This document shows, one piece after another, positions 1 through 49,704 of a stretch of 49,704 bases of DNA. Position 1 is the first letter of the stretch; each line of letters starts with the position of its first letter. The notes under the pieces are model-generated. The model ran no database searches, had not been told where the DNA came from, and saw only the letters and a list, made by a program, of their open reading frames with translations. The stretch covers positions 1 through 49,704 of the forward strand of contig JACCWM010000203.1 in assembly GCA_013697635.1 (NCBI GenBank). Direction: 5' to 3'. Source of the stretch: Lujinxingiaceae bacterium. Its GTDB lineage: Bacteria; Myxococcota_A; Bradymonadia; Bradymonadales; Bradymonadaceae. Position numbers and translations under genes: made by a program.

Positions 1-1
1 G

Positions 2-1147
2 GTGCAGGGCACCACCGCGCTTGGTTCCTTGCAGGTCAAGATCGAGCGTGAGGCCTATGTCGAAGAGGAGGTGATCTACCATGGCTTCGCGCTTGGCGAC
101 GACTTGCTCGCCCGACTCGAGGCGCGCCCGGAGGTGCTCGCGGCAACGGCGCGCGTCAATCTTTTCGGGCTGATTGGCAACGAGCAACGCTCGCAGGTGG
201 CCCGCATCTTGGGCGTCGACCCGGCGCGCGAGGCGGCGGCAACGCCGATCAAGCAGGCGATCATTCGCGGTGAGTGGTTGGCCGTGCGCGAGGTGCAAGC
301 CCGTGGCGGCGGCGATGGCGAGCCGGTGCGCGGCGTGGTGCTTGGCGAGGTGCTCGCGCGCCAGCTCAAGGTCGACATCGGCGACGAGCTCGTGAGCTTT
401 TTGGAGGCCGCCGACGGCTCGCTTGGAAACGAGCTCTTCATCGTCACCGGCATCGCGCGCACGGGCAACACGGCGCTCGATCGCCAGGCGGCCTATGTGC
501 ACCTTGAGGACGCGCAGTTTCTGGGCGCGCTCGAGGGGCAGGTACACGAGATCGCGCTTCGCACCACGGACGCCTCCAGGGCCGATGCGGTCGCCGCAGC
601 GCTTCGCACGATGCTCGCCGGCCAGGAGCTCGAGCACGCCATGAGCGTTCGAAGCTGGCGTGAGGTGCAGCCGGCGATGTCCCAGCTGCTCGACATGAGC
701 GCGAATTCAAACTGGGTGCTCTATTTTATCATCTATCTGGTGGCGAGCCTTGGGATCATGAACACCCAGCGCATGAGCGCGCTGGAGCGTCGCCGCGAGT
801 TCGCGATGCTGCTGGCCATGGGCGTGACGCCGCGAAAGCTCTTTCAGATCGTCGTGGCTGAGACGGTCGTTTTGGCTCTGGTCGGCGCGCTCGTTGGCTC
901 TGCGCTCGGCACGGCTCTGAGCCTCTACCATGCGAGCGCGGGCATCGACTTGTCGATGTTCTCCGATCAGACCTCGTTCAGCTATCTGGGTGTCTCGTTC
1001 TCCGATCGCATCTACACCTCGCTCGACCCTTATACGGCGATCGAGCCGGTGTGGGTCATGCTGATCGTCGCCTTTGTGTGTGGGACGTGGCCGGCCTTGC
1101 AGAGCGCGCGCATCAACATCACGCAGGCACTTTCGGGGAGGGTTTGA
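2..1147 (+). CDS. ABC transporter permease, FtsX/LolC type (5' truncated by window)
   Basis: The protein is an inner-membrane permease subunit of a MacB/LolCDE-type ABC transporter, which couples ATP hydrolysis to movement of lipids, lipoproteins or peptides out of the inner membrane. The visible part starts in the periplasmic (MacB-PCD-like) domain. It ends with the FtsX core of three hydrophobic segments near residues 236-256, 281-305 and 350-370, with the typical cytoplasmic turn 'ERRREFAMLLAMG' between the first two. The usual N-terminal 'LAWRNLWRNR' helix is absent, so the true start lies upstream of the window and the GTG at position 2 is only the first codon available. The stop is one base before the next permease, so the genes are co-transcribed. 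The substrate cannot be read from the sequence. Confidence 0.88.
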   Translation: MQGTTALGSLQVKIEREAYVEEEVIYHGFALGDDLLARLEARPEVLAATARVNLFGLIGNEQRSQVARILGVDPAREAAATPIKQAIIRGEWLAVREVQARGGGDGEPVRGVVLGEVLARQLKVDIGDELVSFLEAADGSLGNELFIVTGIARTGNTALDRQAAYVHLEDAQFLGALEGQVHEIALRTTDASRADAVAAALRTMLAGQELEHAMSVRSWREVQPAMSQLLDMSANSNWVLYFIIYLVASLGIMNTQRMSALERRREFAMLLAMGVTPRKLFQIVVAETVVLALVGALVGSALGTALSLYHASAGIDLSMFSDQTSFSYLGVSFSDRIYTSLDPYTAIEPVWVMLIVAFVCGTWPALQSARINITQALSGRV

Positions 1148-1148
1148 G

Positions 1149-2384
1149 ATGTTGAAGCTGGCCTGGCGAAATCTCTGGCGAAACCGCACCCGCACCTTGA
1201 TCATCGGCTCGGCGGTGGCCTTCTCCTATGCTTTGATGTTGATCTCGATGGGCATCAACGACGACAGCCATCGCAAGATGGAGCAGGCCGCCGAGCGCGC
1301 CGCCGGTGGCGCCGTCTTGATTCACGCGGCCGGCTATTGGGAGTCGCAGGCAAGCGACATGGTGATCGAGGCTCCCGAGGCGGTGATGGACGACGCACGC
1401 ACCGTGGCCGGTGTGCGCGCGCTGGTGCCGCGCGTGGCGATCAACGGACTGGTCTCGAGCCCACGCGGCAACGAGCCGATTCGGCTGACGGGCATGGTGC
1501 CGGCGCTGGAGTTCTTGGTCGACGATCTGTCTCAAAAGCTCGTCGACGGCCAGTTTTTGGGTGACACGCACGAGGCGCCGATCGTGCTGAGTCAGTCGAT
1601 GGTCGAGAAGCTCAAGCTCGAGCTCGGCGACAAGGTCGTGCTCACGGCCTCGACGCCAGATGGCGAGGTCACCCGCGCGCTCTTTCATCTCGACGGGGTG
1701 ATCAGCTCGGGCATCGCCGGCGAGGCGAACTTTCTGGCCTACACCACGCTCGAGGCCGCGCAAAAGGCCGTCGAGATGCAGGGCAAGCTCAGCCAGATAG
1801 GTGTTCTGGTTGGCGAGGTCTCCGAGCAGGAGCGCGTCGCCGCCGCGCTTCGCAAGGTGTTCGAAGCGCGCGGCGGACTCGAGGTCTTGACCTGGCAGCA
1901 GGCCATCCCCGAGATGAAGGGCCTGATCGAATTTGACGACGCCTTTGGCTACATTTATCTGATCGTGATCTTCATCATCGTGCTGCTCGCGATCGCCAAC
2001 ACATTCTTGATGGCGGTCATGGAGCGGGTGCGCGAGTACGGCCTGCTCAACGCGATCGGGCTGAGCCCGGCGCGCATCGGCAAGCTGGTGATCTGGGAGT
2101 CGGTGCTCCTGGCCTTGATCGCCATGGTCATCGGTTTTGCGATGGGCTTCTCGGTTCATTTGATCATCGATCACGTCGGGATCAACGCCGCCGATATGGG
2201 CGCGGGCGATATGGAGATGGCCGGTGTCAGCCTGGCCGACATGATCATCCGAAGCGAGCTGCGGCCGCTCAAATGGCTGATCGGCTCGTGTTGCGTGTTT
2301 GCTGTCGTGATGGTCAGCGCACTTTATCCTGCCTGGCGAGCCACCCGGCTTTCCCCGGCCCAAGCCATGAGGTTCTACGAATGA
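1149..2384 (+). CDS. ABC transporter permease, FtsX/LolC type
   Basis: This is the second permease of the operon, 411 aa and full length for the family. It begins with the diagnostic 'MLKLAWRNLWRNRTRT' amphipathic start and a first membrane helix around residues 16-34. A periplasmic domain of roughly 230 residues follows. Three C-terminal helices hold the FtsX core, with 'MERVREYGLLNAIGLSP' as the coupling loop that contacts the ATPase. The ATG at 1149 is one base after the previous stop; an upstream extension to 1074 would overlap the first permease and lacks the family start. Its stop overlaps the ATPase start by ATGA. Two different permeases plus one ATPase is the LolC/LolE/LolD arrangement; whether the cargo is lipoprotein or lipid is inference. 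Confidence 0.9.
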   Translation: MLKLAWRNLWRNRTRTLIIGSAVAFSYALMLISMGINDDSHRKMEQAAERAAGGAVLIHAAGYWESQASDMVIEAPEAVMDDARTVAGVRALVPRVAINGLVSSPRGNEPIRLTGMVPALEFLVDDLSQKLVDGQFLGDTHEAPIVLSQSMVEKLKLELGDKVVLTASTPDGEVTRALFHLDGVISSGIAGEANFLAYTTLEAAQKAVEMQGKLSQIGVLVGEVSEQERVAAALRKVFEARGGLEVLTWQQAIPEMKGLIEFDDAFGYIYLIVIFIIVLLAIANTFLMAVMERVREYGLLNAIGLSPARIGKLVIWESVLLALIAMVIGFAMGFSVHLIIDHVGINAADMGAGDMEMAGVSLADMIIRSELRPLKWLIGSCCVFAVVMVSALYPAWRATRLSPAQAMRFYE

Positions 2385-3103
2385 AAACCACCGATGGCAC
2401 GCCGCCACTGATTCGGGTTCGCGGCGTACGGCGCACGTATCAACAGGGTCTGGTCGAGGTGCACGCGCTTCGCGGGGTCGACCTCGACATCTCGCAGGGT
2501 GAGTTTTCGGCGCTGGCCGGCCCCTCGGGGTCGGGAAAGACGACGCTGCTCAACATGATTGGCTGTCTGGACCAGCCCAGCGCCGGCACGGTGCACATCG
2601 GTGACGACGATGTCACCCATCTGGGGCGCGCCGAGGGTGCCGAGTATCGGCTTCGCCATGTCGGGTTCATCTTCCAGGCCTACAACCTGATTCCGGTTTT
2701 GACGGCCTGGGAGAATGCCGAGTTCGTGCTCTTGTTGCAGGGCATCGGCGAGCTCGAGCGTCGCAAGATCCTCGACCCGCTCTTTGAGCGCGTCGGGCTC
2801 TCCGACTACAAGAAGCGCAAGCCTCACGAGATGAGCGGCGGCCAGCAGCAGCGCGTGGCGATCGTGCGTGCGCTGGCCTCGCGCCCGCAGATCGTGCTGG
2901 CCGATGAGCCCACGGCCAACCTCGACAGCGCCACCTCGGCGTCGTTGCTCGACTTGATGCTCGAGCTTAATCAAGAGCACGGCGTGACCTTCGTCTTCTC
3001 CACCCATGATGCGATGGTCATGGAGCGCGCCCGGCGCATCGTGCGCCTGGACAGCGGCGAGATCGTCGCCGACGAGCAGGGCGCAGCGCTGGGTGTGGCG
3101 TGA
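2381..3103 (+). CDS. ABC transporter ATP-binding protein, LolD/MacB type
   Basis: This is the cytoplasmic ATPase driving the two permeases upstream. All nucleotide-binding motifs are intact in 240 aa: Walker A GPSGSGKT at 47-54, Q-loop in 'FIFQAYN' near 99, signature 'MSGGQQQRVA' from 151, Walker B 'IVLADEPTANLD' at 171-182 with the catalytic Glu at 176, and the H-loop His at 209 in 'STHD'. The 'SGGQQQRVAIVRAL' and 'DEPTANLD' forms are typical of the LolD/MacB/FtsE branch. The start ATG overlaps the stop of the second permease (ATGA). The longer upstream frame would run inside that permease and was rejected. Its own stop overlaps the next gene by GTGA, so four genes are translationally coupled. 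Confidence 0.93.
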   Translation: MKTTDGTPPLIRVRGVRRTYQQGLVEVHALRGVDLDISQGEFSALAGPSGSGKTTLLNMIGCLDQPSAGTVHIGDDDVTHLGRAEGAEYRLRHVGFIFQAYNLIPVLTAWENAEFVLLLQGIGELERRKILDPLFERVGLSDYKKRKPHEMSGGQQQRVAIVRALASRPQIVLADEPTANLDSATSASLLDLMLELNQEHGVTFVFSTHDAMVMERARRIVRLDSGEIVADEQGAALGVA

Positions 3104-4338
3104 GCGCGGCGGCCGTTCGCTGGTCGGCGGCGCTGTTGGTGCTCGCCGCGATCGGTGTGGCAAGCGAGGCGCGCGCCTTTACGCTGTTCGATGGCGATAC
3201 ACTTGGCCTCGAGCTTCGCGGCTATGCGCAGTCGGCCGGCGGCTTCCAGGACCCGGGCTACGAGGTGCCCGTGCTCGGCTCGCTTGCCAGCGGCTTTCAT
3301 GCCCAGGTCTTGCGCCTGCAATGGTTTGCCCAGCTTGGCGACTCGCTCACCCTCGACGTGCACAATCGCTTTGTCACTTATACGAGCTCGTCTGTGCTGG
3401 GAGCGGGCCTTGGGGACGCGGTCGGCATCGGCGCGAGCGTCGTGCCGCAGCGAACGGTCAACCTTCAAACCACGTTCATCGACGAGGGTGGATTTCGCGC
3501 GAGCCACGACATCGACCGCCTGGCGCTGCGCGTTTTCTTTGGCGCCGGCGAGGTGGTGCTCGGGCGCCAGGCGATCACCTGGGGCCATGGCTCGATGTTT
3601 GCGGTGGCCGATGTCTGGACCCAGTTCAGCCCGTTTGAGCTCGACCAGACCGAGAAGCCCGGCATCGACGCCGCGCGCGTGCTCTACTATCCGACGCCCG
3701 GCTTGGAGCTCGATTTTATCGTCGCCGACCGCGGCTCGCTCGAAGATCTCTCGGCGGGCGCTCGCGCCTCGATGGTGGCCGGTTCGGCCGATGTCTACGT
3801 CGCAGGTGGCAAGTTCTGGCAACAGATTATGGCCATGGCCGGCGTGGCCTTGGACATGGTCGACTTCAAGCTGCGTGCCGAAATAGCCCAGGGCTACGAT
3901 GCCGACGCTGCGCGTTTTCGCTTGCCGCGTGGGACCATCGGCGCCGACTACTTCGCCAGCGACTGGAGCTTTAGCGCCGACTACCACTTCAACGGCGTGG
4001 GCACGCCGCGTGCCGAAGACTACGTGGCCCAGCTCTCCGATCCGGCGCGCGCGCGTGGTGAGTCCTATTATCTCAACCGCCACTACGTGGGCCTTGCGAG
4101 CTCGTATGGCGGCATCGACCGCTTGCGGCTCTCGGTGGCGGCGATCACAAACGTCGTCGACCCGAGCGTGATCGTCACGCCCTCGCTCTCGTACGAGTTT
4201 TCGGACAACGCCGACATCACGCTGGGTGCGTTTCAGGGCTTTGGCGAGAAGCCTGTTTTTGATCCGGGCCTGCAGCTGCGAAGCGAGTTTGGAACCTACG
4301 GCGGATTTTACTACGCGCAGTTTCGCGGTTTTTTCTGA
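3100..4338 (+). CDS. Outer-membrane beta-barrel protein linked to ABC operon
   Basis: The 412-aa protein has a signal peptide (about residues 1-26, ending EARA before FTLFDGD). It then shows alternating hydrophobic/polar strands rich in Tyr, Phe and Gly, and ends in 'FYYAQFRGFF', the terminal aromatic residue expected of a BAM-inserted barrel. The GTG start at 3100 overlaps the ATPase stop (GTGA), so it is the last gene of the transporter operon. That coupling suggests it is the outer-membrane partner or acceptor of the material moved by the ABC unit. The layout (coupled permeases, ATPase, barrel) recalls lipid or hopanoid trafficking loci in Gram-negative bacteria, but the ligand is unknown. 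I could not assign it firmly to a porin family. Confidence 0.75.
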   Translation: MSAAAVRWSAALLVLAAIGVASEARAFTLFDGDTLGLELRGYAQSAGGFQDPGYEVPVLGSLASGFHAQVLRLQWFAQLGDSLTLDVHNRFVTYTSSSVLGAGLGDAVGIGASVVPQRTVNLQTTFIDEGGFRASHDIDRLALRVFFGAGEVVLGRQAITWGHGSMFAVADVWTQFSPFELDQTEKPGIDAARVLYYPTPGLELDFIVADRGSLEDLSAGARASMVAGSADVYVAGGKFWQQIMAMAGVALDMVDFKLRAEIAQGYDADAARFRLPRGTIGADYFASDWSFSADYHFNGVGTPRAEDYVAQLSDPARARGESYYLNRHYVGLASSYGGIDRLRLSVAAITNVVDPSVIVTPSLSYEFSDNADITLGAFQGFGEKPVFDPGLQLRSEFGTYGGFYYAQFRGFF

Positions 4339-4424
4339 TCTCGCGCTCGCGCTCGTGCACGACCACGACCCATCGGTTTTGGTCATCGGAGAGGTCCTGG
4401 TGGACGCCTTGAATAACAGCCTCT

Positions 4425-6254
4425 ATGCTCCGGTTCATGAGCCAATTATCCGATAAATTGATCGCCGTTTCGCCCATTGATGCCAACCCGATTGCCCGCC
4501 GGCTGGTGCCGCTGGTGACTCACCCAACAGGCTTGTCGAGCGCGGGGTTTCCCTACCTCGAGCGTCATGTCTTCGAGCGTTTTCGCGACACGATCCCGCA
4601 TCTCTTTGCGATGGGCCTTCGGGTGCTCGAGGCCCAGCAAGCGATCCAGAGCGCGGCCGACACGCTTGAGGTCTCGCAGGCCGATCGTGACAACATCGGC
4701 CGGGCTTGTCGCGTGGTGCGACAGATCGTTTACACGGCAGCGATCACGGCGCCCAGTGATCTGTGGTTGTTGCGACACGTCGTGGGCATTCACACGGAGC
4801 TCGGCTTGACCGGGCGGCTGTTGGCAGGGGAGGCGATCAATCCACAGTTTTGCGAGGTCGAGATCGAGGGCAAGCCGGCGTTGCTCGACGCCGAGCAGCT
4901 CGAGATCGATCTGCATTTTTTGCTCGCGCGCGGGCTGGTCGAGCCGTACGACACGAGCTTTCGCATCGCCGGTCACGCGCGCGTGCGTGAGGTGCTTGGC
5001 GCCCTGGGGGCTCGGCCGGCTGGCGAGCCGATCCCGATGACGCCGTATTGGACCCGGCTGTTTGCCGGTGAGCGGCTGAGCGAGCATGAGGCCGAGGTGA
5101 TCGCTCGCGTTGGCGCAAGCGCGCCGGCCGGGCGAAGCGATCTGGCGCAAAGCCATTGGATTGCCACGCGCGACGAGGTCGAGATCGGCTACCGGCTCGT
5201 GCCGCTGGTCCTGGGGCTTCGGGCGGTCAATCGCACGAGCGCGCTGTTGGAGGGCGTCGCGCTCGACGCCGAAGCGCTCGGTGCCACCGATGCGCGCGGC
5301 GCCGGGGCTGCGCTGTCGATCCTCGAGGCGGCGGGCTGGGCTGAGCGCGTGGGCGAAGGCATTCAGGTCAGCGCGATCGGCGCGCGGGGCTTTTCGCGGG
5401 CGCCGGGGCCCTTTGGGATCATCCAGACCTACCATCCGTATCTGGCACGTGGCGCCGAGATCCTGGTGGGCGGGCGAAAGAACGTCTGGGTGACGCGCGG
5501 CGAAAACGTCGGCGCAAGCCAGGACGCCAACCGCGCGACCTTCATGCAGGCCAACGACGCGCTCGACCGATTCTGCGCCGACTCAGGCTTTGATTACAGC
5601 GTGTTCATCGAACACGCGATCGGTCGCGGTGAGGCCACCCGCCAGCGCTTTGAGCGCACCGGCGATGCGCGTGTTCGCTACTTTGGCGCCGATCTCGAGG
5701 ACGCCGCGATCGACGCTGCGCTGCTCGAGCAAAGAGCCGGGCGCCTGCCCGCCAACATGGTCTTTGTGCGCCAGGCCGATATTGGCAAGCCGGAGCTGCT
5801 GATCGATGCGCTTGTGGGTGAAGGCGTCTCGCCCCGAGGGGCGGTGATGTTGGTTGGAAACGGCTTTCACGAGGTGCGCGAGCAGACTGACGAGAAGATG
5901 GTCGAGATCTTTCGGGGCTACCACGAGGCGGGAATCTTGTTGCTCTTCACCGAGGAGAACGCGCTCTCGATCGACGATCTGCGGGCGACGGCCTGGAACA
6001 CCTACCATGCGGGCTTCAAGTACGTGCACGAGAAGTCCGGCCAGTGTTTGCGCCCGGCCTCGCCGCGCGCTCAGCCAAGGCTTGGGCCGGCGCTGCGTGC
6101 GGCCTGGAGCGAGTGCGCCGCGCGCGCGGGTTACGTGCGCCTGGACGACTATTGCACTGCCTCGCGCACGATCTATCCCTATCCGCGAAAAGATCGCCAC
6201 AACCCCTCGATCAGCGTCAACCACTTCTTCGTGCCCGCGTGGTTGAAACGCTGA
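4425..6254 (+). CDS. Conserved protein, probable class I SAM-dependent methyltransferase-like
   Basis: This is a 609-aa cytoplasmic protein with no signal peptide or membrane segment. The N-terminal half is helical with a winged-helix-like part. The C-terminal half (about 300-609) is dense in conserved-looking motifs such as 'NVGASQDANRATF', 'FIEHAIGRGEATRQRF', 'YFGADLEDAAIDAALLEQ', 'LVGNGFHEVREQTDEKM' and 'TAWNTYHAGFKYVHEKSGQ'. These fit a family that databases, as I recall, label class I SAM-dependent methyltransferase; a canonical SAM-binding GxGxG is not obvious, so activity is uncertain. ATG 4425 is used; the second ATG at 4437 is equally possible since neither has a good ribosome site. 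It is separated from the ABC operon by 86 bp and stands alone, convergent with the lipoprotein pair. Confidence 0.6.
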   Translation: MLRFMSQLSDKLIAVSPIDANPIARRLVPLVTHPTGLSSAGFPYLERHVFERFRDTIPHLFAMGLRVLEAQQAIQSAADTLEVSQADRDNIGRACRVVRQIVYTAAITAPSDLWLLRHVVGIHTELGLTGRLLAGEAINPQFCEVEIEGKPALLDAEQLEIDLHFLLARGLVEPYDTSFRIAGHARVREVLGALGARPAGEPIPMTPYWTRLFAGERLSEHEAEVIARVGASAPAGRSDLAQSHWIATRDEVEIGYRLVPLVLGLRAVNRTSALLEGVALDAEALGATDARGAGAALSILEAAGWAERVGEGIQVSAIGARGFSRAPGPFGIIQTYHPYLARGAEILVGGRKNVWVTRGENVGASQDANRATFMQANDALDRFCADSGFDYSVFIEHAIGRGEATRQRFERTGDARVRYFGADLEDAAIDAALLEQRAGRLPANMVFVRQADIGKPELLIDALVGEGVSPRGAVMLVGNGFHEVREQTDEKMVEIFRGYHEAGILLLFTEENALSIDDLRATAWNTYHAGFKYVHEKSGQCLRPASPRAQPRLGPALRAAWSECAARAGYVRLDDYCTASRTIYPYPRKDRHNPSISVNHFFVPAWLKR

Positions 6255-6278
6255 TCAAGCGTGTGTTGTCGAGCACAT

Positions 6279-8177
6279 CTAGTTGACGATGCAGCTGCCC
6301 TGGGTCGATCCGGGCGGCTTGGCGCAAATGCCGCTGCAGCAATCGCCGTTGTAGACGCAGGTCTCGTTGACCACGCGACAGCGTGTCGAGGCGCACTTGC
6401 CCTGGTCGCAGACCAGCGGCGCGCAGCAGTTACCGTCGGTGGTGCAGGAGCCAGCCAGCGCGATGCATTGGTCGGGATCGGGACCGGGGCCCGCGTCGGG
6501 GCCGGGGCCGATGTCGGGATGGCCGCCGGCGTCGCCATCGGGATCGGGGTCTGGATCGGGGTCGGGCTCACGACAGGTCTCGCCGGCGTTGAGAATGCGG
6601 CGATCGTAGTGGATGGTCAGCCGAGCGGAGACGCTGAACTTGTTGGCGAACAGGCCGCCGAAGACCTCGGTGTTTTTGGTGATGTGGATCTCGCCGGGAT
6701 AGACGTAGAGAAAGCCGTTGACGTCGACGCTATCGGAGAGCACGAGGCGCCTGCTGCCGCCAAAATAGAAGCGTGTGGCGGCCGGGTAGGCCGGCGAGCC
6801 CAGGTTGAGCCCAGCGGCGGTGATGTCGCCGCCGATGAAGACGTCGAGCTCGGCGCCGGGGCTTGCGAGCATGGTCAGACGGGCGGCATTGACGTTTCCG
6901 TCGATGAAGAGCGCGGTGCGCCCGTGGGCGACGATCGTGATGTCGGTGCCCAGATTGATGCCGTTGAGGTAGTAGCTGCCACACGGCAGATCGAGGCGGC
7001 GAAAGTTGGTCGCGCCGTTGAGCAGCGACGGGTCCAAGCCGATCAGCGCGTTGTCGTTTTTGTCGCGACTTGCCGCGATGTAGGCGGGGATCGGCAAGAT
7101 CTCGTCGGGCGCGCACTGGCAGGGCAGGGGCACGGCGACCGGCTCGCGCACAAGCGTGCCGTAGGTGACGCCGTTGCCTACGGAGGTTGTCGCCGGCACA
7201 GTCAAAGTATCGCTGACGCGAATGCCACCACCACCGGGGTTGATCGTGGCGCCGACCTTGGCGTTTTGCAACACGTCGATACCTACGCCGCCGCCGGCGC
7301 TGGCATGGCGCCCGGCGAACATGTCCATGTGGACCTTGCCACGCAGGGTGAGGTCGTGGGGGCCACCGACCCAAAGCGAGCCACCGATATCGGCCGGGGC
7401 TGTGCATTTGAAGTTGGAGTTGATGCCCACGCTGGCCCCCAAAATGCCGGGTACATAGGGCCCCTGCAGGCTGTCGAAGGCGTCGGTGTACAGGCCGCCG
7501 GAGGTCAGGTCGACCTGCTGGCAGGCGCACATCGCCCAGCGAAACTTCTCCTCGGCCACTTCACCTGCGCAGCGATCCACATCGCCACCTTCGAGATCGA
7601 TCGGTCGGCCACCGCCTCGGCACTGTGCCGGAGTCTGGAATACGGCCGCCGGCACGCAGGTGCCGTTGTTGCAGCCCTCGCCGTCGGCGCAGGCCCTGTC
7701 GCAAGCCCCGCAATGCGCGTTGTCCGAGGCTGTTTGTACGCAGGAGCGACCGCAGGTGGTGTCGTTGCCCAAACAGCCGCTGGCGCACATGCCGCCGGAG
7801 CAGACCTCGCTGTCGCCGCACACCGTGCCGCATTCGCCGCAGTTGTCGGCATCGAGCTTGATGTTGACGCAGCGGTTGTCGCAGACCTTCTGGTAGAAGT
7901 TGCCGCAGCCGTTGTCGGGGGTAAACACCTCGTCGGGATCGATGGGGGGCGCGTCGGCCGCGTTGGCGTCCTCAGGCCCGGTGTGCTTGCCGTCGTCCAA
8001 GAGCGCGTCTTGGGGCTGCGAGCCATCGCCAATCTGGGCGTCCAGATCGGTGTTGTTGACAGTGGTGTTGTTCGGATTGGGATTGACGTTGGTGCCATCG
8101 ACGTCATCGCAACCGCCGCAGGCAGAAAACGTAGTCAATGCGATGGCGAGGAGCAGGTAGAGCAGCCGTGATTGCAT
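6279..8177 (-). CDS. Cysteine-rich lipoprotein with DUF7305-like domain (paralogue 2)
   Basis: This is a 632-aa surface or periplasmic lipoprotein. The signal ends at a lipobox (TTFSAC, Cys20), followed by an Asn/Asp-rich spacer. Residues about 95-190 are a Stig1/MXAN_6577-like cysteine module with repeating 'NCGECGTVC' and 'GCNNGTC' patterns. A long domain of about 350 residues ends in 'EVFGGLFANKFSVSARL' and 'IHYDRRIL', resembling DUF7305 regions of pilus-associated proteins. A Pro-Asp/Gly-Pro repeat spacer then leads to two small knots ('CTTDGNCCAPLVC', 'CVYNGDCCSGIC'). It is highly similar along its whole length to the gene just upstream. The TAGGTAA ribosome site precedes ATG 8177. Ligand and function are unknown; adhesion or matrix binding is inference. 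Confidence 0.8.
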   Translation of the reverse strand: MQSRLLYLLLAIALTTFSACGGCDDVDGTNVNPNPNNTTVNNTDLDAQIGDGSQPQDALLDDGKHTGPEDANAADAPPIDPDEVFTPDNGCGNFYQKVCDNRCVNIKLDADNCGECGTVCGDSEVCSGGMCASGCLGNDTTCGRSCVQTASDNAHCGACDRACADGEGCNNGTCVPAAVFQTPAQCRGGGRPIDLEGGDVDRCAGEVAEEKFRWAMCACQQVDLTSGGLYTDAFDSLQGPYVPGILGASVGINSNFKCTAPADIGGSLWVGGPHDLTLRGKVHMDMFAGRHASAGGGVGIDVLQNAKVGATINPGGGGIRVSDTLTVPATTSVGNGVTYGTLVREPVAVPLPCQCAPDEILPIPAYIAASRDKNDNALIGLDPSLLNGATNFRRLDLPCGSYYLNGINLGTDITIVAHGRTALFIDGNVNAARLTMLASPGAELDVFIGGDITAAGLNLGSPAYPAATRFYFGGSRRLVLSDSVDVNGFLYVYPGEIHITKNTEVFGGLFANKFSVSARLTIHYDRRILNAGETCREPDPDPDPDPDGDAGGHPDIGPGPDAGPGPDPDQCIALAGSCTTDGNCCAPLVCDQGKCASTRCRVVNETCVYNGDCCSGICAKPPGSTQGSCIVN

Positions 8178-8195
8178 GAGTTTACCTAAAAGTTG

Positions 8196-8207
8196 GCCTG
8201 GCCAGGC
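8196..8207. repeat. 12-bp perfect palindrome between paralogues
   Basis: The sequence GCCTGGCCAGGC is a perfect palindrome lying directly after the stop codon of the upstream paralogue and before the ribosome site of the downstream one, within a 30-bp gap. It could be a weak hairpin tuning transcription between the two genes, but it has no T-tract. Confidence 0.4.
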
Positions 8208-10139
8208 TTAGTTGACGATGCAAACACCTTGAGTCGAGCCGGGTGGTTTTGCGCAAATCTTGCTGCAGCAGTCGCCATTGTAGACGCAGGACTCGTTGAC
8301 GACCAGGCAGCGCGCGGCAGCACACTTGCCCTGATCGCAGACCAGCGGTGCGCAGCAATTGCCATCGGAGGTGCAGGAGCCGGAGAGCGCGACGCATTGG
8401 TCAGGGTCGGGCTCGGTGCCCACGTCGGGCTCGGTGCCTGTGTCCGGATGGCCAGCGTCAGGATCGGGATCGGGATCTGGATCGGGATCGGGGTCCGGAT
8501 CGCGGCAGGTTTCGCCCGCGCTCAAGATGCGCCGGTCGTAGTGGATCGTCAACTTGCCGTTGACAGTGAACTTGTTGGCAAACAGGCCGCCGTAAACTTC
8601 GAGATCTTTGGGGATGTGAAGCTCACCTGGATAAACGTAGACGAAGCCACCGATGTCGACGTTTTGGGGCAGGGTGAGCTTACTGCTGCCGCCCAGATAC
8701 AAGCGCGTCGCGGCCGGATAGGCCGGAGAGCCGACGGATAGACCGCTGGCGCTGACGCTGCCACCAATCACAATATCGAACTCGGCGTCCGGGGTGGCAA
8801 AGAAGGTCAATCGCGCTGCATTGACGTTGCCGTCGATGTAGAGCGCCGTGCGGCCATGAGCGACGATCGTGATGTCGGTGCCCAAGTTGATGCCATTGAG
8901 ATAGTAATTGCCGCAAGGCAGGTCGAGGCGGCGAAAGTTTGTCGCGCCGTTGAGCAGCGATGGATTCAAGTTGATCAGCGCATTGTCGTTATTGTCTCGG
9001 CGCGCGGCGATGAAGCCGTGGATGGGGATGATCTCATCGGGCTCACATTGACAAGGCTTGGCCACGTCGACCGGGGCCTTGACGAGCGCGCCGTAGGTGA
9101 CGCCGCTGCTGACCGTCTTATTCTCGGGGATGGTCAAGGTGCCGAGAATGCGCGCGCCGCCACCGCCCGGGCTGAGGGTGCCGCCGACAGTAGCGTTTTG
9201 TAAGACGTCGATGCCGTTCGGAGCGCTGGCGTTGGTGTTGCCTCCGGTGAGCATGTCCATGCGAACCTTGCCACGAAGCGTGAGATTGCTCGCGCCACCG
9301 ACCCACATGGAGCCGCCGACGTCGGCCGTGGCGAGGCATGAGAAGTTGCCATTGGAGCCCACGCTGCCACCGAGAATGCCGGGGATATAGGGGCCTTGCA
9401 GGCTATCGAAGGCATCGGTGTGAAAACCACCGCTCGCGGGCAGGCTGACATCCTGGCAGGCGCACATCGCCCAGCGAAACTTCTCCTCGGCGACTTCACC
9501 CGAGCAGCGATCCTCGGCGCCACCTTCGAGATCGATGGGCAGACCACCGCCCTCGCACATTGCCGGGGCATCGAAGATTGCAGCGGGGACACAGGCGCCG
9601 TTGTTACAGCCCAAGCCAGCACCGCAGGCGTTGTCACAACGCCCACAATGTTCGTTGTTCGAGGTGGTTTGAACGCAGACGCGCCCGCAGGCGGTCTCGT
9701 TACCCAAACAGCCGCTGGCGCAAAGCCCACCGGAGCAGACCTCGCCGTCGCCGCAGACCGCGCCGCACTCGCCGCAGTTGTCGGGGTCGATCTTGAGGTT
9801 GGTGCAGGCCTCGTCACAGATGCGCTGGTAGACGTTGGGGCAGCGCGGGGCTGGCACAACCGGGTCGGCGATCGTATCGGATGCGACCGTATCAGCCCCG
9901 GTTTGCGCGCCGTCACCGAGGGCGTCGTGGGCCAGGGCGTCTTGGGCCAGGATGTCGTGGGCCAATGTATCCTGATTCACGGCGTCCAAAATCAAAGTGT
10001 CTGCCAATGAACCGTCCTCAGCTTGCACGTCGGCTACGTCGCGACCGGGGCCGTCAATACGCCTCTCGTCGCAGCCGCCACAGGCCGAGAGCAGGCTCAA
10101 GGTGGCAATGAACACAAGGAAAATGAGCTGTGAACGCAT
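8208..10139 (-). CDS. Cysteine-rich lipoprotein with DUF7305-like domain (paralogue 1)
   Basis: This is the first gene of the tandem pair, 643 aa. The order is lipobox (SLLSAC), an alternating Asp/Ala/Leu spacer with 'AHDILAQDALAHDAL', Stig1-like cysteine module, DUF7305-like domain ending 'YGGLFANKFTVNGKL', a (DP)n spacer of about sixteen residues, and two terminal cysteine knots. ATG 10139 is preferred over GTG 10151: the AGGTGAGAG ribosome site sits at the right distance from the ATG and overlaps the GTG. Domain order and many blocks (for example 'LNGATNFRRLDLPCG') are identical in the two copies, while spacers differ, which indicates duplication followed by divergence of linkers. Cargo or ligand is unknown. 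Confidence 0.8.
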   Translation of the reverse strand: MRSQLIFLVFIATLSLLSACGGCDERRIDGPGRDVADVQAEDGSLADTLILDAVNQDTLAHDILAQDALAHDALGDGAQTGADTVASDTIADPVVPAPRCPNVYQRICDEACTNLKIDPDNCGECGAVCGDGEVCSGGLCASGCLGNETACGRVCVQTTSNNEHCGRCDNACGAGLGCNNGACVPAAIFDAPAMCEGGGLPIDLEGGAEDRCSGEVAEEKFRWAMCACQDVSLPASGGFHTDAFDSLQGPYIPGILGGSVGSNGNFSCLATADVGGSMWVGGASNLTLRGKVRMDMLTGGNTNASAPNGIDVLQNATVGGTLSPGGGGARILGTLTIPENKTVSSGVTYGALVKAPVDVAKPCQCEPDEIIPIHGFIAARRDNNDNALINLNPSLLNGATNFRRLDLPCGNYYLNGINLGTDITIVAHGRTALYIDGNVNAARLTFFATPDAEFDIVIGGSVSASGLSVGSPAYPAATRLYLGGSSKLTLPQNVDIGGFVYVYPGELHIPKDLEVYGGLFANKFTVNGKLTIHYDRRILSAGETCRDPDPDPDPDPDPDPDAGHPDTGTEPDVGTEPDPDQCVALSGSCTSDGNCCAPLVCDQGKCAAARCLVVNESCVYNGDCCSKICAKPPGSTQGVCIVN

Positions 10140-10380
10140 GAATTCTCTCACCTAAAGGTGTGGATTGGGCAGCCATTGACACAAACAGTCTTGGCACACG
10201 GTAGCATGTCAGTGCGACAAAGTGAAAACATCAGATGTCATGGGCAGCGGAGCAGAGCGACTCAGCAGCCGATCTGGAGAGAAAAAGAGCGTCGAACACC
10301 ACACGCAGGTTGACCTGTGCGCGATGATGCGAGGAGACTTGGCGAAATCGGCCCAGCTTGGCGTCGAAATCGAAGGTCGT

Positions 10381-11262
10381 ATGGAGCAAGTGCTAAAGAT
10401 GAGCAAGCGATTCAAAGTTGGTGGGGTACCCGAGCACTTCAATCTTCCCTGGTATCGGGCCGCCGAGCGCGAGGTCTTTGCAAATGACGCGCTCGAGTAC
10501 AGCTGGCGGGTCTATCCCGGTGGAACCGGCGAGATGCTCACGGCCCTCGAAGACGACGAGCTCGACGTGGCCGTCTTGTTGACCGAGGGCGTTGTGGCGC
10601 ACATTGCCCGAGGCGGCGATGCAGCGATCGTGGGCACCTTTGTCGACTCCCCGCTGATCTGGGGCGTGCACGTGCATGCCGATTCGCCTCATACCACGCT
10701 CGAAGATCTGCGCGCTCGCCCGTTCGCGATCAGCCGGCTTCGCTCCGGCTCGCACATCATGGCCTATGTGCTGGCACAGCAGATGGGGTGGTTGAGCGAG
10801 AAGGCCCTCGAGTTCGAGTTGGTGCGCGATCTCGAGGGCGCGCGTTCGGCCTTGGCCCAGGGACGCGGCGATGCCTTCATGTGGGAGAAGTACACAACCA
10901 AGCCGCTGGTCGACTCCGGTGAGTGGCGGCGCATCGGCACATGCACGACGCCCTGGCCGCCGTTCGTGCTGGCCGCCAAACGTGGTTTTGTCGCGACACG
11001 AGCGGCGGACATCGATTCCGTGTTCAAGCGCGTCCACGGCCTTTGCCAGGAGATGACCGATGAGCCGGCCGCGAGCGTTTCGGAGATCGTGGCCAGGTTC
11101 GGCCAGCGCGAGGAGGACGTGCGCGAGTGGCTTGCACAGACGCACTGGGCTTGCGCGCGCGAGGTCGATCTTGAGCAGCTCGCTGGCGTCGTCGAGACGC
11201 TTTTGAGCGTCGAGGTGATCGATCAAGCCATCGCGCCGCAAGAACTTGTCGTTTTGGGTTGA
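10381..11262 (+). CDS. Substrate-binding (PBP2-fold) protein without export signal, Ca3427-like
   Basis: The core from 'KRFKVGGVPEHFNLPWYRA' onward reads as a type 2 periplasmic-binding-protein fold of the NMT1/THI5 class, nearest to the intracellular Ca3427-like group. Supporting blocks are 'YPGGTGEMLTALEDDELDVAVLLTEG' (given in parts: GGTGEM, ELDVAVLL), 'RPFAISRLRSGSHIMAYV' and 'GRGDAFMWEKYTT'. There is no signal peptide and no transporter gene nearby, so it is probably cytosolic; the ligand is unknown and a THI5-like biosynthetic role is only possible. ATG 10381 has GAAGG upstream. ATG 10399 would begin right at the domain, and an upstream GTG at 10222 would add about 53 low-complexity residues without a ribosome site. 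The gene is divergent from the lipoprotein pair and convergent with osmC. Confidence 0.7.
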   Translation: MEQVLKMSKRFKVGGVPEHFNLPWYRAAEREVFANDALEYSWRVYPGGTGEMLTALEDDELDVAVLLTEGVVAHIARGGDAAIVGTFVDSPLIWGVHVHADSPHTTLEDLRARPFAISRLRSGSHIMAYVLAQQMGWLSEKALEFELVRDLEGARSALAQGRGDAFMWEKYTTKPLVDSGEWRRIGTCTTPWPPFVLAAKRGFVATRAADIDSVFKRVHGLCQEMTDEPAASVSEIVARFGQREEDVREWLAQTHWACAREVDLEQLAGVVETLLSVEVIDQAIAPQELVVLG

Positions 11263-11270
11263 CGAGAGGT

Positions 11271-11711
11271 CTAGAGCAGCGTTGCTTCCACGCTCAACTC
11301 CTCGAGGCCGGGCTTGAGCAGCACCGAGATCGGGCACTTCTCCTTGGCTTTCTGGGCAGCCTCCTGGAAAGCGGCGGCATCGATGCCGGGTACGTTGCCC
11401 TCGGTCTGCAGGTGCACGGCGACCACCTTGAAGCCAGCGTCGCCCTTTCGCAGCGTGACCTGGGCGACCGTGTGAATGCTCTCCGGGGTATGGCCGTCCG
11501 AGGCCAGGATGTTGGCCAAGGCCATGCTGAAGCACGAGGCGTGGGCCGCGGCGATCAGCTCCTCGGGGTTGGTGCCGGGTTGGTTCTCAAAGCGCGTGGC
11601 GAACGAGTATGGCAGATCTTTGAAGGCGTCGCTCTTCGTCGACGACGTGCCGTTGCCAGTCTTCAAATCACCCTTCCAAACTGCTTGTGCGCTGCGCTTC
11701 AAATCGACCAT
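11271..11711 (-). CDS. osmC: OsmC family peroxiredoxin
   Basis: This 146-aa cytoplasmic enzyme of the OsmC/Ohr superfamily reduces organic and inorganic peroxides with a pair of cysteines. Both are present in the expected contexts, 'AAHASCFSMALA' and 'AKEKCPISVLLKP'. The N-terminal 'AVWKGDLKTGNG' strand and 'NPEELIAAAHASCF' helix are classic for the OsmC branch rather than Ohr. The length matches the family. ATG 11711 is preceded by AGGAG at good spacing; the longer frame to 11822 adds Arg-rich non-family sequence and was rejected. It stands alone, 8 bp from the convergent solute-binding gene. Osmotic or stationary-phase control, as in Escherichia coli, is not visible in the sequence. Confidence 0.92.
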   Translation of the reverse strand: MVDLKRSAQAVWKGDLKTGNGTSSTKSDAFKDLPYSFATRFENQPGTNPEELIAAAHASCFSMALANILASDGHTPESIHTVAQVTLRKGDAGFKVVAVHLQTEGNVPGIDAAAFQEAAQKAKEKCPISVLLKPGLEELSVEATLL

Positions 11712-11852
11712 GGGGTGTACTCCTGTGTTGGAATTGGGGATCGTCGGTGTTGCTCGTCTTCGAGCTGCGCACAACATAGCGGCGCAGGGCTGTCTGTCAA
11801 AACGGGTGCGCTCAGGGCACAAGCAGGCAGGCTGAGCGCGGCGATGACGGAC

Positions 11853-14800
11853 TCAGGGAGTGAGGGTGACCGGTGTGACATTGGAGAAGCCTTGGCGCGC
11901 CGAGTTGGTCGTGCGCGTTCTGGACGATTGAAAGAGCACGCGCTGAAAGTCGTACCAGCCGCTGGTGCCGGCTGCCGGGCGCTTGCCTGCCAGGGGGTAG
12001 ATGCGCAGGCTGTGCACCTTGCCGCTCCAGTTGGGATGATCGCTCATCGGGATGACCAGGGTCTGAAACTTACTGTCACCGCGTGCTTCAAACTTCACCG
12101 TGAAACTCTCGACGCCTTCGACCGCCAGGCAAGTGCTGCTCTCGACGCCCTTGGAGAGCGCTGCCACACCGCCCAGCAGGGTGACCGGTTTGAACAGCGT
12201 CTGGCTGCGGTCACCGGCGCGCTGCTCGATGAACTTCTGTGTGATCGGGTGCAGGCCAGCGGGGTTGCTGAGCATGATGATGTTGCCGGTATGGGTGACC
12301 GAGAAGGCATCGATCAAATTGTCGGCGCGTGTGATGTAGATGTGGTCATCGGAGACGCCACGCGAGATGGCAAAATCGGCGACGGCGCGCGCGGTTGCAA
12401 AGCGGCTGGCGCCCGAGAGACGCCGCGGCGAGGGCAGCTTGCTGGCGATCGCCGCCGAAACCGAAGAGGGACCGCCGACGATGATCGTGCGTTGGATGTT
12501 CAGCGCCGTCAGCGCCGAGCGGGTCTCGGCAGCGACCGTGTCGCCCTGCACGTAGAGCACCGGAATCTTCAGGCCTGCGGCAAGGCTCGCTGCCAAAACG
12601 GCGTCGACGAGGTGGGCACTGTCCGCCGAGACGATCAGCGCCTCACGGGTTGGTGAGCCCATCGACTTGGCCACGACGGCGGCCGTGGTAAAGCGCGTTT
12701 GCCCGGCGAGTCGCTCGGTTTTAGGGCCGAGTGCGCGTACGGCGAGCTCGACGCTTGCGCTGATTGCGCTCGTACCTCCGACAATCACGACCTTGGCCGG
12801 CTTGAGCCGTCGAAGCTCGGTGGCGATTGCCGCCGGCAAGGTATCATTGCCGGTGAGCAGCACGGGGCCGCCAAGCTGAGCGGCCAGCGGTCCGGCGACG
12901 ATCGCGTCGGCCGAGTGCGTGGTGCCGAGCACGAGCACGGCCGTCTGGGCGCCGGCTGGAAACAGATGGCGCGAGACGGCCGCCGACGAGCTGTAGCGAT
13001 CGGCGCCCGAGACGCGCTTGACGCCGGCGCAAGAGTCCGGTGCCCAGGAGATTGCCTTGGTGTGCTTGCCATCGTGGGAGCGGGCGCCGATCACGAGCTG
13101 GTCGAAGCGCGAAGCGTCGATGTTCGTCCAGGCCGGGCTCTGGGCGCAGGCGTTGTTGCCGGTGACGTGCATCGACATCAGGCCGTGATTGGTGTTGTGG
13201 AGAAAACGGTCGTGGTGGCCGTCGTGGCATGCACGCCAGCCTTCGAGGTCGCCGGCGTTCTTCTTGCTGGCGAACTGCCACTCGTCGGCCTTGAGCACAT
13301 CGACCTGGGCATGAGCGCGCAGCACCTTGCCGATCTTGTTGGTCGAGGGGCTGCCACCAAAACTGGTGTGCTCGCCGTAGACGTTGGCGATATGGCGAAC
13401 CCACACACGGATATCCGGGTGATCGGCGCGCCCGACGCTGTATTCGGTCGCGATCAGATCGATCACCACGCGCTTGCTCTCACCGGGCGCGAAGCTGTGC
13501 ATCTCCAAAAGTCCCGTGCGACCCATGTTGTTCTTGGCCGGGTTCTTGGCCTCGGAGTTGGCGCTGTTCACTCGCCAGCTCGAGCGGTTGTGGTGCGGGC
13601 TGTCCGTGTCGATGCGGTAGTTCGTGGCCTTCAAAAACGGGTGCTCGAACCAGTAACCCATGCGCACCGGACCGATGCGAACGCTGGAGCGGTTGGTGAG
13701 CAGCACCTCGGCCTTGAAGCGGTCACCGATCAGCGCATCGCCAATGTGTCGGCTCGAGCCCTGGGGATAGAAGTTGGTCAAGCCCAAAAACTTCACCGAG
13801 AGGTTGGCGTCGTAGCGCGGCGGCGGCGGCGGCGGCGGTGGCGGTTGATTGGTGCTGCCGCCACCACCACCGCCACCACCGCAAACTTGCGGCGAGACGG
13901 TCGTGCCTGCGCGGTACTCCCAGTGCCACAGCTCGCTTGGCACGGTTCGCTTAAAACCAAAGCGCGCGCCGTTTCGGTTGAGCCAGTTGGCCACGCCTGC
14001 GCCGCGGGTATTCAGGTCGAGCGCGAGCCCATTTTGATGATTGCTGTAGCCGGGGCGCGCAGCCAGGTTGCCGTTGTTGCAGCGCTTGCTCAAGTAGCAA
14101 TTGTAGAAGTAGGTCTGCTCGGCCATGGTGCGAAAGCCGCTGACAATCTGGATCCTCACGCCGTCGCGCGCGGCGGCGATGCGCATCTTCTCGTAGGCCG
14201 AAGCCGTGTTGAGCCCGACATTTTTGTGGTCCATCTTGATCACGGTGATGTCGGCCAGGCGCCGGCCACCGGAATAGGCTGCCATCTTTGTCTTGGAGCA
14301 ACTCGTGATCAACTCCTGGCGGCGCACGCTCAAATCGGCGTCATCTTGTTGCACGCTCAACTCGCCAATACGCTCGCTCAGCTCCTCGTCGTCGTCGTCC
14401 AGGCTCATGTAGTCGTCGTCGTCAAAGAGCAGGCTCTCGTCGCCGTGATCATGGTCGTGCTCACCGTGCTCGATCGGATCCTCGAAGAATTCGAAGCGCA
14501 CGTACTCAGGCACCACCGTGGAGCGAAACCGAAAGGCAACGCCGGCCTGGCTCAGGTTGATGATGCCGCCGAACATGCCAGCATAGCTGCTCTCGGGCGC
14601 AAAGCGCGTCCACGTACCCCACTGATCTTCGCTGGTCGCGACCTGGTACTCGATGGCTGGCGCGTCGTCACCGGTAAAGAAGACGTTGATTCCCCTGAAG
14701 GCGAACTCCGGAAGAATCTCGGTGGGCTGGGCCTGGCCGTCGATGAAGAGGTCATCGGTCGCGCCCTCCAGGGTGTAGTCAAAGTCGAAGACCTCGCCGG

Positions 14801-14960
14801 GCAAGTCGGCCTCGATCGCCTCGCTCTCGTTGCCGTTTATCGGTACTTGCGCCTTGGGGCCGTCGTTTTGCTGGATCAACGACTCGCCACAGCCGACGAT
14901 CATGGTCATAACGATCGCCAGGGCGACGAAGTTTCGACATTTTCTTCCAAGCATTTGCAT
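11853..14960 (-). CDS. Lipoprotein: VanY-type D,D-carboxypeptidase fused to CWB2 cell-wall-binding repeats
   Basis: This is a 1035-aa multidomain lipoprotein. After the lipobox (MTMIVGC) there is a beta domain (about 50-170) and a very acidic, His-rich stretch ('HGEHDHDHGDE' then Asp runs). A peptidase M15/VanY domain spans about 235-352, with SxHxxGxAxD as 'SNHQNGLALDL' near 304-314 and the C-terminal zinc/catalytic motif 'ELWHWEY' near 343-349. A poly-Gly/poly-Pro hinge (about 360-383, DNA 13810-13875) leads to a beta-sandwich-like region. Three CWB2 (PF04122) repeats follow at about 645-935, recognised from 'VKRVSGADRYSSSAAVS', 'LAGQTRFTTAA', 'LSGASRFATARA' and 'VVIVGGTSAIS'-type strands. 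The likely role is trimming D-Ala or D-Lac from peptidoglycan while docked to a wall polymer. ATG 14960 has GGAG upstream. Confidence 0.85.
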   Translation of the reverse strand: MQMLGRKCRNFVALAIVMTMIVGCGESLIQQNDGPKAQVPINGNESEAIEADLPGEVFDFDYTLEGATDDLFIDGQAQPTEILPEFAFRGINVFFTGDDAPAIEYQVATSEDQWGTWTRFAPESSYAGMFGGIINLSQAGVAFRFRSTVVPEYVRFEFFEDPIEHGEHDHDHGDESLLFDDDDYMSLDDDDEELSERIGELSVQQDDADLSVRRQELITSCSKTKMAAYSGGRRLADITVIKMDHKNVGLNTASAYEKMRIAAARDGVRIQIVSGFRTMAEQTYFYNCYLSKRCNNGNLAARPGYSNHQNGLALDLNTRGAGVANWLNRNGARFGFKRTVPSELWHWEYRAGTTVSPQVCGGGGGGGGSTNQPPPPPPPPPRYDANLSVKFLGLTNFYPQGSSRHIGDALIGDRFKAEVLLTNRSSVRIGPVRMGYWFEHPFLKATNYRIDTDSPHHNRSSWRVNSANSEAKNPAKNNMGRTGLLEMHSFAPGESKRVVIDLIATEYSVGRADHPDIRVWVRHIANVYGEHTSFGGSPSTNKIGKVLRAHAQVDVLKADEWQFASKKNAGDLEGWRACHDGHHDRFLHNTNHGLMSMHVTGNNACAQSPAWTNIDASRFDQLVIGARSHDGKHTKAISWAPDSCAGVKRVSGADRYSSSAAVSRHLFPAGAQTAVLVLGTTHSADAIVAGPLAAQLGGPVLLTGNDTLPAAIATELRRLKPAKVVIVGGTSAISASVELAVRALGPKTERLAGQTRFTTAAVVAKSMGSPTREALIVSADSAHLVDAVLAASLAAGLKIPVLYVQGDTVAAETRSALTALNIQRTIIVGGPSSVSAAIASKLPSPRRLSGASRFATARAVADFAISRGVSDDHIYITRADNLIDAFSVTHTGNIIMLSNPAGLHPITQKFIEQRAGDRSQTLFKPVTLLGGVAALSKGVESSTCLAVEGVESFTVKFEARGDSKFQTLVIPMSDHPNWSGKVHSLRIYPLAGKRPAAGTSGWYDFQRVLFQSSRTRTTNSARQGFSNVTPVTLTP

Positions 14961-15141
14961 CAACCAGCTCCGTGTAGGTGTTCTTCGCTCTCTCACTCAC
15001 ACTTACTAGAGCAACTTCAATGCCAGCTCAGCTAAATAGCCGTGGACGTTGGCCCATCGGATTTCCGTAGTCGGCTCTGGCTGTGACAAGGTGGCGCGCA
15101 AGGGGAAGCAATGACCCTAGACGAGCGTGAAAACGGCGAGC

Positions 15142-16959
15142 TTATGGGTTGGGCATCAGCCCCAGGCCCTGGTGAGCGGAGTCGGGATGCAGGCGCACAT
15201 CGTCTGGGAAGGGGGCGAGCCGCTGCCAGACGTCGGCATGGTCCACAGGTCGGCGGCCGGCAGGGCAGGGATCGAGTTGGCAGCGGTAGGCGTTGTCGCG
15301 ATAGATCACGATGTCGTCGAGCTGGTACTCGACCGGCGGCGCGCCAGTGGCGCGCGTGGCGGTGGCCGTCCACATCTCCATGGTCATGTAATCGAAGTCC
15401 GCAGCTAGCCCGGCGTTGCGAAAGCTCACCGGCGCGATGGCGGCGCGAACGTTGCCCGAGCCGCTCACATTGGCGTTGGTGCCGTTACCATCGGCCAGCC
15501 GGTTGGAGAAGGCCGCCGGCGCCTCCCAGGTGTTGTCGACCAGGGTTATCGCCATGGTGCTGTTGGCGATACGGATGAGCTCGCCGGGCTGGGTGTTCGG
15601 GTGAAGCTCGTTGTAGGTGAAGTCGTAGCCGCGAAAGCGGTTGTTGCCGATATGGTAGACCAGCGGGCTCATGTCGGTGGCGTGGATGTAGATGCCGAAG
15701 TTTCGCACCTGCGAGAAGTAGTTGTTCTCCAGAAAAATACCGTCGCCCGGTTTGCGCTCCTCGGAGGCGACCAGTGCACCGAAGAACTCCGCCCACTTGC
15801 CGGCGCCGCCGATGAAGACGTTGTTGAAGACCTCCAGGCGCCCGGAGCGAATCGACATCTGCAGGTTGCCGTCTTGATAGTTCTGGAAGGCGGCGCGCCA
15901 ATCGATCGCCGAGGGCCCAAAGACGTTGTTGTAGACGCGCGTCGTGGTGCTGCCCACGTGGCCGATTTGAAACGCCTCGGTGCCCACGCGCAGCACGCGG
16001 TTGTTGTAGATCTCAAAGCCTTGGATCTGGTGCTGGGGCTGGGACTGGGTGCTGCCGATATAGAAGCCCTCGCTGAGCACGTCGTGGATGTAGTTGTCGT
16101 GCAGCTTGACGTTGGCCATGTGGGCCTGGCCATTGTTGTCGGTCTTGATGTTCATGCCGGCAAAGCCCACGTGGCGAATCTCGAGAAACTCGACCTCGAA
16201 GTCGGTCGCGCCCCCGGCGATGCGCAGGCCGTTGTTGCCGCGCTCGTGCATGTATTGGGCGTCGTCGATCAGGATGCCGTAGGTATCTTGGGTGTTGGCG
16301 AAGTCGCCAGACTTGTGGCCGGCAAAGTCGGGGTGGCCGGTCTGGGCAAGCGCATCGTAGCGCCCGGTGAGCACCCAGTTGGCGCCGCCGTTGAGCGACA
16401 TCAGGTAGTAGTGGTCCATGTTGCCCACGCGCACCTGGCCGCCATGGTTGGTGATGATCAGCGGCCGATCGGCGCTTCGTACGGGTAGATTGCCAATGAG
16501 CAGCAGCTTGTAGTCACCGGCCGCAATGTAGAGTCGGTCCAGCGTCTGCCAGTTCACGTCGGGGTAGCGCGCCTGCACGTCGTCGATGTAGAGGCCGCCG
16601 CCGGCCAAGGGGGCGGGCAAGAGCAAGGTATTCTCAGGCGCGCTCCAGCGACCGTCGGCGTGCGCCCAACCCGGCTCGTCGACAACGGTGTCGGGCGCGG
16701 CGTCGGTCGCGGCGTCGGCGTCGTCGCCGCTGTGGGCATCTCGTGCGTCGGTATCGGTGGCGTCGGGGGCCGCAACGTCGTCGGCCTTGTCGACCGTGTC
16801 GCTCAGGCCACGGTCAGCGTCGATCGTCGTGACGTCGTCAAAGCCGTTGGAGGCGTCGACCTGGCGAGTGTCTTTGCCGTCGACAAGGCCGCCCGAGTCG
16901 CAACCAGCGCCGATGATGGACACCAAAAAGCAGAGAATCAGAACCCACGCGCTTCGCAT
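15142..16959 (-). CDS. Right-handed beta-helix lipoprotein with C-terminal carbohydrate-binding-like module
   Basis: This is a 605-aa lipoprotein. The lipobox is IGAGC (Cys20, with Asp at +2), followed by an Asp/Ala/Thr spacer to about residue 95. A pectate-lyase-like parallel beta-helix follows, with the rung pattern 'HDNYIHDVLSEGFYIGS', 'IYNNRVLRVGTEAFQIG', 'VYNNVFG', 'VFNNVFIGG' and 'LENNYFSQVRNFGIYIHA'. The last 55 residues ('VEYQLDDIVIYRDNAYRC' ... 'DVWQRL') look like a CBM5/12-type chitin/cellulose-binding module. It probably binds or cleaves a polysaccharide outside the cell; no catalytic residues can be named. ATG 16959 lies 7 bp after GGAGAG; the frame to 17025 adds non-signal residues. 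It is divergent from the next beta-helix lipoprotein. Confidence 0.78.
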   Translation of the reverse strand: MRSAWVLILCFLVSIIGAGCDSGGLVDGKDTRQVDASNGFDDVTTIDADRGLSDTVDKADDVAAPDATDTDARDAHSGDDADAATDAAPDTVVDEPGWAHADGRWSAPENTLLLPAPLAGGGLYIDDVQARYPDVNWQTLDRLYIAAGDYKLLLIGNLPVRSADRPLIITNHGGQVRVGNMDHYYLMSLNGGANWVLTGRYDALAQTGHPDFAGHKSGDFANTQDTYGILIDDAQYMHERGNNGLRIAGGATDFEVEFLEIRHVGFAGMNIKTDNNGQAHMANVKLHDNYIHDVLSEGFYIGSTQSQPQHQIQGFEIYNNRVLRVGTEAFQIGHVGSTTTRVYNNVFGPSAIDWRAAFQNYQDGNLQMSIRSGRLEVFNNVFIGGAGKWAEFFGALVASEERKPGDGIFLENNYFSQVRNFGIYIHATDMSPLVYHIGNNRFRGYDFTYNELHPNTQPGELIRIANSTMAITLVDNTWEAPAAFSNRLADGNGTNANVSGSGNVRAAIAPVSFRNAGLAADFDYMTMEMWTATATRATGAPPVEYQLDDIVIYRDNAYRCQLDPCPAGRRPVDHADVWQRLAPFPDDVRLHPDSAHQGLGLMPNP

Positions 16960-17135
16960 TGTTTTTCTCTCCATTTCAAGAAAGCCATCCAGAGATCGCG
17001 AATCTAGCAGATCGACACCAAGCAAACACGTTTAATCGAGTCACTTAAGTTGCTTCAGCATGGGCCTCAAGGTAGTTTTGTGCCGTGTCTCCGTCATTTT
17101 TCGAACCGCTGAGCCCTGATGTGATGATCCTACCG

Positions 17136-18491
17136 ATGCCCAAAACTTTTGCGCGCGCCTCCGGTGCTCTGGCGGCCATGGTCGCGCTTTGCTCCTTGTT
17201 GAGCTGCTCGCTGCTGCTCAACTTCGATGACTGTATCACCGACGCCGATTGTTTGATGGCTGGCAAATGCATGGCTGGCGTTTGTCAGGATGCCGAGCGT
17301 GTCAAGGTGACCGACCACATCGCCGTTGACACGACTTGGACGGCCGACAAGGTCTACCTGCTCGAGAATTTGATCATGGTCGTGGCTCCAGCGACGCTGA
17401 CGATCGAGGCGGGCACGACCGTTTTGGGTCAACGCAACACGGGGCTGGTCTCACTTGCCGGCGCCAAGCTCATGGCCATTGGCACACGCGACAAGCCCAT
17501 CGTCTTTACCAGCGCCAAGACGCCAGGCCAACGCCTGGCCGGCGATTGGGCCGGCATTGGCATGGTCGGGCGCGCGCGCGTCAACCGCCAGAATTTCAAC
17601 CTTCGCATCATCACCGACGTGCACGACACCCGCGTCGGCGGCAGCGACGACTCCTCGAACTGCGGCACGCTTCGCTACGTGCGCATCGAGTTCGGCGGCT
17701 CCGAGGTCGACGGCCAAAAGGCGCTCAAGGGCCTGACCCTGGCCGGCTGTGGCAACAAGACCAAGATCGAGTATGTGCAGACCCATTTGAGCGACGACGA
17801 CGGCGTCGGCGTCTTTGGTGGCACCGTCGATCTGCGCTACATCGTGAGCACGCGTGCTCGCGACGATGCCTTTGATTTCGACACGGGCTGGCGCGGCACC
17901 GCCCAGTTCTTGGCGATCCAACAAGACGTCATTGGCGTAGAGGCCATCGAGGTCGAGAATCTGGCCGAGGACCCCGCAGCGCTTCCCCAGACCGACGCGC
18001 GCATCTACAACTACACCATGATCGGGGCCAACCGCGACGGCGACCGCCAGATCGGCCTGTTCGTCAAGCTGGGCGGTTTGGGCGTCTTCTCCCATGGCAT
18101 CATCACCGGCTACAAGACCGCAGCCCTGGTGATCGACGGTGTGGAGTCGACCGCACACGCCGCCAAGGGCGACATCGGCGTGCACAACACTCTCTTCTTC
18201 AATAACGGAGCAACGGGCACGGAACACTTCGCGTTCATCCCCGACAACAGCTTTGACAATTACGCCTACTTCGAGCAGGCACAGTTCAACAACGTCTTTG
18301 GCAAAGACCCTGGCTTCAACAAACCCTACGATCTGACCAACCCCGGCTGGGTGCCCGCTTCGGCGCACACCACCGGGCGCGAGATCGTGCCTCCGCCCGA
18401 GGGCTTCGACCCTACGGCCGTCTACCGCGGCGCCTTCTCACCGAGCGCGACGCCTTGGACCGAAGGCTGGACGTCCTACCCGCTGAACTGA
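17136..18491 (+). CDS. Beta-helix-like lipoprotein
   Basis: This is a 451-aa lipoprotein of the type often found in Myxococcota and Bacteroidota. The signal is 'MPKTFARASGALAAMVALCS' with lipobox LLSC (Cys24), then a small Cys cluster 'CITDADCLMAGKCMAGVC'. Beta-solenoid segments follow, starting 'TLTIEAGTTVLGQRNTG' and 'GTRDKPIVFTSAK'. These openings are characteristic of the family, in which a low-cost marker ('AGTTV') precedes repeated right-handed rungs, and 'DDDGVGVFGGTVDLRYIVS' is another rung. Function is unknown. The start is uncertain: ATG 17136 gives the best signal peptide, ATG 17124 adds four residues and GTG 17085 adds seventeen; none has a strong ribosome site. It shares a 176-bp divergent promoter region with the other beta-helix gene. 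Confidence 0.75.
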   Translation: MPKTFARASGALAAMVALCSLLSCSLLLNFDDCITDADCLMAGKCMAGVCQDAERVKVTDHIAVDTTWTADKVYLLENLIMVVAPATLTIEAGTTVLGQRNTGLVSLAGAKLMAIGTRDKPIVFTSAKTPGQRLAGDWAGIGMVGRARVNRQNFNLRIITDVHDTRVGGSDDSSNCGTLRYVRIEFGGSEVDGQKALKGLTLAGCGNKTKIEYVQTHLSDDDGVGVFGGTVDLRYIVSTRARDDAFDFDTGWRGTAQFLAIQQDVIGVEAIEVENLAEDPAALPQTDARIYNYTMIGANRDGDRQIGLFVKLGGLGVFSHGIITGYKTAALVIDGVESTAHAAKGDIGVHNTLFFNNGATGTEHFAFIPDNSFDNYAYFEQAQFNNVFGKDPGFNKPYDLTNPGWVPASAHTTGREIVPPPEGFDPTAVYRGAFSPSATPWTEGWTSYPLN

Positions 18492-18541
18492 TGTATGGAT
18501 GAAGTTTTTATTAATGGTCGCACTGCACTTGGAGAGATGAA

Positions 18542-19126
18542 ATGCACAAACTATCGGTTGGCCTGGTGATGTTGGCATTGGTTACCAGCGCTTGCAGTGA
18601 CGAAGTCAGCCAGGAAGACGCACAGCGCGGATGGGCCGCGGCCAATCTCGTGCTCGCGCTTGGCCAGGCCCAGGCCCAGACGCGCAGCTCGGCGCTCGAG
18701 TCGACCGAAAGCGACTTCGATTACTCCACCACCGAGAGCGCCAACGGCACCCAGCACAACGTCAATTACTCCTTCTCCTGTTTGGAGGGCGGCAAGGCGG
18801 CGTTTGTCGGAAAATTTGCCACCCACGACAACGGTCAGACCACCTTCTCCTACGACGTCAGCTACGACGGCTGCCGCTCACAGTCGGTCGTGATCGACGG
18901 CGCCCTGGGCTTTAGCCTCGACATGAAGATCACCGACAGCTCGACCTCGCTCGAATATGTCTACAATGGCACGCTCGATTTCAGTGGCGAGGCCAGCGGC
19001 ACGTGCGCCATCGACCTGATCGGCAAGACCTCGACGAGCTTTGCAGGCGGTTCGGACTTCTCCTACCAGGTGAGCTATTCGGGCTCGGTGTGTGGACACG
19101 ACGCCGATCTCGTCGCCTCGAACTAG
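18542..19126 (+). CDS. Small lipoprotein of unknown function
   Basis: This 194-aa protein has a clear lipoprotein signal (lipobox VTSAC, Cys18). An Ala/Gln-rich helical start ('NLVLALGQAQAQTRSS') is followed by an all-beta region with regular Ser/Thr/Asp/Tyr alternation ('TTFSYDVSYDGC', 'SLEYVYNGTLDFSGEASG', 'SDFSYQVSYSGSVC'). Four cysteines after the lipid Cys could make two disulfides. I do not recognise the family. GGAGAG lies 9 bp before the ATG. It follows the beta-helix lipoprotein by 50 bp in the same direction and may be co-transcribed. Its stop codon overlaps the stop of the convergent gene within a shared CTAG (19123-19126). Confidence 0.75.
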   Translation: MHKLSVGLVMLALVTSACSDEVSQEDAQRGWAAANLVLALGQAQAQTRSSALESTESDFDYSTTESANGTQHNVNYSFSCLEGGKAAFVGKFATHDNGQTTFSYDVSYDGCRSQSVVIDGALGFSLDMKITDSSTSLEYVYNGTLDFSGEASGTCAIDLIGKTSTSFAGGSDFSYQVSYSGSVCGHDADLVASN

Positions 19127-20670
19127 GACGACACCTCATCGGGGCCAAAGAGCTCGGCCAGATCCTCGAGCCCTTCACGAAGCTTTGACACCGCGCGCGG
19201 CTTGGCCGTGCGCGGGCGATGCAGGCTCGGCTCGAGGCCGAGCCTGTCCCAGCGCCATCGGTACATCAGCTCGATCGCGCTCTGGCGAAGGCGCGCCACG
19301 GTCAATTCGCCGACGCCCGCCAGAAAGTTCAAGGCATCGTCGCTCAAGTCACCGACGCACTCCGGGGCAGGCTGGCCGTCCTCGCCAAGCGCCTTGAGCA
19401 CCCGGCGCAAAACCGGCGCATCCACGGGCAGCGCGCCAAGCGCCAACTCATGAAACCCGGGCGGCGCCAGCGCTTGCAAGATCGAGAACACGTCATGCTC
19501 GCCAAAGTGGGCGCGATGTTTGCCCTTGGCGTCAAAGCCCATCACGGCCGTCCAGCGCTGCTCGATGCAGTAGGCGCGCCAGGCCTTGTCGAGCGCGATG
19601 CTCGCCAGATGCCCGGGCCTGGCTTTGGCGCGAAAGAGCGCTTCGGCGATCGGCGTCAGCTTGTCGATTTGCAGCCCCTCGAGGGTCGCATCGTCGACGT
19701 CGAGCAGGCCAAGTGGGTGGCTCTCCAGACTCTTGAGGTGTTTGGCGGCGCGGCGCTTGTCGCAAAAATACAGCTCGCGCAAGAGGCGCAATGACGCCCG
19801 CTTGACGCTCTGCGTGCCACGGTGGCGACGTTTGATCATGGTCTGTGCCAAAACCAGCAGCTCATCGAAGGCCTCCCACTGCTCGGGCGTGTATTGGCGG
19901 GCGATCTCGATGCTCAGAAACAAGGACTGATCGCCTTGGACGAGCCCGTCGTAGAGCTCGTTTCGCACCTCGCGCAAGATGCTGCGCGCCGTCGTCGACG
20001 CTTCGCGTGGCCACGCGCCACGGCGAAAGGGGTGATCATCGCGGTGATCGACGACCACGCGGATCACGGTCGGCTCGATGCGCTCCCAAAACCCCGCGAG
20101 ATTTCTGTCCGATCCATAATAGAAGGCCACCTCTTTGAGCGCCGCGAGGCTCTCGGGCCTCAAGAAGCGAAGGCCTACCAGGATGCTCTGGCCTTCGAAG
20201 TCGACGCTAAAGCCCAGCATGGCCGACGACGCCTCCGGAGAGGCGCCGGGCGTCATCACGGCGTCAAAGGCGTGCGCCTTTTCGGCCTTTGGCCCAAAGA
20301 GCATGTTCGCCTTGGGCTTGCCGCCTTTTAGGCCGTGGTAGTTCCAGACTTGAAAGGCCTGCGCGGTCAGCGGGCCGTAGAGCGCCCTGGCATCGGCATC
20401 GCTCAGGCGCGCGGCAACCAAACGCTGCAAGCGTGCTTTGCCCGACCACGCCCTGGCCGAGCCCAAATAGCTGTACAGCCACAAAGTCCAGTTGTCGGCG
20501 TCCTGCGGCAGCGGGTCTTCGAGCAGCCGGGTGCGCCCCACAGCCTCGACGAAGAGACTGCTGCCGCGCTCTCGCGCCAGGGCATCAAAGACCGTGATAC
20601 TGGTGCGAAGGATGGTTTGCAGCGCCTGGGACACGCGCTCGACGTGCGTTGGATCTGTCGGCATGGGCAT
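19123..20670 (-). CDS. Conserved-looking cytoplasmic protein of unknown function
   Basis: This is a 515-aa protein without signal peptide or membrane helix. It is mainly helical, with basic clusters such as 'MIKRRHRGTQSVKRASL' and 'YFCDKRRAAKHLKSL' and a mixed alpha/beta part around 'ILVGLRFLRPESLAALKE' and 'FYYGSDRNLAGFWERIEP'. Codon use looks like that of neighbours, and the frame is open for its whole length. I do not recognise a catalytic motif; the Arg/Lys-rich helices could suggest nucleic-acid contact, but this is speculation. ATG 20670 and ATG 20664 are both possible starts, and neither has a good ribosome site. An extension to 21009 would overlap the divergent metzincin gene and was rejected. 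Confidence 0.65.
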   Translation of the reverse strand: MPMPTDPTHVERVSQALQTILRTSITVFDALARERGSSLFVEAVGRTRLLEDPLPQDADNWTLWLYSYLGSARAWSGKARLQRLVAARLSDADARALYGPLTAQAFQVWNYHGLKGGKPKANMLFGPKAEKAHAFDAVMTPGASPEASSAMLGFSVDFEGQSILVGLRFLRPESLAALKEVAFYYGSDRNLAGFWERIEPTVIRVVVDHRDDHPFRRGAWPREASTTARSILREVRNELYDGLVQGDQSLFLSIEIARQYTPEQWEAFDELLVLAQTMIKRRHRGTQSVKRASLRLLRELYFCDKRRAAKHLKSLESHPLGLLDVDDATLEGLQIDKLTPIAEALFRAKARPGHLASIALDKAWRAYCIEQRWTAVMGFDAKGKHRAHFGEHDVFSILQALAPPGFHELALGALPVDAPVLRRVLKALGEDGQPAPECVGDLSDDALNFLAGVGELTVARLRQSAIELMYRWRWDRLGLEPSLHRPRTAKPRAVSKLREGLEDLAELFGPDEVSS

Positions 20671-20799
20671 CGAAGACTTGGGAGTTAGGGGATTTGCGAG
20701 TTTAGGCTTTTGGTGAAAAGCGACCCGTCTGCTATAGGTCGATCCATCCTTTGAATGGTCCGCTTGTGCGGGCCTTGATGCAAGACGAGCGGGCAAATC

Positions 20800-22434
20800 A
20801 TGAAATACAGCAAGCAATGGTTGGTTGCCACCAGAACACTCGCCCTTGTGCTTGCGCTCGCTGTGGCGGCCTGCAGCGAAGATCCGCTCGAAGAGCCGGA
20901 CCCAGTCCCAGCCCAGGACGTCTGGATCAGCGAGCCGGACACCAGCACAGGTGCCGACGACGTATCGCTGGTCGACGCCTCCAACCCCGGCCTCGATGCG
21001 CCCGCGCAAGCTGATACGGCCGACGCTGCTGTCGGTGAAGACGAGCAGCCCGCGGCCCCGCTTGGAGCGCTGGCCGATGGTCTCGAGCTCGTCGGTATCG
21101 AGGCTTTTCAGACGATCGAGACCCGACTTGTCGAAGCCGGCGAGCGCGTCGAATCACCGATTCCGCTGATCGCCTTGCGCGAGACGCTGTTTCGCGTGCT
21201 CGTCGTCACGCCCGCGGGCTGGACGCCGCGCCCGATCACCTTGCACGTGCGGCTGACCGATACGAGCACCGGCGCCTCGCAGCTGCTCACGACAACGCAA
21301 AACGTCGCAGCGAGCTCGACGCCTGGCGAGCGAGCCTCGGCCCTGGAGCTGCGCGTGCCCGGCGCAGTGATGACGGCGCACACTTCGGCGGCCTTTTATC
21401 TGGTCGGCGAGGGCGCAGCGAGCGTGGACTCGGCCGGCTCGCACCTGGCCCGGTGGCCCCGCGACAACACGTCGATGCCGCTCGCTGCACGCGCCACAAC
21501 CGGCACGCTGCACCTCGTGCTCGTGCCGATGCGCTTTGACACCGACGGCTCCGGCCGCCTTCCCGACACCAGCCCCGCGCAACTCGCGCTCTTCGAGCAG
21601 CTGCTTCGCGCGATCTATCCGGCCCACGTGCTTCGCCTCGAGGTGCGCGAGCCGATCGCCTGGACGACCAGCGTGCGCTGGGGCGACTTCAACCGCGAGC
21701 TGCGCGCGCTCAAGCAGGCCGACGGCGCCGAGCACGCCTACTACTACGGCCTGATCCGCCCCAAAGAGACCTTTGCCCAGTATTGCTCCGGCACCTGCAC
21801 CACCGGCCAGAGCTTTACGGTCTCGAGCGCCGATGCCACCAGCTACCGCGTCGGCTCCGGCGTGGGCTTCTCTGGCGAGGACTGGGCGTGGACGCTCGTC
21901 CACGAGCTTGGCCACATGCACGGACGCGGCCACGCCCCCTGCGGCGTCTCGTTTTGGAGCGCCGATAGCTCCTATCCCCACACCCGCGGCATCGTCGGCG
22001 TTCGCGGCTGGGACGCCCGAAACGACACCCTCTTTGGCCCCTCCGAGGTCACCGACTTCATGGGTTATTGCGACGACACCTGGGTCTCCGACTACACCTA
22101 CCTAGGCTTGCTCACCCGCATGCAACAAGCCAACGCCCTGCCCGGCGCAATGGGCTACTCGATCCCCTCGCGCTGGCGCTACATCAACTGGAGTGACACC
22201 GAAGCGCCGAGCTGGGGTCGCGATTCGCTCGAGGTCAATCCGACCACCGGTCAATGGGCCACAGCAAGCTTCTTCGACGCCGACGGGCGCACCCTCGACA
22301 CCCTCGAGATCCCGCACATCGTCTATGCCCACGATGGCGAGCGCTCCGTGCTCGTGCCCCAGCCACCGGCCGGCACGGCGCGCGTCCAAATCGACGCCCC
22401 CTCCAAAAACTTCACGCTCGCGCAGGGGTTGTGA
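20800..22434 (+). CDS. Metzincin-like zinc metallopeptidase lipoprotein
   Basis: This is a 544-aa lipoprotein (lipobox AVAAC, Cys25) with an acidic Asp/Pro/Ala spacer to about residue 85. It has a beta-rich N-terminal domain and a catalytic domain. The extended zinc motif HELGHMHGRGH (about 368-378) is the HExxHxxGxxH of metzincins, and 'DFMGYC' near 419-424 gives a plausible Met-turn. Nearby Cys residues ('QYCSGTC', 'HAPCGVS', 'GYCDD') could form disulfides. The layout resembles M66/StcE- or M12-like secreted proteases, but I cannot fix the family. Cell-surface proteolysis is inferred. The downstream hairpin at 22448-22467 probably ends the transcript. Confidence 0.82.
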   Translation: MKYSKQWLVATRTLALVLALAVAACSEDPLEEPDPVPAQDVWISEPDTSTGADDVSLVDASNPGLDAPAQADTADAAVGEDEQPAAPLGALADGLELVGIEAFQTIETRLVEAGERVESPIPLIALRETLFRVLVVTPAGWTPRPITLHVRLTDTSTGASQLLTTTQNVAASSTPGERASALELRVPGAVMTAHTSAAFYLVGEGAASVDSAGSHLARWPRDNTSMPLAARATTGTLHLVLVPMRFDTDGSGRLPDTSPAQLALFEQLLRAIYPAHVLRLEVREPIAWTTSVRWGDFNRELRALKQADGAEHAYYYGLIRPKETFAQYCSGTCTTGQSFTVSSADATSYRVGSGVGFSGEDWAWTLVHELGHMHGRGHAPCGVSFWSADSSYPHTRGIVGVRGWDARNDTLFGPSEVTDFMGYCDDTWVSDYTYLGLLTRMQQANALPGAMGYSIPSRWRYINWSDTEAPSWGRDSLEVNPTTGQWATASFFDADGRTLDTLEIPHIVYAHDGERSVLVPQPPAGTARVQIDAPSKNFTLAQGL

Positions 22435-22447
22435 TTGGCTCCGTACC

Positions 22448-22467
22448 ATGGGCATCCTGCCCATTTT
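22448..22467 (+). terminator. Putative intrinsic terminator after metallopeptidase
   Basis: A 7-bp perfect stem ATGGGCA/TGCCCAT with a 3-nt loop (TCC) is followed at once by TTT. It lies in the 49-bp space between two convergent genes. The T-tract favours termination of the plus-strand transcript; it is short, so efficiency is uncertain. Confidence 0.55.
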
Positions 22468-22483
22468 GTACCGGCATCATAGC

Positions 22484-23203
22484 CTAAAACGCGGCGTCGA
22501 TGCCCGCGGTCATGCCCATGATCCGCATGTGTTCGACCTCGTCCCAGAGCATCATCCCGCTCAGGCCCAGGTACGGCGAGATCGCGGTGCCGGCGGCGTT
22601 GGTCAGGGGCAGCTTCAGGCCGAGCGCCCAGGTCGCGCCCCAGGTAAATTGTGGGCTTTGAACCACGGTGCCGATGGGCTGCTCGCGGTGGGATATGTCG
22701 ACGGCCTGGGCGTTGATCGGTTGGCTCAAAAAGCCGCTGAGGTTGGCAAAGGGGATGAGGTAGGGATTCTCGTAGGCCAGCACGATGCCCAGATCGGGCG
22801 CAATGAATTGTCCGCCGGGATGGGCGCCGGCGCCGACCCCCGCGCTCAGTGCGACGTAGTTGTCCAGCGGCGACCACTTGCCACCCAGGCGCACGATGCC
22901 AAGCAGGCGCTCGGCTTCTTGATCGGCGCCTCGGTCGGTGTCGAAGGCCACGGCGTGCGCATCGAGGCCAAGATCGAGGTTTTGGCCCAGGCCTCGTCGC
23001 GCCCGCAGGGTCAAGGTCGTGGTGCGCGGGCCGAAGTCGATCTCTTGGATGCTGGCGAACCCGGCGAATTTATGGGTGCCCTCCTCGGTCACCCGCACCG
23101 ACTCCAGCGGTGCCAGGTTGGCGGGCGGCGAAAAGACATGGGCCGTACAGGCGCTCGACAAAAGCAGCGCCAGGCCACAGGTGATGCGAGTGATTTGTTT
23201 CAT
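22484..23203 (-). CDS. Small outer-membrane beta-barrel-like lipoprotein
   Basis: This 239-aa protein has a lipoprotein signal (LSSAC, Cys19). The Pro-rich linker 'HVFSPPANLAPLES' is followed by alternating strands with paired Gly and aromatic residues ('TLTLRARRGLGQNLDLGLD', 'VALSAGVGAGAHPGG', 'IVLAYENPYLIPFANLSG', 'FTWGATWALGLKLPL'). It ends in Phe, as barrels inserted by BAM do. An 8- to 10-strand barrel anchored by lipid is the likely form. Function is unknown. ATG 23203 is preceded by GAGGAG with 5-6 bp spacing. It faces the metallopeptidase gene tail to tail and has its own 347-bp upstream region. Confidence 0.72.
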   Translation of the reverse strand: MKQITRITCGLALLLSSACTAHVFSPPANLAPLESVRVTEEGTHKFAGFASIQEIDFGPRTTTLTLRARRGLGQNLDLGLDAHAVAFDTDRGADQEAERLLGIVRLGGKWSPLDNYVALSAGVGAGAHPGGQFIAPDLGIVLAYENPYLIPFANLSGFLSQPINAQAVDISHREQPIGTVVQSPQFTWGATWALGLKLPLTNAAGTAISPYLGLSGMMLWDEVEHMRIMGMTAGIDAAF

Positions 23204-23550
23204 CTCAACTCCTCTTCATCTCTTCTTGGCTTTCGGTGCAGTTCGGTCACGATTTCACCTCACTACCATGGCTCAAAGACCAAGAAAGACAAGTTCTTAT
23301 CGGGCGATGCCATCCTCTCTTTGGATTCCATCCGCTGGCAAGTGGGGTGTTCATTGGCCACTCGACTTGCCAGCTTGCGAGGCGGCGCATTGCTTGTCTG
23401 TTTGGCAGGCAAGTGTTTGCAAAATAAGGTGAAAGTTTGCCCGAGCAGCGCCATGTCGGCCAGCGCTGTGTATGGCATGAAACATGCTCTTGAGCCACCC
23501 GTTAGGCCTGCTCTCATCAAATTGCCAGTCTCATCAAAAGAGCCGCTCAT
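23204..23550. other. 347-bp intergenic region with two hairpin-forming repeats
   Basis: This is the divergent spacer between the barrel lipoprotein and the DUF6209-like lipoprotein. I see no coding frame with normal codon use. It contains a 10-bp perfect inverted repeat (GCTGGCAAGT at 23334-23343, ACTTGCCAGC at 23365-23374) with an alternative inner stem AGTGG/CCACT. A second 8-bp hairpin follows (CTTGTCTG at 23394-23401, CAGGCAAG at 23407-23414, loop TTTGG). The TTGCC/GGCAA core recurs, so this could be a structured leader, a small RNA or an operator cluster. Confidence 0.45.
23334..23374. repeat. 10-bp inverted repeat with 21-nt loop
   Basis: GCTGGCAAGT and ACTTGCCAGC are exact reverse complements separated by 21 nt. 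The loop can also pair internally as AGTGG/CCACT. It lies about 177 bp upstream of the plus-strand lipoprotein start and about 131 bp upstream of the minus-strand one. Confidence 0.6.
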
Positions 23551-24951
23551 ATGCTGATCTCGTTCAAACGCTGCATCTTCTCGATCATGGTCTCGACCGC
23601 GCTTGTGGCCTGTGGCGAGGCGCCCGACGAGCCGGTATCAGGCTCTCAGCCCGTCTCGGCGCCGCTTTTGGGAAGCGCCGACAGCACCGATGGTGCCGAC
23701 CGCAATTGCCGTGTCGTGCTGCGAAGCGCCGCGCAAGTGCCCGGCCAGACGGGCTACGAGACCGACTGCTCCTCGGGAAAGTGCTGGTTTGTCTGGACGG
23801 TGAGCGCCGACGTGGCCAACGAGTTCGCCCACACCGGCGCCCAGCCGGCCCTGATGTATCGCAACCCGTCTGTTGATTCCTGGTATTCGGTGGCCGGTGA
23901 GCCCGTGGCCGGCGCAAGCGCGGGCTATCAGCGCTTTGCATTTCGCCTCGCTGAGCACACGATCGCCGCCGGCCTGACCGCAAGCGCCATGGAGCGCTCC
24001 AAGCTCGAGCTCGTGCCTTTTGTGGGCAGCACCGGCGGCACACGCCTGTTCGACCACAACCGCTATCCCAGCGATTTCGACAACTACTGGCTGGCCAATG
24101 CCAATGGCTTCAAGATCGACGACGACGGCCAGGTCTGCGCGCAGCGCCCGGCCGGTGAATCGGCGCTGGTCTTTCGAGCCGGTTGGACCCACGCCCAGCA
24201 CGGCGCGATCGTCGCCGGCAACCGCCTGCGGGTCGACTACGACCTCTACCGGCTGCCCGAGTGCATGAGCAGCACCTACAACGGCATGCCGGCCTGGGAG
24301 ACTACGGCCTTCGTGCGCTTTGAGCCCTCCGGGTTGACGGTCAACGGCGGCCTTCGCGAGCTGAACACGGCCGACGGCAGCATCGACGCTCGCCCGTTTG
24401 TCACCCAGGTGCCCGAAGGCACGACCGGCGTCGCGCTCTGGTTCCAGACGATCGGGCGCACCTGCAGCGCGCAATGGGACAGCAATATGGGCGAGAATTA
24501 CCGCTTCGACGTTGTGGCGCGCGCGCCGGCAAGCCCGGAGTGGGCCGGTGACTGGGGCAACGGATTGACGCGCGCCTGCGAGCACATCGACGGGCTCGAC
24601 GAGCCGGTCGTGCTCACGAGCTACAATCGCGAGCGCTCGTGTATGTTCATCGATGCTGATGTCTGGGTCACCAATCTCACCGACGCCAACGCGCTGCAAC
24701 CCCATGTGATCCAGGCGCAGGTCGTCAGCTCGATCGACGGCGCCGCTCAGGCGCCCGTCTATTTGCGGTTCATCGGCCGCGTTGGCAACAACTACCGCTA
24801 CCGTTGGACGCTTGAGCGCGAGCAGCTTTTGCGCACGAGCTGGCAGCAGATCGACTACCGCTTTCGCTTCTCCACCGACGGCATCAACTGGCTCCTCGCA
24901 GGCCAGCCCGACGGCTCGGCGCGCACGATCGTTCGCGACGCGAGCTTCTGA
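23551..24951 (+). CDS. Lipoprotein, possibly DUF6209-like
   Basis: This 466-aa lipoprotein has lipobox LVAC (Cys21), a Ser/Pro-rich linker and a mostly beta body in two halves. The first half has 'CWFVWTVSADVANEF', 'GTRLFDHNRYPSDFDNYWL' and 'LRVDYDLYRLPECMS'; the second repeats similar strands ('SSIDGAAQAPVYLRFIGRV', 'WQQIDYRFRFSTDGINWL'). The 'F..GW......G....G..L.VDYD..RLP.C' pattern is how I recall myxobacterial DUF6209 proteins, but that assignment is from memory and moderate. There is no enzyme motif. Even Cys spacing suggests several disulfides in the periplasm or on the surface. The SDR gene follows after 46 bp. Confidence 0.68.
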   Translation: MLISFKRCIFSIMVSTALVACGEAPDEPVSGSQPVSAPLLGSADSTDGADRNCRVVLRSAAQVPGQTGYETDCSSGKCWFVWTVSADVANEFAHTGAQPALMYRNPSVDSWYSVAGEPVAGASAGYQRFAFRLAEHTIAAGLTASAMERSKLELVPFVGSTGGTRLFDHNRYPSDFDNYWLANANGFKIDDDGQVCAQRPAGESALVFRAGWTHAQHGAIVAGNRLRVDYDLYRLPECMSSTYNGMPAWETTAFVRFEPSGLTVNGGLRELNTADGSIDARPFVTQVPEGTTGVALWFQTIGRTCSAQWDSNMGENYRFDVVARAPASPEWAGDWGNGLTRACEHIDGLDEPVVLTSYNRERSCMFIDADVWVTNLTDANALQPHVIQAQVVSSIDGAAQAPVYLRFIGRVGNNYRYRWTLEREQLLRTSWQQIDYRFRFSTDGINWLLAGQPDGSARTIVRDASF

Positions 24952-24997
24952 GTTTTTGGGCGCGCCCTGAAGGGCCGCCGCAGCCATGGATTGAGCG

Positions 24998-25828
24998 ATG
25001 AAAAAGCTCGTCGCACGAACGGCCGTCGTGACCGGCGCCGCCCATGGCATCGGGCGCGCCACCGCCCTGGCCCTGGCCGAGGCCGGCTGCGCGCTGGCGC
25101 TCGTGGACCTCGACGAGCAGGGCCTCTCGGAGGTCCAGGCCCTCGTCGAAGGTGTCGGGCGCGAGGCTAAAACCTACCGCGTCGATGTCTCCAACGCGGG
25201 CCAGATGGATGCGCTGGCGCGCGATGTCGTCGAAGACTTTGGCGGCGTGCACATCGTGGTCAACAACGCCGGTATCAGCGTCACAGGACGCTTCGAGGAG
25301 CACACCAGCGAGGATTTTGAGCGCGTCATGGGTGTCAACTTTGGCGGCGTGCTCAACGGCTGCCGGGTATTCTTGCCGCACCTTCGCCGCGCCGACGAGG
25401 CCCACCTGGTCAACATCTCCAGCGTCTTTGGCATCGTCGGCGTCGCCGGCCAATCCGCCTACTGCGCCTCCAAGTTCGCCGTGCGCGGCCTCAGCGAAAC
25501 TCTGCACGAGGAGCTTGCTCACACCCGCGTGGGCGTGAGCGTCGTGCACCCGGGCTGCATCCAGACCAACATCGTGAAGTCTTCGACCTTCTACGACGAC
25601 CAGACCCAGCCCAAGGCCCTTGATTATTTCGCACGCTACGGCGTATCACCCGGGCTCGTCGCCCGGCGCATCGTGCGCGCAATTCGCAACAACGAGCACC
25701 GCGTGCTCGTCACGCGCGAGGCCTTTTTGCTCGACTGGATGCGCCGCGTCGCCCCCGAGAGTGGCAACCGCGTGGCAAACCGCATCATGCAGCGCATGCT
25801 CGGCATCAAGCTCGAGGATGTAATGTAA
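24998..25828 (+). CDS. Short-chain dehydrogenase/reductase (SDR)
   Basis: This 276-aa NAD(P)-dependent oxidoreductase has a complete classical SDR set: cofactor motif TGAAHGIG at 12-19, 'VDLD' acidic end of beta2 near 36-39 (which favours NAD), NNAG at 89-92, catalytic Ser around 141-142 ('NISSVFG') and YxxxK as Y155/K159 in 'SAYCASK'. The C-terminal part 'VVHPGCIQTNIVKSS' is the usual PG motif, and a longer tail ('ARRIVRAIRNNEHRVLVT') is seen in the acetoin/lipid-type SDR group. The substrate is unknown. It is followed by the GHMP kinase after 33 bp in the same direction, so the two may be co-transcribed. Confidence 0.92.
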   Translation: MKKLVARTAVVTGAAHGIGRATALALAEAGCALALVDLDEQGLSEVQALVEGVGREAKTYRVDVSNAGQMDALARDVVEDFGGVHIVVNNAGISVTGRFEEHTSEDFERVMGVNFGGVLNGCRVFLPHLRRADEAHLVNISSVFGIVGVAGQSAYCASKFAVRGLSETLHEELAHTRVGVSVVHPGCIQTNIVKSSTFYDDQTQPKALDYFARYGVSPGLVARRIVRAIRNNEHRVLVTREAFLLDWMRRVAPESGNRVANRIMQRMLGIKLEDVM

Positions 25829-25861
25829 GCCTCTTGTCGAACCCCAATCTTCGGACCACAC

Positions 25862-26812
25862 ATGGCGCCTCGACCCACCACCTGCTCCGCTCCGGGCAAG
25901 CTCTTTCTCTTTGGCGAGTATGCCGTCTTGAGCGGCGGTCAGGCGATCGTCACGGCCGTCGATCGTCGCGTCTTCGCCACACGCCACATGGCCGCGAGCG
26001 TCTATCGCGCCCACGGCACCGAAGGGCTAGCCCTGCCTCGCCTGGTCTTGGAGGCTGTCGAATCGACGGCGCGCGTCGAGCACCTCGAGACCGACGTGCG
26101 CGCGCTCTTTGACGGGCCCAACAAGCTCGGACTGGGCTCCTCGGCGGCCTCAACCGTCGCACTTTGCGCCGCCGTATTGGCTTATGAGGCCGAGGGGAAG
26201 CTCGATCGTGACGCGGTCTTTCGCGCCTCCTTTGCCGCCCACTGCCGCCTGCAGCGCGGCCGCGGCAGCGGCGGCGACGTCGCCTGCTCAACCTACGGTG
26301 GCACGCTCGCCTACAGCATGTCCGAGCCTTGGCGGCCACTGCAAACGCCGCAAGCCCTGGAGCTTCGCGCCATTTGGACCGGCGAGTCGGCCTCCTCGAC
26401 AGCGCTCGTGGATTGCGTCGAGCAGGCTCGCAAGGCTCGGCCGGCCGAGATCGAGCGTGCCCTGAGTGCCATCGCCGACGTCGCCGACCAGGCAAGCGAC
26501 GCGATCGAAGACGCCGCGTGGAGCGAGCTCATCGCGCTCTTTGCTCTGGGCGACGACGCCATGGAGCGCCTGGGCATCGCAAGCGAGGCGCCCATCATCA
26601 CCGCACGTCACCGCGCCTTGCGCACGCTCGCTGGCCGCTACGGCGCCGTCGTCAAGCCCTCGGGCGCCGGCGGTGGTGACTTTTCGCTGGCCGTGGGTGA
26701 ACAAGTCGATTGGGAAGGCTTCGCACAGGAGTTGCCCAATGGCTGCCAGTTGATGGATCTGGCCCTGGGAGCGCACGGCGTGCGCGTCGCGCAGCGGCTC
26801 AGCGAGCGTTGA
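25862..26812 (+). CDS. GHMP kinase, probably phosphomevalonate kinase
   Basis: This is a 316-aa cytoplasmic kinase. The N-terminal 'SAPGKLFLFGEYAVLSGG' is the substrate-binding opening of mevalonate-pathway kinases, 'KLGLGSSAAST' (88-98) is the ATP-binding motif 2, and 'VKPSGAGGGD' near 268-276 is motif 3. Among GHMP kinases, the 'FGEYAVL' and 'KPSGAGGGD' combination favours phosphomevalonate kinase (mevalonate-5-phosphate to the diphosphate) over mevalonate kinase. No other mevalonate genes are in the window, so the pathway position is inferred. There is no clear ribosome site, which suggests translation coupled to the SDR gene. Its 3' end overlaps the convergent gene by 14 bp. Confidence 0.83.
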   Translation: MAPRPTTCSAPGKLFLFGEYAVLSGGQAIVTAVDRRVFATRHMAASVYRAHGTEGLALPRLVLEAVESTARVEHLETDVRALFDGPNKLGLGSSAASTVALCAAVLAYEAEGKLDRDAVFRASFAAHCRLQRGRGSGGDVACSTYGGTLAYSMSEPWRPLQTPQALELRAIWTGESASSTALVDCVEQARKARPAEIERALSAIADVADQASDAIEDAAWSELIALFALGDDAMERLGIASEAPIITARHRALRTLAGRYGAVVKPSGAGGGDFSLAVGEQVDWEGFAQELPNGCQLMDLALGAHGVRVAQRLSER

Positions 26813-28451
26813 GGTTCATCAACAAGGTGGGCAGCAGACGGCTGGCCTTGGTGTGGTTGGGTTCGAGCTCGAGCAGGCGCTGGTAGTAGTCGAGCGCGCT
26901 CTTATAAGACTTTCGCTGCATGGCGGCCTCGCCCAGGGCCTCGAGGTTCTTGGCCGTATTGCGTTGCTCGGCTATCGGGACGAATTCATGGCGGTAGCGC
27001 TGGCGCTCGCGGGCGTCGCTCAGGGTTGCGTAGACCGCCTTGAGGCGGTTGCGGATGTGCTTGAGCTGCACGCGGTGTTTGGGTTCCATGCCCATGGGCT
27101 GGTTGAGCACGTTGAACTGCTCGCTGACCTCGCGGTAGCGGCGCGCAATCTCGCCGTCGTGAGTTGCCCAGTGCAGCCCGAAGACGGCGTAGCAGTCCTC
27201 GTTGTCGAGGCGCAGCTCCATGAGACGGATGCGCTCGATGGCCTGCTCGAGGTCCTCGGCCCAGCCCGACGAGCGGGCCTCGCCAAGGCCCGGCGGATCG
27301 ACCGAAACCAGGCCCACCGTCTCGAGTCCCGCCAAAATCGCGATCGTGTCCTCTTTTGACAGCGGAGAGCGGCGAAGGACGACGTCGTAGCTGCGCGGCT
27401 CGTCGAGCGCCTGATCGAGCAACAGACGCTCGTAGAGCTGCAGATTGAGACGATTGACATCGAAGCCGGCCATGGCTGTGCTCGAGAGCAGCATGCCGAA
27501 CATGCGCGCCTCGGTTTGCTTTTGCGCCTCACTATCTGGGCCCATGTGTTGGGAGCGCACGTGAGCAAAGAGCAGGCTGAGCACGGAGACCGACGTCAGT
27601 TGCATTGGCTCAGGGAGCGTGTCGAGGCGAAAGTAGCTCGCGGTGTCGAGCTGTGCGCCGAGCAATCGGTGGGTCAGGTGGCGAATACGCGAGGCGATCG
27701 CGACCAACACCTCGCTGTGCGAGATCATGTCCGAGGCTTGCAAAAGGGCGTTGACCTCGCAGACGCCGATTTCTTGGGCCAGGGCACGTACTCGGGCGGC
27801 TTGGCCGGCGCTCAGGCGTCCGCCCTCTTGGAGCAACGCCACAAGCGAGCGCTTCTCCGAGAGAGGTAGAATCTGCACGTCGTGAAGCTCGCTGCCCTTG
27901 AACACCAGCTCGGCGCTTCCATTTCCAGCCTGCATCTTGAGCAGGCCGGGGCCGTGCAACTTGCTGACGTCTCGAAAGACCTCGGCCATCGAGCTCTCGG
28001 AGAGCTTCCATTGCTTCTCAGGATGTGCGCTGCGTGTGCGAACCGTCTCGAAGGCCGAAGCGGGCAAAGCAGGGCTGTTCGTTGGCCTGTTCGTTGGACT
28101 GTTCGTTGGACTGTTCGTTGGACTGGGCGAGGTCTTGGTGCGGGCGCCGTGGCGCTCGCTGAGCTCTTTCATGAGCGCTGCGCGCGGCAACTTGGCCTGG
28201 CGTGCTTCGGCCTCCAACGCCTCGGAGTCGGGCTGCAACAGGGCGTCCGAGTCTTCGTGCAATCTGTCGCTGGGATAGTGTTTGGGCGCGGCGCTCTCTT
28301 GGGGCGGTCGCGACTTGTTCAGCAGGGTTTCGGAGTACTCCTCGAGCACCTCCGAGATGCTTGACTCGTCGAGGCCGACGACGTGCTTGCCAATCAGGCT
28401 CGCCAGTTCATGCTTGAACAAGCGCAGATTCTTGTCGTCGCCGTTTGCCAT
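26799..28451 (-). CDS. DUF4388-like / degenerate J-domain / TPR regulatory protein
   Basis: This is a 550-aa cytoplasmic protein with modules in order. There is a helical N-terminus and a low-complexity 'SPTNSPTNSPTNRPTN' linker (DNA 28075-28122). A DUF4388/PATAN-like domain follows (about 150-260, 'GPGLLKMQAGNGSAELVFKG', 'LLQEGGRLSAGQ'), then a long helical region. A J-like helical hairpin sits at about 425-500 ('DCYAVFGLHWATHDGEIARR' through 'LSDARERQRY'). A last TPR-like pair ('KSYKSALDYYQRLLELEPNH') ends the protein. The HPD tripeptide that stimulates DnaK is not present, so it is unlikely to be an active co-chaperone. Proteins of this kind occur in Myxococcota signalling; the role here is unknown. 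AGAGG precedes ATG 28451. Confidence 0.72.
   Translation of the reverse strand: MANGDDKNLRLFKHELASLIGKHVVGLDESSISEVLEEYSETLLNKSRPPQESAAPKHYPSDRLHEDSDALLQPDSEALEAEARQAKLPRAALMKELSERHGARTKTSPSPTNSPTNSPTNRPTNSPALPASAFETVRTRSAHPEKQWKLSESSMAEVFRDVSKLHGPGLLKMQAGNGSAELVFKGSELHDVQILPLSEKRSLVALLQEGGRLSAGQAARVRALAQEIGVCEVNALLQASDMISHSEVLVAIASRIRHLTHRLLGAQLDTASYFRLDTLPEPMQLTSVSVLSLLFAHVRSQHMGPDSEAQKQTEARMFGMLLSSTAMAGFDVNRLNLQLYERLLLDQALDEPRSYDVVLRRSPLSKEDTIAILAGLETVGLVSVDPPGLGEARSSGWAEDLEQAIERIRLMELRLDNEDCYAVFGLHWATHDGEIARRYREVSEQFNVLNQPMGMEPKHRVQLKHIRNRLKAVYATLSDARERQRYRHEFVPIAEQRNTAKNLEALGEAAMQRKSYKSALDYYQRLLELEPNHTKASRLLPTLLMNLNAR
28075..28122. repeat. 4 x 12-bp tandem repeat inside CDS
   Basis: Four head-to-tail copies of CTGTTCGTTGGA occur, the first with a C at the last base. 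On the minus strand they encode the (S/R)PTN linker of the DUF4388-like protein. Such in-frame repeats vary in number between strains by slippage without breaking the frame. Confidence 0.85.
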
Positions 28452-28556
28452 GATGCAACGCCTCTTTCGAGCTCTGAGATGATGAGTCGTCGGTTGGCCG
28501 ACATGCCCAGTCTAGAGAGGCGTCGCTCGTCGAGCAAGCCCCAAGTTCGTCGCACC

Positions 28557-29666
28557 TTACCTAACACAAGTGTAGATTACGTATTTTTCGTTTTCAGCTA
28601 CCGTTTTGACGGTGCGGAAAGTGCGCGTCAGGTGCGTCATATAGTTCAAGTGCTTATTGGCCACACAGACAAAGCGCCCACCGGCCTTGAGCACATCGCC
28701 CACTTGCCGAAACAGCTTTTGCGATACTTCGATGTTGGTCTCATGGCCAAAGTGAAAGGGCGGATTGGAGACCACTAAATCGAAGCTCTCGCGCTCGAAT
28801 TGCTCCAGGCCGTCATCCCAGTGAAAGTGGACATTCTCGGCGGTGAGGTTGAGCTTGGATGACTCCACGGCCAGCCGTGAATCGTCGACCAGATGGAGTT
28901 CGACGCCGGGTCTCTGGCGCTGAATCGCGCGGGCAATCACGCCGTTTCCCGAGGCCAGATCCAAGACGCGTCGCTCGCCAGGCGCGAGCGCGAGGTGCTC
29001 GAGCAAGAACTGGGTGGCATAGTCGATGTTGCCCGCTGAAAAGACGCCATAATATTGTTTGAAGACCTCGACGCTGCCATCTTGAAAGGTCAAAGGCAGG
29101 GCGTTGAGCAACTCGAGCTGTCCGACGGGCTTTTTTCGGGTGAGCGTCAAGAGCCGCGCCTTCTTCCACGCCAGGCTTTGCTCGACATGCTCAAAAAATT
29201 CTTCGGCAATCGCGATCATCTGCGCCGAGAAGTACCGGGTCATAAAGGCGCAGATTGCCTGGCCATCTGGCGCGAGTGAGGCGGTGAGTTGGGCCAGGTA
29301 GAGTTTGAACAAGTCGAGCGATTTCGGCACGCGGACGATGCCCAGATCGATCGTCTCGGGCAACGCCACCAGCGGCGAGAGCCAGCGCTCGCTCACGCGC
29401 GGCAAGGCATTTTGGCCGAGGTTCAGCTCGAGGGCCTTTTGTTGGCTCTTATAGGTCACCACCGTGAGCGGCTCGATCGTGTGCAAATACGCCGTCAAAA
29501 AGCCAAACCGGTCGTCGTAGACGACGACTGTGCGCCTCGACAATTCCTGGTTGGCGAGCACGTTCAAGACGAGCTCGTCGGCCGCGCTCCAAGCTTGCAA
29601 GGAGCGGTTGGACGTGGCCGGATAGCGTGTGATCGTGAGTTTTTGGTCGTTGGCTCTGTGTTTCAT
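28557..29666 (-). CDS. rlmG: 23S rRNA (guanine-N2) methyltransferase, RlmG/RsmC type
   Basis: This 369-aa cytoplasmic SAM-dependent methyltransferase matches the RlmG/RsmC architecture. A degenerate N-terminal methyltransferase-like domain ('LQAWSAADELVLNVL', 'TVVVYDDRFGFLTAYL') is followed by a catalytic C-terminal domain, with motif I 'VLDLASGNGVIARAI' and motif IV 'VVSNPPFHFGHE' (NPPF, for N2-guanine chemistry). The N-terminal start resembles Escherichia coli RlmG (G1835 of 23S rRNA) more than RsmC, and the length agrees (about 378). ATG 29666 aligns with the family start; ATG 29684 would add six residues. The gene is alone, divergent from the sensor kinase. Target position cannot be proven from sequence. 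Confidence 0.83.
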   Translation of the reverse strand: MKHRANDQKLTITRYPATSNRSLQAWSAADELVLNVLANQELSRRTVVVYDDRFGFLTAYLHTIEPLTVVTYKSQQKALELNLGQNALPRVSERWLSPLVALPETIDLGIVRVPKSLDLFKLYLAQLTASLAPDGQAICAFMTRYFSAQMIAIAEEFFEHVEQSLAWKKARLLTLTRKKPVGQLELLNALPLTFQDGSVEVFKQYYGVFSAGNIDYATQFLLEHLALAPGERRVLDLASGNGVIARAIQRQRPGVELHLVDDSRLAVESSKLNLTAENVHFHWDDGLEQFERESFDLVVSNPPFHFGHETNIEVSQKLFRQVGDVLKAGGRFVCVANKHLNYMTHLTRTFRTVKTVAENEKYVIYTCVR

Positions 29667-29728
29667 GGAGCGGCAGCGTTCCATGATTGAGAGGCGCCGT
29701 CAATCGCGAGGCTGCATCAGGAATTTAA

Positions 29729-32257
29729 GTGTCATCCATCGCACGCAAAATCTTTCGTATACTACCCGATAGAGCGCCACGTGAGCGCTTGATCGTCGGC
29801 TCCCGCCTTGAGGCGTCGAGCACCGAGTCTTTGATTGGGCGTGGCCAATCGGATGCGATTTATCGGGCGCTCTTTAATTCGATCGACCAGGTCGTGTGCA
29901 TCTTCGAGGTGATCTTCGAGGTGATCTTCGATCAAGACGAGCGCCCGATCGACTACCGCTTTCTCGAGGCCAATCCGGCCTTTGAGAAAGAGGCCGAGCT
30001 CAAGGCCCCCGTCGGTACGACGGCACGCGAGATGCTGCCGGATCTCGATGTATCCTGGAATGAAATCTACGGCCAAGTTGCCAGGACCGGCAAGCCCACG
30101 CGCTTTGAGAAGTATTCACCGTCGATGGATCGCTGGTTTGACGTGTACGCGTTTCGCTCTGGTGCTGCTGAGCAGCACCGTGTCGCGCTCTTGTTCGATA
30201 ACATCACCGCGCGCAAGCGGCGCGAGTTCAATGCGGAATTTCTCGACGAGATAAGCCTCGACATGGCACGCCTGGAACCTGAAAAGCAGATCCTGGCGGT
30301 CGTGGCGAAAAAATTCATGGAGCATCTCAAGCTCTCCCGGCTCTCCCTGATCGAGATTGGCGACTCGCTCGATGATGCCAAGGTCTTCTTCGAGCTGCAC
30401 AGGGACGAAGGTGCGCTGGCTTTTGACGCCAGGCGTCGGCTGTTCTCCGCCTTCATGACGGCAGCGACACTCAAACAGCTCGCCTCAGGCCAGATCGTGG
30501 CCGTTGGCGATGTTCAAAACGATCGTCGTACGGCTTCGTTTTCACAGGCCTACAAGGATTTTGACGTCGGTGCGCTGATCTTCGTGCCTTTTCTGGGCGA
30601 CAAGGGCGTGGCCTTCGTGCTCGTCGCAAACCACAGTGGCGCCTATGCCTGGCGCGGCGACGAGATCGACGTGATGAAAAGGTTTGCAGGTCGGCTCTGG
30701 CAGCGCCTCGAACAGCTTCGCTATGCCCGCGCACTGGACGAGCTCACCGCAGAGTCGGAGCGCCAGAAGCGCCTCTACGAGGCAATCCTGTCCAGCACTC
30801 CGGACATGCAGTTCATCTTTGATCTCGACTACCGTTTCTTGTACGCCAACGACGCGCTGCTCAAGACCTTTGGGCTGAGCAGCCTCGACGATCTGCTCGG
30901 CAAGCGCCTGAGCGAGGCCGGCTACGAGCCCTCGCTGGCTAAAGTACGCGAGCGTGAGTTTGATACGGTTATCGCCACCGGGGCACCGCTGCGCAGTCAA
31001 GAGCCCTTTACCAGTCCCGAGGGCCAGCGCATCTACGACTACATCATGGTGCCGGTGCTCGGTGAGCATGGCGAGGTCGAGGCGATCGCCGGCACAACGC
31101 GTGACATTACCGAACTTAAACAGCACGAGCTGGCCCTGCTCGAGGCCGACCGGCGAAAAAACCAGTTCATGGCCGTGCTCTCCCATGAGCTTCGCAATCC
31201 GCTGGCGCCGATCAAAAACAGCATCTTCGTGCTCGGCCAGCCCGGCATCGCGCCCGAGCAGGCTGAGCATGCCCGCGAGGTGCTCGAGCGCCAGGTCGAT
31301 CAACTCACGCGCCTGGTCGACGATCTGCTCGATGCGACGCGCGTCGAGCACGACAAGATTCAGCTTCAGAAAAAGAACCTCGAGCTCAATGAGCTTGTCG
31401 TTCATACCGTCGAGGACTACCGCGCGCTCTTTGATGCGCGCGGCGTGGGCCTCGAGGTCGTGCGCGCGAGCGAGCCGGTCTGGGTCAGCGGCGACTGGAA
31501 TCGACTGGCCCAAATCGTCGGAAATCTCTTGCAAAACGCCGCCAAATTTACGCCATCTGGCGGTCTTACGACGGTCTCTGTGCAGTCCGATACCGCGATC
31601 GACCAAGCCTTCATCGAGGTCGTCGATACGGGACTGGGCATGTCGGCCGAGACGCTGGCCCACATCTTCCAGCCATTCATGCAAGCCGACGCCTCCCTGG
31701 ATCACTCCGCTGGCGGCCTGGGCCTTGGCCTGGCGTTGGTCAAAGATCTCGTCCATTTGCACGACGGCAGCGTCAGCGCCACGAGCGCGGGTATTGGCAA
31801 AGGCGCACGGTTTCAAGTCCGGCTGCCTCTCAAGCTCAGCCTGGCAACCCCGCCGCCGCCCGAAGCCGCCAGCTACGACGCCCGTCGCCACCGCAAGGTC
31901 CTCATCATCGAGGACAACCCCGACGTCGCCAGCATGTTGCAGATGGTCCTCGAGCACAAAGGCCACGACGTCGTGCTCGCCCACGACGGCCCGCAAGGCA
32001 TCGCAATCGCGCGACACTTCAAGCCCGACGTCGTGCTCTGCGACATCGGCCTGCCCGGCATGGATGGCTACACGGTCGCCCAAACCATGCAAGCCGACCC
32101 CGAGCTCAAATCGCTCCTGCTCGTCGCCCTGAGCGGCTACGCCATGCCCTCGGACATCGAACAAGCCCGCCAGGCGGGCTTTGACCACCATATCGCCAAA
32201 CCCGTCAACCTCGACCAGCTCACGCAATTCATCGACGAAGCACCCGCAAGACACTGA
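29729..32257 (+). CDS. Hybrid sensor histidine kinase (PAS-GAF-PAS-HisKA-HATPase-REC)
   Basis: This 842-aa cytoplasmic protein has no membrane segment. A PAS domain lies at about 45-160 and a GAF-like domain at about 165-340. A second PAS domain spans about 355-480 ('LDYRFLYANDALLKTFG') and ends in 'GTTRDITELKQ'. HisKA has the phospho-acceptor His486 in 'FMAVLSHELRNPLAPI'. HATPase shows the N-box 'NLLQNAAKF' near 601, G1 'DTGLGMS' and G2 'GGLGLGLALVK'. A receiver domain at about 723-838 has phospho-acceptor Asp772 ('CDIGLPGMDGY') and Lys in 'AKPVN'. A tandem 12-bp duplication (29900-29923) adds 'FEVI' in the first PAS. The GTG start has AGGA 7 bp upstream. No partner regulator is adjacent, so output probably passes by phosphorelay elsewhere. 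Confidence 0.93.
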   Translation: MSSIARKIFRILPDRAPRERLIVGSRLEASSTESLIGRGQSDAIYRALFNSIDQVVCIFEVIFEVIFDQDERPIDYRFLEANPAFEKEAELKAPVGTTAREMLPDLDVSWNEIYGQVARTGKPTRFEKYSPSMDRWFDVYAFRSGAAEQHRVALLFDNITARKRREFNAEFLDEISLDMARLEPEKQILAVVAKKFMEHLKLSRLSLIEIGDSLDDAKVFFELHRDEGALAFDARRRLFSAFMTAATLKQLASGQIVAVGDVQNDRRTASFSQAYKDFDVGALIFVPFLGDKGVAFVLVANHSGAYAWRGDEIDVMKRFAGRLWQRLEQLRYARALDELTAESERQKRLYEAILSSTPDMQFIFDLDYRFLYANDALLKTFGLSSLDDLLGKRLSEAGYEPSLAKVREREFDTVIATGAPLRSQEPFTSPEGQRIYDYIMVPVLGEHGEVEAIAGTTRDITELKQHELALLEADRRKNQFMAVLSHELRNPLAPIKNSIFVLGQPGIAPEQAEHAREVLERQVDQLTRLVDDLLDATRVEHDKIQLQKKNLELNELVVHTVEDYRALFDARGVGLEVVRASEPVWVSGDWNRLAQIVGNLLQNAAKFTPSGGLTTVSVQSDTAIDQAFIEVVDTGLGMSAETLAHIFQPFMQADASLDHSAGGLGLGLALVKDLVHLHDGSVSATSAGIGKGARFQVRLPLKLSLATPPPPEAASYDARRHRKVLIIEDNPDVASMLQMVLEHKGHDVVLAHDGPQGIAIARHFKPDVVLCDIGLPGMDGYTVAQTMQADPELKSLLLVALSGYAMPSDIEQARQAGFDHHIAKPVNLDQLTQFIDEAPARH

Positions 32258-32263
32258 CTCCCT

Positions 32264-32311
32264 GCCGCCTGGGGCGCCGCCTGGGGCGCCGCCTGGGGCG
32301 CCGCCTGGGGG
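32264..32311. repeat. 4 x 12-bp GC-rich tandem repeat
   Basis: Four copies of GCCGCCTGGGGC stand head to tail just after the sensor kinase stop; the last copy ends in G instead of C and feeds into an inverted repeat. On the plus strand the unit would read Gly-Ala-Pro-Pro, but no gene uses it. Confidence 0.85.
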
Positions 32312-32336
32312 AACAAGCCAACAAGCCCCCAGGCGG
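32301..32336 (+). terminator. Putative terminator hairpin after sensor kinase
   Basis: An 11-bp perfect stem (CCGCCTGGGGG at 32301-32311, CCCCCAGGCGG at 32326-32336) encloses a loop that contains a direct repeat AACAAGCC. It follows the 12-bp repeats and precedes 'ACCTTTCG', so there is no real T-tract. It could act as a strong hairpin barrier or a Rho-independent signal of reduced strength. Confidence 0.5.
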
Positions 32337-32443
32337 ACCTTTCGTGAGTTTCAAAAAGTCGTTAGTATCGCCCGCCAGACGGTGAGATTGCGTGATGAGC
32401 CGGGGTCTGCAAAATTTCGATACGGTGATTAAAGGAGGATGGC

Positions 32444-32656
32444 ATGGCGACCGAGTTGCAAGAGGGCGACCGCATCTACTGGGAAAGTGAGGGCGTCAGA
32501 GTTTACGGTCAGATCAAGAATATTTTCGAGCACAAGATCACGCGCAAGATCGATGGAGTCGAGGTGGCACGCGTGGGCTCGGCGGAGGATCCGGCGCTGT
32601 TCATCATCCAGGAGGACGGCGCGCGCGCGCTCAAGCTCGCCAGCGAAGTCCATTAG
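32444..32656 (+). CDS. DUF2945 (hypervirulence-associated TUDOR-domain) protein
   Basis: This 70-aa small cytoplasmic protein has the pattern 'EGDRIYWESEGVRVYGQI' at its start and 'FIIQEDGARALKLASEVH' at its end. That matches the DUF2945/HVA1 TUDOR-like family, known as a short SH3-like barrel of unknown ligand. The domain fills the whole protein. A near-consensus ribosome site AAAGGAGG (32431-32438) lies 5 bp before ATG 32444, the strongest in the window, so it is probably made in quantity. It follows the repeat/hairpin region after the sensor kinase and has no obvious operon partner. Confidence 0.82.
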   Translation: MATELQEGDRIYWESEGVRVYGQIKNIFEHKITRKIDGVEVARVGSAEDPALFIIQEDGARALKLASEVH

Positions 32657-32789
32657 TCGATTTGGAGTAAGTGCTGGCAAACTTGCGTATCGCACAACAT
32701 ACCATCTTGCCGAGCCTCCGGTGTTGGTGGGATAGTCTGGCGCACGTGTCCTGCACCGACTGTTGGGTAGAAAGCTCTGGGAAGTATCT

Positions 32790-34133
32790 ATGAAATGTTT
32801 AGAAGGATTGCTGTTCGCCTTGGTCATGGTCGGTGTGCTCGCTTTTGGGGCCAGCGCGCTCGCAGGAGATTGGGTGCCGATCGATGGCGAGGTCCTGGCG
32901 TTCGAGCAGGGCTACATCGTCGGAGGTGAGCTTGGCGTCGAGATCGAGATCTTGCGCGCACGCATGGAGGAGCAGGGCCTGTTGGCGCCGAAGGCTCAGA
33001 CCTCGATCGAGGAGATGATTCGGGTGCTGGCCGTTGCCGGTTGGCTGCAACTCGAGAAAGAGATCGGAGTGCAAAGCGCTCCCGGCGGGCTGGTGGTCAA
33101 GTTGATCTCGGCCTCCGGTGGGATCTCGGTCGGTGAGAGCCAGCAGTGGATCAGCGATGGCAACGACGATCTGGCGCAATGTTGGTCACAGCCGCTTGAT
33201 GGCCCGGTCAACCTGAGCGTGGTCGTCTCCAAGCGCGGAACAATCGAGCTCGTCGAATACGAGGTCTTGATGCACAACTCCCAGACCCTGGCATTCGCAC
33301 GCTGTGTCGAGGCCCAGATGCGCCGGTGGCCGCCGTTTTCGGCACGCCCGGCGACGGCGTTCATTGTCCTCGAGGTCGAGGAGGCCAAGCACCGAGACGA
33401 GAAGGTGCGTCGCGAGCAGCTCGCCAGGCTTTGGAGCACGAATTATGTGGAAGCCCAAGCACCGGTGGCACCCGTGACCACTCGGCGATCATCAGGCGCG
33501 CCAAGTGTGGAGGCCCTCGCGCCGCTTGATCCCGGCGTGCGCGAGCATGACGACTACCACCTCTACGCGTTGATCGGCACAGCCGGCGCTCGAATCGGAA
33601 GCGGACGCAGCAGCGCGACAAACGAGTCCTTTGAGGGCGATTTTGTGGGAAGAAATAGCTTTCTCTTCTTTGAAGCCGACATGCGTCTCAACGAGAGTTT
33701 TCTCGTCGGCGCCTACTTTCAGTATCAATTCACGCTGTTGCACGACTTTGAAGCGCGCGACGAGGCCTTTGGCGGCACCTGCCTGGGCGGCGATTGTCTG
33801 TTGGGGCTTCGTGCGCGCTACGCGTGGCAAGAGTGGCTGAGCAGCTTTGGCAGCCTCGGTTTGGGGCGAGTTCGCTACGCCGTACCAGTTTACTACTACC
33901 GCGAGGACGTCATCAGCTGCGCCGATCTCGACACCGTCGAGATCGGCGGAAAATCCTTTTGCCAGGGCACCGATACGACCCGACCTGGTTGGGCGCACAT
34001 CGGCGCCGGCCTCACCGGCACCTGGCGCCTCAACCCGCAAGTCAGCCTCGCAGCCGAGGCTCAACTGCTGCTCACCTTCCCGACATCATCGCTGAACTTG
34101 ATGATGAGCGTGGGCCCGCGCATTCAGTTCTGA
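32790..34133 (+). CDS. Secreted AgmX/PglI-like plus outer-membrane barrel protein
   Basis: This is a 447-aa protein with a signal peptide (cleavage about 25, 'ASALA|GD'). The middle (about 115-205) has 'DLAQCWSQPLDGPVNLSVVV', 'GTIELVEYEVL' and 'LAFARCVEAQMRRWPPF', which is the paired-Cys pattern of the AgmX/PglI C-terminal domain of Myxococcota gliding and TonB-related proteins. The last part (about 250-447) alternates as an outer-membrane barrel ('FLFFEADMRLNESFLVGAYF' split as FLFFEADM and FLVGAYFQYQ) and ends in 'VGPRIQF', a BAM signal. The role is unknown; motility or envelope sensing is inference. GGGAAG precedes ATG 32790; the ATG at 32763 would spoil the signal peptide. Confidence 0.72.
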   Translation: MKCLEGLLFALVMVGVLAFGASALAGDWVPIDGEVLAFEQGYIVGGELGVEIEILRARMEEQGLLAPKAQTSIEEMIRVLAVAGWLQLEKEIGVQSAPGGLVVKLISASGGISVGESQQWISDGNDDLAQCWSQPLDGPVNLSVVVSKRGTIELVEYEVLMHNSQTLAFARCVEAQMRRWPPFSARPATAFIVLEVEEAKHRDEKVRREQLARLWSTNYVEAQAPVAPVTTRRSSGAPSVEALAPLDPGVREHDDYHLYALIGTAGARIGSGRSSATNESFEGDFVGRNSFLFFEADMRLNESFLVGAYFQYQFTLLHDFEARDEAFGGTCLGGDCLLGLRARYAWQEWLSSFGSLGLGRVRYAVPVYYYREDVISCADLDTVEIGGKSFCQGTDTTRPGWAHIGAGLTGTWRLNPQVSLAAEAQLLLTFPTSSLNLMMSVGPRIQF

Positions 34134-34200
34134 GGCGACGCGCCGACTCAGCAGAAATTGCTTGAGAGGCCGACATCGACTACGTTGAACGCGTTTCAAG

Positions 34201-34216
34201 TGACGCTTGAGCGTCA
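34201..34216. promoter_or_regulatory. 16-bp palindromic operator-like site
   Basis: TGACGCT and AGCGTCA are perfect inverted 7-bp arms separated by TG. The site lies 43 bp before the start of the MYXO-CTERM protein in an otherwise plain 125-bp spacer, a position typical of a dimeric regulator's operator. There is no T-tract, so termination is unlikely. Confidence 0.5.
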
Positions 34217-34258
34217 CATTGATCTTATGCAGTTCGCGTTATGCGCCAGGAGGTCCCC

Positions 34259-36817
34259 ATGAGAGCGTCCATCATACAATCACTTCTCTCTTTTGTTGTG
34301 ACCTTCTTTGTCGCCTCTTCGGCCTTTGCGGCGACAATTTCCGGCACGATCTACGACTCCAACGGCGTCACGCTCGGTAATGCCAGCATCCAGGTGCGCC
34401 TGTGGGAGCAGACGCCCAAGGGCTATGCGGTCGTGCACACCCAGCTCACCGGCGTTGCTGGCACGTACAGCTTTGTCGACGTCGCCGCAGGCACCTACAA
34501 GCTCAACGCTCGGATGGCGCCGGGTTTTAGCGGTCATTATGGAGACACCTGGTACGACAAGGTCGAGCCGAGCTCCGATGGTGTCTTCTCAGCCGATGCC
34601 GATGAGTTGACCCTTGGTGCCGAGGCGGTCGTGACGGGCATGAACATCGTCTTACCGCTGACCGGTGGGTTCAATGGGCGCGTCGTGTCGCCGATCGGAA
34701 CTCCCCTGTCGACGATTGGCGTTCGGGCCGAATCGCGCACCGATTATCGCTACCATCACAACGACTTCACCAAAGGCATTACGCCGCGCCTCGGAGAGTA
34801 TTCGATTCGTGGATTGCGAAACAGCCACCCCTACCGCCTGATCGTCTACGACGCCCAGGGGCGCTATGAGACCCTCATCGTTCCCGGACCCTTCAACGTC
34901 AGCAACGCCCTCGATCCCAACCTGGGCAACCATCCGTTGGTCGCCATGGGCAGCGATCCCAATGAGCCCAACAATACGGCTCAAGAGGGCGTTGCAATCG
35001 CCGCCATTCCCTACCAGAGTTCGGGCGCGATCATTTATCCCCGAGGCTCGGACGTCGACTGGTATTGCCTCGACGCCGCGCAAGGCGACCGCCTCTTGGC
35101 CCGGGCTCGCGCCCAGATCACGGTCGACGGCGAAACCCGGCTCCATCCCTGGATCGATCCAATCCTGTCGATGTGGGAGATGACCAACAACACCCTGCTC
35201 GTGTGGAACGATGACGATCCCAACGAGCGAGGGCTGTCGAGCCTTGTGGATTCGGGAAGTCTGGACGCAGGTCGGTACTGCTTTGCCGTGAGCACGTTTG
35301 GCGATACGAACTGGACGGGCACGGGTCAACAAACAGCCGGTCGGTATACCTTTGGCCTCGAGATGGGTAACCGTCGCCCGCTGATCGATGTGACCTACCA
35401 AAGCCAGCCCACGCCTCGCGCGCCGGAGACCATCTTGGTCAACGAGGGCCGGGATCTCACCTTCACCATTGTCTTTAGCGACCCCGATGGCGACAACCTC
35501 CAACCGGTAGTGCGCCATCTCGACAACAACGGCCAGGCCGTTCAGGGCGAGCTCGTCCAGGGCGCGGGAGGCACGTTTTATCGATGGAACGTCGCCTTAC
35601 AAGCGGCCATCCTCAGCCCCTACGAGCTGACCTTCTCGGTCAACGACGGCGAGTTTTCCTCGGCGGTCCATGTCATCGTCGAGGTCGAAGCGATCAATGT
35701 GCCCCCGACCACCCCGGTTCAGATTTCGCCGATCGGCGGCGTGCGCGTCGGCGTCGATGAAGCTGACCTGGTCGTGCTCAATGCGACCGACGCCAACGGC
35801 GACGCCCTCACCTACGAGTTCGAACTTCACGAAGAGAGCGTTGACGGCACAGCCGATCAAGTTGCCAGCGTCTCCGAGCACGCTTCGGGCTCGACGAGTT
35901 GGACGACGGCCGCGATCGCGGAGAACACGCTCGTTTTCTGGCGCGTGCGCGCCTTCGACGGCAAGATCGATGGCGGCTACAGCCCCTGGTCGGCCTGGGA
36001 GAGCTTCATGGTCGACACGCTCAACGAGGCTCCGGCCACACCCGAGATCCTCAAACCCCTGCCCAACGAGCTTGTCGTCGTGACGGCACCGCGCATCTCT
36101 TCGAGCAAGCCCAGCGATCCCGAGGGCGATCCGGTGTCGATCATCTTCGAGGTTGCCACCGACGAAGCCTTTGCGACGATCGTCGCCACCAGCGCTGCCG
36201 TGGCTGCCTCAAATGCCGCCAACACGGTCGAGTGGACCGTCAATCCAGGCCTCGACGGCGGCTTGCGCTACTTTGTGCGCGCCAAGGCTCAAGACGATCG
36301 CGGCGCTGAGAGCGATTGGTCGGCCGTGGTCTCTTTCAACGTGCGCTCGGACAGCAATTGGCCGGCGCCGTCGTTTCGAGGAGAGCTCGCTGCGCAGTGC
36401 GAGCAAGGCTATCCGATCGGCAAAAATTTGAGCGTCTTGACCTTCACAAACGTCGACGCGAGCGGGCCTGCCCTGAGCTTCGAGCTCCACGTGCTGCGCG
36501 ATGGCGAGGCGGTCTTTGAAACCATCGTTCGCCAGAGTTGGGGCGCTCAAACCGAGATCGCCATCGATTCGACAGCCTTTAGAGCCGACGGCGCCTACCG
36601 CATCCGCGTGCGAACGATCGAAGGTGACCAGTTTGGCGATTGGTCGGAGTGTCAGGCCTATGTGGGCAACAAGCCCAATTCAAATCCCGACGGCACACCG
36701 ACCACAGGCGAAGACGGTTGCGGTTGCGCGGCGGCAGGCTCCGGCAAAGAAGGCGCAAGCTGGGCCGTCTTGCTGCTGATGCTCGCTGGCGTCTATCGCC
36801 TGCGCCGTCGTCGCTGA
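34259..36817 (+). CDS. Multidomain surface protein with MYXO-CTERM-like anchor
   Basis: This 852-aa exported protein has a signal peptide of about 24 residues (AFA|AT). A carboxypeptidase-regulatory-like fold follows at about 25-120 ('ATISGTIYDSNGVTLGNASI'-type start, 'GTYSFVDVAAGTYKL'). A pre-peptidase C-terminal-like (PPC) domain spans about 225-360 ('DPNEPNNTAQEGVAI', 'SDVDWYCLDAAQGDRLL'). Several Ig/fibronectin-III-like domains follow ('FTIVFSDPDGDNL', 'VFWRVRAFDGKIDGGYSPW'). The C-terminus has 'EDGCGCAAAGSG', a hydrophobic stretch and 'RLRRRR', the MYXO-CTERM sorting pattern, which is thought to be processed by a rhomboid-like protease and to direct surface display. AGGAGG (34248-34253) stands 5 bp before ATG 34259, so that start is firm. 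No catalytic domain is seen. Confidence 0.85.
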   Translation: MRASIIQSLLSFVVTFFVASSAFAATISGTIYDSNGVTLGNASIQVRLWEQTPKGYAVVHTQLTGVAGTYSFVDVAAGTYKLNARMAPGFSGHYGDTWYDKVEPSSDGVFSADADELTLGAEAVVTGMNIVLPLTGGFNGRVVSPIGTPLSTIGVRAESRTDYRYHHNDFTKGITPRLGEYSIRGLRNSHPYRLIVYDAQGRYETLIVPGPFNVSNALDPNLGNHPLVAMGSDPNEPNNTAQEGVAIAAIPYQSSGAIIYPRGSDVDWYCLDAAQGDRLLARARAQITVDGETRLHPWIDPILSMWEMTNNTLLVWNDDDPNERGLSSLVDSGSLDAGRYCFAVSTFGDTNWTGTGQQTAGRYTFGLEMGNRRPLIDVTYQSQPTPRAPETILVNEGRDLTFTIVFSDPDGDNLQPVVRHLDNNGQAVQGELVQGAGGTFYRWNVALQAAILSPYELTFSVNDGEFSSAVHVIVEVEAINVPPTTPVQISPIGGVRVGVDEADLVVLNATDANGDALTYEFELHEESVDGTADQVASVSEHASGSTSWTTAAIAENTLVFWRVRAFDGKIDGGYSPWSAWESFMVDTLNEAPATPEILKPLPNELVVVTAPRISSSKPSDPEGDPVSIIFEVATDEAFATIVATSAAVAASNAANTVEWTVNPGLDGGLRYFVRAKAQDDRGAESDWSAVVSFNVRSDSNWPAPSFRGELAAQCEQGYPIGKNLSVLTFTNVDASGPALSFELHVLRDGEAVFETIVRQSWGAQTEIAIDSTAFRADGAYRIRVRTIEGDQFGDWSECQAYVGNKPNSNPDGTPTTGEDGCGCAAAGSGKEGASWAVLLLMLAGVYRLRRRR

Positions 36818-36851
36818 GCGTCGCCGGCACGAGGGGGCGGATTCGAGGGCT

Positions 36852-38408
36852 CTACTCTGCCTCGCAAGGCCCCTTGGCGGCTACTTCGACGTGGTTGGCG
36901 CTGGCCTCGCATTGATTGCCGTAGGTCTTGCCGTCCACACCGCAGACCGGGTCGTAGATGTCCGGGCAGGCCACGCCGAGGCAGGCGCCTTCAATGCAGA
37001 AGTGCCACAGCTCACAGTCGGCGTTCTTGGTGCACGCGGCCTCTTTGGGTACGCAGACGCCACCGCCGCCGCAATCGCGGGTGCAGCCCCAATCGCTGGC
37101 CCCCTCACCGCAGGCGCAGCTCGTCGGCGCGCACTCATCGGTGTCTTTTTGGCACTTGTAGTCGGACGGGCAGCCGTATTGTGTGCAGCCAGACGGGCTC
37201 GGGCCCTGGCAGCTTCCGCCCTTAGGCAGGCAGGGCCCACGGTAGGCGATCGTCACGCCGGCGCCACGCGCTTCGCACTCATTGCCAAAGGTGCGCCCAT
37301 CGGTGGCGCAGACCGGATCGTAGATCCTCGTGCAGGCAAGCGCCACGCATTCATCGCCCTGGCACACGCTGCCCTCATCACAGGTGACATCGGCACTGCA
37401 AGGCTTGGCCGGCCCGTCGACGCACTCGCCGCCGCCCAGATCGTCGGTGCAGATCCATTGCCCGTCGTCACCACAACCGCACGCGGAGGGCTTTCCGGCG
37501 TTGAGCTGGCAGCTCTGGCCAGCCTTGCATTGGTCATCGGAGTGACAACCCGCCGGATTGGGCCCCTCACAGGGCGCATGCTCCTTGCACTCGCCAGCGT
37601 GTGCAACCGTGACGTGGTAGGCGCCGGCGACGCAGGCGTTGCCATAGGTCTTGCCGTCCTCACCGCAGACCGGGTCGTACTGCATCGTGCAGGCGAACTC
37701 CTGGCACGCTCCGGCGTTACACATCGTCCAAAACGGGCAATCCGAGTTCTCACTGCACTCGTCACCGCCGACACAGTAGCCGGGCTGGCAGTCGTCGGTG
37801 CAAATCCCGCCACAGGTATCGCAAAAGCTCGCGTAGCAGCCGTCGTTGTAGTCGAGCTTGCAACGCTGACCGTTGGCGCATTGATCGTTGGTGCTGCATC
37901 CCGAGTTGGCTGTGCACGAGTCGGCCGGCACACATTCATTGACCGCCAGGTGACAGCGCTCATCGCTGCCACAATCCTCGTCTTTGTCGCACGTGCTCGG
38001 AGCGGGCTTGCACACCCGCGCCATCAGACAATCCGTCGTACATTCCCAATACCCGCTCGCCACATCACAGGTGCAATGCGATGGGAAGCAGCCATCCGCG
38101 GCGTTCGTTGAGCAAACATCGGTCCCGCTGCACTCCGTGTCAGACTCGCATTCCGTGGTATGGAGCGAGGGGTTTTCGCCCTCGCAGGCCTTCGTCGTGT
38201 CCTCGGTACACACGCCCGCCACGCAGGCCTGCCCGCTCGGACAATCCGTCTCCAACAAACACGCCAGCGGAGCCTTGTTCTTCTGGGCGTCTTCGTCATC
38301 TGGCTCGCCACAGGCCGCAAGACCGACAAAGAGCGTCAGCAGTAACAGAATTATGAATCGACACCCTCGAAATTCTGACGGGTTGGTTTGCTTCGTCAAT
38401 AATCGCAT
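36852..38408 (-). CDS. Cysteine-rich lipoprotein with three Kazal-type inhibitor domains
   Basis: This is a 518-aa lipoprotein (lipobox GLAAC, Cys33) with dozens of cysteines. It carries short 'CxxxxDCxxGxxC' modules and three Kazal domains near residues 236-270, 355-390 and 480-515, each with the signature 'YDPVCG.DGKTYGN.C' ('YDPVCGEDGKTYGNAC', 'YDPVCATDGRTFGNEC', 'YDPVCGVDGKTYGNQC'). Kazal folds inhibit serine proteases by a canonical loop; the second domain has Ala instead of Gly and may differ in specificity. It probably sits on the outside of the outer membrane and guards against proteases of prey, host or competitors. The starts at 38423 (TTG) and 38417 lack a proper ribosome site; ATG 38408 has GAGG 8-9 bp upstream. 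Confidence 0.85.
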   Translation of the reverse strand: MRLLTKQTNPSEFRGCRFIILLLLTLFVGLAACGEPDDEDAQKNKAPLACLLETDCPSGQACVAGVCTEDTTKACEGENPSLHTTECESDTECSGTDVCSTNAADGCFPSHCTCDVASGYWECTTDCLMARVCKPAPSTCDKDEDCGSDERCHLAVNECVPADSCTANSGCSTNDQCANGQRCKLDYNDGCYASFCDTCGGICTDDCQPGYCVGGDECSENSDCPFWTMCNAGACQEFACTMQYDPVCGEDGKTYGNACVAGAYHVTVAHAGECKEHAPCEGPNPAGCHSDDQCKAGQSCQLNAGKPSACGCGDDGQWICTDDLGGGECVDGPAKPCSADVTCDEGSVCQGDECVALACTRIYDPVCATDGRTFGNECEARGAGVTIAYRGPCLPKGGSCQGPSPSGCTQYGCPSDYKCQKDTDECAPTSCACGEGASDWGCTRDCGGGGVCVPKEAACTKNADCELWHFCIEGACLGVACPDIYDPVCGVDGKTYGNQCEASANHVEVAAKGPCEAE

Positions 38409-38719
38409 CGTAAACATCCTCAATGAAATGGCGCGCTATCTACCTTTGATGAGAATCCGCTCGGAACCCTCGGGGCGAATACCTCTGACTCTGACACAGG
38501 ATTCTGCAAGAGCTATACCAGCTGAGCCAATCCATGGCACCATCCAACCAAGACCTTTTTTCATGCTCGCCACCTCAATTGTACGGTGCAAAAACGCTCA
38601 ATGCTGGCAAGACCGCAGTCAGTTGCGCGTGCCGTGCAGCTCTCGGCCGTCACCGCCTCCACCCGCTTCACCTACGCTGGTGGCACCCGCCCCGGCCCAA
38701 GTCATGCCCGGCTTCACCC
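38409..38719. other. Non-coding spacer with tRNA-like D-arm remnant
   Basis: This 311-bp stretch between the Kazal lipoprotein start and the pseudogene shows no convincing gene. On the minus strand, 38506-38529 reads GGCTCAGCTGGTATAGCTC plus flanks, close to a tRNA D-arm. The expected anticodon stem, T-loop and acceptor pairing after it fail, so it is at most a decayed tRNA or a chance match. The rest (38541-38719) is GC-rich without structure that I recognise. Confidence 0.35.
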
Positions 38720-39071
38720 TCAGCGCAGATCCTTGACCCGCTTGCGCATCCGGAGCAGTCCGAACACCAACATCAGCAAGAAGGCAGCCGGGGCTCGATC
38801 GAGGTCGCGGGCAGGCCATCGTCAAACGTCCAGGCGCGCATCGCCACCTCGCCCACCGAGGCATCGGAGAAGGTGACAAGCGTGCCGGGCGCGTCGCTCT
38901 CGGGCACGTTTGGATAGACGGCCATCAGAGGGGCAGCGGTGAACAGGGCGTGCAAACCTCCCGGGGCGCGCCAGCGACTTCGACGACCGCATGCCCACCC
39001 TCCAGCGAGCAGCCAGCCATTAAGAGGACGGCGGCGACAAGGTTTTGAAAATAAACAATAAAGTGCTTCAA
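38720..39071 (-). pseudogene. Frameshifted small lipoprotein with C-terminal membrane anchor
   Basis: Three consecutive reading frames on the minus strand join into one plausible protein. From TTG 39071 comes a lipoprotein start 'KHFIVYFQNLVAAVLLMAGC' followed by 'SLEGGHAVVEVAG'. A shift near 38965 then gives 'APGGLHALFTAAPLMAVYP', 'ESDAPGTLVTFSDASVGEV' and 'MRAWTFDDGLPATSIEP'. A second shift near 38785 gives 'APAAFLLMLVFGLLRMRKR' and a stop at 38720. The parts look like lipobox, body and a hydrophobic-plus-basic tail. With two frameshifts the gene is probably dead, unless the assembly has indels here. GGAG lies 9 bp before the TTG. The original length would be about 115 aa. Confidence 0.55.
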
Positions 39072-39212
39072 GGCCTAGACTCCATCACCCTTTCAGGCAA
39101 AATCACGACGCCCGGCAAAACGCGCTCGCCAGCCAGAAACGCTATCGATGCCCGCATTATCCAATAGTCAGGGCGGGTGGCACAAGGCAATCTTTGGCGC
39201 GTGGCCACCGAA

Positions 39213-39839
39213 TCAACGGCTCCACGCCCAGCCGTGGGGGATCTCGAAGGTCAAACCCCAGCCAAGATGGAAGCCCTCGCCGAAGAGATAACCGGCGCGA
39301 AGGTAATTGAGATAGAGCGTGTTGAAGCTCAGCACGGGGCCGTGGGCGCCGGTAAATGGATTGTAGGCGTAGCCCGCGCCGAGGTGGCTTGCGAGTTCGG
39401 GCCAGCGGTAGAGCCATTGGGCGTGGAGGGCGCCCAGGCGAGCTGCGCCGGTGTCGAAGTCGTCGAGGGTGAGGACATCCCAGCCGAGGGCGACGAAGTG
39501 TCCGGTGGGGGCCAGGAGCAAGCCAAGCTGCGCCGCCTGGGTGTGACTGGTTTCGCGTTGCTGAAGACCGGCCAGAAGCTGGACGCTGAGTCGAAAGGTT
39601 CCCTGGGCGGTGCCAGCGCTCCACAGCCCTCCCACGATCGCTGCCGGGCGAAGGCCGACCTGTAAAATGGTCTCTCCGGGGTCTTGGGGAGTCTCGACGG
39701 CTTCGAGGGCGATCTGGCGCGGGGTCTCGGCCAAAGAGGCGTTGCCGGGAGCGTTCTTGTCCAGATGGGTCATACAGCTTGCCGCCAGGGCTGCGGCCAG
39801 GGCCGCGACTAAGACCAGGGCACGGTGGGCTCGCATCAT
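39213..39839 (-). CDS. Small outer-membrane lipoprotein/barrel-like protein
   Basis: This is a 208-aa protein, last gene of a three-gene operon. The signal region 'RALVLVAALAAALAASC' ends in a lipobox (LAASC). The body has amphipathic strands ('ETILQVGLRPAAIVGGLW', 'FRLSVQLLAGLQQRE', 'HFVALGWDVLTLDDF', 'FHLGWGLTFEIPHGW') consistent with a small barrel. ATG 39839 overlaps the stop of the preceding gene (ATGA), while ATG 39836 has better spacing to GAGG; the two differ by one Met. The frame extension to 39878 is inside the upstream gene. I do not recognise a family. It may work with the membrane protein it is coupled to. Confidence 0.7.
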   Translation of the reverse strand: MMRAHRALVLVAALAAALAASCMTHLDKNAPGNASLAETPRQIALEAVETPQDPGETILQVGLRPAAIVGGLWSAGTAQGTFRLSVQLLAGLQQRETSHTQAAQLGLLLAPTGHFVALGWDVLTLDDFDTGAARLGALHAQWLYRWPELASHLGAGYAYNPFTGAHGPVLSFNTLYLNYLRAGYLFGEGFHLGWGLTFEIPHGWAWSR

Positions 39840-40801
39840 GGCCTCGCCAGAATGTAGTGGATGCTCTGCTCGTCGCAATGGTTGACGGCTCGAAAGGGGC
39901 CGGTGAAATGATGTTGGAGCGCAAGCGACCAGGATTTCGGTTCTGCGTTGACGGCGAAGCTGAGCTCGAGGCGGCCCTCATGCTCGCCACCATTCCAGAT
40001 ATCTTGGGAGGGAAAGAAGACCGGGGCATAGAAATGATGCTCTTCGCCGGAGCCCAGGCGAATCGGTCCGTCGCCAAACTCCCCATCATAGGCTTGGCCG
40101 CCGATGTGCACGCGCGCCGTGGAGGCGCTCAGCTCGCAGGGGGCCTCATCGATATTTCGCGCGCGCAGGGTCAGCCCGAGGCCTTCTTTTCCGGAACGTG
40201 AGATCCAGGCGTCGAGCTGGACGCAGCCGCGCGCGGTCTGGGCGGCCTCGGCGATCTGCCAGACCGGATAATTGCGCACCTGTTGAGGGCGGCAAGGGTC
40301 CATGGAAGGCGTGGCGATGCTCGCAAGGCCCGCCGCGCCAGCGAGCAGGAACTGGGCCCAGGACAGGCTTGCGCTCGGCTTGCGAGGTTGCTCGACGCGG
40401 CGAGGCGACATCATGAAGTGGTAACTCAAGGCCAGGACGGGCAGGGTGAGCAGATCCGTTGGGTCCATGGTGAACCCTCCCCACCAGCGGGCGAGGAAGT
40501 GGTTGAACGGGGTCGACACGTTCACCAGGCTAAAGCCCAGCGCCGTGGCAAGGCTCGCCCAAAAGGCCAGCTGGCCCCTGTTTCTTGGGAGACGACCGAG
40601 CAAGGCAAGGCAGATGCCCTGGGCCAGGGCAACCAACAAGATCGGAAAAAAGAAGAGCCCGACCACGTCGCTAAGTTTTCCCGTAACGAGCCCGGGCAAC
40701 AGGCCCGAGCCTTTGAGGACGTGGTCATTGAGCACGAGCACCGCGATGGCCGCGAGTACGAGAGGATGCAGCAGATCTTGCGCCCATAAGGGGCGTCGCA
40801 T
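39836..40801 (-). CDS. Membrane protein of unknown function
   Basis: This 321-aa inner-membrane protein has about five hydrophobic segments in its first 180 residues: 'LLHPLVLAAIAVLVLNDH', 'SDVVGLFFFPILLVALAQG', 'LAFWASLATALGFSLVNV', 'DLLTLPVLALSYHFMM' and 'FLLAGAAGLASIATP'. A soluble beta-rich domain of about 130 residues follows ('GCVQLDAWISRSGKEGLGL', 'HHFYAPVFFPSQDIW'). The 'NDHxLKG...TGKLSDVVGLFFFP' block seems to be a conserved family mark, but I cannot name a function. ATG 40801 begins exactly at the first helix; the long upstream frame is the antisense of the M23 gene. It is translationally coupled to the downstream lipoprotein. Confidence 0.75.
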   Translation of the reverse strand: MRRPLWAQDLLHPLVLAAIAVLVLNDHVLKGSGLLPGLVTGKLSDVVGLFFFPILLVALAQGICLALLGRLPRNRGQLAFWASLATALGFSLVNVSTPFNHFLARWWGGFTMDPTDLLTLPVLALSYHFMMSPRRVEQPRKPSASLSWAQFLLAGAAGLASIATPSMDPCRPQQVRNYPVWQIAEAAQTARGCVQLDAWISRSGKEGLGLTLRARNIDEAPCELSASTARVHIGGQAYDGEFGDGPIRLGSGEEHHFYAPVFFPSQDIWNGGEHEGRLELSFAVNAEPKSWSLALQHHFTGPFRAVNHCDEQSIHYILARP

Positions 40802-40844
40802 TGTACTGTTTTTTGACGATCCTGGCGGCGCATTCACTGCACGT

Positions 40845-41906
40845 TTACCTCTCGCGTGCCCCGTCCAGGCGGGCATTGGCCGCAGCGACGATCTCGGCAA
40901 AAGCGGCGCGCTCGCTGTCTGCAAGCTTGCGCCGATCCGTGCCGTGGTACTCGATCGGGTCGACGACCGTGGTGCCGCGGTTGAGTTGGTAGTGCAAGTG
41001 CGGGCCGGTCGAGCGGCCGGTATTGCCGCTGAGCGCGATGACCTGGCCGGCGCGCACCTGCGTGCCCGCCTTGACCTCGACCTTCGACAAATGCAGGTGC
41101 TTGGCAAGCACGCCGTCTTTGTGGCGGATCTCGACGCAGCCGCCATTGGCGGCCGTGTTCCAGTTCACGCGCGTCACCTCGCCATCGAACGGCGAGGTGA
41201 CGGGAGTGCCGACGTCGACCTTGAAGTCCATGCCGTGGTGGGTGGGGCGGTCGCGCAGCAGGCTCGTGATCTGCTCGTAGGTGGCAAGCGGACTGTTGCG
41301 AAGACGATGGGGGATCTCGGTGCCGTCGGCCGACCAGTAGGATGGATAGTGGTCGGCTGCGGCCTTGAAGCGGTAGGCCGTGAGCGTGCGGTTGAGCTTT
41401 TGAGAGCCGAAGCGGGCGGCTTCGATGACCACACCATCGGAGGTGGCCGGTGCCCACATCGCCTCGATCGTGTCGCCGGCGCGCAAATCGCGTCGCAGAT
41501 CCATGTCCCAGACGAGCAGGCGCGATAAAGTCGCGCTGACGTTGTCGCCGTAAGGGGCCGCGGCTTCGGCCAGGGTCTGGGGGATGCTGCCCTTGACCGA
41601 GGCGATGGTCACCTGGGTGGCGCCATCGCCACCTTTAGTGTTCTTGGGAGCGGCGGCGGGCAAACCGGCGACCTTGACGACGCCAGGCCCATCATTGGCC
41701 TCGAGCGCATCGGCAACACTCGAGGGCGGGGGCTCGATCGCGGCCACCTCCGCCTGGGCTTGGGTCACCTCGACCGTCGACAGCGATGGCGCAGGGGGTT
41801 GGCCGTCGGGCCAAAACACGACGACGAGCAGCACGACGTTTAACAACAAAGACGCGCCAAGACCAATCGAGCGCGTTACGGGAGAGCGAGAATACGACAC
41901 GGCCAT
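40845..41906 (-). CDS. M23 family metallopeptidase (MepM-like)
   Basis: This 353-aa periplasmic peptidoglycan hydrolase is anchored by one N-terminal helix ('IGLGASLLLNVVLLVVVFW'). After a Pro/Ala linker comes an OapA/LysM-like part ('LSRLLVWDMDLRRDLRAGD') and a Csd3/MepM-like middle. The zinc peptidase domain has 'THHGMDF' (HxxxD), 'LAKHLHLS' and 'GPHLHYQ' (HxH), so all ligands are present. MepM-type enzymes cut D-Ala-mDAP crosslinks to allow cell-wall growth. GGAG lies 9 bp before ATG 41906; an extension to 41981 has no support. It is first in the operon with the membrane protein (43 bp) and the small barrel. Confidence 0.92.
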   Translation of the reverse strand: MAVSYSRSPVTRSIGLGASLLLNVVLLVVVFWPDGQPPAPSLSTVEVTQAQAEVAAIEPPPSSVADALEANDGPGVVKVAGLPAAAPKNTKGGDGATQVTIASVKGSIPQTLAEAAAPYGDNVSATLSRLLVWDMDLRRDLRAGDTIEAMWAPATSDGVVIEAARFGSQKLNRTLTAYRFKAAADHYPSYWSADGTEIPHRLRNSPLATYEQITSLLRDRPTHHGMDFKVDVGTPVTSPFDGEVTRVNWNTAANGGCVEIRHKDGVLAKHLHLSKVEVKAGTQVRAGQVIALSGNTGRSTGPHLHYQLNRGTTVVDPIEYHGTDRRKLADSERAAFAEIVAAANARLDGARER

Positions 41907-42003
41907 GTGCGGGATCTCCAGAAGGTCATCGCGCCACTCCATGCGGCGCATGCTTTCGCATTTGTCCACGCAGCCGCGCAAAGCGCAACAGAATTCGCGG
42001 AGA

Positions 42004-43566
42004 CTAGAGATTAAGCAAGTGCGCCGGGACCTTTACGATGAACGCGTCGAGGCGATCGCCGCCCACGTTGCTCGTCCAGATGAAGTACTGGCCGGTCACG
42101 TCGATGTTGCCCTTGGGCATCTTGGCGTAGTCGTTGCCGCCGCCGGATGCGCTCAGCTCGGTCATCACCGGTGCGACGACCAACGTGTTGAGCGAGCCGT
42201 CGAGCGGGAAGCAAACGATCTCGTTGGAGCGCGCGCGCCCGGTCGCCGAGGTGACGTTGCTGCCACAGGCGTATTGCTGCTCGGGCGCAACGTCGGCGCG
42301 GGCGTTGCCATGGGCGATGTGGTTTGGGCCACCGCCGATGCTCGTCCAGGACTGATTCTCATAGACGTGCGGCCCGACGAGCGGATCGTTGTCGAACTTC
42401 CACAGGCGCGTGGCAAAAGGTTTGCCATAGTTATCCGTGGCAACCATGTAGCCAAAGCCGATGTCGGAGTGGCCGCCGGCGCCATCGGGATCGAACAGAT
42501 GCGTCTCCACGCCTTCTTGAAGATCGATGATGCGATTGTCCTCTCCCTGTTCACCGTCGATGTCTTCCTTCATCAGCAGCCAGCGCCCGCTCTTGTCGAT
42601 CTGGCACTCGTCCATGCCACGGCCAAGGTGGGGGAAGTAGTGAAGGTCGTCCTTGTCCTCGACGTAGACCACGCAGCCGAGCATCGCGTAATCGCTCGAG
42701 CGTCGAAGCGTGGCGGCGTGTACGTTGTCGTCGACGCTCGAGCTCATCTGCCAGAGGTAGTGTCCGGCTCCGTGTTCGGCGGCCGCGTCGAACACCGTCT
42801 CGTAGCTATGATTGAGCACGTCCCAACGTCGCATCGCCGATCCGTTGTTGGTGTACAACCTGGTCGGGGCCGTCGCGCTGAAATACCAGCCCTCGGCGCT
42901 GGCTGCCTGGTGGGCGCCTCCAAGCAGCGGCCCAAGGTTTTTGACCTCGTCGGTGAGCTTGTTGAAGCTAAAGAGTGTGGGCCCGGTGCCGCCGCGCTCC
43001 GAATTGAGGCCAATGAAGATGTACATGATGTCGCTGCCTACGTGGTTGTTCATGTTCGCCCAGTAGGAGTAGCCCACGTAGTTGACGCAGTCGGTGGCGC
43101 CGCTGCAGTCGCTCTCGTTGGTGATGCGCACGCCCGTGGTGTTGTAGGGCGCCGGGAAGGTGAAGGCCCCGCGCTCGGGAATCAGCGCGCGCAACGTCTG
43201 CGAGCTCGGCGGTGTGCGATCGGGCGTGCTCGTGCTGAGCTCGACGAAGCCGCCCGCAAAGGGATCTTGGAGCGTGGCATCGGGTTGCCCATCGGCATCG
43301 CCATCGGGTTGGCCGTCAGTGTCGGGTTGGCCGTCGGTGTCGGGTTGGCCGTCGGCATCGGGTTGGCCGTCGGCATCGGGTTGGCCATCGGTATCGAGGC
43401 CAGTATCGAGGCCAGTATCGAGGCCAGTATCGAGACCGACATCGAGATCGGCCGCGCACCGGGTCTGGCCATCGCAACGCTTCGGTGCCTCCGGATCGGA
43501 GCTGCAAGCGCTGACGAGCAAAATCGCGGCGAAGCATAGGGCGCGCTTGGTGGCCAAAACTCTCAT
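42004..43566 (-). CDS. Lipoprotein with repeat spacer and beta-propeller-like body
   Basis: This 520-aa lipoprotein has a lipobox (LVSAC, Cys21) and then a repetitive spacer with GLDT x4 followed by six DGQPD units. A large body follows with regularly spaced Trp/Tyr/Asp strands ('SYWANMNNHVGSDIMYIF', 'TLFSFNKLTDEVKNLG', 'MRRWDVLNHSYETVFDA', 'DNRIIDLQEGVETHLFD'). The body resembles a 6- or 7-blade propeller. 'ECQIDKSGRWLLMKEDIDG' and 'DVTGQYFIWTSNVGGDRLD' repeat the 'd..G.y......' blade end of TolB/WD40-like proteins. Function is unknown; ligand display is inference. AGGA lies 7 bp before ATG 43566. It is alone on its strand between the M23 and pirin genes. Confidence 0.78.
   Translation of the reverse strand: MRVLATKRALCFAAILLVSACSSDPEAPKRCDGQTRCAADLDVGLDTGLDTGLDTGLDTDGQPDADGQPDADGQPDTDGQPDTDGQPDGDADGQPDATLQDPFAGGFVELSTSTPDRTPPSSQTLRALIPERGAFTFPAPYNTTGVRITNESDCSGATDCVNYVGYSYWANMNNHVGSDIMYIFIGLNSERGGTGPTLFSFNKLTDEVKNLGPLLGGAHQAASAEGWYFSATAPTRLYTNNGSAMRRWDVLNHSYETVFDAAAEHGAGHYLWQMSSSVDDNVHAATLRRSSDYAMLGCVVYVEDKDDLHYFPHLGRGMDECQIDKSGRWLLMKEDIDGEQGEDNRIIDLQEGVETHLFDPDGAGGHSDIGFGYMVATDNYGKPFATRLWKFDNDPLVGPHVYENQSWTSIGGGPNHIAHGNARADVAPEQQYACGSNVTSATGRARSNEIVCFPLDGSLNTLVVAPVMTELSASGGGNDYAKMPKGNIDVTGQYFIWTSNVGGDRLDAFIVKVPAHLLNL
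43278..43445. repeat. 18-bp and 12-bp tandem repeats inside CDS
   Basis: Six imperfect 18-bp units (encoding DGQPD plus A, T or G) and four 12-bp units (encoding GLDT) stand next to each other in the spacer of the propeller lipoprotein. All are in frame, so copy number can vary without loss of the protein. Confidence 0.85.
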
Positions 43567-43676
43567 ACAAAAATCCTGTGGGTCATAAATTCAATTCATT
43601 ATTTGTGCGGGCGGAAACTCTCTCATCAGGTGACTATAAGTAATGGCTTGTCCATGAATCGCCGTCAAGCCGACCT

Positions 43677-45269
43677 TCAGGTGGGCTCTTCTCTGGAACC
43701 GTCGGCGTGTCGGGCAAATCGGCCGTCGCCTCGCCCATGAACCGGGCCGTCGTCTTGCCAAGGCCATCCGCCAAAGCCCGTGCTCTGGAAGTCGGCATAG
43801 GCCTGACGAATCTCATCTTGTGTGTTCATCACGAAGGGGCCGCGCTGTGCCAGGGGCTCGTCGATCGGGCGGCCCTGGAGCAACAGGACCTCGGTCTGGG
43901 ACGCTCCCGCCACCAACACCAGCGGCCCATTTTCCTCGAGCTCGATGCGGTGGTTGTTGGCGACCTGGCGCTCGCCGGCGCGCAGGCCGGCGCCGCTGTG
44001 CACGTAGAGCGAGCGCAGGGTGCCCGGCAAAACAGGGGGCAGCTCAAAGCGTGCCCCGGGCTCCATGCGAATCGCCCAGATCGCGACGTCGTTCTCAACG
44101 GGCGTGGCCCAGGAGTCGGGCGGCGGCGGCTGCGGCACAACCCCTTTGTAGCGCCCTGCTGTCAGGGTGAGCTCGACCACGCGGCCGGCCTCGTCGTGCT
44201 CGACGACGCGCGGAATCTTCTCGTTCCAGAGCATGGTGAAGTGCGGGTCGACCATCTTGTTCTTGCGCGGCAAGTTGAGCCAGATCTGAAAGAGCTCGAG
44301 AGGATTGGGCTGGTCGGCGCGAAGCAGGGGAAACATCTCGGCGTGTTGGATGCCGTGCCCGCTCGTGAGCCATTGCACGTCGCCGCCGCCGTAGCGCGCC
44401 GTCGCCCCCATGGAGTCCGCATGATCGAGCATGCCCGTGCGCACCACGGTCACCGTCTCAAATCCGCGGTGGGGGTGCCTGGGAAACCCCGGAATCGCGC
44501 GACCGTGGTACATGCGCCAGTTGTCACGGCCCTCGAAATCGCGGCCCAGGTGGCGCCCTTCCAAGGAGCGGTTGGGGCCCATGTTCTCGTTGCCCTCCGG
44601 GTAGTCGTCTTGATGGTAGGCACAGAACAAAAACGGGTCGGTCGTCTTCCAGTTCATCCCGACAATCGGAGTGACAGCCTTGATGTTCGCCGCAGCCTGC
44701 GCGCCCTGGGCTGTTGCTGGCGAGGGCGGCGTCACAACGGCGGCCGGCCGATTCTCACGCTCTATCTTGGAGCACGCTTGCAGTGGAAGCAGGCCGGAGA
44801 CGGCCAGAATTTTAAGGGCCGTGCGCCGCTCGATCACACGACTCCCCACGCGCCCCGGCGAGACCTCCGAGAGCATGAGCTTTTGGCCAAGCCGGTCGTC
44901 GACCAGGTGAAGGCGCTGCCCGCACGCGTCGTGCAGCTCCCATGCTGCGAAGACGAGCTTTGCGATCTCGGCGCCCGGCGAGTGCTCAGTCATCGCCTCA
45001 CGAAGCGCCTCGAGTCGCCGCACGACTCTGGCCGAGGCGGGAGGAGCAGGCACACCAGCGAGCAGGCAGCTGAGCGAGCCGGCAATCGGCAAGCGTCCCT
45101 TATCACCGAGCTTCAGAGAGGACTTCGGCGCATCGAGCAAGGCATTGAGCACCCAACCGACGCCGTGCCAGACTTCCTCAAACGCCCAAGAGAACTCCTC
45201 GAAGGTCAAATTCTCCGTGGCCTCGTCCAGGTAGGCCTTGCCTCGCGCCAGGGATTCTTCCGGCTTCAT
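43677..45269 (-). CDS. Pirin family protein with N-terminal helical domain and internal Tat/lipoprotein-like signal
   Basis: This is a 530-aa protein. Residues about 205-500 are a pirin bicupin. The first cupin carries the metal ligands in 'FPRHPHRGFETVTVV' and 'LTSGHGIQHAEM', and the second cupin is degenerate. Pirins are iron-binding and some act as quercetinases or redox regulators. Residues 1-130 form a helical domain of unknown family ('FEEFSWAFEEVWHGVGWVLN'). Between them, at about 146-166, lies 'VIERRTALKILAVSGLLPLQAC', broken here as ERRTALKIL and LPLQAC, which looks like a Tat signal with lipobox. If translation starts at ATG 44876 the pirin could be exported; with ATG 45269 (GGAG, 7 bp) it should stay inside. 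The arrangement is unusual. Confidence 0.8.
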   Translation of the reverse strand: MKPEESLARGKAYLDEATENLTFEEFSWAFEEVWHGVGWVLNALLDAPKSSLKLGDKGRLPIAGSLSCLLAGVPAPPASARVVRRLEALREAMTEHSPGAEIAKLVFAAWELHDACGQRLHLVDDRLGQKLMLSEVSPGRVGSRVIERRTALKILAVSGLLPLQACSKIERENRPAAVVTPPSPATAQGAQAAANIKAVTPIVGMNWKTTDPFLFCAYHQDDYPEGNENMGPNRSLEGRHLGRDFEGRDNWRMYHGRAIPGFPRHPHRGFETVTVVRTGMLDHADSMGATARYGGGDVQWLTSGHGIQHAEMFPLLRADQPNPLELFQIWLNLPRKNKMVDPHFTMLWNEKIPRVVEHDEAGRVVELTLTAGRYKGVVPQPPPPDSWATPVENDVAIWAIRMEPGARFELPPVLPGTLRSLYVHSGAGLRAGERQVANNHRIELEENGPLVLVAGASQTEVLLLQGRPIDEPLAQRGPFVMNTQDEIRQAYADFQSTGFGGWPWQDDGPVHGRGDGRFARHADGSREEPT

Positions 45270-45361
45270 ACGTGGTCTCCGTTCAGTCTTGGTGATGCTG
45301 CGCCAACCCGCAGGCGACTAACAAAATGGCCGAGATCGTCAAGAATTACAAACCTCGTGTC

Positions 45362-45379
45362 GGGGTGCCAGGGCACCCG
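45362..45379. repeat. Inverted repeat in divergent promoter region
   Basis: GGTGCC and GGCACC stand two bases apart, and the arms extend to TCGG(G)GTGCC/GGCACCCGA with one bulge. It lies in the 205-bp space between the pirin and RCC1 genes, about 100 bp from each start, so it could be an operator for either gene or a hairpin in a leader. Confidence 0.4.
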
Positions 45380-45474
45380 ACTCGCCCGCTGGACAGCATT
45401 TCGGATTCTGGGTAGCGTGAGTCGGCGCAACGGTTCGTTGCAGGACATCCAGGAGTTGGATCGGTTGGGGCGCC

Positions 45475-46863
45475 ATGCTCCTGGGGCTGCTCTTTGTGGC
45501 AGGATGCTCCGGGCCTTCCGGGTCGGCCTGCGCGGTCAAGTCGGACTGCTTCAGCCAGGAGAGCTGTGTCGATGGCCGCTGCCAGAGCGTCGTCGTTTCC
45601 AAAGACGCATCTTCGGATCCCAGCACAGCCGATGTCAGTGGCGCCGATGTAAGTAGCGCCGATGCCCCGGCGCAGGGCGATGCCGACGGTGGTCAAACGC
45701 CGAGCTGCGAGGCGGTGACGCAATGCATCCATGGCGACGGTTGCTGCCCGCAGTCCTGCAGCCACCTCAGCGATACGGACTGCCTGCAGGTCGAGGAGAT
45801 CGCCGCCGGCGCCCAACATAGCTGCGCCAGGCTTCTTGACGGCAGCGTCCATTGCTGGGGTTGGAACGAGTCCGGCCAGCTCGGCGATGCCACGCTGCAG
45901 GTGCGCCGCCGCCCGACCCTGGCCGTGGGCCTGGAGCCCGCCCTGGAGATCGCGGCCGGCTGGAGCTTTACCTGCGCTCGCCATGCCGACCTCGGCGTGA
46001 GCTGTTGGGGGCATAACTCATTGGGACAGCTTGGCCAGCCAGTTTCTGGCGGAAGCTCGTCTGCACAGCGCATCGACGGTCTTGTGGCCGTCGAGATCAC
46101 CACCGGCAACCAGCACGCCTGTGCGCGACTCGGAGACGGCACCGTCCAATGCTGGGGCGACAATCGCTACGGCCAGCTTGGTGACACCACCAAGACGTCG
46201 CGCCACACGCCCGGGCCCGTTGCAGGAATCGTCAACGCCGTCGAGATCGCCGCCGGGGGCCTGCATACCTGTGCGCGCCTGGCCAGCGGGAGCGTGCAAT
46301 GCTGGGGCCGCAACTTCTGGGGCCAGCTCGGCGACGGAACCGACGCCACGGCCGAGACCAACGAAGACCTGGCCGACAAGACAAGCCCCGTCTCCGTGCG
46401 CAACCTGAGCACAGCCGTCGAGATAAGCGCCGCCTTTCACCACAGCTGCGCCCGGCTAGCCGATCACAGCGTGCAGTGTTGGGGGAGCAACGAGCACGGC
46501 AAAATCGGCGCACCCTTGGCGACCTCCAACCGCAACACCCCCCAGACCGTGCCCGGCTTGACCCGCGCCAGCGAAGTCGCCACAGGCCGCCATCACACCT
46601 GTGCCCGCCTCTCCGATGGCACTGTATGGTGCTGGGGCCTCAACGCGCAGGGTCAACTCGGCGACCAGACACTGGAGAGCCGCCGCACACCCGCCCCGGT
46701 GCCAGGCCTCAACACCGCAGCCGGGCTCGCCGCCGGCAACGGCCACACCTGCGTGCGCCTCACCGACGCCAGCGCCCGATGCTTTGGCGACAACATTTAC
46801 GGACAATTGGGCAACGACACCACGGCGGAGCAAAGCAGCCAGCCCGTCGAGCTCGCTTGGTAG
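45475..46863 (+). CDS. RCC1-repeat lipoprotein
   Basis: This is a 462-aa lipoprotein. The short hydrophobic start 'MLLGLLFVAGC' reaches a lipobox (Cys11). A Cys-rich module and an Asp/Ser/Ala spacer follow, then about seven RCC1-type blades, each with 'CWGxNxxGQLG' (for example 'VQCWGDNRYGQLGD', 'VWCWGLNAQGQLGD') and 'GxxHxCARLxDGSV'. RCC1 folds are seven-blade propellers used as binding platforms. Cysteines recur in every blade, so the propeller is probably disulfide-braced outside the cell. The signal lacks a basic start: the frame upstream reads Arg-rich without ATG/GTG/TTG until a stop at 45418, so a non-standard start or an atypical signal must be assumed. The function is unknown. Confidence 0.82.
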   Translation: MLLGLLFVAGCSGPSGSACAVKSDCFSQESCVDGRCQSVVVSKDASSDPSTADVSGADVSSADAPAQGDADGGQTPSCEAVTQCIHGDGCCPQSCSHLSDTDCLQVEEIAAGAQHSCARLLDGSVHCWGWNESGQLGDATLQVRRRPTLAVGLEPALEIAAGWSFTCARHADLGVSCWGHNSLGQLGQPVSGGSSSAQRIDGLVAVEITTGNQHACARLGDGTVQCWGDNRYGQLGDTTKTSRHTPGPVAGIVNAVEIAAGGLHTCARLASGSVQCWGRNFWGQLGDGTDATAETNEDLADKTSPVSVRNLSTAVEISAAFHHSCARLADHSVQCWGSNEHGKIGAPLATSNRNTPQTVPGLTRASEVATGRHHTCARLSDGTVWCWGLNAQGQLGDQTLESRRTPAPVPGLNTAAGLAAGNGHTCVRLTDASARCFGDNIYGQLGNDTTAEQSSQPVELAW

Positions 46864-46946
46864 CACCTCGATTCAAGGGCCCGCTAAATTTACGGATCGC
46901 TGAACCGACGAATCTGGTTCTTCGGCTGCTCACCGCCGGCGGCGAC

Positions 46947-47210
46947 GTGGCCAACCGGGCGCTGGCCGCTCTGCGCCCTGGCGTTGAGCCTGAGCCCCAA
47001 GCGCGACCAGACGTGCAGGTGCGTGGCTACGATGGCGACGTCGACGCCGAGGTGATCGAGCGCCTCAACGCACGCATCGAGGCTGGCCCTTTCAAGGTCC
47101 ATGTTGCCCAGCGCTTTCCCCTCGACCAGGCCGCCCAAGCGCACCGTGCGCTCAACGAGCACTATCTGGGCAAGCTGCTCTTGCGGGTGAACGGGCGCAG
47201 CCGAGACTGA
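46947..47210 (+). pseudogene. 3' remnant of zinc-type alcohol dehydrogenase / quinone oxidoreductase
   Basis: A frame open to the TGA at 47208 ends in a block typical of the C-terminus of medium-chain dehydrogenases: 'VIERLNARIEAGPFKVHVAQ', then 'FPLDQAAQAHRALNEHYLG' and 'KLLLRVNG'. In full-length proteins this is preceded by some 250 residues with the GROES-like and Rossmann domains, which are missing here; the frame upstream belongs to the antisense/shadow of the RCC1 gene. It is therefore a truncated gene (about 87 codons from GTG 46947), left by deletion or rearrangement. The remainder of the 375-bp space on either side shows nothing else. Confidence 0.7.
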
Positions 47211-47238
47211 CCCATCGCCTGGAGGGGGCCCGGGCGGA

Positions 47239-47910
47239 TTACTTCTTGGTCGCGAACCAGATCACATGGCGGCGCCCGCGCGTGCCGCTGGCGTGAATGG
47301 ACTTCGTCTCAACCCGAAATCCCGTCTTCTCGAGCCGGCGCGCGAACGTCTTTTCTTCGGACACCGACCAAACGGCGAACATGCCGCCGGGCTTGAGCGC
47401 GGCGTGGGCCGTGGCCAGGCCCTCGGGTCCGTAGAGCGCGTTGTTGGACTTCTTGGTCAGCGCCTCGGGGCCGTTGTCGACGTCGAGCAAGATGGCATCC
47501 CAGTGGGCTCTGTGCAGGGCGATGCAGTTGACCACGTCGCCGTCGTAGATCTCGACGCGCGGGTCGTCCATCGGCCGGCCGGCCGCGTCGCCCAGCACGC
47601 CGCGGTTCCATTTGACGACCGCCGGCACGAGCTCGGCCACCACGACCTTTGCGTCGGACTTGAGCGCCTTGAGCGCCGCGGCAAGCGTAAAGCCCAGGCC
47701 CAGCCCGCCGATCATCACCTGGGCCGCGGTGCGGTTCGCGATCGGCGCACAGCCCACCTCCCCGAGCGCGTCCTCGGAGGCATGCCAGCGCGTGCTCATC
47801 AGCTCTTGGCCGTTGATGCGGATGACCATGTCGCGGTCGTGGCGGTGCAGCGTCAGCAGGCCTTCTTGGCCGGGGATTTCGGATTGGTCGAGCAGTTCCC
47901 AGGGTTTCAT
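47239..47910 (-). CDS. Spermidine synthase-like / class I SAM-fold protein
   Basis: This 223-aa cytoplasmic protein has a spermine/spermidine synthase-type Rossmann fold: motif I 'VMIGGLGLGFTLAAAL' (about 66-81), acidic turn 'VVVAELVPAVVKWNR' and motif II 'DAILLDVDNGPEAL', followed by 'LKPGGMFAVWSVSEEK'. It lacks the long N-terminal beta domain of real polyamine synthases, so aminopropyl transfer is not assured. Proteins of this length are often annotated simply as spermidine synthase-like or methyltransferase. ATG 47910 has AAAGG 8 bp upstream. It is the third gene of a minus-strand operon with the hydrolase 11 bp upstream. Confidence 0.82.
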   Translation of the reverse strand: MKPWELLDQSEIPGQEGLLTLHRHDRDMVIRINGQELMSTRWHASEDALGEVGCAPIANRTAAQVMIGGLGLGFTLAAALKALKSDAKVVVAELVPAVVKWNRGVLGDAAGRPMDDPRVEIYDGDVVNCIALHRAHWDAILLDVDNGPEALTKKSNNALYGPEGLATAHAALKPGGMFAVWSVSEEKTFARRLEKTGFRVETKSIHASGTRGRRHVIWFATKK

Positions 47911-47921
47911 CGCTTTGGCCT

Positions 47922-48755
47922 TTAGGGGAAGTAGGGGGACTGGGTCGCCAAAAAGCTGGCGAGCGCTGCGTGGTAGGCGGGATAAGCGCCGACGTCGTTG
48001 TGGCCGGCGGCGGCGATGATCGCAAGCGTGCTGCGCTCGCCGAGCAGGGCGTGCAGCTTGTGGCTGTGGCTTACCGAGATCAGCTCGTCGCGCTCGCCGT
48101 GCACGAGCAGGATCGGCATCCGGGCCTTGGGCAGCTTGGTGGCGCTGTCGAAGCGAAAGCGCAGCAGCAAACCCGGCAAGAGAAACGGGTTGAGCTCCTT
48201 GGCCAGGGCGACGAGGCTGGTGAACGGGCTCTCCAAGATCAGCGCGCGCGCCAGGCCGACGTTTGCGGCGAGCTCGGAGGCGACGCCGGTGCCGATCGAG
48301 CGGCCGTAGATCACAATGTCGGCGGCGACAATGCCCTGGCCGACCAAGTAGTCCCAGGCGGCCTGAGCATCGTGGTAGAGGCCGGCCTCGCTGAGGCTGC
48401 CCGAGCTCTTGCCGTAGCCGCGATAATCGATGATGAAGGTGTCCAAGCCGAGCCTGGTGAAGTCCGAGGCGACGTCTTTCCAGGTGCGCAGGCTGCCGGC
48501 ATTGCCGTGAAAGTAGAGCACGGTAGCGCGGCCATCGCCCGGCGCGCGCGACCAGATCGCGTTGAGGCGTTCGCCGTCGGCGGTCTCGAAGAAGTGCTCT
48601 TCCTCGTGGTCAGCCAGGGCGAACGCATAGTCGGCAGGCAGGCGCTCGGGAAAGAAAATGAGCTTGGATTGCAGCAAGGTGATGGCGATGAGAATGCTCG
48701 CGGTGAGAAGGAAAACCAGGGCGAGCGCGCGCAAAATGCGCGTGTTCAATCCCAC
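47922..48755 (-). CDS. Alpha/beta hydrolase with N-terminal anchor (BEM46/YfhR-like)
   Basis: This is a 277-aa serine hydrolase. An uncleaved N-terminal helix ('ALALVFLLTASILIAITLL') is followed by 'QSKLIFFPERLP', the family's standard opening. The fold has the oxyanion strand 'VLYFHGNAG', the nucleophile elbow 'IYGRSIGTG' (Ser in GRSIG), acid Asp in 'LVHGERDEL' and His in 'AAGHNDV', so the triad is complete. Members include YfhR and the BEM46-like group; substrates are mostly unknown, possibly esters or lipids at the inner membrane. The GTG start at 48755 overlaps the end of the upstream gene by 10 bp, which supports co-translation. Confidence 0.9.
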   Translation of the reverse strand: MGLNTRILRALALVFLLTASILIAITLLQSKLIFFPERLPADYAFALADHEEEHFFETADGERLNAIWSRAPGDGRATVLYFHGNAGSLRTWKDVASDFTRLGLDTFIIDYRGYGKSSGSLSEAGLYHDAQAAWDYLVGQGIVAADIVIYGRSIGTGVASELAANVGLARALILESPFTSLVALAKELNPFLLPGLLLRFRFDSATKLPKARMPILLVHGERDELISVSHSHKLHALLGERSTLAIIAAAGHNDVGAYPAYHAALASFLATQSPYFP

Positions 48756-49399
48756 GCGTACGAGGCCGAGAGGCCGGTGACCTCACCAAAGGTGGGAATG
48801 AGCGTGACGCCCGGCGAGGCGTCCGGGGCCGACACGCGACTCCAGGTAAAGCCGTGCTCGAGGCCGTCGAAGATCGTCGAGGCGATGTGGCCGAGCATGG
48901 CGATCGAGAGCCCGATCGAGACGACCTGCGAGATGCGGCCCAGGGTTGGCGAGGTGGTCTCGAGCAGGTTGACCTCCGGGTTCTGCCAGGTGCCATAAAG
49001 ATCGGAGGGCGGCTCGAGCACGATGTGAGCGAACTGCGTGCCGGCATAGATCAGCGAGGTGACGATCAGCGAGACGTTGGGGCCGGCGTCGAGAAAGTAG
49101 GGGATCAGCAGCGCCGGGTAGACGAGCAGGCTGCCGGTAAAGGGAGTGACCTGAGCCTTGAAAGGAAAGCCGCTGTGATTGGAGCGCAGCACGTGGTCGA
49201 CGTGATGCATGGCACCAAAGCCTATCGTCGTGAACAAGAGCACGTCGCTTCGTCGATAGGGCACCGACCACCAGCCGCCTTGCGCGCTTTCCACGACCGG
49301 AATCGGCATCGGTGGGTCCTCGACGCCGTCCGAGGCGAACGCCGGCAGGCTGAGAACGAGCATCAAGGTCAAACTCACTACGAAACGTGCAATGCGCAT
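48746..49399 (-). CDS. Exported membrane protein of unknown function
   Basis: This 217-aa protein has a signal peptide ('LTLMLVLSLPAFAS', cleavage near residue 22) and then about four hydrophobic stretches: 'DVLLFTTIGFGAMHHVDHV', 'GSLLVYPALLIPYFLDA', 'VSLIVTSLIYAGTQFAHIV' and 'ISQVVSIGLSIAMLGHIA'. Several His residues lie in or next to the helices ('MHHVDHVLRSNHSG', 'QFAHIV', 'MLGHIA'), which could bind metal or heme, but this is only a pattern. I do not recognise the family. ATG 49399 is supported by GGGAG at 4 bp; the extension to 49468 is not. It is the first gene of the operon with the hydrolase and SAM-fold protein. Confidence 0.72.
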   Translation of the reverse strand: MRIARFVVSLTLMLVLSLPAFASDGVEDPPMPIPVVESAQGGWWSVPYRRSDVLLFTTIGFGAMHHVDHVLRSNHSGFPFKAQVTPFTGSLLVYPALLIPYFLDAGPNVSLIVTSLIYAGTQFAHIVLEPPSDLYGTWQNPEVNLLETTSPTLGRISQVVSIGLSIAMLGHIASTIFDGLEHGFTWSRVSAPDASPGVTLIPTFGEVTGLSASYAWD

Positions 49400-49442
49400 G
49401 GCGGCTCCCGGAGGTCGATGGCCTGTTAACTGGGGGCCGATT

Positions 49443-49704
49443 CTAGCGCTGCGAGGGCCCGCTGCCAAGTCTCTTGGATCGAACTCGGGCGCTTCGAGCC
49501 GTAGATAGCGGTTGCCGGCGAATCAATGGTATGGGTGGGTTGTAGTGCGGTAAGGCTTTGTGGTTGTGGAGGTGTCGGCCAAAGACCTGGACCCATTCAC
49601 CAAAGGCCAGATTCGTCGTGATGATCGTCGAGACGCGCTCGTAGCGCTCGGCCAGCAGATTAAAAAGTAGCTCGCCCTCCTGGCGACTAAAGGGCACGAA
49701 ACCA
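49443..49704 (-). pseudogene. istB: IstB-like transposition helper, truncated (IS21 family)
   Basis: The minus strand enters from the right edge with 'GFVPFSRQEGELLFNLLAER' followed by 'YERVSTIITTNLAFGEWVQ'. This is the C-terminal part of IstB, the ATPase that helps the IS21 transposase choose a target. In intact IstB this is followed by about 'FGDAxLTxALLDRLTHHCHI'; here the reading changes after 'VQVFG' to an unrelated Arg/Pro-rich tail that stops at 49443. So the element is broken at this end, and its remainder lies outside the window. I see no terminal inverted repeat in the 43 bp to the next gene. Confidence 0.78.

Follow-up and report, generated by a model that had tools for sequence, protein, structure and literature searches.

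Within the window (the whole 49,704-nucleotide stretch of DNA analysed here), a continuous open reading frame on the reverse strand, 11853-14960, starts with an ATG at 14960 and reads as a protein of 1035 residues; initiation at a GTG codon 36 bases farther upstream would lengthen it to 1047. From its N-terminus onwards, this protein comprises a lipobox, a beta-rich domain, an acidic linker with a His/Asp cluster, the VanY/M15 domain, a hinge of Gly and Pro, and a C-terminal region, here termed module X, with a triplet of CWB2 repeats inside it (Table 1). The original prediction of a lipoprotein that combines an M15 peptidase with three CWB2 repeats, placed at residues ~645-935, is borne out. 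Pfam recovers VanY (PF02557) at residues 251-350 with an E-value of 8.4e-16, far above the curated cut-off, and CW_binding_2 (PF04122) in three stretches, with a whole-protein E-value of 2.6e-36 and 124.5 bits against a curated cut-off of 24.9. No functional link was found between this gene and the genes adjoining it.

Table 1. Features of the window protein and their positions in the window.
Feature	Residues	Position	Strand	Basis
Lipoprotein signal peptide, lipobox IVGC24	1-24	14889..14960	-	Sequence; similar lipobox-like motif in several sister enzymes
Beta-rich accessory domain, N-terminal, WGTW motif	~58-160	14481..14789	-	Relatives search; prediction all-beta, middling confidence
Acidic linker with His/Asp cluster, net charge -18	163-206	14343..14474	-	Sequence; recurs in own-genome paralogues L041, L042, L046
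M15 (VanY) zinc carboxypeptidase domain	219-366	13863..14306	-	Pfam, AlphaFold, Foldseek
Poly-Gly/poly-Pro hinge	361-382	13815..13880	-	Sequence
Module X domain X1 (Ig/CARDB-like)	~385-556	13293..13808	-	12-row alignment; fold match on L128 model
Module X domain X2, first half	~560-643	13032..13283	-	Alignment; CBM36-like match on low-confidence L128 model
C644, first cap cysteine of cassette	644	13029..13031	-	Invariant in 8 aligned Myxococcota triplets
CWB2 repeat 1, PVLL	649-738	12747..13016	-	Pfam, E 2.8e-18
CWB2 repeat 2, PVLY	750-838	12447..12713	-	Pfam, E 1.1e-12
CWB2 repeat 3, NIIML, Pro replaced	847-940	12141..12422	-	Pfam, E 8.6e-6
C944, second cap cysteine of cassette	944	12129..12131	-	Invariant in 8 aligned Myxococcota triplets
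Module X domain X2, second half, WSGKVHSLRIYPL	945-1035	11856..12128	-	Adjoins first half directly in CWB2-less relatives

The N-terminal accessory domain is common to the VanY paralogues of the same genome and is shared weakly with one amidase relative. A His/Asp-rich cluster ahead of the catalytic domain recurs in wall hydrolases of the window lineage, including L041, L042, L046, L049 and L023; elsewhere it was found in one of 78 Myxococcota M15 proteins. The metal store that the original prediction considered for this cluster found no support in the analyses.

The zinc motifs of the catalytic domain are intact: S306-N-H308-Q-N-G-L-A-L-D315 and E343-L-W-H346, with H308, D315, E343 and H346 as the key residues. 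These motifs are nearly invariant across aligned relatives, and the domain further contains four conserved cysteines (C221, C288, C294 and C360). The structure prediction envisaged alongside the original prediction succeeded for this domain only. The AlphaFold model of the full protein has a mean pLDDT of 53.9; the M15 part is reliable (pLDDT ~95), and the CWB2 repeats and module X are modelled too poorly for the C644-C944 distance to be read from it. Foldseek matches to the full model fall mostly on the M15 domain, which resembles VanYB (5hnm) and BaLdcB (4jid/4mph), with generic beta-sandwich matches in addition. Sequence matches of the domain in the PDB are BaLdcB, VanYB and LdcB.

The fold and zinc motifs are thus those of the LdcB/DacB and VanY(B) carboxypeptidases. 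Those enzymes are small and single-domain, whereas the window protein is multidomain and scores far under the NCBIfam subtype cut-offs (35.8 bits against 275 for LdcB; 30.0 against 250 for VanY-N). A Myxococcota M15 subfamily with conserved cysteines, represented by 80 named loci, has ~48-65% identity to the window catalytic domain. All of these loci are filed as Myxococcota, (delta)proteobacteria or unclassified bacteria, except one Planctomycetota MAG. None of the 80 carries CWB2, and their other parts differ (Ig, FG-GAP, MopE, amidase, TSP3). A 2019 review of M15 partner domains lists PGB3, SH3-3 and SH3-4, and not CWB2 (PMC6403190).

Searching 58 related genomes with the whole protein shows where the CWB2 triplet sits. 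Residues ~378-642 and ~951-1033 are conserved jointly, and they are contiguous in proteins without CWB2. From this conservation, we define the two segments as a previously undescribed C-terminal part of two predicted domains, module X, of which ~260 residues lie between the hinge and CWB2 and ~90 residues follow CWB2. As module X lies on both sides of the repeats, CWB2 interrupts the module instead of forming a C-terminal tail. This revises the original prediction: its domains, lipobox, diderm host and rarity of the fusion stand, but the hinge that it took for the M15-CWB2 joint connects M15 to module X, which it had missed, and CWB2 sits in a loop of X.

At the sequence level, module X matches neither a Pfam family nor a PDB entry. 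In relatives it follows an Amidase_2, VanY or M23 domain, and GH25 in one more. Four of 12 aligned X rows carry a CWB2 triplet in one identical loop of the second half of X: the window protein (VanY), a G017 protein (Amidase_2) and two G019 proteins (one M23, one Amidase_2). At this site the other eight rows have a short loop of the GESF-SEER type, among them L046, a VanY-X paralogue from the same genome. In a tree, the four inserted triplets group as a clade (support 95/92), which suggests either a single insertion followed by exchange of the catalytic domain, or the reverse. A separate locus in G014 (L057:4115-4978) holds a remnant of a CWB2-X protein, consisting of the last repeat, the second half of X2 and a sorting-type tail.

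Possible folds for module X come from a model of the L128 copy. Its X1 part matches an Ig-like sandwich (7wrk; Z 12.8, rmsd 3.1 Å over 142 residues), and its X2 part matches the sandwich of 2dcj (Z 9.3, rmsd 2.2 Å over 97 residues), which we take to be CBM36-type. The mean pLDDT of this model is 58.6, so the matches are only leads: X1 may be an Ig-like domain, and X2 may resemble a carbohydrate-binding sandwich. In two named MAGs, module X occurs after a GH25 lysozyme (L128:4898-5935) and after M15 (L084:5487-6425), and MopE-type metal-binding repeats follow it.

Within the window lineage, the wall-docking part appears exchangeable. L046 has VanY and X with neither CWB2 nor SLH, and L041 is a VanY paralogue that likewise lacks both. 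A further protein of this genome (L042:4416-7106, contig C125) has the same N-terminus and VanY chassis, with SLH repeats in place of X and CWB2. The lineage thus seems to swap docking parts on one chassis: CWB2 in the window protein; SLH in L042; and neither in L041 and L046.

The inserted cassette has a second distinguishing feature. In eight of nine Myxococcota CWB2 triplets, only two cysteines are present; one occupies the opening position and the other the final position or one close to it. These eight are the window triplet, those of G017 and G019 (one and two), three others from the window genome, and one from a G365 zincin. The ninth (G135) has no cysteines and belongs to a protein of a different kind on a 4-kb contig. 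None of ten Gram-positive or phage comparator triplets has both end cysteines. Triplets of CWB2 form a closed prism of pseudo-threefold symmetry, with strands swapped between repeats (PMC8881574). In the window protein, C644 and C944 probably form a disulfide that staples the ends of the cassette together. With its ends so held, the triplet could sit within a loop of another domain.

For the CWB2 repeats, the sequence matches in the PDB are Cwp8, Cwp6 and SlpA of Clostridioides difficile. Members of this Cwp family (Cwp6 amidase, 5j72; Cwp8, 5j6q; SlpA) share with the window protein three CWB2 repeats and a PILL-like run, and Cwp6 likewise joins a wall hydrolase to CWB2. In the Cwp family, CWB2 anchors a monoderm host's own surface proteins to the anionic polymer PSII, whereas the window protein is a lipoprotein of a diderm, with an M15 enzyme, a cassette inside another domain and a cysteine cap. 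Binding to PSII in C. difficile needs three repeats and the ILL run, and the proline of PILL is dispensable (PMC4973711). The window repeats keep this motif only in part: they read PVLL, PVLY and NIIML, with the hydrophobic run kept in repeats 1 and 3. Among fourteen triplets compared, only that of the window is clearly basic, with a net charge of +10; the other 13 range from +1 to -46, with strongly acidic values for the inserted triplets from G017 and G019.

A layout like that of the window protein also occurs in L166 (scaffold MT835786), filed as an unverified phage scaffold: a WGAW-type N-terminal stretch, an amidase-like domain and three CWB2 repeats. There, in contrast to the window protein, CWB2 is C-terminal with no surrounding module X, and only one flanking cysteine is present. 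On our reading of its sequence, L166 is probably an amidase of actinobacterial origin.

The fusion is rare, as had been anticipated. A profile scan of 379 genomes from the phylum, many of them incomplete, finds CWB2 in 6; within the order, 4 of 26 genomes have it, which makes it an accessory part. M15 and CWB2 occur together only in the window protein, among the CWB2 proteins of the phylum and the 80 named M15 relatives. Scans for close relatives of the whole protein in genomic and viral contig collections gave no match, and scans of the viral collection with CWB2 queries gave no confirmed match. CWB2 itself is not isolated in this genome: three further proteins carry it, and there are two SLH proteins besides L042. 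Of the CWB2 proteins, L044:3649-5895 is an M64 (IgA-peptidase-type) protein, and L043:4508-6958 and L045:3519-5771 are Cys-rich EGF-like/DUF7107 proteins; all three have a C-terminal, Cys-capped triplet. A Myxococcota genome from a different family encodes a zincin-like (matrixin/reprolysin-like) metalloprotease with a Cys-capped triplet (L165:3842-5722).

The genome contains seven Omp85 matches, and the host is therefore diderm, as predicted. The LptD profile (PF04453) finds no match in this genome (G000): LptD may have diverged, or the outer leaflet may be of another kind. Given the Omp85 matches, this absence was given no weight as evidence on the envelope type. The LCP family of wall-polymer ligases, detected in 7 of 14 controls, is likewise without a match here, which speaks against a wall polymer that the host makes itself and attaches through LCP. 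One polysaccharide pyruvyl transferase (PF04230) is present. In Myxococcota, the MYXO-CTERM tag sorts its carriers to the outer surface (PMC11980579), and 24 proteins of this genome exceed its cut-off. A C-terminus of similar build, with a Cys motif followed by a hydrophobic stretch and an Arg cluster, is present on 18 of the 20 X-bearing relatives that were inspected; as an NCBIfam scan of these tails gave no formal match to the tag, we refer to them as MYXO-CTERM-like. No such tail (Cys motif, TM helix, Arg cluster) is present on the window protein.

Taken together, these data lead us to favour, with moderate confidence, a lipid-anchored modular peptidoglycan hydrolase with a swappable CWB2 cassette, directed against the walls of other bacteria. 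Its action would likely involve: export and lipid anchoring of the enzyme; trimming or cutting of peptidoglycan stem peptides by the zinc M15 domain; docking to glycan or wall through module X, as a generic part of amidase, M15, M23 and GH25 enzymes; and retention on an anionic envelope polymer by the CWB2 triplet, which, probably disulfide-closed in a surface loop of X, would serve as an extra targeting cassette. The likeliest target would be the wall of another bacterium at contact, because surface-sorting tails are present on several sister enzymes and no LCP ligase is encoded by the host. Consistent with this proposal, the same loop has received the cassette across three catalytic kinds (M15, M23 and, twice, Amidase_2), the basic charge of the window triplet suits an anionic ligand of the PSII kind, and an SLH version of the chassis exists. 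Against it, the missing sorting tail leaves a lipobox that fits the periplasm equally, the acidic G017 and G019 triplets suit an anionic ligand poorly, and the gene neighbours lend no support.

A less probable, though still serious, alternative is that the enzyme is self-directed. It would then be a lipoprotein of the periplasm or cell surface that acts on the peptidoglycan of its own host in remodelling, and CWB2 would dock it to a home-made acidic glycan (capsule, exopolysaccharide or LPS). M15 carboxypeptidases are often housekeeping enzymes, and a lipobox with no sorting tail fits retention in the own envelope. The pyruvyl transferase might contribute to such a glycan, and a single ligand of the host's own could serve the three additional CWB2 proteins as well as the other two with SLH. 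PF04230, however, is present in E. coli too and is not diagnostic. The lack of an LCP ligase also counts against this alternative, as does the absence of CWB2 from most of the family, complete genomes included, which indicates that no conserved system for the own wall includes it.

It is unlikely that the triplet no longer binds glycan and has become a rigid spacer, or a tile packing against other surface CWB2 proteins. In the S-layer of C. difficile, SlpA triplets do pack next to one another (PMC8881574), the PILL motifs are kept only in part, the G017 and G019 triplets are acidic, and one genome holds four CWB2 proteins. Four proteins, however, do not amount to a large CWB2 family of the S-layer kind, the proline of PILL is dispensable in C. 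difficile, and two of the repeats keep the hydrophobic run. An error of assembly or annotation, or contamination with a Gram-positive gene, is highly improbable despite an assembly in 213 contigs: the frame is continuous, GC is even along the contig, both module X and the M15 subfamily belong natively to Myxococcota, and independent copies of the same insertion in G017 and G019 refute it.

If the favoured reading of a hydrolase aimed at foreign walls is correct, the setting would be predation. The host's family includes a proven predator, Bradymonas sediminis (G007). Bradymonadales, most likely the order of the host, kill prey on contact and take both Gram-positive and Gram-negative bacteria (PMC7460792, PMC11509652), and their choice is selective within genera, with one Bacillus or Nocardioides species eaten and another not (PMC11509652). 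Wall hydrolysis of Gram-positive prey by a Gram-negative predator has a precedent in Lysobacter, which secretes LssL (PMC12510463). CWB2 is not needed for predation, as B. sediminis lacks it; G010, probably the predator Persicimonas, lacks it as well.

This selectivity is unexplained, and a rare, swappable wall-binding cassette on surface-type hydrolases is a concrete candidate for prey recognition. Tentatively, a Gram-negative predator may have adopted a Gram-positive wall-anchoring module as a disulfide-capped prey-recognition cassette, making M15, amidase and M23 hydrolases specific to prey type. We found no report of CWB2 in myxobacteria, and none of CWB2 as an inserted, cysteine-capped domain, a form that is new to the literature searched. 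Elsewhere in the window, an Ig/FN3-rich protein (34241-36814, forward strand) ends in a MYXO-CTERM sorting tail (E 1.9e-7), and a protein at 36855-38423 on the reverse strand contains three Kazal-type protease-inhibitor domains, which are uncommon in bacteria.
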